In this document: one piece after another, positions 1 to 64,000 of the stretch
How positions within the stretch are numbered: the first letter of the stretch is position 1
How the letters are laid out: each line of letters starts with the position of its first letter
Assembly (NCBI RefSeq): GCF_004328075.1
Contig: NZ_SJFN01000022.1
Span: 1-64,000 of the forward strand
From: Siculibacillus lacustris
GTDB lineage: Bacteria > Pseudomonadota > Alphaproteobacteria > Rhizobiales > Ancalomicrobiaceae
Length of the DNA: 64,000 bases
Direction of reading: 5' to 3'
The notes under the pieces: generated by a model
The model's input: the letters and a program-made list of their open reading frames with translations, nothing else
Told to the model about the DNA's origin: nothing
Database searches by the model: none
Translations under genes and position numbers: made by a program

Positions 1-245
1 AGGTGATCGTCGCCATGACCCACACCGCCAAGGGCGCGCCGAAGATCCTCAAGAAGTGCGACCTGCCGCTCACCTCGGTGCGCCGCGTGTCGCTGATCGT
101 CACCGAGATGGCGGTGATCGAACCGACCGCCGAAGGTCTGGTGCTGCGCGAGACCGCCCCCGGCGTCACCGTCGCCGAGGTCGTCGCCGCCACCCAGGCC
201 ACCCTGATCATCCCCGACCACGTCCCGGAAATGGCCATCGCCTGA
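1..245 (+). CDS. 3-oxoacid CoA-transferase subunit B, C-terminal fragment
   Basis: This is the end of a gene that begins before the window; codons are in phase from position 3 and the stop is TGA at 243-245. The visible 80 residues contain [25 protein letters not shown] and [15 protein letters not shown]. These align almost residue for residue with the C-terminus of the complete subunit B at 35205-35855, so family membership is well supported from inside the window. The family transfers CoA between succinyl-CoA or acetyl-CoA and a 3-oxoacid such as acetoacetate. The catalytic Glu region is outside the window. A strong hairpin with a T-rich tail follows at 261-300, so this is probably the last gene of its operon. 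Confidence 0.88.
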
Positions 246-260
246 TCCCGGACCGCCTTG

Positions 261-300
261 CGCCCGGCGTCCGCCTCACCGCGGCGCCGGGCGTTTCTTC
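261..300 (+). terminator. Rho-independent terminator after the CoA-transferase gene
   Basis: CGCCCGGCG (261-269) pairs perfectly with CGCCGGGCG (285-293), a 9-bp stem, followed by TTTCTTC. It lies 16 bp after the stop codon. Confidence 0.75.
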
Positions 301-420
301 GTCGCGACCACCCCGACCGAGCCCGGCGGCGCTCGCCCGGCGACCGAACCGGCGCGGAACCGGCACCGACCAGCCCCACCATCTGGAGTTTCGCCCGCCC
401 CTCGGCTAGGAAGAGAATAG

Positions 421-2079
<1,659 letters not shown>

Positions 2080-2102
2080 GATCGATCGATCCCCGAAACG
2101 CC

Positions 2103-2134
2103 GACGGCCGCCGCGATCCCTCGCGGCGGCCGTC
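2103..2134. terminator. Bidirectional terminator between convergent pgm and exuT-like gene
   Basis: A perfect 14-bp inverted repeat, GACGGCCGCCGCGA (2103-2116) with its complement at 2121-2134, has a 4-nt loop. It lies between two convergent genes and can serve both. Confidence 0.8.
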
Positions 2135-2172
2135 GTCGTCTTCGAGCGTGGGGGCGCCGCAGCGCCGGCCGA

Positions 2173-3441
2173 TCATTCCGCCGGCTGTGCCACCACCGGG
2201 CGTCCGCCGCGCTGGCCGATGAAGATCCACAGCACCACCGCCGCGACCACGTCGAACAGGAACAGCAGCGCGAACAGCGGCTCGTAGCCGAGCGTCGTCG
2301 CCAAGGCACCGACCACCAGGGTGAAGATCGCCCCGCCGAGATAACCGAACATCCCGGCGATGCCGGTGGCGGTGGCCACTTCCGACTTCTCGAACACGTC
2401 GCCGACCACCGCATACATCATGCTCGACAGCATCTGATGAGCGAAACCGCCGAGCGAGAAGCACAGGATCGCCGCGACCGGGCTGACCACGAAGCTGATC
2501 AGCGCCGGGCCGACCATGCACAGCGCGCCGATGGTGATCACCAGGAGCCGGCAATTGACGATGCCGATGTTCAACCGCTTGTGGAAGAACGGCGCGAGAT
2601 AACCGCCGCCGATGCAGCCGAGGTCGGAGAACAGGAACGGCAGCCAGGCGAACAGCGCGAACTGCTTGATGTCCATGCCCCGCACCGTGACCATGTAGAG
2701 CGGGATCCAGAAGGCGAAGGTCTGCCACGCCGGTTCGGTCAGGAAGCGGGCGATGACCACGCCGATGAATTTCTTCTGGGCGAACACCGCCTTCAGCGAC
2801 GGCTTGGCGACGGTTCCGTCGACCTTGCCGGAGTTGATGTAGAGACGCTCTTCCGGGCTGAGGCGCGGATGGCTCTCGGGATCGCGGTAGAGCCAATACC
2901 AGACCACCGACAGGAGGCAGCCGAGCAGGCCGGTGATCACGAAGGCGGGCTTCCAGCCGTAGGCGGTGGACAGCCAGATCACCAGCGGCGGCGTGATCAT
3001 CGCGCCGATCGACGAACCGGAGTTGAACCAACCGGTGGCGATCGAGCGCTCCTGCGGCGGGAACCACAGGGTCGAGGTCTTGGTGCCGGTCGGCATGGCG
3101 ACGGCTTCCGACAGGCCGAGCAGGGCGCGGAACCCGGCCATCGACACCCAGCCGCTGGAGGCGGCGTGCAGCGCCGCGGCGGCACCCCAGACGAAGGCGG
3201 CGACGGCGTAGCCGATACGCGGCCCGATCAGGTCGGTGAGATAGCCGGCGACCGGCTGCGAGAAGCTGTAGACGATCTGGAACGCCGAGACGACATAGGA
3301 ATACTGCTCGGTCGTGAAGTCGAGTTCCTTCTTCAGGACCGGTGCCAGAACGCCGAGGACGTTGCGGTCGACGTAGATCACGATGGTGCCGAGCAGCATC
3401 AGCGCCAACATCTTCCATCTCAATTTCGGGATGAATTTCAT
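2173..3441 (-). CDS. exuT: MFS hexuronate transporter (ExuT-like)
   Basis: A 422-residue major facilitator with about 12 hydrophobic segments, of the anion:cation symporter type that imports glucuronate or galacturonate with protons. Visible marks are the N-terminal DRNVLGVLAPVL segment, the loop-2 region GYLTDLIGPRIG and the WFPPQERSIATGWFNSGSS segment typical of this family. It is divergent from uronate isomerase (uxaC), which supports hexuronate as the substrate. The ATG at 3441 is preceded by a GGAG-type site. The choice of substrate within the family rests on the neighbour, so glucarate or another sugar acid remains possible. Confidence 0.88.
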   Translation of the reverse strand: MKFIPKLRWKMLALMLLGTIVIYVDRNVLGVLAPVLKKELDFTTEQYSYVVSAFQIVYSFSQPVAGYLTDLIGPRIGYAVAAFVWGAAAALHAASSGWVSMAGFRALLGLSEAVAMPTGTKTSTLWFPPQERSIATGWFNSGSSIGAMITPPLVIWLSTAYGWKPAFVITGLLGCLLSVVWYWLYRDPESHPRLSPEERLYINSGKVDGTVAKPSLKAVFAQKKFIGVVIARFLTEPAWQTFAFWIPLYMVTVRGMDIKQFALFAWLPFLFSDLGCIGGGYLAPFFHKRLNIGIVNCRLLVITIGALCMVGPALISFVVSPVAAILCFSLGGFAHQMLSSMMYAVVGDVFEKSEVATATGIAGMFGYLGGAIFTLVVGALATTLGYEPLFALLFLFDVVAAVVLWIFIGQRGGRPVVAQPAE

Positions 3442-3802
3442 GGTCTTCTCCCCACACGCCGCCCTTCCGACGCCGTGTCCTGATTGGCCGAGACTGTCTT
3501 CGTAGATCGACGAGCGTCCACCGGCGCGGCCGGGTCCCGACGTCCGATCTCCCCGCGGCTCGATCCGGTTCCCCTCTCGGACGGTCGCACCCCCGTTTTC
3601 GGGTGATGTCGACCGCGAGCTCGGATCGGAAGCTTCGCGAGTTCGGCCAACCGCCCTGGTGGCCTGACCACTTGACCATTAGATCATTCTGAGAGAATGT
3701 CCAGCGACGACGACGTCCGCGGGATCGGTGCGAATACGCAGGATCCCGCCGAAGGTCGCCCTCATCAGTGCGAATACGCATGAAACGGAGGAAACGACTT
3801 CC
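3442..3802. promoter_or_regulatory. Divergent exuT-like/uxaC control region
   Basis: A 361-bp region without a gene between two divergent uronate genes. It holds an inverted repeat CATTCT-GAG-AGAATG (3685-3699), overlapping TGACCA copies (3665-3670, 3673-3678) that form TGGT-N6-ACCA (3657-3670), and the 13-bp direct repeats listed separately. These are plausible operators for the FadR-type GntR regulator encoded at 5490-6188. That assignment is inferred from proximity. Confidence 0.55.
3728..3780 (+). repeat. 13-bp direct repeat pair upstream of uxaC
   Basis: GTGCGAATACGCA occurs identically at 3728-3740 and 3768-3780, 40 bp apart. Each unit is a partial dyad (TGCG-N4-CGCA). The second copy ends 22 bp before the uxaC ATG and just upstream of its ribosome-binding site. 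Candidate operator. Confidence 0.7.
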
Positions 3803-5254
3803 ATGACTACCGATCGAGTACTGGAGCGGGTCGCGAGCACGGCCCCCTACGCCCTGCACCCCGACCGTCTGCTGCCCGCCGACCCGGGCACCCGCGCCAT
3901 CGCCCGCGAGCTCTATGCCTCGGTCGCCGGTCTGCCGATCGTCAGCCCCCACGGCCACACCGATCCCGCCTGGTACGCCGAAAACGCCGCTTTTCCCGAC
4001 CCGTCGAGCCTGTTCGTGATCCCCGACCACTACGTCCACCGCATGCTCTATTCTCAAGGCATTCGGCCGGAGCGGGTCGGCGTGCCGCGCCTCGACGGCG
4101 GCCCGGTCGAGACCGACAAGCGCAAGATCTGGCGCATCTTGGCCGAGAACTTCCACCTCTATCGCGGCACGCCGTCGTGGATCTGGCTCAACCACGCCTT
4201 CCAGACCGTCTTCGGCATCGACGAACGCCTCTCCGCCGACAGCGCCGACCGGATCTACGACAAAATCGCCGCCGCCCTCGAGCGCCCCGAATTCCGCCCG
4301 CGCGCCCTGTTCGAACGCTTCAATATCGAAGTGATCTCGACCACCGAGAGCCCGCTCGACGACCTCCGCCACCACGCGGCGATCCGTGCCTCCGGCTGGT
4401 CCGGCCGGGTCGTCACCGCCTTCCGGCCCGATCCCGTGGTCGACCCGGCCTTCCCCGGCTTCGTCGCCAATCTCGACACCCTCGGGCGGATCACCGGCGA
4501 GGACACCAGCTCCTACGCCGGCTATCTGTCGGCCTTGATCAAGCGGCGCAAATACTTCGTCGAGGTCGGCGGCTGCACCTCGACCGACCACGGCCATCCC
4601 ACCGCCAAGACCGCCGACCTGTCCGCGGAAGACGCCGCGGCGCTCTATGCCCGGGTCCGTTCGGGATCGGCGACGCCGGCCGAGGCCGAGCTGTTCCGCG
4701 CTCAGATGCTGACCGAGATGGCGGCGATGTCGGTCGCCGACGGGCTCACCATGCAGATCCATCCCGGCTCGCGCCGCGACCACAACCCGGAGATCTTCGC
4801 GAGTTTCGGCAAGGACAAGGGCTGCGACATTCCCGGTCCGACCGACTACGTCGAAGACCTGAAACCCCTGCTCGCCCGTTTCGGCAACCGGCCCGATCTG
4901 ACCATCATCCTGTTCACCCTCGACGAGACGGTCTACTCGCGCGAGCTCGCCCCGCTCGCCGGCCACTATCCGGCGCTGAAGCTCGGGCCGGCGTGGTGGT
5001 TCCACGACAGCCCCGAGGGCATGCGGCGCTACCGCGAGCAGGTCACCGAGACCGCCGGCTTCTACAACACCGTCGGCTTCAACGACGACACCCGGGCGTT
5101 CCTGTCGATCCCGGCGCGCCACGACGTCGCCCGCCGCATCGACGCCGGCTTCCTGGCGCGTCTGGTCGCCGAACACCGCCTCGACCGCGACGACGCCTTC
5201 GAGGTCGCCCACGACCTCGCCTACCGCCTCGTCAAACAGGCCTATAAGCTCTGA
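3803..5254 (+). CDS. uxaC: Glucuronate (uronate) isomerase
   Basis: Isomerises D-glucuronate to D-fructuronate and D-galacturonate to D-tagaturonate, the first cytoplasmic step of hexuronate catabolism. The 483-residue protein has the amidohydrolase-fold metal signature SPHGHTDPAWY (His50 and His52), the family segment DHYVHRML and the C-terminal GPAWWFHDSPEGM and YNTVGFNDDTRAF blocks. The ATG at 3803 is chosen because GGAGG lies 11 bp upstream and it gives the usual length (about 470). Earlier in-frame codons would run through the direct repeats. It sits divergent from the transporter and next to a GntR regulator, forming a small uronate regulon. Confidence 0.95.
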   Translation: MTTDRVLERVASTAPYALHPDRLLPADPGTRAIARELYASVAGLPIVSPHGHTDPAWYAENAAFPDPSSLFVIPDHYVHRMLYSQGIRPERVGVPRLDGGPVETDKRKIWRILAENFHLYRGTPSWIWLNHAFQTVFGIDERLSADSADRIYDKIAAALERPEFRPRALFERFNIEVISTTESPLDDLRHHAAIRASGWSGRVVTAFRPDPVVDPAFPGFVANLDTLGRITGEDTSSYAGYLSALIKRRKYFVEVGGCTSTDHGHPTAKTADLSAEDAAALYARVRSGSATPAEAELFRAQMLTEMAAMSVADGLTMQIHPGSRRDHNPEIFASFGKDKGCDIPGPTDYVEDLKPLLARFGNRPDLTIILFTLDETVYSRELAPLAGHYPALKLGPAWWFHDSPEGMRRYREQVTETAGFYNTVGFNDDTRAFLSIPARHDVARRIDAGFLARLVAEHRLDRDDAFEVAHDLAYRLVKQAYKL

Positions 5255-5258
5255 GCGA

Positions 5259-5303
5259 GAGGCGGGACGACGCGAGCGGCGCCTGCCGCCGACGTCCCGC
5301 CTC
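5259..5303 (+). terminator. Hairpin terminator after uxaC
   Basis: GAGGCGGGACG (5259-5269) pairs with CGTCCCGCCTC (5293-5303), an 11-bp stem starting 5 bp after the stop. No clear T tract follows. Confidence 0.6.
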
Positions 5304-5489
5304 CGCTCGCCCCCGCCACCGCCGCCCTCGGTGGCCGGAAGCGACGGAGACGACCGCCTCACGGGGAGGCCGTCGCCGTCGCGCTCCGCGCGGCGGTCAT
5401 CGCCGTTGCGTCGCGGCGGCAGCGATGTGGCGGCTCGAGATTTTCCTCAACTGACGAAGGATCGCCTCACCGGTCGCGCCTCGTGGCGT

Positions 5490-6188
5490 TCAGACCATCG
5501 GGCCGTCGCCGGTCAGCACCGCCAGCACTTGGGCCAAATGGGCGCGCATCGCCGCCGCGGCGCCGTCGGGATCGCGATTCTGTAGGGCCTCGAGGATCGC
5601 CGCGTGATAGCGCCGCGTCGGCTCCCAGTTCTCCGGCAGTTGCACCCGCTCGCTGAGAATCTCGAACACCGGCGCATGCTGATCCTGCCACAGTCGCTCG
5701 ATCACCGTCGGCAGCACCGCATTGCCGGTCGCCGCGGCGATCCCCATGTGGAAGCGCAGATCGGTGTCCTCGCCCGGCACCCCGTCTTCGTGCTCCCGGG
5801 TCATCAGTTCGACCAGATCGGCCAGTTCCGCGAGATCGCGCTCGCTCGCCGTGGTCGCGGCGATCCGGGCGATCTCGCCCTCGATCATCAGCCGCGCCGA
5901 GATGACGTCGCTCGGGCTGTGACCGACGTCGATCGGTGCGATCGGCGCCGTCGGCCGGGTGGCGCGGACATAGGTGCCCGAACCGGTCCGCACTTCGACC
6001 AGCCCGGCGATCTCCAGCGCGATCATCGCCTCGCGCACCACCGGTCGGCTGACCCCCAGCGACTTCGACAGGTCGCGTTCCGGCGGCAGGCGGTGGCCGG
6101 GCGGAAACTCGCCGCCGCGGATCATGTCGCCGATCTGATCGGCCACCCGCTGGTAGAGCCGCTGGGAATCGATGGGTTGAAAGGGCAT
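5490..6188 (-). CDS. GntR-family (FadR/FCD) transcriptional regulator
   Basis: A 232-residue repressor-type protein. The winged helix is at about 8-75 (RVADQIGDMIRGGEFPPGHRL, then the recognition region LGVSRPVVREAMIALE). An FCD ligand-binding domain follows at about 95-225, with DTDLRFHMGIAAATGN carrying the metal-coordinating residues of this domain. The start at 6188 is chosen because upstream in-frame sequence is low-complexity and a GAGG lies 6 bp before it. It is convergent with uxaC and close to the uronate transporter. UxuR/ExuR-type control of that regulon is likely but inferred. Confidence 0.9.
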   Translation of the reverse strand: MPFQPIDSQRLYQRVADQIGDMIRGGEFPPGHRLPPERDLSKSLGVSRPVVREAMIALEIAGLVEVRTGSGTYVRATRPTAPIAPIDVGHSPSDVISARLMIEGEIARIAATTASERDLAELADLVELMTREHEDGVPGEDTDLRFHMGIAAATGNAVLPTVIERLWQDQHAPVFEILSERVQLPENWEPTRRYHAAILEALQNRDPDGAAAAMRAHLAQVLAVLTGDGPMV

Positions 6189-7033
6189 GACGGGCCTCGG
6201 AGCGGAAGACGACGGAACGCGGACGATCTCTGACGACGACGCATCGATGAACGGCCGATATCGACGACCGGCTCGCTCGGGCGCCGCCGACGGCGACCTC
6301 GGCCGACCGGATCGCTCACGCCACGACCGAAGCGCGGCGGCGATCGTCACGGCATCGTCGCGCCCCCCGGCCGGCTGCCGAAACGCTGCGGTCAAGCGGC
6401 CTTGCCGCCGGACCATTCCACGTTCGTCCGACCCTGTCCATAGGTGGGAGTCCCACCGCTCACGGCCGGCGGCGCGGCGCAATCGCCTCGTCGGAAGGCC
6501 ATTTTTCTCGTGAAATCGCCGGTGTGGCGATCGGACGGGCGGCCGATCCGGTCAGGGAACGCCGGCTCACGGCCCTGCGGCATTTTCACAATTCCTTTCC
6601 CCTACGCAAGTCCGCTCGACGACGGACCGTCCGTCCCCCGCCTCCTCCCCCGGCCGACACCCGGGGCGCCCCGCCGACACGATCGCGACCGCGACTCCTC
6701 GGTCTGCGCTCGCGCCGTGGTCAGCGTTCGACCAAAGACCAACTTGTAACATGTTACTCTGTGATGATGATGGACGGGACGGCGCAGAGCCCGTCGCGAC
6801 GGCCGGATCGACGGTCCCGTCGACGGCCCGAAACCGTCGCGACGCGCACTGCACCCGCTCGCCGGCCATCACCGGACGTCCGGCCACGCAACCGCCGGCC
6901 GGTGACGCGCCGGGTCGAACCGGCGTCGCCGCGGCGTCACGCCATCGCCTCGCCGCCGAACCCCCCCGGCGTCGCGGGCCGCCGAACATTGCCGCACTCG
7001 CCCACCGGCCGGTGCGGAGCAGGAGAACCCTTC
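6189..7033. other. Long intergenic region upstream of the DapA-family gene
   Basis: About 845 bp with no supportable gene; reading frames here are Arg/Pro-rich and lack family resemblance. The main signal is the AT-richer segment around 6740-6770, which contains a perfect palindrome listed separately and lies about 275 bp before the next start codon, implying a long leader if transcription begins there. Confidence 0.5.
6746..6757 (+). promoter_or_regulatory. Perfect 12-bp palindrome, candidate GntR operator
   Basis: GTAACATGTTAC is self-complementary and stands in an unusually AT-rich patch (AACTTGTAACATGTTACTC). FCD-type GntR proteins often bind such short dyads. The GntR gene at 7955 in the downstream operon is the obvious candidate ligand; this is inference. 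Confidence 0.5.
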
Positions 7034-7918
7034 GTGAGCACCCTCGACACCTTCGGCGTCTCGGCCGCCCTCACCACCCCCTTCGCGGCCGACGGCACCA
7101 TCGCCGTCGCCACCCTGGTGGCCCATGCCCGCAGTTGTCTCGACCGCGGCTGCGACAGCGTCACGCTGTTCGGCACCACCGGCGAAGGTGCCTCGATCGG
7201 CGAGGCCGAGCGCGCCGCGGTGTTCGACGCCTTCGCCGCCGGCGGCATCCCGGCCGACCGCATCGTCTGCGGCGTCGCCGCCGCCGCCTGGCCCGACGCC
7301 GCCGCCCAGGCCCGCGATGGGCTGGCCCGCGGTTGCCGCGCCGTGCTGATCCCGCCGCCGTTCTATTTCAAGAATCCGAGCCTCGACGGGCTCGCCGCCT
7401 GGTACGGCGCGCTGATCGGCGCGCTGGGCGCCGACGCCCGCGACGTGATCCTCTATCACATCCCCTCGGTGACCGCGGTGCCGCTGCCGCTCGAGCTGAT
7501 CCTGCGGCTCGCCCGCGACTTCCCCCGCGCGGTGGCGGCGGTCAAGGATTCCGGCGGCGTCTGGGCCGACACCGAGGCTCTCCTCGCCGCCCGCGGCGAT
7601 CTGGCGATCCTGGTCGGCGACGAGCGCGATCTCGCCCGCGCCGTCCGCCTCGGCGCGGTCGGGGCGATCTCCGGCATGGCCAATCTCCGCCCCGACCGGC
7701 TGCGCGCCATGGTCGATCTCGGCCGCGACGACCCGGGCATGGTCGAGCTCGTGCGGGCGCTGCTCGCCCATCCCGTGACCCCGGCGGTCAAGGCGCTGGT
7801 CGCCCACATGACCGGCGACGCCGCGTGGGGCCGCACCCGGCCGCCGTTGGAGGCGACCCCGGCGATCGCCGCCGCGGCGCTTGCCGACCTCTACGATCGG
7901 GTGTTCCCTGTCGCCTGA
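7034..7918 (+). CDS. DapA-superfamily aldolase/dehydratase (dihydrodipicolinate synthase family)
   Basis: A 294-residue class I lyase of the DHDPS/N-acetylneuraminate-lyase superfamily. Seen directly are the GTTGEG loop (47-52), the YHIP motif (Tyr141, equivalent to the YNxP tyrosine) and the Schiff-base lysine in KDSGG (Lys171). The GTG at 7034 is preceded by AGGAGA. The gene is followed after 36 bp by a GntR regulator and then a sugar ABC importer. A catabolic role on a 2-keto-3-deoxy sugar acid or similar substrate therefore fits better than lysine synthesis. The exact substrate cannot be read from the sequence. Confidence 0.88.
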   Translation: MSTLDTFGVSAALTTPFAADGTIAVATLVAHARSCLDRGCDSVTLFGTTGEGASIGEAERAAVFDAFAAGGIPADRIVCGVAAAAWPDAAAQARDGLARGCRAVLIPPPFYFKNPSLDGLAAWYGALIGALGADARDVILYHIPSVTAVPLPLELILRLARDFPRAVAAVKDSGGVWADTEALLAARGDLAILVGDERDLARAVRLGAVGAISGMANLRPDRLRAMVDLGRDDPGMVELVRALLAHPVTPAVKALVAHMTGDAAWGRTRPPLEATPAIAAAALADLYDRVFPVA

Positions 7919-7954
7919 CGATGCGAGAGCGACGCGAACGGAAGGGGGGACGGC

Positions 7955-8614
7955 GTGAACGAACGGGTCGGACCGATCAAGCAGCGGGAGAAGGCCTATG
8001 CGCGCTTCACCAAGCACCTGCTCGCCCGCGACGTGCGCCCCGGCCAGTTCGTGTCGCAGCGCGAGCTGGTCGAACTGACCGGCATGCCGCTCGGCGCGAT
8101 TCGCGAGATCATTCCCCGGCTCGAGGTCGAGGGTCTGATCAAGACCGTGCCCCAGCGCGGCATGCAGGTCGCCCACGTCGACTTCGATCTGATCCGCGAG
8201 GCCTTCCAGTTCCGTCTGTTCCTGGAGCGCGAGGCGGTCGCGGTGTTCACCCGCGAGGCGAGCGACGCCGAACTCGCCGCACTGCGCGCCGAGCACGAGG
8301 CGATCCTCGCCGAGGCGCTGTCGCCGGAACCGGCGGCCGACCTCGAAGACCGCGCCCAGATGCTCGACTGGGGGCTGCACGACCGCATCATCGATTCGCT
8401 CGGCAATTCGATCATCTCCAAGGCCTACCGGGTCAATTCGATCAAGCAGCGGCTGATCGCCCAGGAACGCTCGCGCATCGTCGGCCGCGTCGTGCCGGTG
8501 ATGCGCGAACATCTCGAAGTGGTGACGGCGATGCAGGCGCGCGACGGCGCGGCCGCGGTCGACGCGATCACCCGTCACATCGCCATGGCTCGGGAGCTGA
8601 TCTTGAGAGTATGA
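7955..8614 (+). CDS. GntR-family (FCD) transcriptional regulator
   Basis: A 219-residue regulator. The winged-helix region spans about 10-75 (LVELTGMPLGAIREIIPRLE is the recognition helix and following segment, then the wing VPQRGMQV). A C-terminal FCD domain follows, with DWGLHDRII. The GTG at 7955 follows a purine-rich AAGGGGGGA. It lies between the DapA-family gene and the ABC binding protein in one direction, so it probably controls this catabolic operon from the 6746-6757 palindrome or a similar site. Its ligand is unknown. Confidence 0.9.
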   Translation: MNERVGPIKQREKAYARFTKHLLARDVRPGQFVSQRELVELTGMPLGAIREIIPRLEVEGLIKTVPQRGMQVAHVDFDLIREAFQFRLFLEREAVAVFTREASDAELAALRAEHEAILAEALSPEPAADLEDRAQMLDWGLHDRIIDSLGNSIISKAYRVNSIKQRLIAQERSRIVGRVVPVMREHLEVVTAMQARDGAAAVDAITRHIAMARELILRV

Positions 8615-8687
8615 CCACCGCACCGGCGGCGTAGGAACATCGCGACACGACGATGCCGACGCCGGTGTCCTTCAGGGAGGACGTCAC

Positions 8688-10022
8688 ATGCACAGTCACT
8701 GGTCCCATCCGTCTCGCCGCGGCTTCCTCGCCGGCACCGCCGCCCTCGGCGCCGCCGGTCTCGCCGGGGTCGCCCCCGCGCGGGCCGAGGTGAACTGGCG
8801 CAAATACGCCGGCACGACGCTCGAGGTGAACCTGATCAAGAGCCCGCGCGGCGACACGCTGCAGAAGTATCAGGCCGAGTTCGAGGCCCTGACCGGCATC
8901 AAGGTCAATTCCGAACAGACCCCCGAACAGCAGCAACGCCAGAAGACCACCATCGAACTGTCCTCCGGCAAGCCGAGCTTCGACGTCGTCCACATCAGTT
9001 ACCACGTCCAGAAGCGCCAGTTCGAGAAGGGCGGCTGGCTCGCCGATCTCACCAGCTTCCTGAAGGATCCCTCGCTGACCGAGCCGACCCTGGTCGAGAG
9101 CGACTTCGCCACCGCCGGCTGGTCCTTCGCCAAGGACAAGGCCGGCCACATCGGCGCCCTGCCGCTGTCGGTCGACTACTGGATCATCTACTGGAACAAG
9201 GACCTGTTCGCCGCCAAGGGGCTGGCCTATCCCGAGACCTTCGACGACCTCGTCAAGGCCGCCGAGGCGCTGACCGATCCGGCCGCCGGCGTCTACGGTT
9301 TCGTGGCGCGCGGCGCCAAGAATGCCAACACCCCGGTGTTCACCTCGCTGCTGCTCGGATGGGGCAAGGATTCCCTCGACGCCGACGGCCGCCTCGCCAC
9401 CGACGGCCCCGAAGCGATCGCCGCCGCCGCGCTCTACCAGCGCCTGATGACCAAGTCGGCGCCCAAGGGCGTCACCGGCTTCAACTGGGCCGAATGCCAG
9501 TCGGCCTTCCTGCAGGGCAAGATCGGCATGTGGTTCGACGGCGTCGGTTTCGCGCCGCCGCTGGAGAACCCGGAGAAGTCGCGGGTGGTCGGCAAGGTCG
9601 GCTACGGCGTGATGCCCAAGGGTCCGGTCACCCGCGCCGCCGCCACCACCGGTGACGGCATCGGCGTCACCGCGGCTTCGGCCCACAAGGAAGCCGCCTA
9701 TCTCTACTGCCAGTGGGCGATCTCCAAGTCGGTCGGCGCGCGCATGCTCCAGGCCGGCGCCGGCGTGCCCTTCCGCCATTCGATCCTGACCGATCCGGAG
9801 GTCATCAAGGGCGTGACCATGCCCAAGGGCTGGATCGACGCGGTGGTCGAGTCCGCCAAGATCAGCCGCCTGACCTTGCCGGTGATCGTCCCGGTCACCG
9901 AGTTCCGCGACGTCATCGGCGTCGGCCTGACCAACCTGCTCGGCGGCGCCGATCCGGCGGCAGAGATGAAGCGGGCGACCGCCGAGTTCCGGCCGGTCCT
10001 GGAACGTTCCGAAGCCGGCTGA
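8688..10022 (+). CDS. ABC sugar importer, periplasmic binding protein (TAT-exported)
   Basis: A 444-residue family-1 solute-binding protein. The N-terminus carries a twin-arginine signal, SRRGFLAG (Arg10-Arg11), a hydrophobic stretch and an ARA cleavage site near residue 33. Typical cluster-B features are the interior segments YWIIYWNKDLF and FLQGKIGMWFDG. It delivers a carbohydrate, possibly an oligosaccharide or sugar acid, to the two permeases that follow. A GGGAGG ribosome-binding site precedes the ATG. Export through the TAT pathway suggests folding in the cytoplasm. The substrate is not recognisable from sequence alone. Confidence 0.92.
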   Translation: MHSHWSHPSRRGFLAGTAALGAAGLAGVAPARAEVNWRKYAGTTLEVNLIKSPRGDTLQKYQAEFEALTGIKVNSEQTPEQQQRQKTTIELSSGKPSFDVVHISYHVQKRQFEKGGWLADLTSFLKDPSLTEPTLVESDFATAGWSFAKDKAGHIGALPLSVDYWIIYWNKDLFAAKGLAYPETFDDLVKAAEALTDPAAGVYGFVARGAKNANTPVFTSLLLGWGKDSLDADGRLATDGPEAIAAAALYQRLMTKSAPKGVTGFNWAECQSAFLQGKIGMWFDGVGFAPPLENPEKSRVVGKVGYGVMPKGPVTRAAATTGDGIGVTAASAHKEAAYLYCQWAISKSVGARMLQAGAGVPFRHSILTDPEVIKGVTMPKGWIDAVVESAKISRLTLPVIVPVTEFRDVIGVGLTNLLGGADPAAEMKRATAEFRPVLERSEAG

Positions 10023-10101
10023 ACCCCGGTTGGCGGCGGGGGCTCCCGGTCCCCGCCGCTCCCCCCGTCGCCACACGCCCCGAGGGTCGAGGACCGCGCC
10101 C

Positions 10102-10980
10102 GTGTTCCGATCGAGAGATCCCCTGCAGCCGAGCTATCGGCCCTTCATCGCCCCGGCGGTCGTGCTGATCGCCGCGGTGATCGTCTTTCCCTGGGTCTTC
10201 ACCCTGTGGATGAGCGTCAACGAATGGACGCTCGGCGGCTCCCAGCACTTCGTCGCCTGGGACAATTATGCGCGCCTCGCCCACGATACCCGCTTCTGGT
10301 TGTCGCTGCTGCGCACCGTGATCTACACCACCGCCTCCGTGGTCGCGCCGTTGATCCTCGGCACCGTCGCCGCGCTGGTGTTCCATGCCGAAGTGCCGTT
10401 CCGCGGCGCCCTGCGCGGCATCTTCGTGATGCCGATGATGGCCACCCCGGTGGCCATCGCCCTGGTGTGGACCATGATGTTCCACCCCCAGCTCGGCGTC
10501 CTCAACTACCTCCTGTCGCTGGTCGGGCTGCCCGCCCAGGCGTGGATCTTCGACCAGGACACGGTGATCGCCTCGCTGGTGGTGGTCGAGACCTGGCAAT
10601 GGACGCCGCTGGTGATGCTGATCGTGCTGGGCGGCCTCGCCGCCGCCCCGACCGAGCCCTACGAGAGCGCCGAGATCGACGGCGCCAGCCGCTGGCAGCA
10701 GTTCCGCTACATCACCTATCCGATGATCCTGCCCTTCATGATGATCGCCGTGGTGATCCGCACCATCGACGCGCTGAAGAGCTTCGACATCATCTATGCC
10801 ATGACCCAAGGCGGACCGGGGACGGCGTCGGAGACGATCAACATCTACCTCTACAACGTCGCCTTCTCCTATTACGACATCGGTTACGGCTCGGCCATCG
10901 CCGTGGTCTTCTTCATCGTCATCATCACCCTGTCGCTGGCGCTCCTGTGGTTGCGGCAACGCAGCCAATGGAGCCTGTGA
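10102..10980 (+). CDS. ABC sugar importer, permease (MalF/UgpA-like)
   Basis: A 292-residue inner-membrane protein with six hydrophobic segments. The cytoplasmic EAA loop (YESAEIDGASRWQQFRYITYP, which couples to the ATPase) is followed by the TQGGPGTASET segment characteristic of carbohydrate permeases. The GTG at 10102 is preferred because GAGG lies 9 bp before it and the upstream extension is Arg/Pro-rich and not membrane-like. It lies 79 bp after the binding-protein gene and 9 bp before the second permease. Confidence 0.92.
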   Translation: MFRSRDPLQPSYRPFIAPAVVLIAAVIVFPWVFTLWMSVNEWTLGGSQHFVAWDNYARLAHDTRFWLSLLRTVIYTTASVVAPLILGTVAALVFHAEVPFRGALRGIFVMPMMATPVAIALVWTMMFHPQLGVLNYLLSLVGLPAQAWIFDQDTVIASLVVVETWQWTPLVMLIVLGGLAAAPTEPYESAEIDGASRWQQFRYITYPMILPFMMIAVVIRTIDALKSFDIIYAMTQGGPGTASETINIYLYNVAFSYYDIGYGSAIAVVFFIVIITLSLALLWLRQRSQWSL

Positions 10981-10989
10981 GGATCCGCC

Positions 10990-11814
10990 ATGACCCTGCG
11001 CCGCATCCTGAGGGGCCTCGGCACCGCGCTCGTGCTGATCGTCGTGGTCTCGCCGGCGATCCTGTTCTTCCTGTGGATGTTGTCGCTGTCGCTCAAATAC
11101 GAGATCGACAACGGCGCCTATCCGCCGATCCTGATCCCCGAACGCTTCGCCTGGTCGAACTACACCCAGATCTTCCAGGCCAACGACTTCCTGCGCTATT
11201 TCGTCAACAGCGTGATCGTCACCGGCTCTGCGACCCTCGCGGCGCTGGCCGTCGGCGTGCCGGCCGGCTTCGGCATGGCGCGGATGAAGGCCCGCAAGTC
11301 GGCGGTGATCGTGATGATCGCCCGCATGACCCCGGGGCTTTCGTTCCTGATCCCGATGTTCCTGGTGTTCCAGAGCCTCGGCCTGATCGGCACCCTGTGG
11401 CCGCAGATCATCATCCATCTGGTGGTGACCGTGCCGATCGTCATCTGGATCATGATCGGCTATTTCGAGACCACCCCGATCGAACTCGAAGAAGCGGCGA
11501 TGATCGACGGCGCCAACCGCTGGGAGATCTTCATGAAGGTCGCCCTGCCGATCGCCCGGCCCGGCATCGTCGTCGCCTTCATCCTGTCGGTGATCTTCTC
11601 CTGGAACAACTTCCTGTTCGGCATCGTGCTGGCCGGGCGCACCACCCGCACCTTGCCGGTCGCAGTCTACAACATGCTGTCCTTCGAACAGGTCAGTTGG
11701 GGCCCGCTCGCCGCCGCCGCTCTGGTGGTGACCTTGCCGGTCCTGCTGCTCACCGTCTTCGCCCAGCGCCAGATCGTCGCCGGCCTCACCGCCGGTGCCG
11801 TCAAGGGCGGCTGA
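10990..11814 (+). CDS. ABC sugar importer, permease (MalG/UgpE-like)
   Basis: A 274-residue inner-membrane protein, partner of the preceding permease, with six hydrophobic segments and the EAA loop LEEAAMIDGANRWEIFMKVA followed by PIARPG. The C-terminal SWNNFLFGIVLAG is typical of the MalG-type subunit. It forms the transmembrane heterodimer of the importer. Confidence 0.93.
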   Translation: MTLRRILRGLGTALVLIVVVSPAILFFLWMLSLSLKYEIDNGAYPPILIPERFAWSNYTQIFQANDFLRYFVNSVIVTGSATLAALAVGVPAGFGMARMKARKSAVIVMIARMTPGLSFLIPMFLVFQSLGLIGTLWPQIIIHLVVTVPIVIWIMIGYFETTPIELEEAAMIDGANRWEIFMKVALPIARPGIVVAFILSVIFSWNNFLFGIVLAGRTTRTLPVAVYNMLSFEQVSWGPLAAAALVVTLPVLLLTVFAQRQIVAGLTAGAVKGG

Positions 11815-11844
11815 CGTCTTCCGTCCCCACGCGAGAGTAAGTCC

Positions 11845-12906
<1,062 letters not shown>

Positions 12907-12931
12907 GTCGCGCCCCGAACCCGAGGTTCCG

Positions 12932-13153
12932 ATGACCGATCCCGCCGACTTCGCCGACCGCCTCGTCGAGATGGAAGTGCGCATCGCCCACCAGGATCGG
13001 ATCATCGAGGACCTCAACGCCGCGCTGGTCGCCCAGTGGCGCTCGATCGATGCCCTGACCCGCCGCCTCGAAGGCCTCGCCGACCGGGTCAAGGAGGCCG
13101 AGACCGCGGCGCGTTTCTCCGGCGCCCCCGAACCGCCGCCGCCCCACTACTGA
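12932..13153 (+). CDS. slyX: SlyX family protein
   Basis: A 73-residue protein that is almost entirely a coiled coil (heptads through about residue 60) ending in a Pro-rich EPPPPHY tail. The final PPHY is the family hallmark. The cellular role of SlyX is not well established. It starts 25 bp after the ABC ATPase gene, so it may be read through from that operon, and precedes hydE in the same direction. Confidence 0.85.
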   Translation: MTDPADFADRLVEMEVRIAHQDRIIEDLNAALVAQWRSIDALTRRLEGLADRVKEAETAARFSGAPEPPPPHY

Positions 13154-13279
13154 CGCCCGCCGCGCATGGCGAAATGCGGGGCGGCCGGCCGCACCGCCCT
13201 CGTCGGGGCACCCCGAACCGATTATGATCGCACGGTCTCCGGGCCCGTTCGGCCTCCGGGACGTGGGAGTTCTTCGGCC

Positions 13280-14365
13280 ATGGGGCACGATCCCGATCCG
13301 GTTTCCTTCGACGCGGCAGCGGCCGCCGCCGGGCCGCTCGCCGGCCCGATCGACCGCGCCGCGGTGGTCGACCTGCTGCGCTCGCCGCGCGAGGCGCTCT
13401 ATGCCCGGGCCGATGCGGTGCGGCGCGCCCACATGGGCGACGAGGTGTTCCTGCGCGGCATCGTCGAATTCTCCAACGTCTGCGCCAACGACTGCCTCTA
13501 TTGCGGCATCCGCCGCTCCAATCCGCATCCCCACCGCTATCGCATCGACGCCGACGAGATCCTCGCGGTCGCCCGCCGCATGGCCGGCTGGGGCCAGACC
13601 ACCATCGTCCTGCAATCGGGCGAGGTCGACACCCCGGCCGAGAACGACCGCCTCGCCGCACTGATCACCCGCATCCGCGCCGAGACCCCGCTCGCCGTCA
13701 CCGTCTCGGCCGGCAATCGCCCGCGCGCCGTCTACGCCACCTGGCGCGACGCCGGCATGGACCGCTATCTGCTGCGCTTCGAGACCAGCGACCCGGATCT
13801 CTTCGCCCGGCTCCACCCCGACTGCAGCCTCGCCGAACGCCTGCACTGTCTCTCGGACTTGCGCGATCTCGGCGTCCAGGTCGGCTCCGGCTTCATGATC
13901 GGCCTGCCCGGCGAGACCCTCGAGCGGCTCGCCGACAATCTGGTGCTGGTCCACACCCTCGATCTCGACATGGTCGGCATCGGCCCGTTCATCGCCCATC
14001 CCGACACGCCGCTGGCCGGGCAGGCCAATGCCTGGGCCGACGATCCGGAGATGTGTTTCGCCGCGGTCGCCGCCCTGCGACTGATCGATCCCGACCTGCG
14101 CGTCCCCGCCACCACCGCCTTCGACGCGATGTTCCCCGGCGTCGGCCGCGACCTCGCGCTGCAGCGCGGCGCCGACGTGTTCATGCCCAACGACACGCCC
14201 GGCCGCTATCGCAAGGACTACCTGCTCTATCCCGACAAGCCCTGCGTCGACGAGGGCGACGGCTCGTGCTCGAGCTGCGCCACCGCGCGCATCTGGAGCC
14301 TCGGACGTTTCGTCGGCGAAGGACCGGGGCATTCGCGCAAGGCCCGGCCGACCGCCGGCGCCTGA
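13280..14365 (+). CDS. hydE: [FeFe]-hydrogenase maturase HydE (radical SAM)
   Basis: A radical SAM enzyme needed to build the diiron subcluster of the [FeFe]-hydrogenase H-cluster. The 361-residue protein has the SAM-cluster motif CANDCLYC (Cys68, Cys72, Cys75, CX3CX2C). It also has the second, HydE-type CX7CX2C motif (Cys322, Cys330, Cys333), which some HydE proteins lack. The ATG at 13280 is chosen because GGGAG precedes it by about 10 bp; the longer frame upstream is not conserved-looking. It converges on hydF with 7 bp between stop codons. It is therefore transcribed apart from the other maturation genes, downstream of slyX. Confidence 0.95.
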   Translation: MGHDPDPVSFDAAAAAAGPLAGPIDRAAVVDLLRSPREALYARADAVRRAHMGDEVFLRGIVEFSNVCANDCLYCGIRRSNPHPHRYRIDADEILAVARRMAGWGQTTIVLQSGEVDTPAENDRLAALITRIRAETPLAVTVSAGNRPRAVYATWRDAGMDRYLLRFETSDPDLFARLHPDCSLAERLHCLSDLRDLGVQVGSGFMIGLPGETLERLADNLVLVHTLDLDMVGIGPFIAHPDTPLAGQANAWADDPEMCFAAVAALRLIDPDLRVPATTAFDAMFPGVGRDLALQRGADVFMPNDTPGRYRKDYLLYPDKPCVDEGDGSCSSCATARIWSLGRFVGEGPGHSRKARPTAGA

Positions 14366-14372
14366 GGACGCG

Positions 14373-15605
14373 TCACTCCGCCGCGGCCGCCTCGAAGGCG
14401 GCACGCGCCGCCGGAAAACACGCGAGCGCCCGCGGCAACACGCCCTGGACCCGCGAGATGGTGACGCCGTAATTGGTCATCGCCACCCCCTGCTCGGCCG
14501 CCCGGCGCTGGCGCAGCAGCACCTGCTTGCGGTTGACCATGCAACCGCCGCACTGGACGATCAGCGCATAGGGCGAGAGATCGGCGGGAAAATCGCGCCC
14601 CGCCACGGTCTCGAAGACCAGATCGCCGCCCGCATATTGGCGCAGCCAGCGCGGGATCTTGACCCGGCCGATGTCGTCGGCGAGCGCATGATGGCTGCAG
14701 GCCTCGGCGACCAGGACGCGGGCCCCCGGCCGCAATCGGTCGATCGCCGCGGCGCCGGCCGCGAAGGCCACCAGATCGCCCTTGAACCGGGCCATCAGGA
14801 TCGAGAAGGTGGTCAGCGGCACGTCGTCGGGCGTGTCGGCGGCGGCCTTCAGCACCACTTGCGAATCGCACACCACCAGATCCGGCTTGCGCCCGAGCCG
14901 CGCCAGGGTGTCGCGCAACTCGCGTTCCTTGACCACCACGCTGGTCGCGTCGGCATCGAGAATGTCGCGGATCGCCATCACCTGCGGCAGGATCAGCCGC
15001 CCCTTCGGCGCGCCGAGATCGATCGGCACCACCAGCACCACCAGGCCACCCGGCCGGATCAGGTCGCCGAGGAGATGCGGCGTTTCGAAGCCCTCGTCGG
15101 GGATCACCGCGAGCAGCGCCTCGCGCAACGCCGCCAGTCCCTCGCCCCGGACCGCCGAGACGGCGACCGCGGCGATGCCGTCGCGGGCCAGCCGGTCGCG
15201 GTCGGCATCCCGCGGCGGCGCCAGATCGGCCTTGCCGAACACCACGAAGAACGGGGTCTCGTGGGATCGTAAGGCGGCGAACAGAATCTCCTCGTCGGCA
15301 CCGAGCCCGGCCTCGTCGACCACCACCATCGCCGCGTCGCAGCGCTCCAGCGCCGCGGTGGTGCGGGCCATGCGCAAGGTTCCGAGCTCGCCCTCGTCGT
15401 CGACGCCGGCGGTGTCGACGAAGGTCACCGGCCCGAGCGGCGCCAGTTCCATCGCCTTTTCGACCGGATCGGTGGTGGTGCCGGCGATCGCCGAGACGAT
15501 CGACACGTCCTGGCCGATCAGCGCGTTGACCAGCGACGACTTGCCGACGTTGCGCCGGCCGAACACGCCGATCGTCGGCCGCAGGCTCTTCAGTGTGCCG
15601 ATCAT
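14373..15605 (-). CDS. hydF: [FeFe]-hydrogenase maturation GTPase/scaffold HydF
   Basis: Scaffold that assembles and delivers the 2Fe subcluster to apo-HydA. The 410-residue protein has an N-terminal GTPase domain: P-loop GRRNVGKSS (16-24), switch TTTDPVEKAM, DTAG and the KADL guanine motif. A dimerisation domain and a C-terminal FeS-binding domain follow, with CSH and, 46 residues later, CGGC. The residue before CGGC is Gln, where many HydF proteins have His (CXH-X46-53-HCXXC). The ATG at 15605 follows GAGGAGAGA. It is the last gene of the hyd operon, 16 bp after the aspartase-family gene. Confidence 0.94.
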   Translation of the reverse strand: MIGTLKSLRPTIGVFGRRNVGKSSLVNALIGQDVSIVSAIAGTTTDPVEKAMELAPLGPVTFVDTAGVDDEGELGTLRMARTTAALERCDAAMVVVDEAGLGADEEILFAALRSHETPFFVVFGKADLAPPRDADRDRLARDGIAAVAVSAVRGEGLAALREALLAVIPDEGFETPHLLGDLIRPGGLVVLVVPIDLGAPKGRLILPQVMAIRDILDADATSVVVKERELRDTLARLGRKPDLVVCDSQVVLKAAADTPDDVPLTTFSILMARFKGDLVAFAAGAAAIDRLRPGARVLVAEACSHHALADDIGRVKIPRWLRQYAGGDLVFETVAGRDFPADLSPYALIVQCGGCMVNRKQVLLRQRRAAEQGVAMTNYGVTISRVQGVLPRALACFPAARAAFEAAAAE

Positions 15606-15621
15606 CGCCGTCTCTCCTCGC

Positions 15622-17050
<1,429 letters not shown>

Positions 17051-17064
<14 letters not shown>

Positions 17065-18451
17065 CGCGTTTGCCCGCCCGCACCTTGGCGACCATGGTCT
17101 CGGAATACCGGCGGATGCGCGGCTCCATCGAGGCGATCTCGGCATCGATCGCCCGGTCGCCGGCCGCCCGCGTCTCCTCCGAACCGTAGTCGAGGAGATA
17201 TTCGGCGAAGGACGACAGGCCGTTCGGCCCGCACATCTCGCGGATCAGCCCCGGCCGGGCCAGATCCATGAAGTCGTGGCCGGTCCGCCCCATGCGGTAG
17301 CAAGCGGTGCAGAACGACGGGATCCGTCCACCTTCGGCGATGTCGCGCACCACCGCGTCGAGGTCGCGGTGATCGCCGCGTTCGAACTGGGCGGCGTCCT
17401 CGTCCTCGGGCGTCGCGTAGCCGCCGGGATTGGTGCGGCTGCCGCCGGAAATCTGCGACACCCCGAGCGCGAAGGTCGCCCGCCGCATCTCGGCGGTCTC
17501 CCGCGTGCTCATGATCAGCCCGGTGTAGGGCACCGCCAGGCGCAGCACCGCGACGATCTTCTTGAAGTCGTCGTCCGAGACCGGGTGCGGCGGATGCGAG
17601 GCCATCTCCGACCCGACCGCCGGCTCCATCCGCGGCACGCTGATGGTGTGGCAGCCGACCCCGAACACGTCCTCGAGATGGCTGATGTGCTGCATCAGGG
17701 CCAGCATCTCGAAGCGCCAGTCGCCGAGCCCGAACAGTACCCCGAGGCCGACGTCGTCGATTCCGGCGTTCATTGCCCGGTCGATCGCCGTGGCCCGCCA
17801 GTCGAAGTCCGCCTTGCGGCCGTCGACGTGGACGCGGCCGTAGAGCTCGCGGTCGTAGGTCTCCTGGAACAGCTGATAGGTGCCGATGCCGGCGCCCTTG
17901 AGCAGGCGGAACTCGTCGGTGGAGAGCGGCGCCAGATTGACGTTGATCCGCCGGATCTCGCCACGCTCGCGCTTGACCCCGTAGATCGTCGAAATCGCAT
18001 CGAGGATGTAGCGGAAACCGTCCTTGGGGAAGGCCTCGCCGCCGATCAGCAGCACCCGCTTGTGACCCTGGTCGATCAGCGCCGCGGCCTCCGCGGCGAT
18101 CTCCTCGAGCGTCAGGATCTTGCGCACCAGATCGCGGTTGGAGCGCCGGAAGGCGCAATAGACGCATTCGTTGGTGCAGATGTTGGAGAAGTAGAGCGGC
18201 GCGAACAGCACGATGCGCTGGCCGTAGATCTCGGTCTTGGCCCGCTCGGCGGTGTGGAACAGCTCCGCCACCAGATCGGGATCTCGGACCTGCGACAACA
18301 CCGCGACATCGGTCGCATCGAGGCCGCCGAGCAGCGCCGCCTTGGCCAGGATCTCGCGGATCCGTCCCTTGTCTTCGCGCCCGGCCTCGGCCAGCGTCGC
18401 GGCGATCGCCGCCGGATCGAGCCAAGTCGCCGTCGTCTGTTCTGCCGTCAT
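17051..18451 (-). CDS. hydG: [FeFe]-hydrogenase maturase HydG (radical SAM tyrosine lyase)
   Basis: Cleaves tyrosine to p-cresol and dehydroglycine, producing the CO and CN- ligands of the H-cluster. The 466-residue protein has CTNECVYC (Cys92, Cys96, Cys99) for the SAM cluster and the diagnostic C-terminal CX2CX22C (CTAC plus the Cys in REMCGP), which holds the auxiliary cluster and distinguishes HydG from thiamine ThiH. The ATG at 18451 is preceded by GAGGGGGA. It lies 38 bp after hydA and overlaps the aspartase gene. Confidence 0.96.
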
Positions 18452-18489
18452 GCATCCCCCTCGCGCCGGTGGTCCGGCGGTCGTCGCCG

Positions 18490-20304
18490 TCACACCCTCT
18501 CGGAGGCCTTGGCCTTCGGCAGGGCGAGACGGATTTCGCGCCGGATCTCCTTGACCGCCACATCCGCTTCTTTCTTGCGGTCGGTGTACCAGGTGTGCAG
18601 CAGGTGATGGGCCCGCTCCGACATCGGCTCGCCGAGGTAGTCGCTGTAGAGGTGCTGGATCTGCGGATTGTTGTGCGATTGGCGGATCACCCGCTGCGCA
18701 TCGATGTCGAACAGCGTCACCCGCTTCTTCGGCGCCCCGGCCTGATAGGCCTTCTTGTGGCGCAGGTGACCGCCGCCGGTGACGCAGCCGCCGGGGCAGG
18801 CCATGACCTCGATGAAGTCGAAGTCGTACTTGCCGGAGAGCACCCCCTCGACCACGTCGCGCGCCGCCTTCAGCCCGTGGCAGATCGCCAGATTGACGTC
18901 CGGCAACCCGCCGCCGACCGCGACGGTGGCGGTCCGGATGTTCTCGAAGCTGCGCAGCGCGGTCACTTCCGCATTGGGCAACTCCTTACCGTTGATCAGG
19001 AAATAGGCGCTGCGGACGGCCGCTTCCATCACCCCGCCGGTGGTGCCGAAGATCGCGCCGGCGCCGGAATAGCCGCCGAGATGCGGATTGTCGAAGGTGC
19101 CGGGCTCGAGCGCCGCGAGATCGATGCCCTCGCGCCGCAGGAGGCGCGCGAATTCGCGGATGGTCAGCACCACGTCGACGTCCGGCACGCCGTTCTTGGC
19201 CAGTTGCGGCCGGTTCATCTCGTCCTTCTTGGCGGTGCAGGGCATGATCGAGATCACCCGCATCCGTGCCGGATCGATCTCCATCTTCTCGGCCAGATAG
19301 GTCTTGGCGAGACTGCCCAGGCACTGCTGCGGCGAGCGCGCCGACGACAGATGCGGCAGGATGTCGGGATAGTTCTTCTCGACGAAGTTGACCCAGCCGG
19401 GGCAGCACGAGGTGAAGGTCGGCCGCTTGCCTTGCCGGATGTGGCGGACGACCTCGGTCCCCTCTTCCATGATCACCAAGTCCGCGGCGAAATTGGTGTC
19501 GATGACGATGTCGGCGCCCATCTTCCGCAGCGCCGTGATGATCTGGCCCTCGGCATTGTCGATGCCCAGGCTGTCGGCGAAACCGACCCGGACCGCCGGC
19601 GCGAACTGGAACACCGTGACGATGTCCGGATCGTAGAGGTGATCGATCACCCGGTCGGTGTCGTCGCGTTCGGCGAGCGCCCCGGTCGGGCACACCATCA
19701 CGCACTGGCCGCAACTGACGCATTCGGATTCGCCGCCGACCAGGGTGCCGCGGATCTCGACACAGGTGCCGATGCCGCGTTCGGTGATCGACAACGCGTC
19801 GATCCCCTGGACGTCGCGGCACACCGCGACGCAGCGCTGGCAGCGGATGCACTTGCCCATGTCGCGGGTGATCGACAGCGACGAACGGTCGACCGGCCGG
19901 CTCTTGGCCCATATCGGATTGGCGAAGCGCGACTGCTGCAGGCCGACGAACTGGGCGACGTCCTGCAGTTCGCAATTGCCGTGGCGCACGCAGGTCGCGC
20001 AATCCTGATCATGGTCGGCGAGCAGCAACTCGGTCTGCAGCTTCTGCATCTCGCGGATCTTCGGCGTCCGCGTGAAGACCTCGATGCCCTCTTCCATCGG
20101 CGTGTTGCAGGCCGTCACCACATGGGTCGCGGTCTGGCCGGCGCGACGTTCCTCGACCAGACAGACCCGGCAGGTGCCGGGGGCATGGTCGATGTCGGCC
20201 AGTTCACACAGGCTCGGAATGTAGCAGCCGACCCGCCGGGCCGCCGTCAGGATCGTGTCGCCGGCTTCGAAGGCGATCGGCTTGCCGTTGATGAGCGCTT
20301 CCAT
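18490..20304 (-). CDS. hydA: [FeFe]-hydrogenase catalytic subunit
   Basis: Catalyses reversible proton reduction to H2. The 604-residue protein is modular. An N-terminal plant-type [2Fe-2S] domain (Cys33, 45, 48, 66) is followed by a His-Cys4 cluster region (His98, Cys102, Cys105, Cys111) and two [4Fe-4S] ferredoxin motifs (CIRCQRCVAVC and CVSCGQCVMVC). The H-cluster domain has canonical L1 TSCCPGW (about 300), L2 MPCTAKKDE (about 355) and L3 MACPGGCVTGGG (about 503). No signal peptide is seen, so it is cytoplasmic. It is co-transcribed with an upstream NAD(P)H-type oxidoreductase, so coupling to pyridine nucleotides is likely, possibly as an electron-confurcating complex. Confidence 0.97.
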   Translation of the reverse strand: MEALINGKPIAFEAGDTILTAARRVGCYIPSLCELADIDHAPGTCRVCLVEERRAGQTATHVVTACNTPMEEGIEVFTRTPKIREMQKLQTELLLADHDQDCATCVRHGNCELQDVAQFVGLQQSRFANPIWAKSRPVDRSSLSITRDMGKCIRCQRCVAVCRDVQGIDALSITERGIGTCVEIRGTLVGGESECVSCGQCVMVCPTGALAERDDTDRVIDHLYDPDIVTVFQFAPAVRVGFADSLGIDNAEGQIITALRKMGADIVIDTNFAADLVIMEEGTEVVRHIRQGKRPTFTSCCPGWVNFVEKNYPDILPHLSSARSPQQCLGSLAKTYLAEKMEIDPARMRVISIMPCTAKKDEMNRPQLAKNGVPDVDVVLTIREFARLLRREGIDLAALEPGTFDNPHLGGYSGAGAIFGTTGGVMEAAVRSAYFLINGKELPNAEVTALRSFENIRTATVAVGGGLPDVNLAICHGLKAARDVVEGVLSGKYDFDFIEVMACPGGCVTGGGHLRHKKAYQAGAPKKRVTLFDIDAQRVIRQSHNNPQIQHLYSDYLGEPMSERAHHLLHTWYTDRKKEADVAVKEIRREIRLALPKAKASERV

Positions 20305-20335
20305 GTCCGTCCCATCCTTCGCGTTCGAATACCGC

Positions 20336-22327
20336 TCAGCGCGTCCCGCCGGGTACCGCCGTCTCGGTGACCACCGAATAGACCCGGTAGCAGCGCAGGC
20401 AGCGCGCCGCCTCCCGATAGGCCTCCGCCGCGGTGATCGGCTTCTCCACCTCCTCGAAGGTCCGGCGACGTTCGTCGGGCGAGAGGTTGGGAATGTCGAT
20501 CCGATACTGGTGGGCCACCGGCACTTCGAAACACTCGCCCGACAGGAGCTTGTTCTCGTTGAGCAGGCGCCGCATCCGGGTGCGCGGGAAGAACCGGGCG
20601 TGGCCATGACGCAGATAGTCGTCGATCGCCCGCGCCGCCTTCAGCCCCATCGCCATGGCGTGGATCAGCGTCGAGGCGCCCGAGGCGCAGTCGCCGCCGG
20701 CGAACACCCCCATCCGGGTGGTGACCAGGGTCTGCGGGTTGATCGCCACGCAGCCCCACTTGTCGAGTTGCACCCCGTCGCTCGCCGGCAGCGTCTGCTT
20801 GTCGACCTGCTGGCCGATCGCCGCCACCACCACGTCGCAGCGGAAGGCGTGCTCGGTGCCGGGGATCGGCTCGACCCCGATCCGCCCCTTCTTGTCGGGC
20901 ACCGTCTGGCGCATGTCGATCAGATCCATGCCGACGATTCGACCGTCTTCGGACAGGATCCGCGACGGATTGGTCAGGCAGTGGAAGATCACGCCCTCCT
21001 GCTTGGCCGCCTCGATCTCCTCGTGGTCGGCCGGCATGTCGGCCTCGGTGCGGCGATAGATCAGGTGCACCTTGGAGGCGCCGAGCCGCAGCGCCGAGCG
21101 CACGCAGTCCATCGCCACATTGCCGCCGCCGACCACCGCGACTTCGCCGTGCAGCGCCAGCGGCGCGCCGTATTCGACGTGGTTGTGGACCTCGAGCAGG
21201 AAGTCGATGCCGGAGAAATAGCCCTTCAGGCTCGGATCTTCGTCGGCGACGCCGAGCAATGTGCCCTTGGCACAGCCGAGCCCCAGGAACACCGCCTTGT
21301 AGCCCTGCTCGAACAGATCATCGATGGTGAAGTCCCGGCCCAGCGCCTGGCCGAAGCGGAAGTGACCGCCCAGTTGCTCGACCGTGTCGGTCTCCGCCTT
21401 GAGCACGTCCTTGGGCAGGCGGTAGCTCGGAATACCCGACCGCGCCATGCCGCCCGCCACCTCGGCCGCCTCCAGCACGTCGACGTGGTAGCCGCGCAGC
21501 AGGAGGTGATAGGCGCAGGAGACGCCGGCCGGGCCGCCGCCGACCACCGCCACCCGCATCGAGTCGGGCAGGCGGGTGGGGATCATGTCGGGCGAGAAGA
21601 TCGGCCCGTGCAGGCCGGCCTGTTGGTCGGCGACGTAGCGCTTGAGGATCTTGATGCCGACCGGCTCGTCGATGGCGTTGCGCCGGCAGGCCATCTCGCA
21701 GAACCGCACGCAGACCCGGCCGCAGGTCGCGGCCATCGGATATTTGCGCAGAATCACGCCGAGCGACAGATCCGGACGCCCGTCCTTGATGAAGTCGATG
21801 TAGCGCGGCACGGCGACCTTCGACGGGCAGGCCTCGACGCAGGGCGCGGTGACGTAGCTCATGCCGTTGTCGACCGGCGCCGGGGCGCCGCCGGGCTTCA
21901 GATGTTCGGGAAAATGCTCGATCGCCGCCAGCAGCGCATTGGCGCTCGACTGACCGAGATAGCACAGCGACGTCTCCGCCATCTGGTGGGCGAGCGCGGC
22001 GATCCGCTGCCAGCCTTCCTCACTGCCGCGCCCGGCCCGCACTTCGGCGAGCGCATCGCGGATCAGCGGCGCGCCGACCCGGCAGGGCGTGCACTTGCCG
22101 CAGGACTCCTCGGCAGCCCGATCCATGTGCCGCCACAGAGCGTCGACCAGATCGACCTCCGGATCGAACACCACGAAGCCCCGGTCGCCGATGAAGGCGC
22201 GAATCGGATTGCCGTCGTTGAAGTACTCGAAGCCCTCGAGATCGGGATCGGGGGCGATCTCGACCGGAATCAGGCCGCGGTTGTCCCGTACCACCCCGTC
22301 CCACACGCCGTAAGACACGCGTACCAT
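20336..22327 (-). CDS. NuoF C-terminal-like/GltD-like fusion oxidoreductase, HydA partner
   Basis: A 663-residue flavoprotein in two parts. The N-terminus (about 1-130) matches only the C-terminal FeS part of NuoF/HydB, with SCGKCTPCR (Cys76, 79, 82) and Cys122; the FMN/NADH-binding Rossmann part of NuoF is absent. The remainder resembles the glutamate-synthase small subunit: double-cluster CVEACPSK and CGRVCVRFCEMAC, FAD motif VGGGPAG, NAD(P) motif VGGGNVA, and GGDCASGASTLIHAMAMG. It ends with CLRC. The ATG at 22327 has an excellent GGAGG 7 bp upstream. It is the first gene of the hyd operon, 31 bp before hydA, and probably passes electrons between NAD(P)H and HydA. Confidence 0.88.
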   Translation of the reverse strand: MVRVSYGVWDGVVRDNRGLIPVEIAPDPDLEGFEYFNDGNPIRAFIGDRGFVVFDPEVDLVDALWRHMDRAAEESCGKCTPCRVGAPLIRDALAEVRAGRGSEEGWQRIAALAHQMAETSLCYLGQSSANALLAAIEHFPEHLKPGGAPAPVDNGMSYVTAPCVEACPSKVAVPRYIDFIKDGRPDLSLGVILRKYPMAATCGRVCVRFCEMACRRNAIDEPVGIKILKRYVADQQAGLHGPIFSPDMIPTRLPDSMRVAVVGGGPAGVSCAYHLLLRGYHVDVLEAAEVAGGMARSGIPSYRLPKDVLKAETDTVEQLGGHFRFGQALGRDFTIDDLFEQGYKAVFLGLGCAKGTLLGVADEDPSLKGYFSGIDFLLEVHNHVEYGAPLALHGEVAVVGGGNVAMDCVRSALRLGASKVHLIYRRTEADMPADHEEIEAAKQEGVIFHCLTNPSRILSEDGRIVGMDLIDMRQTVPDKKGRIGVEPIPGTEHAFRCDVVVAAIGQQVDKQTLPASDGVQLDKWGCVAINPQTLVTTRMGVFAGGDCASGASTLIHAMAMGLKAARAIDDYLRHGHARFFPRTRMRRLLNENKLLSGECFEVPVAHQYRIDIPNLSPDERRRTFEEVEKPITAAEAYREAARCLRCYRVYSVVTETAVPGGTR

Positions 22328-22418
22328 CTTGGCCTCCGATACGGCTCGACGCGAGAGCGGATCGACCTCCACCCCCAGCGCGGCACACCGACCCACGGTC
22401 GGCGCCCCATCGGCCGAT

Positions 22419-22431
22419 CCGAAAATTTCGG
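22419..22431. promoter_or_regulatory. Perfect 13-bp dyad in the hyd leader
   Basis: CCGAAA-A-TTTCGG is a perfect inverted repeat with a one-base centre, about 92 bp upstream of the first hyd start codon. It could be an operator or a leader hairpin. Confidence 0.45.
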
Positions 22432-22515
22432 CCGGCGACAGGATCGTTCATGTGAGCCTGACACGGAGCCCGACCAGCGACAACGACGCAGTCGACGCAT
22501 GTCTCCATGCATGAA

Positions 22516-22562
22516 CTGAAATATTTCAGAGACCGCATTTGCTGTACCCTGAAATATCTTCA
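22516..22562. promoter_or_regulatory. Paired TGAAATAT-type palindromes upstream of the hyd operon
   Basis: CTGAAATATTTCAG (22516-22529) is a perfect 14-bp palindrome. An imperfect second copy, TGAAATATCTTCA, lies at 22550-22562. Their centres are about 33 bp (three helical turns) apart. This is not an FNR box (TTGAT-N4-ATCAA). The binding protein is unknown. Confidence 0.55.
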
Positions 22563-22898
22563 TGGATTCATCGAAGTAATTTCCAAGACGAAGGGCGGGC
22601 GATTACGTACGTTCATCCCTTTACGACGAATGAATGAAATATCGCCGGCCGCCGCTTGCGACCACGGCGAGCACATCGCGACGCGACGACCCCCGGGAGA
22701 AATCGCCCCTCCCACCCGACCGCACCGCCGCACCGGCGGCCGAGCTCACCGCCGCGCGGACCGTATCGGCGCGGATCGCCATGACCGGCGCCGAGAAAAC
22801 GCCCGCGCGGTCTTCGAGCTGACGCAATCGGATCGGAAACCGCTCCGGACAGACGGGCGGCGCGGCCGCGCGCGGCGCGACCGTGAGGAGACGGCGAC

Positions 22899-23105
22899 AT
22901 GACCCACCCCGATCCGGACCCGACCTCCGCGCCGCGGCCGCCCGGCCCGCCGCGCAAGCCGTCGCGGCCGAGCATCCTCCCGGCGCTGGTCTTCGCGATC
23001 GCCCTGGTCGGCGTCGCCTATTGGCTGATCACCGCCGTCCACGATTGGGATCGGCTCCAGACCTGCGCGCTCTCCGGCCGTCGCGACTGCGCCGCCCCGC
23101 GCTGA
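22899..23105 (+). CDS. Small single-pass membrane protein
   Basis: A 68-residue protein with a Pro-rich cytoplasmic-type N-terminus, one hydrophobic segment (about 26-46, LPALVFAIALVGVAYWLI) and a C-terminal QTCALSGRRDC tail with two cysteines. The ATG follows GAGGAGACGGCGAC, a good ribosome-binding site, which supports a real gene. Its function is unknown. It ends 10 bp before the stop of the convergent dehydrogenase gene. Confidence 0.65.
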   Translation: MTHPDPDPTSAPRPPGPPRKPSRPSILPALVFAIALVGVAYWLITAVHDWDRLQTCALSGRRDCAAPR

Positions 23106-23115
23106 CGCGCGCGCT

Positions 23116-24186
23116 TCACCCGAGGGCGCCGGCCACCGCCGCCGTCACGGCGTCGGCGAAGGCGCCGGTGCCGAGCGGGCCCCCGAGATCGGCGGTGCGG
23201 CACGCCGGATCCGCCAGGACCGTGTCGACCGCGTCCTCGATCACCCGCGCCGCCGTGGCGAGCCGGGCGTCGCCGCTCCGCCGCGCCCGCCAGTCGAGCA
23301 GCATCGCCGCCGACAGGATCAGCGAGGTCGGATTGGCGCGATTCTGCCCGGCGATGTCGGGGGCCGAACCGTGCTGCGCCTGGGCCACGCAGACCGTGTC
23401 GCCGGCGTTGATCGAACCGCCGAGCCCGAGGCTGCCGGACAGTTCCGAGGCCTCGTCGGACAGGATGTCGCCGAACATGTTGGTGGTGACGATCACGTCG
23501 AAGGCGTCCGGCGTGCGGATCAGCCGCGCGGCGGCGGCGTCGACGATCATCTCGTCGAGTTCGATCTCCGGATGCTCGGCGGCGATCCGCCGCACCTCGC
23601 GCAGGAACAGCCCGTCGCCGAGCTTCAGCACATTGGCCTTGTGCACCGCCGTGACCTTGCGCCGCCGCCGTGCCGCCAGTTCGAAGGCGGCGCGCGCCAC
23701 CCGCGCCGACCCCTTGGCGGTGATCTTGCGCAACGACAGCGCCATGTCGGGATCGGGCATGAACTCGCCGGACCCGGCGAACATCGCCCGGTCGGCGTAG
23801 AAGCCCTCGGTGTTCTCGCGCACGATCACCAGATCCATCGGCCGCCGCAGGATCGACAGATCGGGCCGCGACCGGCAGGGGCGGATGTTGGCGTAGAGCT
23901 CGAACCGCGTGCGCAGCTCCGCCGAGGGGTTGATCCCGCCGGCCTCCCGCGGCGGATAGTCGTAGGTCGAGACCGGCCCGAGGATCACCCCGTCGGCCTG
24001 GGGAATCGCCGCCGTCACCGCCGCCGGCAGGGTCGTGCCTTCGGCGGCCAGTGCCGCGAGGCCGATCGCGCGCTCGTCGAGCCGCAGCCCCAGCCCGAGG
24101 CCGGCATCGACGGCGCGCAGCACCGAGAGTGTCGCCGCGGTGATCTCCGGGCCGATGCCGTCGCCGGCGAGGACGAGAATATGCAT
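23116..24186 (-). CDS. Isocitrate/isopropylmalate-family NAD(P)-dependent dehydrogenase
   Basis: A 356-residue beta-decarboxylating dehydrogenase. It has the family N-terminus (LAGDGIGPEIT), the substrate-binding LRTRFELYANIRP, the ENTEGFYADR segment, the catalytic KANVLKLGDGLF region and the metal-binding VTTNMFGDILSDEASEL. These distinguish the family but not the substrate; isocitrate, isopropylmalate, homoisocitrate or tartrate are all possible. The first arginine-rich loop (LRTRFELYANIRPCRSR) resembles NAD-isocitrate and homoisocitrate enzymes. It is the last minus-strand gene of the citrate region, 68 bp after the hydrolase gene, so a role in citrate/isocitrate metabolism is attractive but inferred. 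Confidence 0.85.
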   Translation of the reverse strand: MHILVLAGDGIGPEITAATLSVLRAVDAGLGLGLRLDERAIGLAALAAEGTTLPAAVTAAIPQADGVILGPVSTYDYPPREAGGINPSAELRTRFELYANIRPCRSRPDLSILRRPMDLVIVRENTEGFYADRAMFAGSGEFMPDPDMALSLRKITAKGSARVARAAFELAARRRRKVTAVHKANVLKLGDGLFLREVRRIAAEHPEIELDEMIVDAAAARLIRTPDAFDVIVTTNMFGDILSDEASELSGSLGLGGSINAGDTVCVAQAQHGSAPDIAGQNRANPTSLILSAAMLLDWRARRSGDARLATAARVIEDAVDTVLADPACRTADLGGPLGTGAFADAVTAAVAGALG

Positions 24187-24254
24187 GACGGACCCTCGAG
24201 GCGATGCCGGCCGGGTCGGCGCGGCGAAGAGCGGAAGGACGGGCGGAGGCGCGA

Positions 24255-24842
24255 TCAGGGTTCGGCGCGGCGGTCGACGGCGCGGACCAGATCGAGGATC
24301 AGATCGAGCCCGTGCGGCCACGGCCCGAAGCCCGATTCGGCGTTGACGTGACCGGCGTCGCCGACGTCGACCAGATCGGCCTGCCACAGCCGGCTCCAGT
24401 GTTCGGCCCGAGGAAAGCGCATCACCGGATCGTTGTGGCTGGCGATCACCAGGCTCGGCACCCCGAGCGGCGTCTGCGGCACCCGATCTTCGGCCTCGAA
24501 CCGGGTCGGCTCGGCCGGCGCCACCAGCATCAGGCCGGCGACCATCGGATGGCCGTCGGCGGCGACGCAGCACGACGCCAGCGCGCCCAGCGAATGGCCG
24601 ATCAGCAGCGCCGGCCGCCGCCGGGTGGCGAGCAGGCGCTGGATCGCCGCGATCCACAACTCGACGTCGGGATTGTCCCAGCGCCGCTGGGTGATCCGCT
24701 GGAAGGCATGGCTCTGGGTCTGCCACAGCGACTGCCAATGTTCCGGGCCACTGTCCTTGAAGCCCGGCACCAGGACGAGATCGTATCGCCGCGAAGCTTC
24801 CGCGACGGCCTCCAGAGTCTTGCGGGTGTGGAGTACGATCAT
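24255..24842 (-). CDS. RBBP9/YdeN-family alpha/beta hydrolase
   Basis: A 195-residue serine-hydrolase fold. Visible are the N-terminal VPGFKDSGPEHWQSLW, the nucleophile elbow GHSLG, the acid region SHNDPVM and the catalytic His in GHVNAESG. These match the RBBP9/YdeN family (about 180-200 residues), whose bacterial substrates are mostly unknown. It lies 73 bp after citG on the same strand and may be co-transcribed with the citrate genes. Confidence 0.85.
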   Translation of the reverse strand: MIVLHTRKTLEAVAEASRRYDLVLVPGFKDSGPEHWQSLWQTQSHAFQRITQRRWDNPDVELWIAAIQRLLATRRRPALLIGHSLGALASCCVAADGHPMVAGLMLVAPAEPTRFEAEDRVPQTPLGVPSLVIASHNDPVMRFPRAEHWSRLWQADLVDVGDAGHVNAESGFGPWPHGLDLILDLVRAVDRRAEP

Positions 24843-24915
24843 GGCGTCGGAGGCCGCGTTCGAGCCGAGGGAAGAGGTCGCGTTTCGGTCAGGGTAGGCG
24901 TGGCGCCGTCGGACT

Positions 24916-25872
24916 TCAACTGCGACGACGCGGCGGCGGATCTGCCGCCAGCGCGGGCAAGCGATGGAGAAACCACGTCAACGCCAGGAGATCGGCGCTG
25001 CCGCCGGGGCTGAGGTTGGCGGCGATGAAGGCATCGTCGAGCCGCTCCATCGCCGCGACGAAGTCCGGGGCGTCGATGCCGCCACGCCGCCGCAGCGCCG
25101 CCGCCGCGGCCCGCGCGAAGGCCGCGCCTTGCGGCCCGCCACGCGCCACCAGATTGGTGTCCGGGTTGTGCTCGAGCAGATGCAGGAAGGCGGCGTGCAG
25201 CGCCCGCTCGGTGCCGACGCCACGATCGAGCGCCGCCGTCAGCACCGGCAGCGAACCGTGGCGCACCGTCGCGAAGCCCGAGGCCGCCTCGCCGCGCGCG
25301 CCGGTCAGGCCGAAGCGGCGGTGGATCGCCGCGCCGGCGGTGGTCGCTTCGTGGGTCGGTCCGAGCTCGCGTTCGACCAGCCCCGCGGCGATCGCCGCGA
25401 CGTCCTCACAAACCGCTTCGGCGTCGAGCGCGTCACCGCGACCGACCACCCGCCCGGCCGCCGCCGCCGCCAGTCCGAAGGCGAAGATCGAGCCCTTGTG
25501 GGTGTTGACGCCGCCGGTCGCGGCATACATCGCCCGTTCGGCTTCGAGCCCGGTCGGCCGGAGCGTCGCCAGCACCGCCTCGGCCGGCAGCGCCGCCGCC
25601 GCCCGCCCGAGCCGGAAGAAGGGAGCGGCGAAGGGCGCGATCGCCGCCGCGCTGGCCGCGAAGGTCGAGAGATCCATGTCGCGATGCGATCCGGTGTTGC
25701 GCCGGTCGACCAGCCCCGGTTTGGGGGTGAGCAGAAATTCCCGCTCCAGCGCCTCATGGGTCAGGGCCGCCACCGCCGCCGCGAGGCCGGCGCCGCGCCG
25801 ACCCACGACCGCCGACCGCCGGGCGGGCCGCGGTTCAGGTGCGCGGGTCGGGATCGTCGGCATGCGCTGCAT
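24916..25872 (-). CDS. citG: Triphosphoribosyl-dephospho-CoA synthase
   Basis: Makes 2'-(5''-triphosphoribosyl)-3'-dephospho-CoA from ATP and dephospho-CoA, the precursor of the citrate-lyase prosthetic group. The 318-residue protein has the family segments LTPKPGLVDRRNTGSHRDMD, GGVNTHKGSIFAFGL and the C-terminal HNPDTNLVARGG and SPGGSADLLALTWFL. The start at 25872 overlaps citX by 38 bp; an ATG nine bases further in is also possible. It is in the same operon as the lyase subunits. Confidence 0.93.
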   Translation of the reverse strand: MQRMPTIPTRAPEPRPARRSAVVGRRGAGLAAAVAALTHEALEREFLLTPKPGLVDRRNTGSHRDMDLSTFAASAAAIAPFAAPFFRLGRAAAALPAEAVLATLRPTGLEAERAMYAATGGVNTHKGSIFAFGLAAAAAGRVVGRGDALDAEAVCEDVAAIAAGLVERELGPTHEATTAGAAIHRRFGLTGARGEAASGFATVRHGSLPVLTAALDRGVGTERALHAAFLHLLEHNPDTNLVARGGPQGAAFARAAAAALRRRGGIDAPDFVAAMERLDDAFIAANLSPGGSADLLALTWFLHRLPALAADPPPRRRS

Positions 25873-26398
25873 CGAGCCTCTCCTCCATCACCGTCAACAG
25901 TTGGTCCAGCGGATGCGCCTGCGACCGCGCGCAGGCGTGCCCCGGCGCATCGCAGACCAGACAGCGCCGCGGCGCCGCACCGAGATCGCGCCGCGACAAG
26001 GTGGCGCCGTCCGGCCCGGTCACGTCGATGTCCCACAACCGCCCGAGCGGATGGCCGTCCTCGAGGGCGACCGTCGCCCGCTTGACCGCCAGCGGCTCGG
26101 CCGCCACCGCGAAGATCGCTTCGAAGCCGGTCGCCGCACTCTCCGTGCCGACCGTCGCGTGGGCCCACCCGGCCTCGGCGAACAGATGCGCGAGCGCGGC
26201 GAGCGCGGCGCTTTGCGCGTCGCTGGCAATTCCGCACAGTTTGACCGGACCCGGCATCACCGGTGTGACGACCACCACCGTGGCCGCCCCCGCCGCCAGC
26301 GCCGCATCCCGTCGCGCCACCCGCCGTTCGCGGGCGGCGAGCACCGCCGCGAGCGGCGGCACCGGCCCGGCCCGACGATCGCGCGGCGCGTCCGTCAT
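25835..26398 (-). CDS. citX: Apo-citrate lyase phosphoribosyl-dephospho-CoA transferase
   Basis: Transfers the prosthetic group made by CitG onto the acyl-carrier subunit CitD. The 187-residue protein has the family motif GRLWDIDV and the Cys/His-rich RRCLVCDAPGHACARSQAHP. The ATG at 26398 overlaps the citF stop by 4 bp (ATGA). In many bacteria citX is fused to citG; here they are separate. Confidence 0.93.
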   Translation of the reverse strand: MTDAPRDRRAGPVPPLAAVLAARERRVARRDAALAAGAATVVVVTPVMPGPVKLCGIASDAQSAALAALAHLFAEAGWAHATVGTESAATGFEAIFAVAAEPLAVKRATVALEDGHPLGRLWDIDVTGPDGATLSRRDLGAAPRRCLVCDAPGHACARSQAHPLDQLLTVMEERLDAAHADDPDPRT

Positions 26399-27915
26399 CC
26401 CTTCACCTGCCGCACCGCGTCGATCACCGTGCCGTCGCGATAGCGGATCAGCCCGACCACCCGGTCGAGGAACTCGATCGGTTGCGGCTTGCCGGTCAGC
26501 GAGATCGCCCGGGCATAGAGCTCCTCGATGGTCATCACCGGCAGACCTGCCGCCTTCAGCCGCTCGGCGACCTCCGGCCGGTTGGGATTGACCGCGATGC
26601 CGTGATCGGTGACCAACACGCCGATGGTCTCGCCCGGCGTCACCACCGTGGTGCATTTCTCGACCACCGTCGGGATGCGCGAGCGGATCAGCGGCCCGAC
26701 CACGATCGCCAGCGCCGCCCCGGCCGCCACGTCGGAATGCCCGCCCGAGGCGCCGCGCATGACGCCGTCCGACCCGGTGATGACGTTGACGTTGAAGTCG
26801 AGGTCGATCTCCAGCGCCGACAGGATGACCATGTCGACCCGGTCGCAATAGGCGCCCTTGGAGGTCAGGTTGGCGTAGGTGTTGGTCGAGATCTCCCAGT
26901 GCTCGGGATTGACCCGCAGCGATTCCGCCGCCACCGCGTCGAAGCTCTGGGTGTCGATGATCCGGCCGATCAGCCCCTTCTGGTGCAGATCGACGATCGG
27001 GCCGGTGATGCCGCCGAGCGCGAAGGCCGCCTTGATCCCCTTCTTGACCATCCGGTCCTCGAGGAAACGGGTGGTCGCGGTGGCCGAACCACCGGTGCCG
27101 GTCTGCAGCGAGAAGCCCTCTTCGAACAACCCGGCGTGTTCCATCACCTCCGCCGCCAGACGGGCGATCAGCAACTCGCGCGGGTTGGAGGTCATCCGCG
27201 CCGCGCCGACCGAGATCTTCGAGGGATCGCCGATCTGGTCGACCTTGACCACGAAGTCGACCTGATCCTGCCGGATCGACGCCGGGGCGTTGGGGAAGGG
27301 CACGATCTCCTCGGCGAGCAGGATCACCTTGCCGGCCCGCGCCGCATCGACCATCGCATAGCCGAGCGAGCCGCAGCGCGACCGCCCGGAGATGGCGTTG
27401 GCATTGCCGAAGACATCGGCCGTCGACACGCCGAGGAAGGCGACGTCGAGGGTCAATTCGCCGCGGTCGATCAGATGCACCCGGCCGCCGTGCGAATGCA
27501 CGTTGATCGGCGTCTCCATCAGGCCGTGCGAGATCGCGTCGGCGAGCTTGCCGCGCATGCCCGAGGTGTAGATCCGCCGGATCACCCCCGACTTGATGTG
27601 CTCGATCAGCGGAAAGTTGCAGGACAACAGCGACGACGGCGCCAGCGTCAGGTCGCGGAAGCCCATCGCCGCGAGCTTGTCGACCACGAAGTTGATGGTC
27701 TTGTCGCCTTCGCGGAAGGCGTGGTGGAACGAGATGGTCATGCCGTTCTTGAGCCCCGAGGCGCGGATCGCGTCCTCGAGACTGGCGGCGAGCTTGCGGC
27801 CGTGCTTCTGGGTCTGGGTGGCGAGATGCGGCGCCCGCGCCGTCACGCCCGAGAAGGCCTCGAGGCCGGCGGGCAGGGACACGTCGGCGAGCCGGGCTTC
27901 GGTCGAATGGGTCAT
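26395..27915 (-). CDS. citF: Citrate lyase alpha subunit (citrate:acetyl-ACP transferase)
   Basis: Exchanges the acetyl group on the acyl-carrier subunit for citrate. The 506-residue protein is typical in length. Family blocks include NGMTISFHHAFREGDKTINF, VHSHGGRVHLIDRGEL, FLGVSTADVFGNANA, LQTGTGGSATATTRFLEDRM and GASGGHSDVAAGA. It follows citE after 14 bp and overlaps citX by 4 bp. Confidence 0.97.
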   Translation of the reverse strand: MTHSTEARLADVSLPAGLEAFSGVTARAPHLATQTQKHGRKLAASLEDAIRASGLKNGMTISFHHAFREGDKTINFVVDKLAAMGFRDLTLAPSSLLSCNFPLIEHIKSGVIRRIYTSGMRGKLADAISHGLMETPINVHSHGGRVHLIDRGELTLDVAFLGVSTADVFGNANAISGRSRCGSLGYAMVDAARAGKVILLAEEIVPFPNAPASIRQDQVDFVVKVDQIGDPSKISVGAARMTSNPRELLIARLAAEVMEHAGLFEEGFSLQTGTGGSATATTRFLEDRMVKKGIKAAFALGGITGPIVDLHQKGLIGRIIDTQSFDAVAAESLRVNPEHWEISTNTYANLTSKGAYCDRVDMVILSALEIDLDFNVNVITGSDGVMRGASGGHSDVAAGAALAIVVGPLIRSRIPTVVEKCTTVVTPGETIGVLVTDHGIAVNPNRPEVAERLKAAGLPVMTIEELYARAISLTGKPQPIEFLDRVVGLIRYRDGTVIDAVRQVKG

Positions 27916-27929
27916 CGGTCGGTCCTCGA

Positions 27930-28802
27930 TCACTTGCGCACGCCGGAGGCTTCGGCCCGGCGCAGCACGACGCGCGCATGGTCGATCACCGGGGCATCGA
28001 TCATCTTGCCGTTGAGCGAGACGACACCGAGCCCCTGCCGCTCGCCGGCGGCGGCCGCGGCGACCACCCGGCGGGCATAGTCGACCTCTTCCTCGGTCGG
28101 CGCGAAGGCGTTGTGCAACAGCTCGATCTGGCGCGGATTGATCAGCGACTTGCCGTTGAAGCCGAGCCGCTTGATCAGATCGACCTCCTTGAGGAAGCCG
28201 GCCTCGTCGTTGAGATCGCCGAACACCACGTCGAAGGCGTCGATCTTGGCGTAGCGGGCGGCGTGCAGCACGGCGCAGCGCGCGTAGAACAGCTCGGTGC
28301 CGTCGCCGCGTTCGGTCTGCATGTCCATGACGTAGTCGAACCCGGCCAGCGCGATGCCGATCAGCCGCTTCGACGACGTGGCGATGGCCAGCGCATTGAC
28401 CACGCCCGAGGCGCTCTCGATCGCCGCCATCAGCTTGGTCGAGCCGACCTCGCGACCGCATTCCCGTTCGATCCGTTCGACCTCGGCTTCGAGTGCGTGG
28501 ACGTCGGCCGCGGTATCGGTCTTGGGCAGGCGGATGACGTCGGCCCCGGCCCGCACCACCGCTTCGAGGTCCTTCATGCCGAAGGGCGTCGACAGGGGGT
28601 TGATGCGGACGACGGTCTCGATGTCGCGGTAGATCGGCATCTGCAGGGCGTGGAACACCAGCATCCGCGCCGAATCCTTCTCGCGCAGCGAGACGGCGTC
28701 CTCGAGGTCGAACATGATCGAATCAGGCCGATAGACGAAGGCGGTCGACAACATCGCCGCGTTCGAGCCCGGCAGGAACAGCATGCTGCGGCGCAGTTTC
28801 AT
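27930..28802 (-). CDS. citE: Citrate lyase beta subunit (citryl-ACP lyase)
   Basis: Cleaves citryl-ACP into oxaloacetate and regenerated acetyl-ACP. The 290-residue TIM-barrel protein shows [11 protein letters not shown], the metal and substrate residues in [32 protein letters not shown] and [12 protein letters not shown], and the C-terminal [13 protein letters not shown]. The ATG overlaps the citD stop by 4 bp. Confidence 0.97.
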
Positions 28803-29092
28803 GACAGCGCACTCCATTCGGCGGTCCATTCGTCCACGGCGCGCTGCACCGCGGTCTGCACCCGGGCGCGGATCACGCAGTCGAGCGCGCCCTTGTCCTC
28901 GATCACCACCAGACCGTCGACGATGGCGAGCTTGGCCAGCGTCTCGCGCACCACCGCCTCGATCTGGGTGCCGAACTGGTGGATCACCTCGCTCTGCAAC
29001 ACCACCTCGAGCCCCTCCTCGCGGGGGGCGATGCGCACCATCAGGTCGCTCGACTCGAGCGTCCCGGCGAGCGCCTCTCTCACGATCTTCAT
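28799..29092 (-). CDS. citD: Citrate lyase gamma subunit (acyl carrier protein)
   Basis: A 97-residue carrier that bears the phosphoribosyl-dephospho-CoA arm. The conserved attachment serine lies in [10 protein letters not shown] (Ser14-Ser15) close to the N-terminus, as in other CitD proteins. It is followed directly by citE with a 4-bp overlap. Confidence 0.95.
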
Positions 29093-29116
29093 CTGCGAAG
29101 TCCCTCTTCTCGTCGA

Positions 29117-30199
29117 TCAGGCGGAGGCGCGGTTGACCGCGGCCTCGCCCGGGCCGCCACGGGCGGCGGAAGGTCGATCCTGACGGTATTTGGCCATCAG
29201 GAGGGCCAGAGTGGCCGGCGGCACCAGGCCGCCGATCCGGGCGAAATCGCCGGTCGCCAGCAGGCGGCGGACCTCGGAGGCCGAGATCGGCACCTCGTCG
29301 TGGACCACCCGCGGGATCTCGACGACCGCGATCGCCGGCGCCGGCGAGACGTCCTCTCGCAGCCAGTGCTGCATGTCGGCGTTGTACTTGTGGGTGGTGC
29401 GGCAGAACGGCTCGGTGCCGACGAAGCGATGGGTGATGCCCAGCGCCGGGGCGATCCAGTTGCGGAAGAGCAGCAGGTCGATCGCCGTGAAACAGTCGCC
29501 GACCACCCCCTTCTCCTTGAAGAAATAGGCCGAGAAGGTCGCCCGCGACACCATGTATTCCGAGCCCGGATGCAGGGTCAGGTGCGGGATCCCCTCGATG
29601 CCCGACTTCACCAGGGCGAAGCGGTCGCGGTAGCTGATCAGCGAGGCGTCCTCGGCGACCACGAACACGTGGAGATGATCGCAGGCCGCCGCCGCCCGGT
29701 CGACCAGATAGCGGTGGCCGCGGGTGAACGGGTTGGCGTTCATCACGATCGCCCCGATCACCGCGCCGTCGTGGCGCAGCCGCCGCAGCCCGTCGCAATA
29801 GCTGCGGATGCCGATCGGGGTGTTCTCCATCAGCGTCACGTAGCCGGGCACTTCGGCCAGCGGATAGAAGCCGCAGGAGCGGAAGAAGTCGACGTTTTCG
29901 GGTTTGGTGTAGAGGAAAAGATGGCTGTGGCCGCGCTCGTGGGCGAGGTGGACGACCTCGGTCAGGAGGCGCAGGCCGAGCGCCTCGCCGCGCAGCTCCG
30001 GATCGATCGCCGTGCACTTGACGACGTTCTTCTCGAGGCCCGCACAGGCGATCAGCCGACGCGCCCGCCGGAACACGACGAAGGCCTCCACGCCCTGCTC
30101 GTAATCGAGGCCGGAGCGCGCCAGCAGGGCACAGACCTCGTCGCGCTCGTCCGACTGAAGCGCCGGATCGATGGCGTAACTTATGATTTCTTCCGTCAT
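29117..30199 (-). CDS. citC: [Citrate (pro-3S)-lyase] ligase
   Basis: Activates citrate lyase by ATP-dependent acetylation of the prosthetic group. The 360-residue protein has a GNAT-like N-terminal half (about 35-125) and a nucleotidyltransferase half with [14 protein letters not shown] (HxGH-type motif) and ISASEVRR. The ATG at 30199 begins the conserved sequence; the extra frame upstream contains the intergenic region. It is separated from the transporter gene by 205 bp that include a strong hairpin, so it may also have its own promoter. Confidence 0.95.
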
Positions 30200-30404
30200 G
30201 TTGCCGTCTTTCGAGGTGGCGCGAACATAATGGCCGATTCGACGAAAGTCATTACTGCATTTCACATACGGCAATGAGAATTCTCTTCGTCATATCGTCA
30301 TCTGTCGGCCGCCACGCCGGTCCGTCGACGGGCGCGACCGGCGCCGTCGATCGGGGTCCGGCCCACCACTCCGCAAGGAGCCGGCGGGCCGGACCAGGTC
30401 GAAA
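30200..30404 (-). other. citS-citC intergenic segment
   Basis: 205 bp. Next to the transporter it has a 10-bp-stem hairpin (see terminator). Closer to citC it is AT-richer, with the perfect palindrome GAGAATTCTC (30276-30285) about 76 bp upstream of the citC start. A separate citC promoter is plausible. Confidence 0.45.
30355..30395 (-). terminator. Hairpin after the citrate transporter gene
   Basis: GGTCCGGCCC (30355-30364) pairs perfectly with GGGCCGGACC (30386-30395), 9 bp after the transporter stop. No T tract follows, so it may be a partial terminator or an mRNA-stabilising hairpin separating transporter from enzyme genes. Confidence 0.6.
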
Positions 30405-31772
30405 TCACACGATCCGCGAGAGGACGATCAGCACCACCGTCACGGTGATGGCACCGCCGATGCGGGTGGCGATCTGGGCGAAGGGCATCAGCCCCATGCG
30501 GTTGGCGGCGGTCAGGATGGCGACGTCGCCGGTCCCGCCCTGGCCCGAGTGACAGGCGTTCACGATCGCCGATTCGATCGGGTACATGCCGATCCGGCGA
30601 CCGACGAAGAAGCCGGTGGCCATCAGCGTCACCACCGTCGAGACGATGATCGCCAAGTGGGTCGGGTTGAAGGCCGCCACCAGCTTGTCCCAGGGGGTGA
30701 TCGACACGCCGACCGCGAACAGCAGCGGGAAGGTGACGGCGACCTGGAAGAACTTGTAGACGATGCCGGCGCCGGCCTGGAGCCGCGGCGACACCGCGTG
30801 GCCGAGCTTGATCGCCACGGCGAGGAACAGCATCGCCACCGGACCGGGCAGGCCGGTCAGTTTGAACACCAGCATGCCGACCAGATAGAAGGTGCAGGCG
30901 GTGACCAGCGCGCCGGCGATGGTGGCGATGTCGATCGACGCCGGGTCGACCTTCTCTTCCGACGCCGCGATGTCGTTGGACACGCCGGGCTGCAACTGGC
31001 CTTCGCCGGTCAGGTGCGGATAGCGCTTGCCCAGGGTGTTGAGGGCGCCGGACAGCAGAATCGCGGTCAGCGAGCCGAGCATCACGCAGGGCAGCACGGT
31101 GGCGAACAACTCGCCCTGCGGCTGATGCAGGATCTCCGAATAGCCGATCGACAGCGGGATCGCGCCTTCGCCGACGCCGCCGGCCATGATCGGCACGACG
31201 ATGAAGAAGAAGGTCTCGTAGGCCGTCTTGCCGAGCGCCATGCCGACCATCGTGCCGACGAAGCCGGCGACGATCGAGCCGACCGCCAGAGGGATGAAGA
31301 TCTTCAGGAAGCCCTTGATCAGCACCTGCCGATCCATGGCGAAGATCGATCCGACGATGATCGCCGCGATGAACAGGTAGAGGAACTGGCTCTGCTTGGA
31401 AAATTCTGTGGTCACCCGCACGACTTCCGCCGGCAGGATCTTGTAGAAGGCCAGCGCCGACGGGATGAAGGTCGCAAAGATCGCCGCCGCCCCGACCTTG
31501 TTGAGGATCGGTGTGCGCTTGCCGAGCTCGCCGCAGGCGAAGCCGCCGACCGCCAACAGGCCGATCGCCATGGTGATCTCGCCCGACAGCTTGCCGATCC
31601 AGGAATAATAGCCGATCAGCCCGACCAGGATCACGAAGATCGGCAGCGGCACGATGCCGATCTTGAAGTCGACGATCTTCCACCAGCCGCGCGGCCAGAA
31701 CTTCTCGGGGACGGCCTTGGCCGCTTCGGTCTTGCTGTCGCTGATCAGCGACCCGTCCATGGGTAGGGTCAT
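30405..31772 (-). CDS. citS: 2-hydroxycarboxylate (citrate) transporter, CitS/CimH family
   Basis: A 455-residue secondary transporter with about 11 hydrophobic segments. The two re-entrant-loop motifs of the 2HCT family are clear: GGVGEGAIPLSIGY in the first half and CHSGQGGTGDVAIL in the second. Family members take up citrate with Na+, or exchange malate or citrate. The ATG at 31772 follows AGGAGG at ideal spacing. It heads the citrate-lyase operon and is preceded by a sigma-54-type promoter, supporting citrate as the physiological substrate. Confidence 0.94.
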   Translation of the reverse strand: MTLPMDGSLISDSKTEAAKAVPEKFWPRGWWKIVDFKIGIVPLPIFVILVGLIGYYSWIGKLSGEITMAIGLLAVGGFACGELGKRTPILNKVGAAAIFATFIPSALAFYKILPAEVVRVTTEFSKQSQFLYLFIAAIIVGSIFAMDRQVLIKGFLKIFIPLAVGSIVAGFVGTMVGMALGKTAYETFFFIVVPIMAGGVGEGAIPLSIGYSEILHQPQGELFATVLPCVMLGSLTAILLSGALNTLGKRYPHLTGEGQLQPGVSNDIAASEEKVDPASIDIATIAGALVTACTFYLVGMLVFKLTGLPGPVAMLFLAVAIKLGHAVSPRLQAGAGIVYKFFQVAVTFPLLFAVGVSITPWDKLVAAFNPTHLAIIVSTVVTLMATGFFVGRRIGMYPIESAIVNACHSGQGGTGDVAILTAANRMGLMPFAQIATRIGGAITVTVVLIVLSRIV

Positions 31773-31878
31773 CGATTCCTCCTGACGATCTCTGGTCTTC
31801 TTGATTTCGCGCCTCGCCTCGCCCCGGGCGTGCGATCGGCCCGAATCCGCGCGGCGACGTCGGATCGACCTTCTCTCC

Positions 31879-31894
31879 AGCAACCGACATGCCA
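31879..31894 (-). promoter_or_regulatory. Sigma-54 (-24/-12) promoter of the citrate operon
   Basis: On the minus strand the sequence reads TGGCATGTCGGTTGCT, with GG and GC separated by exactly 10 bp as required; only the T of TGGCAT departs from TGGCAC-N5-TTGC. Transcription would start about 97 bp before the transporter ATG. The divergent gene pair encodes an NtrC-family activator, which sigma-54 promoters need. Confidence 0.75.
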
Positions 31895-31975
31895 CCTGCC
31901 CGATCGCCGCCGAGCCCTTGACCGACAAGGACTTTTCGGCGATCGGCGAGGTTGCGGCCGGGGTCCGCGGACGGG

Positions 31976-32008
31976 TTTCCGGAAATGCCGTCCGGACCGC
32001 TTCCGGAA
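31976..32008. promoter_or_regulatory. Clustered CCGG-core palindromes, candidate enhancer sites
   Basis: Three perfect palindromes lie side by side: TTTCCGGAAA (31976-31985), GTCCGGAC (31990-31997) and TTCCGGAA (32001-32008), with CCGGAAAT following. They lie 82-114 bp upstream of the -24 element, the usual position for an NtrC-type activator, and 120-150 bp upstream of the kinase gene. Confidence 0.6.
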
Positions 32009-32127
32009 AACCGGAAATCCGCGCGACGGGCCGCGCCGCCCCGATTGCGCCGGCCGGACAGCGGGCTCTATCATCGCGCCGCGGCGCATGCGGCCGCGGC
32101 CGGCCGCGATCCGGCGAGGAGGACGAC

Positions 32128-33775
32128 GTGAGCGTGATCGCCGACGTGACCATCCGCACGCGACTGATCGTCGCGATGGCGGTCAGCCTGATGCTGCTGG
32201 TCGCCGTCGGTCTGTCGTCGCTGACCGCCATGACCACCGTCGACCGCGCCACCGAGGAGCTCTATGGGCGCTGGCTGCCGTCGGTGCGGATTCTCGCCGA
32301 GATGAAATACACCATGGCCAGCCACCGCCTGCGCTTCGTCCGCGCCATCCTGACCCCCGAGCCGGAAGACCGCGCCGAGGTCTTCGCCATGGCCGACCAG
32401 CGTGTCGCCGACGTCGGCGGTCTCGCCCGCGTGTTCGAAGCCCGTCTCGTCGACCCCGAAGAGCGCCTCGGCTTCACCGCCGCGATGGAGCGCTGGCAGA
32501 TCTACCTCGGCGAAGAAAAAGCCGTCCGAGAGAACCTCGCGCGCCTCGGCGCCGGCGAACTCTCCGCCCTGGTCAACGGCCGCACCCGCCTCGCCTTCGA
32601 CGACGTCAATGCCGCGGTCAACGCCGCCATCGCCTACAACGACCGCGGCGCCGATCGCTCCGGGGCGGCGGCGGTGGCGACCTTCGATCGCGCCATGCGC
32701 CTCAACCTGTCGCTGTTCTGCGCCGCGCTGTTGTTGATGGTCGGCTTCGTGGTGATCGTGGTGCGTTCGATCAGCCGGCCAATCGACCGCATCACCGAGA
32801 CCATGCACCGCCTCGCCGAGGGCGACCGCACCGTCTCGGTGGCCGGCCTCGAAGGGTCGAACGAGATCGGCCGGATGGCCGCCGCGGTCGACGTGTTCCG
32901 CAACTATCTGATCGAACGCGACTCCGCCCGCGCTGCGCTGGAGCGGGTCAACGAGGCGCTGGAGGAGAAGGTCGAAGCCCGCAACGCCGAACTCAGTGCC
33001 GCCAACCAGCATCTCCAGGCCGAGATCGTCGAACGCATCCAGGCGGCGCAGCAGTTGAAGGCGATGCAGGAAGAGTTGATCCGCACCGAGAATCTGGCGG
33101 TGATCGGCCAGCTCTCCGCCGGCATCGCCCACGAGCTCAACCAGCCGCTCGCCGCGCTCGGCACCCTGTCGCAGAACGCCGTACGCTTCTTCGATCGCGG
33201 CGACCACGACACCGTGCGCTTCAACCTCGAACGCATCGGCCATCTGGTCGAGCGCATGGGCGTGCTGACCGGCCATCTGCGCTCCTTCGCGCGGCGGTCG
33301 AGCGGCGACCTCGAGGACGTCGACATCGCCCGCTCGGTCGACAACGCCCTGGCGCTGCTCGGCCACCGCACCAGCCGCGAGGCCGCCCGCGTCGTGGTCG
33401 ATCCGCCGGCGACGCCGGTCTCGGCCCGCGCCAACGCCATCCGCCTCGAACAGATCCTGGTCAATCTGGTCGGCAACGCCCTCGACGCCACCCGCGGCAT
33501 CGCCGACGCCCAGGTCCGCGTGTCGTGGGAGGCGGTCGACGGCCGCACCGTGGTCCGCGTCGTCGACAACGGCGTCGGCCTCACCCCCGACATGGAGACG
33601 CGGGTGTTCGAACCCTTCTTCACCACCAAGAAGAGCGGCGACGGCCTCGGTCTCGGCCTCGGTCTGGCGATCTCCGCCGACATCGCCCGGGCCTTCGCCG
33701 GGACCCTCAGCGCCACCGGGCTCCCCGACGGCGGCGCCCTGTTCACCCTCGACCTGCCCTCGAGCGAAGAGGCGA

Positions 33776-33792
<17 letters not shown>
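32128..33792 (+). CDS. Membrane histidine kinase of an NtrB/DctB-like two-component system
   Basis: A 554-residue sensor. TM1 (about 11-33), a periplasmic helical region of about 170 residues resembling four-helix-bundle sensors, TM2 (about 195-215), HAMP, a coiled coil (about 270-315), HisKA with GIAHELNQPLAAL (His335) and HATPase (NLVGNALDA, DNGVGL, GDGLGLGLGL). The HELNQPL box is typical of kinases that pair with NtrC-family regulators. The GTG at 32128 follows GAGGAGG. It overlaps the regulator gene by 17 bp and is divergent from the citrate operon, so it probably senses citrate or a related acid. Canonical CitA has a PAS-type periplasmic domain, which I do not see here. Confidence 0.9.
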
Positions 33793-35107
<1,315 letters not shown>

Positions 35108-35108
35108 C

Positions 35109-35135
35109 GGGCGTGGCCGTGGAAAGACCACGCCC
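35109..35135 (+). terminator. Hairpin after the response-regulator gene
   Basis: GGGCGTGG (35109-35116) pairs with CCACGCCC (35128-35135). It begins 1 bp after the stop codon. Confidence 0.6.
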
Positions 35136-35204
35136 GCCGGCGACGGACCGCCGCCGCACCCCCGGGGCGAGCGAAGGGTGCGGCCGCGGGTCCCCCCCGT
35201 CGGT

Positions 35205-35855
35205 TCAGATCACCATCGTCGGCACTACCGCCGGGATGATCAGCGTCGCCCCGGTCGCAGCGATCACGTCGGCGATCGACACCCCCGGCGCGGTCTCGCG
35301 CAGCTCGAGCCCGGCTTCGGTCGGGACGATCACCGCCAGTTCGGTGACGATCAGATCGACCCGCCGCTCGGAGGTCAGCGGCAGCGAGCACTGCGCGACG
35401 ATCTTCGGCGCGCCCTTGGCGGTATGGGTCATGGCAACGATCACCCGCCGGGCGCCGGTCACCAGATCCATCGCCCCGCCCATGCCCGGCACCATCTTGC
35501 CCGGCACCATCCAGTTGGCCAGACGCCCGGCGGCGTCGACCTCGAGGCCGCCGAGCACCGTGACGTCCATGTGGCCGCCGCGGATCAGCCCGAAGGACAT
35601 CGCGCTGTCGAAGGCCGAAGCCCCGGCGACCGCGCCGATCGGCGTGCCGCCGGCGTCGATCAGGTCGTCGTCGGCGAGCCCGGCCTCGGGCAGCGATTCC
35701 ATGCCGATCAGGCCGTTCTCGGACTGGAACGACACGTCGATTCCCTTGGGCAGATGGCGCGCCACCAGCGTCGGCAGGCCGATGCCGAGATTGACCAGCA
35801 TCCCGTCGGTCATTTCGCGGGCGACCCGCGCGGCGATCAGGGTCTTCTCATCCAT
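35205..35855 (-). CDS. scoB: 3-oxoacid (acetoacetate) CoA-transferase subunit B
   Basis: A 216-residue subunit carrying the catalytic glutamate in SENGLIGME (Glu of SENG). Other family blocks are NLGIGLPTLV, GGHMDVTVLGGLEVD and GKMVPGMGGAMDLV. With subunit A it moves CoA between acetoacetate and succinate or acetate. The ATG at 35855 overlaps scoA by 8 bp. Its C-terminus is closely similar to the fragment at 1-245, showing that the genome has at least two such enzymes. Confidence 0.93.
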   Translation of the reverse strand: MDEKTLIAARVAREMTDGMLVNLGIGLPTLVARHLPKGIDVSFQSENGLIGMESLPEAGLADDDLIDAGGTPIGAVAGASAFDSAMSFGLIRGGHMDVTVLGGLEVDAAGRLANWMVPGKMVPGMGGAMDLVTGARRVIVAMTHTAKGAPKIVAQCSLPLTSERRVDLIVTELAVIVPTEAGLELRETAPGVSIADVIAATGATLIIPAVVPTMVI

Positions 35856-36510
35856 GGCTCTGTTCCTTGGCGACGAGGTGGTCGACCAGCACGCCGGGGG
35901 TGACGATCTGGTCGGGAGGGATGCAGCCCACCGGCACGATGTCCTGGGCCTCGGCGATCACCGTGTCGGCGGCCATGGCCATCAACGGGTTGAAGTTGCG
36001 GGCGGTCAGGGCGTAGTCGAGATTGCCCTTGTGGTCGGCGTGTTTGGCGGCGATCAGCGCGAAATCGGCGCGCAGCGGCGTCTCCAGCAGGAAACGCCGA
36101 CCGCCGACCTCGATCACCGGCTTGCCGTCCTCGACCAGCGTCCCGACCCCGGTCGGGGTGAGGATGCCGCCCAGTCCGACGCCGCCGGCACGGATCCGCT
36201 CGGCGAGCGTGCCCTGGGGCACCAGCTCGACCTCGATCTCGCCGGCCAGGAGCTGGCGCTGGGTGTCGGCATTGGTGCCGACGTGGCTGGCCACCACCTT
36301 GCGCACCGCACGGGCGGCGATCAGCCGACCGACCCCGAGGCCGGCGCGGTTGGTGTCGTTGACGATGATCGTCAGATCCTTGCGGCCCTGGCGGACCAAC
36401 TCGCCGATCAGGCGCAGCGGCGCGCCGACGGCGAGGAAGCCGCCGATCATCAACGTCGCTCCATCGGGGATGGTCTCGACGACGTCGGCGAGACGAATGA
36501 CTTTGCTCAT
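35848..36510 (-). CDS. scoA: 3-oxoacid (acetoacetate) CoA-transferase subunit A
   Basis: A 220-residue partner of subunit B. It shows the CoA-binding GGFLAVGAP near the N-terminus, NDTNRAGLGVGRLI, PQGTLAERIRAGGVGLGG and the FALIAAKHADHKGNLDY block. This form (AtoD-like) is typical of ketone-body or short-chain fatty-acid use. Divergent from the MaoC/FabI genes across a long control region. Confidence 0.92.
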   Translation of the reverse strand: MSKVIRLADVVETIPDGATLMIGGFLAVGAPLRLIGELVRQGRKDLTIIVNDTNRAGLGVGRLIAARAVRKVVASHVGTNADTQRQLLAGEIEVELVPQGTLAERIRAGGVGLGGILTPTGVGTLVEDGKPVIEVGGRRFLLETPLRADFALIAAKHADHKGNLDYALTARNFNPLMAMAADTVIAEAQDIVPVGCIPPDQIVTPGVLVDHLVAKEQSHG

Positions 36511-36944
36511 GTGGACGTTCCCGTTGCTGTTCTTCGCCCGTTCGGCAGTGCGAAAGCTGAAACCGCACATGCGGAATCGCCTCCGGGCTCGAGATCGAAC
36601 CTCGAAGTGTGGGACTTATTGAGAGAACCACGAGGCTTCGGTAAAACCCTTACGTTTTCGCCGCAGGCTCAGCCTGCGATGTACGAATGCGTACGTTCAA
36701 CCGTGAGATCAGAACCAGTGACGTCTTCTTAGAGGCGATCGTGAACATTGGACAGATCAGAAGTGAATGCATGGATGCATGGCCACGTGCATCAGCGATG
36801 CATGACCACATGCATTGCAGTTCGCGTTTATTTTGTGGAATGCCACACCCTTCGGCGCTATCGATACCGCCATAGTGCAACGCAACATCGACGGCGCCGC
36901 TTCCGACCTTCCGACCGCGCCCGTCCGATCCGAGGATGTCCACC
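36511..36944. promoter_or_regulatory. scoA/MaoC divergent control region
   Basis: A 434-bp region without a gene, markedly AT-richer than its surroundings. It holds the inverted repeat CGCAGGC-TCA-GCCTGCG (36662-36678), GTACG-N4-CGTAC (36681-36694) and a phased array of ATGCAT palindromes (separate entry). Confidence 0.6.
36767..36815 (+). repeat. Phased ATGCAT palindrome array
   Basis: ATGCAT occurs at 36767-36772, 36775-36780, 36798-36803 and 36810-36815, with GTGCAT at 36787-36792. The last four units start 11-12 bp apart, so they lie on one face of the helix. Candidate multi-site operator; the binding protein is unknown. Confidence 0.65.
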
Positions 36945-37472
36945 ATGAACGGTGTCGTCGCCCGCCCGCAGGAACCGATCGTCCTCCTCCCCGAGATGAT
37001 GGAGAACGTCACCTACGACGAACTCGAGATCGGCCGCTCGGCGTCCGCCACCCATCTCGTCTCGACCCGCGACATCCTGCTGTTCGCGGCGGTGTCGGGC
37101 GACGTCAATCCCGCCCATCTCGACGCCGACTACGCCGAGGCCTCGATGTTCAAGGGCGTCATCGCCCACGGCATGCTCTCGGCCGGCTGGGTCTCGGCGC
37201 TGCTCGGCACCACCCTGCCCGGCCCCGGCACCATCTATCTGCAGCAGGATCTGCGCTTCTGCCGTCCGGTCCGGCCGGGCGACACGGTCACCGTCACGGT
37301 CACCGTCGCCGCCAAGAACGACGAGAAGAAGCAGATCACCTTCGACTGCCGCTGCACCAACCAGGCCGGCAAGGACGTGATCCTCGGCACCGCGCTGGTG
37401 ATCGCCCCGGCCGAAAAGATCCGTCGCCCGCGGCCGCAGCTGCCGACCGTGCGCATCGACGCCACCCTGTGA
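36945..37472 (+). CDS. MaoC-type (R)-enoyl-CoA hydratase
   Basis: A 175-residue single hot-dog domain. The hydratase-2 motif is intact: AVSGDVNPAHLDADYA, with catalytic Asp53 and His58, followed by FKGVIAHGM. The ATG at 36945 is preferred over 36936 because GAGG lies 9 bp upstream. The sequence through IAPAEKIRRPRPQLP resembles the N-terminal domain of the bifunctional enoyl-CoA hydratase/phosphate acetyltransferase proteins. Here the phosphotransacetylase half is missing and a stop follows shortly. It lies 50 bp before fabI and may act in fatty-acid or hydroxyalkanoate metabolism. Confidence 0.88.
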   Translation: MNGVVARPQEPIVLLPEMMENVTYDELEIGRSASATHLVSTRDILLFAAVSGDVNPAHLDADYAEASMFKGVIAHGMLSAGWVSALLGTTLPGPGTIYLQQDLRFCRPVRPGDTVTVTVTVAAKNDEKKQITFDCRCTNQAGKDVILGTALVIAPAEKIRRPRPQLPTVRIDATL

Positions 37473-37522
37473 ATTCCGTTCGCCGGCGCCCCGACGCGCC
37501 GCGCCCTGACCTGGAGACTCCC

Positions 37523-38332
37523 ATGCTCGATACCGTCACCGTCCTCCCGCAGGCCCTCGCCGCCCTCGCCCCCAGCCTCGCCGGCAAGAAGGGCCTGGTC
37601 GTCGGCATCGCCAACGACCAGTCGATCGCCTGGGGCTGCGCCAAGGCCTACCGCGCCATCGGCGCCGACCTCGCCATCACCTATCTCAACGAGAAGGCCG
37701 ATCGCTTCGTGCGGCCGCTCGGCGAAGAACTCGGCGCCGAATTGATCCTCCAGGCCGACGTCACCAAGCCCGGCGAGATCGAGGCGGTGTTCGCCGAGAT
37801 CGAAGCCAAGTGGGGCCGTCTCGACTTCCTGCTGCACGCCATCGCCTTCGCGCCGATGGCCGACCTGCACGGCCGCGTCGTCGACTGCTCGCGCGACGGC
37901 TTCATGCTGGCCATGGACGTCTCCTGCCATTCGCTGATCCGCATGGCCAAGCTCGCCGAGCCCTTGATGCAGGAGGGCGGCGCGATCCAGACCGTCAGCT
38001 ACCTCGGCGCCGAGAAGGTCGTCGACAACTACAACCTGATGGGCCCGGTCAAGGCCGCGCTGGAGAGCGTCACCCGCTATCTCGCCGCCGAACTCGGCCC
38101 CCAGGGCATCCGCGTCAACACCCTGTCGCCCGGCCCGCTCAAGACCCGCGCCGCCAGCGGCATCGGCAACTTCGACGATCTGATCAGCAAGGTCATCGAG
38201 CGCACCCCGACCCATCAGCTGACCTCGATCGACGAAGTCGGCGCCCTGTCGGCCTTCCTGATGACCGACCTCGCCCGTTCGGTGAACGGCGAGTTGGTGC
38301 ACATCGACGGCGGCTACAACATGATGGCCTGA
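37523..38332 (+). CDS. fabI: Enoyl-[acyl-carrier-protein] reductase
   Basis: NADH-dependent last step of fatty-acid elongation. The 269-residue short-chain dehydrogenase has the FabI-type cofactor loop GIANDQSIAWG (about 28-38), the catalytic Tyr170-X6-Lys177 (YNLMGPVK) and the SPGPLKTRAASGI substrate-loop segment. The ATG follows GGAG. It is the second gene after the MaoC hydratase and may be a second FabI copy serving that pathway rather than the housekeeping one; that point is inference. Confidence 0.93.
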   Translation: MLDTVTVLPQALAALAPSLAGKKGLVVGIANDQSIAWGCAKAYRAIGADLAITYLNEKADRFVRPLGEELGAELILQADVTKPGEIEAVFAEIEAKWGRLDFLLHAIAFAPMADLHGRVVDCSRDGFMLAMDVSCHSLIRMAKLAEPLMQEGGAIQTVSYLGAEKVVDNYNLMGPVKAALESVTRYLAAELGPQGIRVNTLSPGPLKTRAASGIGNFDDLISKVIERTPTHQLTSIDEVGALSAFLMTDLARSVNGELVHIDGGYNMMA

Positions 38333-38341
38333 CGGCCGGCG

Positions 38342-38363
38342 CGGGGCGTCGCACGGCGCCCCG
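38342..38363. terminator. Terminator between fabI and the convergent LysR gene
   Basis: CGGGGCG (38342-38348) pairs with CGCCCCG (38357-38363), followed on the plus strand by TTCCTC. It lies between convergent genes. Confidence 0.65.
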
Positions 38364-38393
38364 TTCCTCACCGATCGAGACGGATCGGGGCGC

Positions 38394-39386
38394 TCACGGC
38401 GGCCCGGTCCGCGTCGTCGTCCAATCGACCTCGGCAAAGATGGCGATCAGTTTTTCGGCGATCTCGCGTACGTCGGCACGCCGCGCCGCGGCCCGCCGCG
38501 TCACCTTCCACAGATCGAGATAGATCGGCGCATCCTCGAGCGGCAGCTCCCGCAACGAGGGATTGAGGCAGGGCGTGTAGACCGGCAGCAGCGCCAGCGC
38601 CGCCCCCGACAGCACCAGCCGTTCGCTGACGCTCGACCATTCGACCACCGTCGCCCGCTCCCCGGCCTTCTCGACCACCGCGAACCACCGCCCCCAGGCG
38701 TTCCAATCCTCGGTGCCGGCGAGCCGCGGCAGGCTGACCAGCATGTGGTCGCGCGCCAGATCGTCGAGCACCCGCGGCACCGGCCGGCGTCCGTCGGCAA
38801 AATAGGGGTCGGTGTAGAACACCCCGTAGCGCAGCCGCGCCAGCCGCCGCACCTTGTCGTCGGGATCGGCCTCGGGCGTCGCCCCCGGCGCGCTCCACAC
38901 CAGCGCGATCTCCGCCTCGCCGCCGGCTTCGGCGCTGACCAGCCGGATCCCCGGCATCAACAGGTCGGGCCGACGCGCCATCACCTCCTGCAACGGCCCC
39001 ATGTGCACGCCGGTGACCAGCGGCGTCAGCATGTAGTTGTAGACCCGTTCGGTCGCCTTGATCCGCACCGCGCCGTTGGCGGTCCTGAGACTCTTCAGCG
39101 CATCGGCGAATTCGTGCGCCTGACGGCGGATCCGCGCCGCGATCTCGGCCAGTTCCTGCGCCTCGGCCGCCAGCGCCGCGCCGCCGCCGGAGCGCTCGAA
39201 CAGCGCCGTGCGGGCGCAGTCTTCGAGCCGCGCGATCCGCCGGCTGACCGTCGCCTGGTTGACCCCGAGAACCTGGGCGGCCTCCGAGAAACTGCCGGTA
39301 TCGACCACTTCGGCGAAGGTTCGGATCTCGTCCCAGTCGAGATCGTCGCGTTCGAAAGTGCCGGTTCGATCGGAGTTGCGCTGCAT
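38394..39386 (-). CDS. LysR-family transcriptional regulator
   Basis: A 330-residue regulator. The N-terminal helix-turn-helix (about 18-75: FAEVVDTGSFSEAAQVLGVNQATVSRRIARLE) is canonical. The remainder is a periplasmic-binding-protein-like effector domain, more diverged than usual and running to about 320. It is divergent from the aminotransferase/ThDP-enzyme pair with a 225-bp gap, which is the standard arrangement for a LysR target. Confidence 0.9.
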   Translation of the reverse strand: MQRNSDRTGTFERDDLDWDEIRTFAEVVDTGSFSEAAQVLGVNQATVSRRIARLEDCARTALFERSGGGAALAAEAQELAEIAARIRRQAHEFADALKSLRTANGAVRIKATERVYNYMLTPLVTGVHMGPLQEVMARRPDLLMPGIRLVSAEAGGEAEIALVWSAPGATPEADPDDKVRRLARLRYGVFYTDPYFADGRRPVPRVLDDLARDHMLVSLPRLAGTEDWNAWGRWFAVVEKAGERATVVEWSSVSERLVLSGAALALLPVYTPCLNPSLRELPLEDAPIYLDLWKVTRRAAARRADVREIAEKLIAIFAEVDWTTTRTGPP

Positions 39387-39611
39387 GGTCGGTCCCGCCC
39401 TGGCCCCATCGATCGAGCCGCGGCCGACGGGGTGGAATCTGGTAGCAGACCCGCATCGAGCCGCCTATCCCGACAAGGGATTACGCCCGCGGGCGCGGTC
39501 CGCGCCCTCTTCGCCGGCTGCGGCGGATTGCGCGGGGGGATGTGGCGATTTCACGCGAAGTCCGATCGCGGCTCGGGCTAGACTGCGGGCGACGCAAGTT
39601 CGGAGCTCCTC

Positions 39612-40781
39612 ATGTTCGAATCCCTCGCAGACCAGCCGCCCGACGCCCTCCTCGCCCTGATCGGCCTGCATCGCGCCGACCCCCGGCCCACCAAGCTCGA
39701 CCTCGGGGTCGGCGTCTATCGCGACGAGACCGGCGTCACGCCGATCATGGCGGCGGTGCGCGAGGCCGAACGCATCCTCCTCGACACCCGCACCACCAAG
39801 TCCTACCTCGGTCCGGAGGGCGATCCGGTCTTCGTCGATCTCCTGAAGCCGATCGTCTTCGGCGTCGATCCCGGTCCCCGTCTGCTCGGCGTCCAGACCC
39901 CCGGCGGCACCGGTGCGCTGCGGCTCGGCGCCGAACTGATCGCCGCCGCCCGTCCCGGCGCCCGTGTGCTGATCGGCACCCCGACCTGGCCCAATCATGC
40001 GCCGATCTTCACCGCCGCCGGCCTGACCCTGGTGCCCCACCGCTTCTTCGACGTCGCCGGCCAGCGCCTCGACATCGACGCGCTCGCCGCGGCGCTGGAG
40101 AGCGCCGGCCCCGGCGACGTGGTGCTGCTGCACGGCTGCTGCCACAACCCGACCGGCGGCGATCTCGACCGCGCCGCCTGGGCCCGCGTCGCCGCTCTGG
40201 TGCGCGCCCGCGGAATTCTGCCCTTCGTCGATCTCGCCTATCAGGGCCTCGGTGAGGGCCTCGACGAAGACGCCGCCGGGGTCCGCGCCCTCTTCGCCGA
40301 TCTCGGCGAGGGCCTCGTGGCCTATTCCTGCGACAAGAACTTCGGCCTCTACCGCGACCGCGTCGGCGCCCTGTTCGGCCTCGCCGCGACCCCCGCCGCG
40401 GCGGAGGTGATGCGCTCCAACATGATCGCGCTGGCCCGCGTCAACTGGTCGATGCCGCCCGACCACGGCGCGGCGATCGTCCGCACCGTGCTCGAGAGCG
40501 CGACGCTGACCAGCCTGTGGCGCGACGAACTACTGCGCATGGGCACCCGCGTCCGCGCCGTCCGGGCGGCTCTCGCCGCCGCCGACCCGCGCCTCGCCTT
40601 CCTCACCACCCAGCACGGCATGTTCTCGACCTTGCCGATCGATCCGGCCCGAATCGCCGCGCTGCGCGCCGACCACGGCGTCTACATGGCCGGCTCCGGC
40701 CGCATCAACGTCGCCGGCCTGCAGGTCGGCGATGCCCCCGCCTTCGTCGCCGCCCTCGCCGCCGTGGGCTGGTCCGTCTGA
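39612..40781 (+). CDS. Aromatic/aspartate aminotransferase (class I, TyrB/AspC-like)
   Basis: A 389-residue PLP enzyme. It has the N-terminal KLDLGVGVYRDETG, YLGPEGD, the HNPTGGD segment and the cofactor lysine in SCDKNFGLYRDRVG (Lys242). Family members exchange amino groups between aspartate or aromatic amino acids and 2-oxoglutarate. GGAG precedes the ATG. The next gene, 57 bp on, is a ThDP enzyme, so a keto acid made here could be its substrate. Aromatic versus acidic specificity cannot be settled by eye. Confidence 0.92.
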   Translation: MFESLADQPPDALLALIGLHRADPRPTKLDLGVGVYRDETGVTPIMAAVREAERILLDTRTTKSYLGPEGDPVFVDLLKPIVFGVDPGPRLLGVQTPGGTGALRLGAELIAAARPGARVLIGTPTWPNHAPIFTAAGLTLVPHRFFDVAGQRLDIDALAAALESAGPGDVVLLHGCCHNPTGGDLDRAAWARVAALVRARGILPFVDLAYQGLGEGLDEDAAGVRALFADLGEGLVAYSCDKNFGLYRDRVGALFGLAATPAAAEVMRSNMIALARVNWSMPPDHGAAIVRTVLESATLTSLWRDELLRMGTRVRAVRAALAAADPRLAFLTTQHGMFSTLPIDPARIAALRADHGVYMAGSGRINVAGLQVGDAPAFVAALAAVGWSV

Positions 40782-40838
40782 CGCATCCGAACCCGCGCCG
40801 GCGCTCCCTGCGGGGGGCGCCGTGCCGGAGGCTTCCCG

Positions 40839-42512
40839 ATGTTCATCTCCTCCGAGCCCCGCATCCTCACCGCCGGCGACGCCATCGTCGAAGCCCTGAT
40901 CGCCAACGGCATCGACGCCGTCTACGGCCTGCCCGGCGCCCAGCTCTATCCGCTGTTCGACGCGCTGGCCCGCCGGGCCGACCGCATCCGCACTTATTCG
41001 GCCCGCCACGAACAGACCTGCGGCTACATGGCCTTCGGCCACGCCCGTTCGACCGGCCGCCCCGGGGTGTTCGCGGTGGTCCCCGGACCCGGCGTGCTCA
41101 ATGCCGGCGCGGCCCTGGTCACCGCCCTCGCCACCTCGACCCCGGTGCTGTGCCTGACCGGCCAGGTGCCCTCGGCCTTCCTGGGGCGCGGTCGCGGCCA
41201 CCTCCACGAGATTCCCGACCAGCTCGCCACCTTGCGCGGCCTGACCAAATGGGCCGCACGGATCGAGCGCGTCGAGGACGCCCCGGCGATCCTCGACGAG
41301 GCCTTCGTGCGCATGCTGTCCGGCCGACCCGGCCCGGTGGCGGTCGAGATCGCCTGGGATACGCTCGGCCAGTCGGCGCCGATCCGCGCCCTCGGCCCGG
41401 CGACCCTCCCCGCCCCGCTCGCCCCTTCGGCAGACGCGGTCGAAGCCGCCGCGCGCCTCTTGGTCGCCGCGGAACGGCCGATGATCTTCCTCGGCACCGG
41501 GGCGCGGCACGCCGGCGACGCGGTCCGGGAACTCGCCGAACTGCTCGACGCGCCGGTGACGGCGTTCCGCGGCGGTCGCGGCATCGTGCCCGAGAGCCAT
41601 CCGCTCGGCATCTCGGCGGTCGCCGCCCATGCCCTGTGGCCGGAGACCGACGCGCTGATCGGCATCGGTACGCGGCTCGAGCTGCCCTACATGCGCTGGA
41701 CGGGCATGATGCGACTGATCGACCGCCCGGTCGCCCCGCCCCATCTCGTCCGCATCGACGTCGATCCGGAGGAGATGACTCGTCTGGTCGCCCATGCGCC
41801 GATCCTCGCCGACGCCGAGACCGGCACCCGTGCGCTCGTCGCCGCCGTCCGCCGCCTCGCCGCCGATCGCCCGGCCCGCGACGGCGGCGCCCGCCGCGCG
41901 GTGATCGCCGCCGCCAAGACGCAAGCCCGGGCCCGCATCGAAGGCGTCCAGCCGCAGCTCGGCTTCCTCGACGCGATCCGCCGCGCCCTGCCCGACGACG
42001 GCTTCCTGGTGCCCGAGCTCTGCCAGGTCGGCTTCACCTCCTACATCGGCTTCGACGTCCGCCGCCCCCGCACCTATGTCTCGGAAGGCTACCAGGGCAC
42101 GCTCGGCGCCGGCTTCCCGACCGCGCTGGGCGTCAAGGCCGCCCATCCCGACGCGCCGGTGATCTCGGTGACCGGCGACGGCGGCTTCCTGTTCGGGGTC
42201 GGCGATCTCGCCACCGCGGTCCAGGAAGGCCTCGCCCTGGTGGTGGTGGTCTTCGACAACGGCGCCTATGGCAATGTCCGCCGCGATCAGAAGACCGCCT
42301 TCGACGGGCGCGTGCTCGGCTCGACCCTGACCAACCCCGACTTCCCGGCGCTCGCCCGGGCCTTCGGCGTCGACGCCCGCACGGCGATCACCGCGGCGGA
42401 TCTGGAGCGGGAACTGGTGTCGGCGCTCGCCGCCCGGCGACCGACGGTGATCCACGTGCCGATCGAACCGGACAGCGAAGTCTCGGCCTGGCCCTTCATC
42501 CACCCCAGGTGA
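40839..42512 (+). CDS. Thiamine-diphosphate enzyme, acetolactate-synthase-like
   Basis: A 557-residue ThDP enzyme with three domains: N-terminal PYR with the activating Glu58 (RHEQTCGY), a central FAD/nucleotide-type fold, and C-terminal PP with GDGGFLFG (446-453) followed at the right distance by DNGAYGN for Mg-ThDP binding. It is in the IlvB-like superfamily, which includes acetolactate synthase, keto-acid decarboxylases and lyases. There is no adjacent IlvN regulatory subunit, so a catabolic role on the product of the neighbouring aminotransferase is likelier than branched-chain synthesis. Substrate unknown. Confidence 0.87.
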   Translation: MFISSEPRILTAGDAIVEALIANGIDAVYGLPGAQLYPLFDALARRADRIRTYSARHEQTCGYMAFGHARSTGRPGVFAVVPGPGVLNAGAALVTALATSTPVLCLTGQVPSAFLGRGRGHLHEIPDQLATLRGLTKWAARIERVEDAPAILDEAFVRMLSGRPGPVAVEIAWDTLGQSAPIRALGPATLPAPLAPSADAVEAAARLLVAAERPMIFLGTGARHAGDAVRELAELLDAPVTAFRGGRGIVPESHPLGISAVAAHALWPETDALIGIGTRLELPYMRWTGMMRLIDRPVAPPHLVRIDVDPEEMTRLVAHAPILADAETGTRALVAAVRRLAADRPARDGGARRAVIAAAKTQARARIEGVQPQLGFLDAIRRALPDDGFLVPELCQVGFTSYIGFDVRRPRTYVSEGYQGTLGAGFPTALGVKAAHPDAPVISVTGDGGFLFGVGDLATAVQEGLALVVVVFDNGAYGNVRRDQKTAFDGRVLGSTLTNPDFPALARAFGVDARTAITAADLERELVSALAARRPTVIHVPIEPDSEVSAWPFIHPR

Positions 42513-42519
42513 GCCGACC

Positions 42520-42541
42520 CGGCCGCGCTTCGGCGCGGCCG
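42520..42541. terminator. UUCG-tetraloop terminator between convergent genes
   Basis: CGGCCGCGC-TTCG-GCGCGGCCG is a perfect 9-bp stem capped by the very stable TTCG loop, between the convergent ThDP-enzyme and ABC ATPase genes. Confidence 0.8.
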
Positions 42542-42542
42542 C

Positions 42543-43570
<1,028 letters not shown>

Positions 43571-43574
<4 letters not shown>

Positions 43575-44575
43575 GCCCGCACCTCCGCGTCGTGCCCGAG
43601 GATCGGGTCGAAACACGCCGCCGCGGTGCGATCGAACGACGCCAGTTGCGGCCGCTCGACGCGACAGCGGTCGAGCACCCGGTCGCAGCGCGGATTGAAG
43701 GCGCAGCCTTGCGGAATCGCGTCGAGCCGCGGCATCGAGCCGGGGATCTGGCGCAAGCGGGCGTGATCCGAGCGCAGGCTGGGGATCGAGCCCATCAGTC
43801 CGGCGGTGTAGGGATGGTGCGGCCGGCCGATCACCTCGCGCACCGGCCCGATCTCGACGATCCGCCCGGCATACATCACCGCCACCCGATCGGCGATCTG
43901 GGCGATCACTCCCATGTCGTGGGTGATCAGCATCACCGCCATGCCGTGGTCCCGGGTCAGGCGGCGGAGCAGCGCGATGATCTGCGCCTGCACCGAGACG
44001 TCCAGCGCCGTGGTCGGCTCGTCGGCGACCACCACGTCGGGCCCGGCGGCGAGCGCCAGGGCGATCACCACCCGCTGGCGCATGCCGCCTGAGAACTCGT
44101 GCGGATGAGCCATCAATCGTTCCGCCGCCGCCGGAATCCCGACCTCCTCGAGCAGGAACACCGCACGGTCGCGGGCCTGCGCCCAGGTCATGGCGGCATG
44201 GGTGCGGATGGTCTCGATCAGCTGGTCGCCGATCTTCATCAGGGGATCGAGGCTGGTCAGCGGATCCTGGAAGATCATGCCGATCTGCTTGCCGCGCACC
44301 TTGCGCATCTCGTCGCGCGGCAGATTGTCGATGCGCCGCCCGGCGAGGCGGATCTCGCCCGAGGCGATCCGCCCCGGCGGTTCGACGAGACCGATCACCG
44401 CAGTGCCGGTCAGCGACTTGCCGGCCCCCGATTCGCCGACCACGCCGAGCACTTCGCCCTTAGCGATGTCGAAGGAGATGCCGTCGATGGCGCGCAGCGG
44501 TCCGCGACGGGTGGCGAATTCGATCACCAGATCGCGCACCGAGAGAACGGAATCGGTCATGTCGTCCCTACTCAT
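43571..44575 (-). CDS. dppD: Peptide ABC importer ATPase (DppD/OppD-like)
   Basis: A 334-residue ATPase. Walker A GESGAGKSL, Q-loop IFQDPLTSLDP, signature FSGGMRQRVVIALAL, Walker B VVADEPTTALDVSVQ, and the C-terminal CAFNPRCDRVLDRCRVERP cluster. The start at 44575 overlaps the permease stop by 4 bp (ATGA). Confidence 0.93.
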
Positions 44576-45528
44576 CGCAGCTTCGGATTGAGCGCTTCGC
44601 GCAGCCAGTCGCCGAGGATGTTGACCGCCAGCGCCAGTCCCGCCAGCACCACCCCGGGGAAGAACACGATCCACCACTCTCCCGACATCAGGAAGTCGTT
44701 GCCGACCCGGACCAGGGTGCCGAGTGAAGGGTGACTCGGCGGCAGGCCGACTCCGAGGAAGGACAAGGTCGCCTCGGTGATGATCGCCAGCGCCAGATTG
44801 ATCGTGGCGATCACCGTCACCGGCCCGAGCACGTTGGGCAGGACATGGCCGGTGAGGATCTTCCACGACGGCACGCCGATCAGCCGCGCCGCCTGGACAT
44901 AGTCGCGATGCCGCTCCTGCAGCGTCGAGGCGCGCACCGTGCGGGCATATTGGACCCAGAAGGCCAGCCCGATCGACACCACCAGCACCCAGAATTCGCC
45001 GCCCTGCAGCCGCTGATCGCCGAGCAGCGCCCGAGCCGCACCGTTGACCAGCAGCGCCGTCAGGATCGCCGGGAAAGTCAGCTGCACGTCGGCGGCGCGC
45101 ATGATCAGCGTGTCGAACAGCCCGCCGAAATAGCCGGAGATCAACCCGAGAGTGACCCCGAGCAAAATCGCCACGCCGACCGCCGCGAGGCTGATGCCGA
45201 TCGACATCTGCGCGCCGTAGAGCAGCGCGGAGAGGAGATCGCGGCCCTGATCGTCGGTGCCGATCAGGAAGCGCGGGTCGCCGCCCTCCATCCAGGCCGG
45301 CGGCAGGCGCGAGTCCATCAGATCGAGGGACGCCAGATCGAGCGGATTGGTCGGGGCGATCCACTGCGCGGCGAGCGCCGCGGCGATGATCGTCACCGCG
45401 AAGACCGCGGCGATCATCACCACCCACGAGCGGGTGAAGGAATAGAGCAGGTGGGACTCGGCGATCGCCGCGAACCGCCGGAGAATCGCCGCGGCGAACC
45501 CGGCGTCCGGATCGGGGGTCTCGGCCAT
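44572..45528 (-). CDS. dppC: Peptide ABC importer permease (DppC-like)
   Basis: A 318-residue inner-membrane protein with a cytoplasmic N-terminus, six hydrophobic segments, the FLIGTDDQGRDLLSALLYGA segment typical of DppC and the EAA-type loop YVQAARLIGVPSWKILTGHVLPN. It shares one base with the dppB stop (TGATG). Confidence 0.93.
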   Translation of the reverse strand: MAETPDPDAGFAAAILRRFAAIAESHLLYSFTRSWVVMIAAVFAVTIIAAALAAQWIAPTNPLDLASLDLMDSRLPPAWMEGGDPRFLIGTDDQGRDLLSALLYGAQMSIGISLAAVGVAILLGVTLGLISGYFGGLFDTLIMRAADVQLTFPAILTALLVNGAARALLGDQRLQGGEFWVLVVSIGLAFWVQYARTVRASTLQERHRDYVQAARLIGVPSWKILTGHVLPNVLGPVTVIATINLALAIITEATLSFLGVGLPPSHPSLGTLVRVGNDFLMSGEWWIVFFPGVVLAGLALAVNILGDWLREALNPKLR

Positions 45529-46502
45529 CACACTCTCCCCGACATGCGGATGCGCGGGTCGATCGCCCGATAGATCAGGTCGACGATCAGGTTGATCGTC
45601 ACGAAGATCACCGCGGTCAGCAGAAGATAGGCCGCCATGATCGGAATGTCGGCGTTCTGCACCGCCTGGATGAACAGGAGCCCCATCCCCGGCCACTGGA
45701 ACACCGTCTCGGTGATGATCGAGAAGGCGATGATCGAGCCGATCTGCAGGCCGATGATCGTCACCACCGGCACCAGGGTGTTCTTCAGCGCATGGCGGAA
45801 ATGGATCGCCCGGTCGGTCAGCCCACGGGCGCGGGCGAAGCGGATGTAGTCGGTGCGCAGCACCTCGAGCATCTCCGAGCGCACCAGCCGCATCACCAAC
45901 GTCAGCTGGAACAACCCGAGGGTCACCGCCGGCAGGATCAGGGCGCGCAGCCCCGAGCCGGTGAGGAATCCGGTCTGCCAGAAGCCCAGCGACACCACCT
46001 CGCCACGGCCGTAGGACGGCAGCCAGTGCAGGGTCACCGAGAACAGGTAGATCAGCAGGATGCCGATCAGGAAGGTCGGCAGCGACACGCCGATCAGCGA
46101 TCCGGCCATGATCAGCCGCGACAGGGCGCCGTCGCGATGGATGCCGGTGTGGACGCCGAGCGGGATCCCGGCGGCGATGGCGAAGATCGAGGCGGCGAGC
46201 GACAGTTCCAGGGTCGCCGGCAGCCGCGCCGCGATCAGGTCGGTGACCGGGGCGCGGAACTTGTAGGAGATGCCGAAGTCGAAATGCAGGGCGTTCCAGA
46301 TGAACCGCCCGCACTGCACCAGGAGACCGTCGTCGAGCCCGAGTTCGGCCCTCAGCCGATCGCGCTCGGCGATGCCGATGTCCTGACCGACCATCTGGTT
46401 GACGGGGTCACCGACGAAGCGGAACAGCGTGAAGGCGACGATCGCCACCACCACCATCACCAGGATCGCCTCGAGGAGACGCCGCACGAGATAGGACGAC
46501 AT
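45528..46502 (-). CDS. dppB: Peptide ABC importer permease (DppB-like)
   Basis: A 324-residue inner-membrane protein. N-terminal LVRRLLEAILVMVVVAIVAF is the family's first membrane segment; the EAA loop is YIRFARARGLTDRAIHFRHALKN; the final QNADIPIMAAYLL block is conserved. It follows the binding-protein gene after 74 bp. Confidence 0.93.
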   Translation of the reverse strand: MSSYLVRRLLEAILVMVVVAIVAFTLFRFVGDPVNQMVGQDIGIAERDRLRAELGLDDGLLVQCGRFIWNALHFDFGISYKFRAPVTDLIAARLPATLELSLAASIFAIAAGIPLGVHTGIHRDGALSRLIMAGSLIGVSLPTFLIGILLIYLFSVTLHWLPSYGRGEVVSLGFWQTGFLTGSGLRALILPAVTLGLFQLTLVMRLVRSEMLEVLRTDYIRFARARGLTDRAIHFRHALKNTLVPVVTIIGLQIGSIIAFSIITETVFQWPGMGLLFIQAVQNADIPIMAAYLLLTAVIFVTINLIVDLIYRAIDPRIRMSGRV

Positions 46503-46576
46503 GAGGGCCTTTCGCAAACCGCGCGAGGAGGGGCACCCGGCCGGAGCCCGGCCGGGTGGATCGCGGGGGAGATCGA

Positions 46577-48184
46577 TCAGTCCTGCTTCTGAGCCCAGGC
46601 GAAGATGATCGAATTGTCGGCGCGCTGCGGGATCTTGACCTTCTTCGACACGCCCCAGGCCAGCGCCTGCTGGTGCAGCGGGATGAAGGCGACCTCGTCG
46701 ATCAGGATCTTGAAGGCGTCGTAGATCAGCGCGTCGCGCTTGGCGGCGTTCGTCTCGACCAGCACCTGCTTGGCCAGTTCGTCGACCTTCGGGTTGCAAT
46801 AGCCGCCGTAGTTGAACGGCCCGCCGTTGCCCTTCTCGTCGCGACAGCCGGCATTGTTCTGCAGGATGTTGAAGCTGTCGAAGGAGCTCGGGGTCCAGCC
46901 CAGCATGCCGAAGGAGGTGTCGTAGCCGCCGGCCGGTCCGGCGCGACCGAAGAACTGCGCCTTGGGTTGGGCCTGCAGCGTCACCTTGACGCCGATGCGA
47001 GCGAGCATCGAGGTCGCCGCTTGGCAGATCGCCTCGTCGTTGACGTAGCGATCGTTGGGGCAGTGCATGGTCAGCTCGAAGCCATCCGGGTAGCCGGCTT
47101 CGGCGAGCAGCTTCTTGGCGTCGGCGGGATCATAGGCGAGACGCTTGAACTCCGCGCCGCGCGAATAGAGCAGGGGCGAAATCATCAGGGCGCTCGGCAC
47201 CGCCAGATTGCGCATGACCTTGGACTTGATCGCCTCGATGTCGATCGCCTCCATGAAGGCCTTGCGGACGCGCACGTCCTTGAACGGGTTCTTGCCCTTG
47301 ACGTTCGAATAGAGCAGTTCGTCGCGCTTCTGGTCCATGAAGAAGTGGATGGTGCGCAGCTCCGGCCCGGTCAGCACGTCGGTGGTCGGGTTGTCCTGGA
47401 TGCGCTTCATGTCCTGGACCGGCACCGGCTCGATCAGGTCGACCTCGCCCGACAGCAGCGCCGCGACCCGGGTCGCCGGTGACTTGATGGTGGTGAACAC
47501 CACCTCGTCGACGTTGTGCTTCTTGTTGGCCTTGTCCCACCAGCCGGCGAAGGGCTTGTAGACGGTCTTCACCCCCGGCTCGTGGGAGACGATCACGAAG
47601 GGCCCGGTGCCGTTGGCCTTCAGCGCGAAATTGTTGAGCTCCTTGCCGGTCTGCGGCTGCGGTTTGGTTGCGCCGTTGGCCTCGGCCCAGGACTTGGACA
47701 TGATCGACCAGCTGTCCCATTCCGCATTGAGGATCGGATTGGGCGAGGCGAGGACGAAATCGACGGTGTGGTCGTCGACCTTGACCACCTTGGCGTCGGC
47801 CGGCAGGCGGGTCGCCAGTTCCGAACCCGGCAGTCGCACGCGCTCGGCGGAGAAGACCACGTCGTCGGCGGTGAAGTCCTCGCCGTTGTGGAACTTGACG
47901 CCCTTGCGCAGATGGAAGCGCCACTTGAGCGGATCGACGATCTCCCAACTCTCGGCGAGCGCCGGAACGATCTTGAGGTTCTCGTCGCGCCGGGTCAGCC
48001 CCTCGTAGACGTTGGCGAGGGCTCCGAGCGAGAAAGTCTCGTTGAGCGTATAGGGGTCGAGCGAATTGAGATCACCCTGGAACGCGTAACGGAACGTCGT
48101 TGCCGCCGCGGGTTCGACCCCCAACGTCACGCTCGACAGACCCGCCGCCAGCAACGCCGCCAAAACGACTTTCCGCATGCGCAT
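46577..48184 (-). CDS. dppA: Peptide ABC importer periplasmic binding protein (DppA/OppA-like)
   Basis: A 535-residue family-5 solute-binding protein. A Sec signal peptide (about 1-31, MRMRKVVLAALLAAGLSS then AAA) precedes the mature sequence. Typical blocks are DLNSLDPYTLNETFS, the LAESWEIVDPLKWRFHLRKGVKFHNG region and DVRVRKAFMEAIDI. The start at 48184 is preferred because GGAGG lies 6 bp before it. Substrate may be a dipeptide, an acylated amino acid or another amide; the adjacent divergent M20 hydrolase fits such substrates. Confidence 0.92.
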   Translation of the reverse strand: MRMRKVVLAALLAAGLSSVTLGVEPAAATTFRYAFQGDLNSLDPYTLNETFSLGALANVYEGLTRRDENLKIVPALAESWEIVDPLKWRFHLRKGVKFHNGEDFTADDVVFSAERVRLPGSELATRLPADAKVVKVDDHTVDFVLASPNPILNAEWDSWSIMSKSWAEANGATKPQPQTGKELNNFALKANGTGPFVIVSHEPGVKTVYKPFAGWWDKANKKHNVDEVVFTTIKSPATRVAALLSGEVDLIEPVPVQDMKRIQDNPTTDVLTGPELRTIHFFMDQKRDELLYSNVKGKNPFKDVRVRKAFMEAIDIEAIKSKVMRNLAVPSALMISPLLYSRGAEFKRLAYDPADAKKLLAEAGYPDGFELTMHCPNDRYVNDEAICQAATSMLARIGVKVTLQAQPKAQFFGRAGPAGGYDTSFGMLGWTPSSFDSFNILQNNAGCRDEKGNGGPFNYGGYCNPKVDELAKQVLVETNAAKRDALIYDAFKILIDEVAFIPLHQQALAWGVSKKVKIPQRADNSIIFAWAQKQD

Positions 48185-48473
48185 CACGAACCTCCGGATT
48201 CGACCACTGGACATCGAAAACGACCACGGCTTCGCGAAAAGCCGCCGCGATCTACCATTTTTCGACCTGACCGGCAGTCTATGTCTAGATTTAATCGCTT
48301 TCCAGTGCGAAATATGGGCGTGGCGCGCTTATGGTCATTTTTCCCGAATGCCACCCCTGCCCCGACGCGGTTGCCAAGCCGGCGAAATCGCGCTCGACTA
48401 CCCCTTCGGCGACATGGTGTCGCTGCCGCGACGGGCGCTCTCCCGCCTTGACACTTCCGAGGACTCCCTACCC
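48185..48473. promoter_or_regulatory. dppA/M20 amidohydrolase divergent promoter region
   Basis: 289 bp with an AT-rich patch (about 48225-48355, including GTCTAGATTTAATCG). It must carry both promoters. I see no strong palindrome beyond short CTAG-type dyads. Confidence 0.4.
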
Positions 48474-49637
48474 ATGCCGATCATCAACCGGGTCGCCGAG
48501 ATCGCCGACGAGGCCGCCGAATGGCGCCGCGACTTCCATCGTCACCCGGAACTGCTCTACGAGGTCCATCGGACATCGGCCCGGGTCGCCGAGCTGCTGA
48601 CGTCCTTCGGCTGTGACGAGGTGGTCACTGGTCTCGGCCGCACCGGCGTGGTCGCCGTGGTGCACGGCCGCGCCCCCGGCCGCACCCTCGGCCTGCGCGC
48701 CGACATGGACGCCCTGCCGATCACCGAGACCCGCGTCTCCGACCACGCCTCGACCGTGCCCGGCCTGATGCATGCCTGCGGCCACGACGGCCACACCGCC
48801 ATGCTGCTCGGCGCGGCACGCCATCTCACCGAGACCCGCAACTTCGCCGGAACTGCCGTACTGATCTTCCAGCCCGCCGAAGAAGGCGGCGCCGGCGCCA
48901 AGGCGATGATCGACGACGGCCTGATGGAGCGCTTCGGCATCGAAGAGGTCTACGGCATGCACAACATGCCGGGCCTGGAGCTCGGACGCTTCGCCACCCG
49001 CACCGGGGCGATCATGGCCGCCTCGAACACCTTCGAGATCCGCCTCAAGGGCCACGGCGGTCACGCCGCCAAGCCGCACATCTGCATCGATCCGATCGTC
49101 GCCGGCGCCCACATCGTCACCGCCCTGCAGGCGATCGTCGCCCGCGGCGTCGATCCGGTCGACAGCGCCGTCGTGTCGATCACCCGCTTCCACGCCGGCA
49201 CCACCGCCAACAACATCATTCCGCAGACCGCGGTGATCGGCGGCACGGTGCGCACCCTGCAGGAGGAGACCCGGACCTTCATCAAGCAGCGTTTCGCCGA
49301 CGTCGTCGAAGGCACCGCGCGGGCCCATGGCGTCGAGGTCGAACTCGACTATGAATGGGGCTATCCGGTCGTCGTCAACCACCCGGAAGAGACCGAATTC
49401 GCCGCTTCGGTGGCCCGCGGCATCGTCGGCGTCGACGAGGTCTCGACCGAGATGGATCCGTCGCTCGGTGGCGAGGACTTCGCCTACATGCTGCAGGCCC
49501 GCCCCGGCGCCTTCCTGTTCATCGGCAACGGCCCGACCGCCGGCCTCCATCATCCCGACTACGACTTCGACGACCGCCTGCTGCCCTACGGCATCAGTTT
49601 CTGGGTGAAGCTGGTCGAGACCGCCCTGCCGACCTGA
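48474..49637 (+). CDS. M20-family amidohydrolase (hippurate-hydrolase/N-acyl-amino-acid type)
   Basis: A 387-residue zinc peptidase of the M20D type. Metal-site motif HACGHDGHTAML (100-111), the catalytic PAEEGGAGA segment, the dimerisation-domain GHGGHAAKP and the C-terminal GGEDFAYML. These enzymes remove acyl groups from N-acyl amino acids such as hippurate. GAGG precedes the ATG. It is divergent from the Dpp-type importer, which suggests uptake followed by hydrolysis of the same compounds. Confidence 0.92.
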   Translation: MPIINRVAEIADEAAEWRRDFHRHPELLYEVHRTSARVAELLTSFGCDEVVTGLGRTGVVAVVHGRAPGRTLGLRADMDALPITETRVSDHASTVPGLMHACGHDGHTAMLLGAARHLTETRNFAGTAVLIFQPAEEGGAGAKAMIDDGLMERFGIEEVYGMHNMPGLELGRFATRTGAIMAASNTFEIRLKGHGGHAAKPHICIDPIVAGAHIVTALQAIVARGVDPVDSAVVSITRFHAGTTANNIIPQTAVIGGTVRTLQEETRTFIKQRFADVVEGTARAHGVEVELDYEWGYPVVVNHPEETEFAASVARGIVGVDEVSTEMDPSLGGEDFAYMLQARPGAFLFIGNGPTAGLHHPDYDFDDRLLPYGISFWVKLVETALPT

Positions 49638-49641
49638 CGGC

Positions 49642-49661
49642 GCCGCGACCGCTCTCGCGGC
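49642..49661. terminator. Hairpin between the M20 gene and gntK
   Basis: GCCGCGA (49642-49648) pairs with TCGCGGC (49655-49661). It lies between convergent genes. Confidence 0.55.
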
Positions 49662-49671
49662 TCGACCGGGG

Positions 49672-50157
49672 TCAGGCCCGGCCGAGCCGGATCAGGAGGT
49701 CGGCGACGATCTCTTCGGGCGTACCGGCGATGTCGACCACCAGCGCGTCCTGCGGATCCTCGAGGGTCGCGAACTGGCTGCCGAGCAGCGTCGGGTTCAT
49801 GTAGTGGCCCTGGCGGGCGGCGAGCCGCGCCGCGATCACCGCCGGATCGCCCTTCAGATGGACGAAGGTCACGTCGCCCGCGGGCGACAGAATTTCGCGA
49901 TAGGCCTGTTTCAGCGCCGAGCAGGCGATCACCCGATCGACGCCCGCCGCCTGCCAGCCCTCGATCGCCGCCCGCAGCGCGAGGAGCCACGGCCGCCGAT
50001 CCTCGTCCTGGAGTTCGATGCCCGCCCGCATCTTCTCGACGTTGGCCGGCGGATGGAACCCGTCGGCGTCGGCGAAGCCACAGCCCAGACGGTCGGCCAG
50101 CATCCGGCCGACCGTCGACTTGCCGGACCCCGCCACTCCCATCAAGATCACGATCAT
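49672..50157 (-). CDS. gntK: Gluconokinase
   Basis: Phosphorylates gluconate to 6-phosphogluconate. The 161-residue P-loop kinase has MGVAGSGKST (Walker A), DADGFHPPANVEKM, the CSALKQAYR block and HLKGDP, all family signatures, and the usual length (about 165-175). It stands alone on the minus strand, convergent with the M20 gene. Confidence 0.94.
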   Translation of the reverse strand: MIVILMGVAGSGKSTVGRMLADRLGCGFADADGFHPPANVEKMRAGIELQDEDRRPWLLALRAAIEGWQAAGVDRVIACSALKQAYREILSPAGDVTFVHLKGDPAVIAARLAARQGHYMNPTLLGSQFATLEDPQDALVVDIAGTPEEIVADLLIRLGRA

Positions 50158-50264
50158 CGACCCCTCCCCCACTCCGACCAGGTCTGCGGCGTCTGCGCCC
50201 CGGCCATCTTGGTGCATTCCTCGATCGACCAGAAGCCGCCGTCGTCGACGGCGCCGAAACGCCA

Positions 50265-50293
50265 CCGCCCGGGACGCGAGGCGACCCGGGCGG
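50265..50293 (-). terminator. Hairpin downstream of ompW
   Basis: CCGCCCGGG (50265-50273) pairs with CCCGGGCGG (50285-50293), in the 159-bp gap between ompW and gntK. Confidence 0.6.
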
Positions 50294-50316
50294 CGCGAGA
50301 CGAAACGGGAGAGGTG

Positions 50317-50961
50317 TCAGAAGCGATAGGCGAGACCCCCGCCGATCACCAACGGATCGAGCTGCACCTTGGACGACACCGGCAGGCCGTAGAGCGTGCC
50401 GGTGGTGTTGGTGTGGAGATAGGCCTTCTTGACGTCGAGATAGGCGCCGAGTTGCTCGGTGAACATGTAGTCGGCGCCGACCTGCGCCACCGCGCCGACC
50501 GCCGCGTCGGTCTGCATCGCCTTCAGCGCGCGGCTGTGGTTCTCGAACATCAGCATGAACATCGCACCGGCCCCGACATAGGGCCGGAAGGCGCCGAGTT
50601 CGGTCAGGTGATAGTGCCCGGTCAGCGCCGTCGGCCCGTAGACGATCGTCCCGAGGGTGCCGAGCGACTGGACCGATCCCGCGCCCTTGATGGTCGGCGA
50701 CGGCGGGAACCCGCCGGTGAAGGACACCGCCCAGTTGGGGCTGAAATAATAACCGACTTCGACGCCGAGGGTGGCGTGGTCGTTGATCTCGATGGTGCCC
50801 TTCGGCACGATCGAGCCGTTGAGACTGATGTGGGCACCCTCGTTCAGAAACAGTCCGGCCGGACCGATGTGCACGAAGAAGTTCTTGTCGTCGGCTCGGG
50901 CGCTCGCGACGCCGGCACTCAAGCCCACCGCCACCGCGAGGGTCAGGCATTTCCCGGTCAA
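50317..50961 (-). CDS. ompW: OmpW-family outer-membrane protein
   Basis: A 214-residue eight-stranded beta-barrel with a signal peptide (about 1-25, LTLAVAVGLSAGVASARA). It has family segments FVHIGPAGLFLNEGA, GVEVGYYFSPNWAVSFTGG and the C-terminal FVIGGGLAYRF-like strand ending in aromatic Phe (GGGLAYRF). No ATG lies at the signal-peptide start; the TTG at 50961 is chosen because GAGGAGG precedes it at about 7 bp. OmpW proteins carry small hydrophobic compounds across the outer membrane. Confidence 0.87.
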   Translation of the reverse strand: MTGKCLTLAVAVGLSAGVASARADDKNFFVHIGPAGLFLNEGAHISLNGSIVPKGTIEINDHATLGVEVGYYFSPNWAVSFTGGFPPSPTIKGAGSVQSLGTLGTIVYGPTALTGHYHLTELGAFRPYVGAGAMFMLMFENHSRALKAMQTDAAVGAVAQVGADYMFTEQLGAYLDVKKAYLHTNTTGTLYGLPVSSKVQLDPLVIGGGLAYRF

Positions 50962-51143
50962 GACCGATCCTCCTCGTGACTCCCGCCCACCGCGAAGGGT
51001 CGCGAAGAGGGGTCTCGATGTGCACGAATCACATTGTGGAAGAATCGGCCGGAACCCGGCTCCATGCAAGGGATTTCGCCACTTTCCGCAGGGTCGGTGT
51101 TCGCCCTCGTCCCGCCTGTTCGAGGCTTCCGCAGGGTCGGCGA

Positions 51144-51515
51144 TCAGGCGGCCGGACGCAGGCAGGCGCCGATCTTGCCGAGCAGGCGTTCCATGTCGAC
51201 CGGTTTGGTGTCGAAGTCGGCACAGCCGACCGCCAGACTCTTGGCGCGATCGCTCGACAGGGCATGGGCGGTCAGCGTGATCACCGGGATATGCGCGGTA
51301 TCGGGATCGGCCTTGATGATCGTGGTCGCCTCCCAGCCGTCCATGTCGCCGAGCGCCACGTCCATCAGGATCACGTCGGGCGCCTCGGATTTGGCCATCG
51401 CCACCCCCGCCGGCCCATCGACCGCCAGACAGGTCACGAACCCGTGGCGCGCGAGGCGGCGCGACAGCATGTCGCGATTCAATTCGTTGTCTTCGACGAT
51501 CAGGATCTTAGCCAT
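51144..51515 (-). CDS. Single-domain response regulator (DivK/CheY-like)
   Basis: A 123-residue receiver domain with no output domain. The acidic pair is in IVEDNELN, the phospho-acceptor in VILMDVALGD (Asp about 52), Thr in ITLTAHA and Lys in DTKPVD. The N-terminus (MAKILIVEDNELNRDML) is of the DivK type. The gene overlaps the preceding sensor kinase by 8 bp, so the kinase is the obvious phosphodonor. Output must go through protein contacts. Confidence 0.9.
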   Translation of the reverse strand: MAKILIVEDNELNRDMLSRRLARHGFVTCLAVDGPAGVAMAKSEAPDVILMDVALGDMDGWEATTIIKADPDTAHIPVITLTAHALSSDRAKSLAVGCADFDTKPVDMERLLGKIGACLRPAA

Positions 51516-53007
51516 TCGCCACCATCGCCATCACTGGAGTGTCGCTCTCGGCATCGTCGTCGATGCTCTTCGAATACCGCTGGGCGCCGGCCAACTGGCC
51601 GACCGGGGTCACCGCCGGAGCCGCGCGTCCCGCCGGCAGGACGATCGTGAAGCGACTGCCTTTTCCGACTTCGGTCTCCACGCTCACCGACCCGCCCATC
51701 AAGTGGCACAGCTTCTGGGTCAGGGCCAGCCCGATCCCGGTGCCGCCGTATTTGGCGTTGGTCAGGTCGTCGCCGACGCTGAACTGTTCGAACAGCCACG
51801 GCAGTTCGCCGGCCGGGATGCCGGGGCCGTCGTCGACCACTTCGAAGGCCACCGCGTCGCCGTCCGGCCCGTCGATGCGTCGGACGATCACGTCGACATG
51901 ACCGTCGCGGGTGAACTTCACGGCGTTCTCGATGACGTTGAGCAACACGCACTGGATCTTCGGCATGTCGCCGATCATCAGCTCGGGGCTGCCCTCGAGA
52001 TGCAGGCCGATCCGGTTGCGGTGCTCCTGCGCCAGCGTCTCCAGCCCATCGACGACCGAGGTCAGGAGCTTCTTCACCGCGAAGGTCTCGTTGAAGAACT
52101 CGACGTGCCCGGCTTCGAGCTTGGAAAGATCGAGGACGTTGTTGACCAGCCGCAGCAGGTGCTGGCCCGACGACAGGATCTTGCGGAAGTCGCTCGAATT
52201 CGAATGGTCGCCGGTGTCTTCGGCTTCCTCGAGCAGCATCTGGCTGTAGCCGATCACCGCATTGAGCGGCGTGCGCAACTCGTGACTCATCTTGGCCAGG
52301 AATTCCGATTTGGCGGTACTGGCCCGCTCCGCATCGGCCGCGGCGCGCCGCAGGTCGCTCGCCGTGTCGAGATGGCGCCGCATCTCCTGCTCGATCTCCG
52401 ACTGCGAGGCCAGCGCCCGCGCGTAATAGACCGCCATCATCGACACGTAGAGCGCCGAGGCGCAGGTCGAGATCAGGCCGAGGACCTGGATGTCGGCGAG
52501 CGGGATGCCGTTGTCGGGCGGCGGCAGGACATAGTAGGTGACGCCGAACACTGCCAGGTTGGCGAAGAACTGGATCAGCACGGCGTTGCGCAGCTTGCGC
52601 GAATTGCCGATGTAGAAGAACGCCAGCAGCGGGATCGTCAACACCCACGACAGGGTCGGCGACGTCACCGCGCCGTTGAAGTAGCAGCTCCACAGGATGC
52701 AGAAGATCAGGTTCTCGATCGACAGCATCGCCAGCAGATCGTAGCGCACCTTCATCTTCAGCAGCGGCGGGAACACCCAGAATCCGGTGATCGACGCCGC
52801 CAGCACGACGATGTCCCACCCGGGTGTCGGGCTGACGATCCACAGCGAGATCGGCACCGTGTTGCCGAGGAACGGCCCGCACAGATGGCTGATCAGGAAC
52901 AGTCGCGCGAGTTTGCGCTGATTCTTGTCGTTGGCCATCGTCGGCGGAATGAACCAGTCGACGATGTGGCCCAACCGCGCCGCGACGGTATGTGAATAGG
53001 AATCCAT
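51508..53007 (-). CDS. Six-transmembrane sensor histidine kinase (sensor 1 of the oxoamine-synthase cluster)
   Basis: A 499-residue kinase. The N-terminal 200 residues contain six hydrophobic segments with short loops and no large periplasmic domain. A coiled linker (205-235) is followed by HisKA with KMSHELRTPLN (His242) and HATPase (NVIENAVKF, DDGPGIPAGEL, GGTGIGLAL). ATG 53007 is preferred, with GAGAGGCGGGG upstream. The membrane part shares blocks with the kinase at 55734 (FIP near residue 20; AR-F-HL-GP; FN-SP-L-W then FFY), so the two are paralogous. Small-molecule sensing of the CqsS/LqsS kind fits the six-segment layout and neighbour, but is not proven. Confidence 0.9.
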   Translation of the reverse strand: MDSYSHTVAARLGHIVDWFIPPTMANDKNQRKLARLFLISHLCGPFLGNTVPISLWIVSPTPGWDIVVLAASITGFWVFPPLLKMKVRYDLLAMLSIENLIFCILWSCYFNGAVTSPTLSWVLTIPLLAFFYIGNSRKLRNAVLIQFFANLAVFGVTYYVLPPPDNGIPLADIQVLGLISTCASALYVSMMAVYYARALASQSEIEQEMRRHLDTASDLRRAAADAERASTAKSEFLAKMSHELRTPLNAVIGYSQMLLEEAEDTGDHSNSSDFRKILSSGQHLLRLVNNVLDLSKLEAGHVEFFNETFAVKKLLTSVVDGLETLAQEHRNRIGLHLEGSPELMIGDMPKIQCVLLNVIENAVKFTRDGHVDVIVRRIDGPDGDAVAFEVVDDGPGIPAGELPWLFEQFSVGDDLTNAKYGGTGIGLALTQKLCHLMGGSVSVETEVGKGSRFTIVLPAGRAAPAVTPVGQLAGAQRYSKSIDDDAESDTPVMAMVANG

Positions 53008-53070
53008 CGTCCCCGCCTCTCGCTCGCCCCCCGGGCCCGCAGGCTTTGGACGATCGGAGCACGCCCTCAC

Positions 53071-53085
53071 TTAAATTCGAGTAAA
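53071..53085 (-). promoter_or_regulatory. CtrA-like box upstream of sensor 1
   Basis: TTAA-ATTCGAG-TAAA, a 7-of-8 match to TTAA-N7-TTAA, 64 bp upstream of the sensor-1 ATG. Confidence 0.45.
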
Positions 53086-53248
53086 TCCGCCGCAAATCGG
53101 CCCCGAGCGGCGGCCCGCCGGCGCGCCCTCGGCGGCGGCCGGCGGCGGTCGGGCGATTCGTCCTGCGGGTCAGCCGACAGGATGACCCAGGGTATTCGAG
53201 CAAGTTGACGTGGTAAATATTAATCATTCAAAAAACGAGCGGATCCAT

Positions 53249-53263
53249 TTAACTCTCGTTTAA
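53249..53263 (+). promoter_or_regulatory. CtrA-like box upstream of the oxoamine synthase
   Basis: TTAA-CTCTCGT-TTAA is an exact match to the CtrA core TTAA-N7-TTAA, 59 bp upstream of the synthase ATG. TTAA is rare in DNA of this composition. Confidence 0.6.
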
Positions 53264-53321
53264 GTGGACCTAGCGTAATGATCACCCACGTCGAACGCAA
53301 AACGGGACGGAGTTGGAAAAA

Positions 53322-54650
53322 ATGATTAACACGCGCTTCATCAAGACAAATCCCGAAGCTCTCACGGGAAGCATGCGCGATTTCCGCGTCCAGTCTGGGG
53401 CCGATCTACTTCAGCGCGGTGACAAGTTCTTCCACTGGCAGAATACCCGCCGTGAAAATGGCCTGTGGCCCTTCTCGCGCTCCACCCAGGCCGGCCCCGG
53501 CACGGTCTGCGATGCCGCCGACGATCGTGGCAATCCCATCCACGGCGTGAACTTCGCTTCGCAGGACTACCTCAGCCTGTCGGCCCATCCGGTGATGCGG
53601 GCGGTGGCGATCGAGACCATCCGCAGCCACGGCGTCCACTCCGCCGGCTCATCGGCCCTGGTCGGCAACACCAATCTGTCGGTCGAGCTCGAGCGGCGCA
53701 TCGCCGACTATCTGCAGATGGAGGAGGCGATCCTCTACCCGACGGGTTGGGCCGCCGGCTACGGCATCATCCGCGGCCTGGTGCGCTCCGCCGACCACAT
53801 CGTCATGGACCAGCTGAGCCACGTCTGTCTGCAGGAGGGCGCCAACGCCGCCACCCGCAACATCCATCAGTTCCGCCACCTCGACGTCGAGCATTGCCGC
53901 CGCAAGCTGGCCGGCATCCGCGCCTCCGACACCGAGAACGGCATCCTGGTGGTGACCGAGGGTCTGTTCTCGATGGACTCCGACACCCCGAACATCGCCG
54001 CCCTGCAGGAGGTCTGCCACGAATACGGCGCCACCCTGGTGGTCGACGTCGCCCACGACTTCGGCGCCCTCGGCGACGGCCGCGGCCACATCGGCCTGCA
54101 GGCCATGCTCGGCCGGGTCGATCTGGTGATGGGCAGCTTCTCCAAGACCTTCGGCTCGAACGGCGGCTTCGTCGCCTGCCACAGCCGGGCGATCAAGGAA
54201 TACCTGCGCTTCTACAGCCCCTCGGCGACCTTCTCCAACGCCCTGTCGCCGATGCAGGCGGCGGTGGTCCTGAAGGCCCTCGACATCGTCGACTCCGCCG
54301 AAGGCGTCGAACTGCGCGCCAAGCTGCTGCACAACGTCAACCTGCTGCGCAGCACCCTGACCGCCAACGGTCTCGAGTACTACGGCGATCCCTCGGCGAT
54401 CGTCGCCGTCAAGATGGGCACCGAAGGTCTCGCCCGTCTGGTCAGCCGCCGGCTGCCGGTGCTCGGCCTGCTCTCCAACCTGGTCGAGTACCCGGCCGTC
54501 GCCAAGGGCGCCGCCCGCTTCCGCATGCAGGTGATGGCCGGCCACACCGAGGACAACATCGTCCGCGCCGTGGCGATCATGAAACAGGCGGTGACCGAGG
54601 CCCGCGCCGAGCTCGAACAGGTCGGCGAGACCCGCGCCGCCGCCGCCTGA
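53322..54650 (+). CDS. Alpha-oxoamine synthase (CqsA/LqsA/BioF/SPT superfamily)
   Basis: A 442-residue PLP enzyme of the family that condenses an acyl-CoA with an amino acid. Conserved elements are NFASQDYLSLS, the glycine/serine loop HSAGSSALVGNTNLSVELE, the PLP-ring residues VVDVAHDFGALG (Asp242, His245) and the Schiff-base lysine in GSFSKTFGSNGGF (Lys275). The ATG at 53322 follows GGAG at 9 bp; the TTG three codons earlier has no spacing. It is not among biotin or haem genes but sits between two six-TM sensor kinases, as CqsA and LqsA synthases are linked to their sensors. An alpha-hydroxyketone-like signal is therefore plausible. A lipid role of the serine-palmitoyltransferase kind is the alternative. 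Confidence 0.85.
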   Translation: MINTRFIKTNPEALTGSMRDFRVQSGADLLQRGDKFFHWQNTRRENGLWPFSRSTQAGPGTVCDAADDRGNPIHGVNFASQDYLSLSAHPVMRAVAIETIRSHGVHSAGSSALVGNTNLSVELERRIADYLQMEEAILYPTGWAAGYGIIRGLVRSADHIVMDQLSHVCLQEGANAATRNIHQFRHLDVEHCRRKLAGIRASDTENGILVVTEGLFSMDSDTPNIAALQEVCHEYGATLVVDVAHDFGALGDGRGHIGLQAMLGRVDLVMGSFSKTFGSNGGFVACHSRAIKEYLRFYSPSATFSNALSPMQAAVVLKALDIVDSAEGVELRAKLLHNVNLLRSTLTANGLEYYGDPSAIVAVKMGTEGLARLVSRRLPVLGLLSNLVEYPAVAKGAARFRMQVMAGHTEDNIVRAVAIMKQAVTEARAELEQVGETRAAAA

Positions 54651-54680
54651 GCCGCGACATCGCAACCCTCTCGAAACGGC

Positions 54681-54711
54681 AAAGCCCCCGACGCGATGCG
54701 GCGGGGGCTTT
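54681..54711. terminator. Terminator after the oxoamine synthase
   Basis: AAAGCCCCCG (54681-54690) pairs perfectly with CGGGGGCTTT (54702-54711), a classical bidirectional terminator between convergent genes. Confidence 0.88.
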
Positions 54712-54736
54712 CGGCCGTCGATTCAGGGTCGATCGA

Positions 54737-55480
54737 TCAGAACTTGTAGGCGAGCGACAGGTGCAGCGTGTCGGCGACCTGGGCATGGATCCCGGTCAGG
54801 CCGGGGAATGCGACCTGCGAGACGTTGTGGGTCTTGCCGTAGTCGGAATGGCGATAGTCGACACCGGCGATCCAGTTGTCGGTCAACGCCAGATCGGCAC
54901 CGCCGCCCACCGTCCAGCCGGTGCGCGTGTTGGTGAAGGTCTCCTTGGTCGACGTCGGCAGATAGACGTAAGTGTTCTCGATGTTGGCGAAGGCCACGCC
55001 GCCGGTGCCATAGACCAGCACCCGCTCGAAGCCGACACCGAGACGCCCGCGCACCGACCCTTGCCAGTGGGTGTTGTCGCGGCCCTTGCCGATCGGCGCA
55101 TCGCGGAAGCCGCCGTTGACGTTGGTCGCTTCGAAGTCGCCTTCGATACCGGCGACGAACAGCCCCAACTGGTAATTGGCGCCGAGGCGGGCGCCGATCG
55201 AGCCGCCGGTCGGGTTGAAGTCGTAGACCAGTCCGGTCGGCGCACCGTTGGCGGTGTAGGTCTCCACCGCGTGATCGTTCTGCCAGGTGTGGCCGGCGAT
55301 CAGCCCGCCGTAGACGCCCGACCAGGAGAACGGTTCCGGCGCCACGGGCACCACCTTCGGCCCGCGCAGGGCGAGATCGGCGCCTTGGGCAGCGGTCGAA
55401 GCGAGAGCGAACGTCATCGCGACCCCCGTCAAGATCGCCGCGAGGTGGCGGCCACAATGGGCAATGTCCGATCGACTCAT
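54737..55480 (-). CDS. Outer-membrane beta-barrel protein (Omp25/Opa-like)
   Basis: A 247-residue porin-like protein. A signal peptide (about 1-35, ending AAQGAD) is followed by alternating beta strands with FSWSGVYGGLIAGHTW at the start of the barrel, YGTGGVAFANIENTY, the TGWTVGGGADLALTDNW repeat and a terminal LSLAYKF. This is the surface-antigen barrel common in Hyphomicrobiales. ATG 55480 is preferred, with GGAG 8 bp upstream. A CtrA-like box lies 49 bp upstream. Confidence 0.87.
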   Translation of the reverse strand: MSRSDIAHCGRHLAAILTGVAMTFALASTAAQGADLALRGPKVVPVAPEPFSWSGVYGGLIAGHTWQNDHAVETYTANGAPTGLVYDFNPTGGSIGARLGANYQLGLFVAGIEGDFEATNVNGGFRDAPIGKGRDNTHWQGSVRGRLGVGFERVLVYGTGGVAFANIENTYVYLPTSTKETFTNTRTGWTVGGGADLALTDNWIAGVDYRHSDYGKTHNVSQVAFPGLTGIHAQVADTLHLSLAYKF

Positions 55481-55528
55481 CCGTGTCACTCCGATCTTCT
55501 CGTGTGACCCGATCCTAGGGTGACATGG

Positions 55529-55543
55529 TTAACGGGAGCTTTA
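55529..55543 (-). promoter_or_regulatory. CtrA-like box upstream of the outer-membrane protein gene
   Basis: On the minus strand TAAA-GCTCCCG-TTAAC, one mismatch from the full TTAA-N7-TTAAC consensus. Confidence 0.45.
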
Positions 55544-55733
55544 CGCGCTCGCGCACAGTCGCCGTTCCGCGGAAATCCGCCACGGATCCCCGACCATCGA
55601 CCCACCACCTGACGTCGCGTCCACGCAGACGATCGCGGAAGCTGTGCCGTTCGTCGTCGCACCACACGAAATTTTAAACTTCGTCTATTTAAATGTGACC
55701 GTCGTCTCGGACCATCAGCGAAGTCAGGCACCG

Positions 55734-57152
55734 ATGTTGAATCAGGCTCTGTGGGTCATCGACTCGTTCATTCCCGGCAAGGCGACGATGGAACGCGCCG
55801 ACCTCAGCGTCGCGCGCAATTTCGTCTTCACACACCTGATCGGGCCGACCCTTTCGCAGGTCATCGGCGTCTATCTCTACCGCACCGATCCCGAGCCCGG
55901 CTTCGCCTGCTGGACGATGATCACCTGCATCACCCTGTTCTGGGTGCTGCCGGTCATCTACCGCTGGACCGGAAATCTGCCGATGGTCTCGATTCTGTCG
56001 GTGCAGTTGCTGACCTTCACCTCGCTGTTCGGCACGTTCAACTACGGTGGCGTCAGTTCACCGTTCCTGCCGTGGCTGAGTGTCGCCCTGTTGCTCGGCT
56101 TCTTCTATCTCGCCGGCCGCACCCTGATCGTCCTCGGCCTGTTCGCCGTGAACTTCCTGGTGTTCGTCATCGCCTATCTGCACTTCGGTTTCCCCGAGAT
56201 CGTGCCGCTGACCCAGCTCGAGAGCGTCGGCTGGATCTCGATCCTGTCGGCCACGGTCTACATGTCGTGGATGGCGATCTACTACGCCAACATCATGTCG
56301 ATGCGCTCCGAACTCGAAATCGAGATGGAGCGCCATCGCAAGACCACCGAGAATCTGGTCGAGACCAAGAGTCGCGCCGACGACGCCAGCCGCGCCAAGT
56401 CGATCTTCCTCGCCAAGATGAGCCACGAATTCCGCACGCCCTTGAACGCCATCATCGGCTACAGCGAACTGGTGTTGGAGACCCTCGAATTCGAGGCCGG
56501 CTCGCCCCAGACCGTGTCAGACCTCAACCGCATCAACGCCTCCGGCAAACATCTGCTGGCGCTGATCAACGACATCCTCGACCTCTCCAAGATCGAGTCC
56601 GACACCGTCGAGTTGACCGCCGTCGAATTCAGCCTCGACCGCTTCTGCAACGACCTCGCCCAGACGGTCGAGCCGATGGTCGCCAAGAACTTCAACACCC
56701 TGTCGCTCCAGGGCGTCGGCCGCCTCGGCACCGTCGTCGCCGACGAGACCAAGCTGCGCCAGATCCTGCTCAACCTGCTGAGCAACGCCGCCAAGTTCAC
56801 CAACCGCGGCGCGGTCACACTGGGGGTCAAGCGGCAGAAGATCAGCGACCTCGACTGGGTCGAGTTCCGCGTCGTCGACACCGGCATCGGCATCGCTTCG
56901 ACCGAACTCCAGAAGCTCTTCGCCAATTACCAGCAGGCCTCGGCCTCGACCTCGCGCAAATACGGCGGCACCGGCCTCGGTCTGGCGATCAGCCAGCGGC
57001 TCAGCGCCTTCATGGGCGGCAGCATCGCCGTGACCAGCGAGCCGGGCCGCGGCTCGTGCTTCACCGTACGGGTGCCGGTGACCGGCCCGGCCGAGCCGAC
57101 GTCGTCCCTGTTCTTCGACTCGTCCCCCAAGTCTCTTGCCACAGTGATTTGA
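55734..57152 (+). CDS. Six-transmembrane sensor histidine kinase (sensor 2 of the oxoamine-synthase cluster)
   Basis: A 472-residue kinase with six hydrophobic segments in the first 190 residues, a coiled linker, HisKA with [11 protein letters not shown] (His231) and HATPase ([25 protein letters not shown]). Shared blocks with sensor 1 include VID-FIP near the N-terminus, AR-F-THL-GP at about 27-38 and [14 protein letters not shown] at about 102-115. ATG 55734 is chosen because the AT-rich stretch with TTAA half-sites at 55674 and 55689 just upstream looks like a promoter. Four bases separate it from the GGDEF-EAL gene, its likely partner. Confidence 0.9.
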
Positions 57153-57156
57153 CCCC

Positions 57157-59070
57157 ATGTCCTTGCAAACCGCGATCCGATCGTCCGTCGCGCCGACCGA
57201 AGCCCCGAGCACCGGCCTCGACGCTCCGCCGCGCCTGTTGATCGTCGACGACATCGGCGACAACCGCACCATCCTGTCGCGACGCTTTCTGCGACGCGGC
57301 TATGAGGTGATGGAGGCCGAGAGCGGTGCCGAAGCGCTGGCGCTGATCGACCGCGAATCCTTCGATGCGGTGCTGCTCGACGTCATGATGCCGGGCATCG
57401 ACGGCATCGAGGTGCTGCGGCGCATCCGGTCCACCCTGTCGCCGCTCGATCTGCCGGTGATCATGGTGACCGCCAAGAGCCAGAGCGAGGACATCGTCGA
57501 GGCCCTCGAGCTGAAGGCCAACGACTACGTCACCAAGCCCGTCGACTTCGCCGTGGCGCTCGCCCGGGTCACCGCCCAGATCGACCGCAAGCGCGCCGAA
57601 GACGAGATCAAGCGCGCCAACGCCAGCCTCAAGGACGTCAACGACAGCCTGGAGAAGCGCATCGCCGAGCGCACCGTGGCGCTGGTCGAGGCCAATCGCC
57701 AGCTCAAGGAAGAGATCCAGCAGCGCCAGCGCTCCGAGGCCGAGATCCGCCAGCTCGCCCTGCACGACGCTCTGACCGGGCTCGCCAATCGCGTGCTGTT
57801 CCGCGACGAGTTGGAGAAGGTGCTGGCCACCGCGACCGGCGACACCGAACGCCTCGCCGTGCTGTTCATCGATCTCGACGGCTTCAAGGGGGTCAACGAT
57901 TCCCTCGGCCATTCGATCGGCGACGTCCTGCTCAAGGACATCGCCCAGGATCTGCGCGGCCTGATCGCCGGTCGCGACGTCATCGCCCGCCTCGGCGGCG
58001 ACGAATTCGCCATTCTCCACCATTGCGACGGCCGCCCCGACAGCGCCGCCCGCCTCGCCGAGCGGATCATCCGCACCGTCGCGGCCACCCGCAGCATCGA
58101 CGGCCAGATGTTGGCGGTCGGTGCCAGCGTCGGCATCGTCGTCACATCGGGCGCCGGCAAGACTCCGGAAGAGCTGCTGCGCAACGCCGACCTCGCCATG
58201 TACAAGGCCAAGGCCGACGGTCGCGGCATCTACCGCGTCTTCGATCCGGCGATGGACGCCATGGTCCAGGAACGCCGTCAGCTCGAGGTCGAGATGCTGA
58301 CCGCCTTCGTCCAGGGCCAGTTCCGCGTCTATTACCAGCCGCTGATCTCGCTCGGCAGCAACCGCATCTGCGGCTTCGAGGCGTTGCTGCGCTGGCAGCA
58401 TCCGGAACGCGGCCTGATCTCGCCGGTCGACTTCGTGCCGGTCGCCGAAGACACCGGGCTGATCGTCCAGCTCGACGACTGGGTGCTGCGCGAAGCCTGC
58501 ATGGAAGCCGCCAAGTGGGGCGACGACATCCGAATCGGCGTCAACGTCTCGCCGGTCCAATTCACCCGCGGCAACATCGTCAATTCGGTGATCGGCGCCC
58601 TCGCGGTGTCCGGTCTCAAGCCGAGCCGGCTGGAGATCGAAATCACCGAATCGGTGCTGCTCGAAGGGTCCGAGCAGACCCTCAAGATGCTGACCCAGCT
58701 CCGCCAGATCGGCGCCCGCATCGTCATGGACGACTTCGGCACCGGCTATTCGAGCCTCGGCTATCTGCGCGCCTTCCAGTTCGACAAGATCAAGATCGAT
58801 CAGTCCTTCGTCCGCGACATCGCCGGGACCACCGGCAACGGCGCGATCGTCCAGGCGATTGCCGAACTCGGCCGCAAGTTCGGCATCGCCACCACCGCCG
58901 AAGGCGTCGAGACCCAGGAGCAGTTGCAACTGGTGATCAGCGAGGGCTGTTCGGAGGCCCAGGGCTGGATCTTCAGCCAGCCGATCCCGGCCAGCAAGAT
59001 TCTGGCGCTCCTGACCATGCAGAGCGCGGTCAACGTCGAACTGCTGAAACAGTGCGTCGGGCTCGCCTGA
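57157..59070 (+). CDS. Response regulator with GGDEF and EAL domains
   Basis: A 637-residue c-di-GMP enzyme. Receiver domain (25-140; Asp75 in VLLDVMMPG, Lys in VTKPVD), a coiled coil (about 143-200), GGDEF domain with an intact active site (280-284, RLGGDEF) and EAL domain with E408-[15 protein letters not shown] and the later TTAEGVET. Both catalytic motifs look intact. No RxxD inhibitory site is visible before GGDEF. Phosphorylation by sensor 2 would set synthesis or breakdown of c-di-GMP, and so adhesion or motility. Confidence 0.94.
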
Positions 59071-59080
59071 GCGCCGCCGA

Positions 59081-60403
59081 TCACCGCGCCGGTTCGATCG
59101 TCAGGCACCGCTTGCCGTCGTGACCGCAGGTCGCACCCGCGGCGAGTTCGATCGCCAGCGTCAGCCGTCCCGCGGCCAGCATCGGCCCGATCGCCGGATC
59201 CGCGGTGAGTGCGGCTCGCGCCGCGGCGATCACCGCCTTCGACCGCCACGGCGCCGGCACCCCGAGCGTCAGCCGCAGCGCCGCCGGTGCGCCCGGCGTC
59301 AGCGCCGCCGCCACGTCGCAGATCTGCGGCAGGTCGAACAGCACCGCGTCGAGCCGGGCGAGCGTCGGGGTCGCCCCGGCGTCTCCCATCGCGCCGTCGT
59401 CGAGCCGCCCGGTCGGCTCCAGTCGCCGCAACACCGAGCCGCAGGCGCAGGGGCCGGCGACGAGGTGGCCGCGATCGCCGGTGCGGTAGCGCACCAGCGG
59501 CGTCGCCCGCCGCGAGAGCGTGGTCACCACGATCTCGCCCTCGACGCCGTCGGCGAGCCGCTCGCCACTCCTCGGATCGACCACCTCGATCAGCAGATCG
59601 GCCTCGCGCAGGTGCAGGCCCCCATGGGCCGCGCAGTCGACCGCACCGCCCCAACCGGTCTCGGTCATCCCCCAATGGTCATGGACCTCGGCGCCCCAGG
59701 CCGCAGCGAGGCCGCGCCGCAGGCTCGCCGCCGCCGGTTCCGAACTGGTCAGCACGGCGCGCAGCCGGATCGGCGTTCCGCCGTCGGCGAGCGACACCCG
59801 CGCCGCCGCCAGCAGTCGCACCGGCGGCCCGGCGGCGACCGTCGCGCGACCCTCGCGCAGGATCCCCGCGACCTCTTCGGCGCTCGCCGCCGCCGGAATC
59901 GCCAGGGCCGTCGCCCCCAGCCGCGCCACCGCTTCGGTGAGCGTCGCCCCGACGCTCGCCGGTCGTTCGCCGGCAAACAAGATCGCCACCCGGTCGGAGG
60001 CCGCGGTGAACAGTCCGAGGCCGTGGGCGAAGAAATCGAGGGTCGCCTCGCGATCCTCCGCGGTGAAGCCGATGCGCTTGGGGGCCCCACGCGACCCCGA
60101 GGTCGGCAGCGTCACCACCCGCTCGACCATCCCTTGCGACACGGTGAGGAACGGCGGGTCGCCGCGCGCCAGATCCTCGGGCGTGGTGAAGGGCAGCCGC
60201 GCGAGATCGTCGAGCGACGCGAGGGGGGCGGCGAGCTCCGCCGCCCGGCGGCGGTAGAACGGGCTGTGGACTCGGGCATGGGCGATCGTCGCGTTCAGCC
60301 GGGCGAGCTGCGCCGCCTCGAGGCGCCCCCGATCGAGCGGCCCGGCGAGCCCCAGCCGCACCGCCACCCAGGCGTCGAGGGTGGCCATCGGCGCCACCGT
60401 CAC
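59081..60403 (-). CDS. AMP-dependent CoA-ligase-like protein (DVU_1553-type)
   Basis: A 440-residue adenylate-forming protein resembling phenylacetate-CoA ligase. It has the phosphate loop LPTSGSRGAPKRI, the adenine motif DHWGMTETG, and YRTGDRG near the C-terminus, which ends with a Cys/His stretch (CGHDGKRC). The GTG at 60403 overlaps the upstream stop by 4 bp; an ATG 15 bases further in is possible. It is the last gene of the overlapping radical SAM cluster. The acid it activates is unknown. The family name is from memory of cluster composition. Confidence 0.8.
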   Translation of the reverse strand: MTVAPMATLDAWVAVRLGLAGPLDRGRLEAAQLARLNATIAHARVHSPFYRRRAAELAAPLASLDDLARLPFTTPEDLARGDPPFLTVSQGMVERVVTLPTSGSRGAPKRIGFTAEDREATLDFFAHGLGLFTAASDRVAILFAGERPASVGATLTEAVARLGATALAIPAAASAEEVAGILREGRATVAAGPPVRLLAAARVSLADGGTPIRLRAVLTSSEPAAASLRRGLAAAWGAEVHDHWGMTETGWGGAVDCAAHGGLHLREADLLIEVVDPRSGERLADGVEGEIVVTTLSRRATPLVRYRTGDRGHLVAGPCACGSVLRRLEPTGRLDDGAMGDAGATPTLARLDAVLFDLPQICDVAAALTPGAPAALRLTLGVPAPWRSKAVIAAARAALTADPAIGPMLAAGRLTLAIELAAGATCGHDGKRCLTIEPAR

Positions 60404-61833
60404 GCCCCCGCCTCGGCCGGAGACCGATAGAGGCTGCGGCCGTCGGTGGCGGTGAGGTTGTAGGCGCAGAACGGGATCAGGCGCCCGCCGTCGGCGACCA
60501 CATGGACGTGGCACGACCGCAGCCGCTCGAGATCGAGGGTCCAGGCGTCCTGGAAGGCCATGCCCGACAGTCCGAGGGTGCGGGCCCGGTCCACCAGCAC
60601 CGCGTCGAAGCCGTCGCGCGGCCCCTCCGCCGCGGCTGGCGGCAAGGTCCATTGCCCGGCGACCGCGCGCCGCGCCCGCGCCACGTCGGGGCTCGCCCGC
60701 ACCGACCCGTCGTCGGCCGCGCCACCGCAGCACGACGTCGTCACGGCGGGGGCCGGCGTGCCACAGCACGCAGCGCGCATCCCCGGCCGCGGCGCCAACC
60801 GCCCGGCGTCGTCGACGCGGAAGCGGCCGCTGAACGAACAGAACGGATTCTCCGCCGACCCCGCCCGGAAATCCTCGAAGCGCAACGCCCCGCCGGCATG
60901 GGCGACCAGCGCCTCGACGATCTCCGGCAAGGTGATCCGTGCCGCCGTCGCCGGTTCGCCGCGGCAGCGTCCGAAATGCGCCACCGGCTGGAAATGCACC
61001 GCCCGCACCGTCGGCATGTGGGCGATCGCGAAGTCGACGATCGCACCGATCTGCCCGTCGTTGACCCCCGGCACCACCGTCGGCACCAGCACCACCCCGA
61101 CCCCGGCCTCGCCGCAAGCGGCGATCGCCCGGGCCTTGAGCCGCATCAGCCGGGCGCCGCGCAGGGCCCGGTGTACGCCGTCGTCGACGCCGTCGAACTG
61201 CAGGAACACGCAATCGAGCCCGGCCGCCACCAGATCGCGCAGATAGTCGGGGTCGCAGGCCAGCCGGACGCCGTTGCTGTTGATCTGCACGAAGTCGAAG
61301 CCGCGCGCCCGGATCCGTCGGACGATCTCCGGCAGATCGTCGCGGATCGTCGGTTCACCGCCGGAGAGCTGAACATGGACCTGCCCGCCGGCCGCCACCA
61401 GCGTGTCGAGCCGCGCATCGATCTCGGCGAGCGACAGATCGCGGCCGCCCTGCCCTACCGCCGCGTAACACACCGGGCAGGCGAGATCGCAGCGCGAGGT
61501 GACCTCGAGCAGCACGCAGCAGCTCTGTTGGCGATGATCGGCGCACAGGCCGCAGTCGTGGGGACAGCCCCGCTCGACCGGCGTGGCGACCGCCCGCGGC
61601 CGCGCCGCGGCGACCGAAGCCGCGCTCCAGGCGCGATGGCTGGCGAGCCCGCGCCATACCGGCGCCGAGAAGGAACCGTGGTCGGGACAGGTCTTGACCA
61701 GCACGATGGCGTCGCCCTCGACGCACCGCTCGGCCGGGACGGTGGCGAGGCACACCGGGCAGACGCTCTCGGTGGCGCTCGGGGCGAGGGCGTCCGCGCT
61801 GGCCGGCGGGGCGGGAAAATCGATCAAGGTCAT
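60400..61833 (-). CDS. Radical SAM protein, TrsS-type
   Basis: A 477-residue radical SAM protein. An N-terminal Cys-rich region (CPVCLATVPAERC, then TCPDHGSF, and GCPHDCGLCADH) precedes the radical SAM core with CDLACPVC (CX3CX2C) and the SAM-binding GGEP. The C-terminal part has paired cysteines (RAACCGTP and TTSCCGG) that could bind a further cluster. The N-terminal pattern recalls tetraether-lipid-synthase-like radical SAM enzymes. ATGA overlaps link it to genes on both sides. Reaction unknown. Confidence 0.82.
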   Translation of the reverse strand: MTLIDFPAPPASADALAPSATESVCPVCLATVPAERCVEGDAIVLVKTCPDHGSFSAPVWRGLASHRAWSAASVAAARPRAVATPVERGCPHDCGLCADHRQQSCCVLLEVTSRCDLACPVCYAAVGQGGRDLSLAEIDARLDTLVAAGGQVHVQLSGGEPTIRDDLPEIVRRIRARGFDFVQINSNGVRLACDPDYLRDLVAAGLDCVFLQFDGVDDGVHRALRGARLMRLKARAIAACGEAGVGVVLVPTVVPGVNDGQIGAIVDFAIAHMPTVRAVHFQPVAHFGRCRGEPATAARITLPEIVEALVAHAGGALRFEDFRAGSAENPFCSFSGRFRVDDAGRLAPRPGMRAACCGTPAPAVTTSCCGGAADDGSVRASPDVARARRAVAGQWTLPPAAAEGPRDGFDAVLVDRARTLGLSGMAFQDAWTLDLERLRSCHVHVVADGGRLIPFCAYNLTATDGRSLYRSPAEAGA

Positions 61834-62960
61834 GGGCTCGCCCTCCGGTCGGCGGCCGTCGTCACCGCGGTGACCGCCCGCAGCATCGCCCGCGCGTCGT
61901 CGTGTCGCCGCCGCGCCCCGGCGAGCGCCGCAGGGTCGTCGCGGAAGCGAGCGAAGGCGGCGGCGAAGCGCGCCTCGAGCGAGGTGTCGGCGGTGCCGGC
62001 GACCAGTTTGTCGGCGAGATGGACCACCACCGCGGCGTCGATCGGGTCGCCGTCCGCAAACGGCAGCGTCATGTGCCGCGCCACCACCGCCGCCACGCCC
62101 GCGAACCCGAATTCCGCGAGGATCCGCGCCCCGGCCTCGGCGTGATCCGGCTGCCCTTTGGCGAGATCGTGCAGTTCGGCCGCCGCAGCGATCAGGTCGC
62201 GGTCGAGAATCACGCCGGCGTCGGCGAGCCCGTCGGCGATCGCCACCGCCCGCGCCGCGACCGCCCGCCCGTGGGCGCGCACCGGAGCGGCGACCGCGCA
62301 GCGATCGAACAGCGCCGCGATCTCGGCCGGATCCAGGAGATCGCGCCGCCGCGCCGCCGCGGCGAGCCGCGCATGGTCCTCCGGCCGGTCCATGTCCCAC
62401 AGGCAGGCGTGATCGATCACCGGAAGGTCGAGCGATTGGGCGGCGTGCCGGGCCAACACCGCGGCGAGCCCGCCGACCCCGTCGCCGCCGAGGATCTCGG
62501 CGAACAGCCGCCGGTCGATCGCCGGCGGATGACCGCGCTGGCCCTCGAAGGTCGGATGGACCACCAGGACATCGCCCCGCGCCGCCCTCGCGGCGATCGC
62601 CGCGAGGGTCGCCGGCCGCACCAAGGGCACGTCGACCGGCAGCACCAGCGCCGCTGTGATCGTCGCCGGCAGCGCCGCCAGCCCGCAGGTCAGGCTCGAA
62701 TACATGCCGCGATCGGGATCGGGATTGACCACCGCGCTCACCCCGAGGTCGGCGAGCACCGGCGCCAGCCCCGCCGCGCGATGGCCGATCACCACCCGGA
62801 TCTCGTCGATGCCGCCGGCCCGCAGCGCGGCGACGACATGGCCGATCACCGTGGTGCCGGCGAGCGGCAGCAGCGGCTTGAACGCCCCCATCCGCGACGA
62901 TCGGCCGGCCGCCAGCACCACCGCGGCGACCGGCGCCGCGCCGGCACCTGCCCCGCTCAT
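61830..62960 (-). CDS. MobA-like NTP transferase fused to an HD domain (DVU_1551-type)
   Basis: A 376-residue two-part protein. Residues 1-200 form a nucleotidyltransferase with VVLAAGRSSRMGAFKPLLPL and the acidic LVLPVDVPLV, close to MobA/MocA enzymes that transfer CMP or GMP to a cofactor. Residues about 220-360 carry an HD phosphohydrolase pattern (RAHGRAVA, AAELHDLAKG, ARHM, VVHLADKLV). It overlaps both neighbours by 4 bp. It may modify a cofactor or a ligand of the radical SAM partner; the substrate is unknown. Confidence 0.83.
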   Translation of the reverse strand: MSGAGAGAAPVAAVVLAAGRSSRMGAFKPLLPLAGTTVIGHVVAALRAGGIDEIRVVIGHRAAGLAPVLADLGVSAVVNPDPDRGMYSSLTCGLAALPATITAALVLPVDVPLVRPATLAAIAARAARGDVLVVHPTFEGQRGHPPAIDRRLFAEILGGDGVGGLAAVLARHAAQSLDLPVIDHACLWDMDRPEDHARLAAAARRRDLLDPAEIAALFDRCAVAAPVRAHGRAVAARAVAIADGLADAGVILDRDLIAAAAELHDLAKGQPDHAEAGARILAEFGFAGVAAVVARHMTLPFADGDPIDAAVVVHLADKLVAGTADTSLEARFAAAFARFRDDPAALAGARRRHDDARAMLRAVTAVTTAADRRASP

Positions 62961-63415
62961 CGCCGGCCCTCCGCGTCGGGCGGTTCGGCGACGTCGAAAC
63001 CGTGGTCGGCGAGGGTGTCGCAGAGCTGCTCCCACACCTCCAGGATCAGCGCCGGGCAGCGCTCGGCCTTGAGGACCGGATCGAACTTCATGATGTCGGC
63101 GCAGTCGATGCCGCCCCAGCGCTCGTGGGCGGCGGCATGGAACCAGCCGGTGAAGGCATCGAGCGCCGCCGCGAAGCGCGGATCATCGGCCTCGCTCTCC
63201 CCGGCCCGCCCGGCGACCAGACCGAGCACACAGCAGCCGCCCGACAGGGCGCCGCAGTTGAAGCCCTGGCCCATGCCGTTGGCCAACCCCGACATGGCGC
63301 GCACCAGATCCGGATCGTCGCGTCCCTGCGCCTCCAGCGCCAGTCTGACCAGGACGTGGCTGCACCTGAGGCCGGAGAGCAGCAACTCGGCGATGCGGAA
63401 GCCGGCGTCGGTCAT
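62957..63415 (-). CDS. C_GCAxxG_C_C-type redox protein (DVU_1555-type)
   Basis: A 152-residue protein with well-spaced cysteines: LRCSHV, then GMGQGFNCGALSGGCCVLG, IDCADI, ERCPAL and QLCD. This resembles the C_GCAxxG_C_C family, thought to bind FeS or metal clusters. The helical sequence has no signal peptide. ATGA overlaps tie it to the methyltransferase and the NTP transferase. Confidence 0.78.
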   Translation of the reverse strand: MTDAGFRIAELLLSGLRCSHVLVRLALEAQGRDDPDLVRAMSGLANGMGQGFNCGALSGGCCVLGLVAGRAGESEADDPRFAAALDAFTGWFHAAAHERWGGIDCADIMKFDPVLKAERCPALILEVWEQLCDTLADHGFDVAEPPDAEGRR

Positions 63416-64000
63416 GCCCTCCCCTCCCCGGCCGCCGACGTCGCGCGCGGGGCGTCGTCGCGATCGACGATCGCCAGGAAATAGCCCGGCGCCGCCAGCC
63501 GCACCGCTTCCGCGGTCAGGCCGCAGGACCCGCCCCACAGCGCTTCCAGCGATCCGTTGGCGAAGACGAAGCGGGCGACCCAGTCGCGCAGCACTTCCGA
63601 GCGATCCTCGAACCATTCGACGCGGAACCCGGCCTCGGCGAGATCCCCCGACAGCCGGTGCCAGGAGACCAGCGGCGACAGATCGGCGCTGGCCGTCACC
63701 TGATCGGGCCCGGCGGCCCGGCGATAGACGTCGCTCAAGGCCAGCCGCCCGCCCGGTCGCAGCACCCGGCGCCATTCGGCGAGCGTCCGCCGCCGGTCGG
63801 CCATGGTCGACAAGGCGCATTCGGAGACGATCCCGTCGACGCTCGCGGTGGCGAAGGGCAGTGCGTCGCCCGAGGCGAGCAGGATGCCGGCGCCGCCGAC
63901 CCGCCGCCGCGCCGCTTCCACCGCCGCCGCATCGACGTCGACTCCGACCGCCAGCAGGCCGCGCCGCATCATCGCCGCGACGCTGCCCCCCTGACCGCAG
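63412..64000 (-). CDS. SAM-dependent methyltransferase (DVU_1556/TrsM-type), partial
   Basis: The gene enters from beyond the window end; about 196 codons are visible. The first visible residues, CGQGGSV, are the SAM-binding glycine motif I; GVDVD (motif I acid) and the later GDALPFATASVDGIVSECALS and LRPGGRLALSDVYR follow the class I methyltransferase order. The substrate is unknown. It overlaps the next gene by 4 bp and probably follows more cluster genes outside the window. Confidence 0.82.
   Translation of the reverse strand, partial: CGQGGSVAAMMRRGLLAVGVDVDAAAVEAARRRVGGAGILLASGDALPFATASVDGIVSECALSTMADRRRTLAEWRRVLRPGGRLALSDVYRRAAGPDQVTASADLSPLVSWHRLSGDLAEAGFRVEWFEDRSEVLRDWVARFVFANGSLEALWGGSCGLTAEAVRLAAPGYFLAIVDRDDAPRATSAAGEGRA

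Follow-up and report, generated by a model that had tools for sequence, protein, structure and literature searches.

We found that the five genes at the end of the window (the whole stretch of DNA that was analysed, 64,000 nucleotides) form the last part of a nine-gene operon arranged around a molybdenum aldehyde oxidoreductase (AOR). The set of radical-chemistry genes thereby gains a partner enzyme. Operon linkage and domain co-occurrence suggest a candidate recipient of the AOR's electrons, protein D, as the natural acceptor for the textbook AOR of Desulfovibrio gigas. In the explanation that best accounts for the operon as a whole, to which we give a probability of about one half, electrons from the AOR would pass through the flavin of D to its CCG clusters, and the Trs genes would make or modify the small molecule on which D acts.

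Operon organization

As can be seen from Table 1, the operon runs past the window end to position 70530 of the same contig (numbering continued), on the same strand and in the order XdhC-AOR-D-Z-M-C-N-S-L. The overlap is exactly 4 bp at each junction among L, TrsS (S), N, C and M, in agreement with the tight packing described in an earlier note on this DNA. Z and D extend the same chain to seven genes and six overlaps, ahead of which lie gaps of 128 and 102 bp at AOR and XdhC. We regard the nine genes with confidence as one operon; they are presumably co-transcribed.

Table 1. Genes of the operon, all on the minus strand. Paired scores are bits/curated cut-off.
Gene	Product	Positions	Strand	Basis
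L	DVU_1553-family AMP-dependent (PaaK-like) acyl/aryl-CoA ligase	59081..60403	-	GTG start; NF045666 388/300; PF00501; PaaK structures, e.g. 4r1l
S	TrsS, Tes-like radical SAM protein (Cys form)	60400..61833	-	NF045646 564/490; PF04055 + PF23545; 7tol 246 bits
N	MocA/MobA-like NTP transferase fused to HD domain	61830..62960	-	NF045665 408/315; PF12804 + PF01966
C	DVU_1555-family C_GCAxxG_C_C protein	62957..63415	-	NF045669 145/103; PF09719
M	DVU_1556-family class I methyltransferase	63412..64158 (window part 63412..64000)	-	NF045667
Z	Zinc-ribbon protein	64155..64373, outside window	-	NF045645 93.6/60
D	FAD/[4Fe-4S]/double-CCG protein	64370..66703, outside window	-	NF045663 925/530
AOR	Mop-type molybdenum aldehyde oxidoreductase	66832..69588, outside window	-	NF045668 1516/1100
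XdhC	XdhC	69691..70530, outside window	-	NF045664 295/350 (below)

Eight of the nine genes (L, S, N, C, M, D, AOR and Z) passed curated NCBIfam cut-offs; XdhC did not reach that of the XdhC-family AOR maturation factor model. M scored 169 bits against a cut-off of 155 as the piece cut by the window, and 213.5 when read on to position 64086, 24 codons short of its start. The scores bear out both the identities that the earlier note gave to the five genes, all of which exceed the DVU_1551/1553/1555/1556 and TrsS cut-offs, and their membership in the DVU_1551-1556/TrsS set. The five-gene cluster it described is thus real but incomplete, since M crosses the window end and the first genes of the operon, XdhC and AOR, lie beyond it: extension of the contig past 64000, proposed there as a check, yielded Z, D, AOR, XdhC and the rest of M. 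The note knew of no established function for the set, and the literature matches listed give none, at least in the portions available: TrsS is a table row in a selenoprotein review, DVU_1559 is given as Aor and DVU1558 as a cysteine-rich/iron-sulfur protein in published table rows, and the C_GCAxxG protein likewise appears in a table row only.

A gene for an AcoR/DhaR-like regulator lies upstream of the operon. Given this regulator, a sigma-54 promoter before XdhC was considered, but none was found in the genome of the window, and such sites were not used as evidence. Elsewhere, 7 of 54 upstream stretches of other loci contained a sigma-54 site, compared with 127 of 2560 random stretches; in three of the seven loci, the regulator gene immediately precedes AOR.

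Linkage of TrsS and AOR

We analysed TrsS loci as the best 80 of 352, a set that leans to close relatives. The gene order is shared with relatives and recurs in other phyla. Among 46 TrsS loci of at least 21 kb with full flanks, the partners were nearby in nearly all cases for L (46), D, Z and C (45 each), AOR and M (44 each), and less often for XdhC (38) and N (35); in the two loci without a nearby AOR, one was encoded elsewhere in the genome. The earlier note had singled out the presence of the set in an alphaproteobacterium, and its occurrence there is indeed patchy, with one genome of 289 in the class sample over the cut-off (that of the window itself) and 4 of 15 in the family. The attribution to strict anaerobes is doubtful, as the best 80 of 352 loci include Rhodoplanes, Pleomorphomonas, Telmatospirillum and Propionivibrio, some of which are facultative. 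Searching plasmids with TrsS gave six records at 33-42% identity, and a scan of viral contigs gave no relatives.

We used a census of 247 genomes from the phylum of G646 (a Desulfobulbus MAG), probably Desulfobacterota, with at most three candidates per genome scored in one search and at most six in the other. AOR was over the cut-off in 19 genomes, TrsS in 25 and both in 18 (Fisher p about 9e-21). Distances between TrsS proteins tracked those of D (r 0.91), N, L, C, M and AOR (0.77), with 0 of 500 permutations in each case; relatedness was not removed from these values, and common descent may be an alternative source of the correlations.

Six of the 25 TrsS genomes do not have this AOR. They keep Z, the methyltransferase and TrsS, and mostly also the ligase and the CCG part of D (in G761 the similarity of the CCG partner is weak, at 36 bits, and no ligase was found in the stretch examined in G728), whereas the FAD unit of D is absent from all six. 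A further AOR-less core, with a split TrsS below the cut-off (G692, 432.7 bits), was excluded from this count. The FAD unit is present in 64 of 68 AOR-bearing loci, and in the remaining four the AOR itself is cut by the contig end. Retention of the core, but not of the FAD unit, in the AOR-less genomes argues for two modules that are joined in this operon. Five loci have the FAD unit with no AOR nearby (L077, L093, L103, L118 and L128). AOR is elsewhere in three of the four genomes searched; in the fourth, that of L093, where D lies at a contig end, no AOR was found at E 1e-100. In G894 the genes run A-D-Z-M-C-L, with C and L too close together for TrsS to fit between them, and a search at E 1e-85 gave no TrsS match; TrsS is therefore not an absolute requirement. 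Weak TrsS-like proteins in G461, G093, G201 and G730 had no cluster genes alongside except a weak ligase match (45.8 bits, G461) and were assigned to other Tes-like families.

The near-obligate linkage of TrsS to AOR could also mean that the accessory genes, with TrsS among them, all serve to mature the AOR by modifying its molybdopterin cytosine dinucleotide (MCD) or polypeptide. The MocA-like N and XdhC in the operon, the MoeA-, MoaC- and MoeB-like genes (assigned by eye from sequence) that recur near some loci, and the rank of MoaA as the second-closest structure to the TrsS model (Z 21.6) are consistent with this. We nevertheless consider it rather unlikely, because of the six TrsS genomes without this AOR, four of which, in assemblies of unstated completeness, had no match to an XO-family AOR model at E 1e-20, and because AOR is retained without TrsS in G894. 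The earlier note had named molybdenum cofactor work by the NTP transferase as an example of an assignment to an unrelated known pathway that would refute its reading. This fits N, which is MocA-like and lies among genes for a molybdenum enzyme, but not the TrsS core, which also occurs in the four genomes with no XO-family match. In addition, the structure of isolated D. gigas AOR (DgAOR), at up to 1.28 A, contains MCD, and the part of the source consulted speaks of no modification, an argument that weighs only if D. gigas has trsS. A class search around G757 (17 genomes) did not reach D. gigas; the best identity to a fragment of D. gigas AOR was 78%, in G757 itself.

The AOR and its candidate electron partner

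The AOR aligned to residues 5-905 of 1sij as a full-length single chain with two [2Fe-2S] domains and the Mo domains. The GVGE motif is aligned between it and the D. gigas enzyme, with the catalytic Glu, which we take to be residue 869. By homology to the D. gigas Mop type, the AOR is predicted to oxidise aldehyde to acid.

D has one conserved Rossmann motif and an FAD-closing segment, with no second Rossmann domain, and from these motifs is predicted to bind FAD. It contains two sets of cysteines (C446/477/478/514/517 and C560/594/595/628/631) that follow the rule for CCG motifs, C..CC..CXXC, each kept in 95% or more of 61 rows. The tail of D, a separate protein in L208, had no Pfam match there.

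DgAOR is described as having no flavin domain, its acceptor flavodoxin being 'proposed' (2013) or 'putative' (2023) in the sources as far as consulted. We consider the route from AOR to D plausible. However, since a chain from aldehyde to H2 through flavodoxin has been reported to be reconstituted with DgAOR, a generic carrier may suffice in place of D.

DgAOR is reported to be active on aromatic aldehydes, and L resembles PaaK and has kept the P-loop and adenylation residues. It is therefore conceivable that the operon encodes a catabolic route, in which AOR would form an (aromatic) acid, L its CoA thioester, and TrsS, M and D would act on later intermediates; one AOR-less core (L206) adjoins a BadF-type ATPase and two HGD-D proteins. 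Such a route is unlikely, however, because the set is common to many phyla with varying flanking genes, no beta-oxidation family was recognised by eye among the recurrent neighbour families listed (an ABC-transporter ATPase family recurs, in 16 loci), and catabolism would rarely be expected to call for a methyltransferase and a Tes-type radical enzyme. Of the remaining accessory proteins, C has four invariant cysteines in an alignment of 39; its AlphaFold2 (AF2) model is confident, and nothing in the PDB matched it at E 0.001 or better.

TrsS is related to Tes

The AF2 model of TrsS matched the Tes structure 7tom with Z 45.8. We compared TrsS with the metal ligands given for Tes (PMC9433317), where, in the part consulted, the Cys ligands of the C-terminal cluster are not individually named. 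TrsS has a rubredoxin site CX2C..CX2H, a Cys3His set for the N-terminal cluster, the radical SAM motif CX3CX2C and the labile Met of the C-terminal cluster. H47, H95, M420, C327, C436 and C451 are kept in 89-90 of 90 alignment rows, and the remaining Tes-ligand Cys at 95% or more. Across 80 loci (83 hits; best 80 of 352) the TrsS domain contained no in-frame TGA, and the 'seleno' label is thus not applicable to these closest relatives.

The fold predicted for TrsS and its ligand set, together with the reported acceptance of long-chain aldehydes by DgAOR, would suit a Tes-like bacterial enzyme for lipid coupling, with AOR cleaning up or supplying long-chain aldehydes for a membrane lipid. We consider a role in lipid coupling improbable, as TrsS scored 318.7 bits on the Tes model against a cut-off of 450, and the position of Tes Tyr459, mapped by alignment to the Tes structure, is Tyr in 0 of 90 rows (V 65, I 13, T 8, E 2, N 1, gap 1). 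Moreover, the stretch between the radical SAM core and the C-terminal cluster domain varies, and the model is of low confidence in parts of it.

Discussion

In the reading that we prefer, AOR would convert aldehyde to acid, its molybdenum cofactor most likely being finished and inserted by XdhC and the MocA-like N. D would supply the flavin that the AOR itself does not have, and electrons would flow from the [2Fe-2S] centres of AOR to the FAD of D, then to its dicluster and two HdrB-like CCG clusters. The latter may exchange electrons with a small molecule, thiol/disulfide- or quinone-like; that CCG proteins serve quinones too weighs against this reading. TrsS, M, L and Z would be a separable module, travelling mostly with the CCG part of D, that most likely makes or modifies this small molecule, the nature of the product being conjecture. 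TrsS could act by Tes-type radical C-H activation with a sulfur intermediate on an auxiliary cluster.

More specifically, and only tentatively, the Trs genes might combine a Tes-type radical reaction with methylation and acyl activation to build a new small redox carrier. D would then be a one-chain flavin/HdrBC-like reductase of this carrier and the physiological flavin partner of Mop-type AORs, and bacteria without AOR would feed the same carrier from other donors. The questions of the AOR acceptor and of the bacterial Tes relatives become testable together. According to the authors of the Tes structure (PMC9433317), homologues occur in bacteria for which biphytanyl chains are not known; TrsS is such a relative, now with largely fixed partners, a linked enzyme that can be assayed and natural variants without that enzyme.

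Comparison with known systems

The operon is a member of the already named NCBIfam DVU_1551-1559/TrsS set (NF045645, NF045646, NF045663-NF045669); N lies between C and S here, and after L and X in several loci, e.g. L138 and L139. The AOR is homologous over its full length to the single-chain D. gigas enzyme (Mop; 1sij, 1vlb), which, in the sources as far as consulted, was studied alone with flavodoxin as proposed partner, in contrast to the operon with D and the Trs genes described here. D resembles CCG iron-sulfur proteins of the HdrBC/TfrB/GlpC type in its dicluster and two CCG sets, but differs from them in that its single chain also includes, by fusion, a GltD-like FAD unit lacking an NAD(P)H domain, and a C-terminal tail. 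N shares the NTP transferase domain of the MocA cytidylyltransferase (TIGR03310), but scored 113.8 bits against a cut-off of 186.45 and is fused to an HD domain. TrsS appears, from its model and alignment, to share with Tes/GDGT-MAS (7tol, 7tom) the fold, the rubredoxin-type site, the ligands of the N-terminal and radical SAM clusters and, in the region of the C-terminal cluster, the labile Met and the conserved Cys; it differs in its score below the Tes cut-off, the replaced Tyr459, the variable Cys-rich linker and the operon context.

The operon continues past the window

The five minus-strand genes at the end of the window all score above curated NCBIfam cut-offs, so that the DVU_1553 (CoA ligase), TrsS (Tes-like radical SAM), DVU_1551, DVU_1555 and DVU_1556 identities given in the earlier note are upheld; the 4-bp overlaps it described are, with starts corrected, exact at every junction. 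The window ends within the methyltransferase gene. The source genome comprises 5.02 Mb in 99 contigs, and contig C15, of which the window is positions 1-64000, extends to 88191. The extension past 64000 that had been proposed revealed genes for a zinc-ribbon protein, an FAD/dicluster/double-CCG protein (here D), a Mop-type molybdenum aldehyde oxidoreductase (AOR) and an XdhC-like protein upstream on the same strand. The chain of 4-bp overlaps includes the zinc-ribbon and D genes, and gaps of 128 and 102 bp set AOR and XdhC apart. The genes further upstream include those for a 2-hydroxyacid dehydrogenase and a sigma-54 regulator.

Positions and model scores of genes in and near the window and of one gene at a related locus
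Feature	Position	Strand	Model	Score (bits)	Cut-off
Histidine kinase	51508-53070
BioF/Kbl-type alpha-oxoamine synthase	53313-54650		alpha-hydroxyketone autoinducer synthase	175.7	428
Histidine kinase	55644-57152
Receiver-GGDEF-EAL protein	57157-59070
C_GCAxxG_C_C protein	62957-63415	minus
Zinc-ribbon protein	upstream of methyltransferase	minus	DVU_1557 family	93.6	60
D	upstream	minus	NF045663	925	530
AOR	upstream	minus	NF045668	1516	1100
XdhC-like protein	upstream	minus	NF045664	295 (below cut-off)	350
CobC-like histidine phosphatase	TrsS locus L080:12394-13008			144.7	162.9

AOR aligns end to end with the Desulfovibrio gigas enzyme (DgAOR), GVGE motif included. The MocA-like NTP transferase-HD protein scores above the cut-off of its own model and below that of MocA, and the ligase retains its P-loop and adenylation residues. 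The C_GCAxxG_C_C protein is confidently modelled as all-helical, and a PDB search at E 0.001 found no counterpart for it. D has a single conserved Rossmann motif (115-120) and, read from the sequence, a putative FAD-closing segment near 236-272; the interval from one to the other lacks an NAD(P)H domain. These are accompanied by a dicluster and two CCG sets (HdrB-type cluster-binding cysteines), the CCG cysteines being conserved in at least 95% of 61 sequences.

Elsewhere in the window, two similar-looking membrane histidine kinases flank the alpha-oxoamine synthase, and the second is followed by the receiver-GGDEF-EAL protein. The stretch 51144-57152 may be a signalling island of the Lqs/Cqs type.

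Conservation of the gene set

Within the same family, G297 has XdhC, AOR, D, methyltransferase, C_GCAxxG_C_C, NTP transferase, TrsS and ligase in the order of S. lacustris, and G309 has XdhC through TrsS, with no ligase within the 20 kb examined. In G298 a single contig carries methyltransferase through TrsS, and the stretch examined lacks a ligase; AOR and XdhC lie on two further contigs, both ending within AOR. A scan of one genome per species (84,980 species) gave 352 stretches with TrsS relatives, of which the best 80 were kept, a selection that biases the sample to close relatives. According to their records, these 80 belong to Spirochaetes, Acidobacteria, Chloroflexi, Bacillota, Alpha- and Betaproteobacteria and delta-type proteobacteria (Desulfobulbus, Syntrophobacter, Geobacteraceae). 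Among the 46 of them that span at least 21 kb, TrsS is accompanied by the ligase in 46, D, zinc-ribbon and C_GCAxxG_C_C proteins in 45 each, AOR and methyltransferase in 44 each, XdhC in 38, NTP transferase in 35, CobC-like histidine phosphatase in 31 and the sigma-54 regulator in 15. The two without AOR nearby (L103, L134) have it elsewhere in the genome.

A CobC-like gene occurs in 40 of the 80 loci, often directly after the ligase; in the window none follows the ligase, and the next gene lies on the opposite strand. Eight loci (L098, L107, L109, L115, L121, L126, L129, L142) have a putative cysteine-desulfurase-like gene, read from sequence, between NTP transferase and TrsS. Two small proteins of L107 had no NCBIfam match.

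The proteins belong to named NCBIfam families with near-consecutive accessions, so the grouping is probably known to the curators. Open-licence literature, which excludes most subscription journals, yielded one table row each for TrsS (PMC13188914) and C_GCAxxG (PMC9312934), a list naming DVU_1559 as aldehyde oxidoreductase (PMC10920352) and a table entry for DVU1558 as cysteine-rich iron-sulfur protein (PMC3114432), and nothing further; the latter two locus names agree with the gene set. No description of a link between the flavin unit of D and AOR, or of an AOR-free version of the set, was found there.

TrsS and AOR co-occur, and D divides between them

For 24 of the 80 loci, picked mostly because AOR was absent or cut nearby, a search of the genome found AOR above cut-off in 20. 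In G639 and G640 contig edges carry high-scoring parts of AOR; G635 has a weaker paralogue and, at the edge of a contig, the C-terminal portion of an AOR; the MAG G632 gave no AOR. The phylum of G646, probably Desulfobacterota, was sampled with 247 genomes, of which 19 had AOR over cut-off, 25 TrsS and 18 both (Fisher p 9e-21, kinship ignored). In the window's family, three of 13 genomes checked had both and ten neither; G309, added later, has both. TrsS was over cut-off in 1/289 genomes of a class sample and 1/349 of a phylum sample, each time the source genome itself.

The one AOR genome without TrsS, G894, carries AOR, D, zinc-ribbon, methyltransferase, C_GCAxxG_C_C and ligase genes on a single contig (L223), with no space for TrsS between the last two; L223 is a natural TrsS-minus variant of the AOR cluster.

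Seven of the 25 TrsS genomes lack AOR over cut-off. In G757 AOR is split across contigs, one end adjoining its Trs genes. With the XO-family AOR model at E 1e-20, the assemblies of G865, G784, G728 and G761 gave nothing and those of G778 and G805 only distant matches, the completeness of all six being unstated. In these last six, D is split into a dicluster-CCG protein (weakly similar in G761) and a small tail protein, followed by zinc-ribbon, methyltransferase and TrsS; in the stretches examined, the ligase was found in five of them and C_GCAxxG_C_C in one. The FAD unit of D is absent from all six and present in 64 of 68 AOR-bearing loci, AOR itself being truncated by a contig end in the other four. 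Contrary to a strict rule, five loci have the FAD unit without AOR nearby: the genomes of L103, L118 and L128 encode AOR at another site, L093, where D ends at a contig edge, gave none in a genome search, and L077 is the fifth, the genome-wide search having covered the other four. These distributions indicate that the FAD unit largely goes with AOR and the CCG part largely with TrsS.

Next to AOR-less cores lie, in L206, a BadF-type ATPase and two HGD-D (2-hydroxyacyl-CoA dehydratase-like) proteins, in L210 a RACo-like protein and in L211 a molybdopterin oxidoreductase; neighbours of L208 resemble those of L206, judged by reading translations.

A possible role for D and the Trs proteins

According to PMC3877041 and PMC10223205, DgAOR has two [2Fe-2S] centres and MCD without flavin, flavodoxin is its proposed acceptor, and an aldehyde-flavodoxin-H2 chain was reconstituted with it. 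D would supply the missing flavin, for which it is a natural candidate because its gene adjoins AOR and the flavin unit is found mainly where AOR is present. The CCG half of D matches TfrB, LdhH and GlpC (the separate CCG protein also HdrC), and in sequence resembles proteins passing electrons to disulfides or quinones. TrsS, methyltransferase and zinc-ribbon protein, with the ligase in most cases, stay with the CCG half even without AOR, from which we infer that these four would make or modify the small-molecule partner of D. The same retention makes it less likely that the Trs genes serve purely for AOR maturation, as does the plain MCD of DgAOR, provided that D. gigas carries trsS.

Comparison of TrsS with tetraether lipid synthase

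Modelled with AlphaFold2 (mean pLDDT 86.7), TrsS matches tetraether lipid synthase, Tes (7tom), with Z 45.8 over 417 residues at 2.8 A; the second match is MoaA (Z 21.6). TrsS shares with Tes a rubredoxin-type site, the Cys3His site of an N-terminal cluster, the radical-SAM motif and, in the region of the C-terminal cluster, the Met and Cys; Tyr459 of Tes is not kept. According to PMC9433317, M439A and Y459 variants of Tes are still active, and during its reaction a sulfur-carbon bond forms at the C-terminal cluster.
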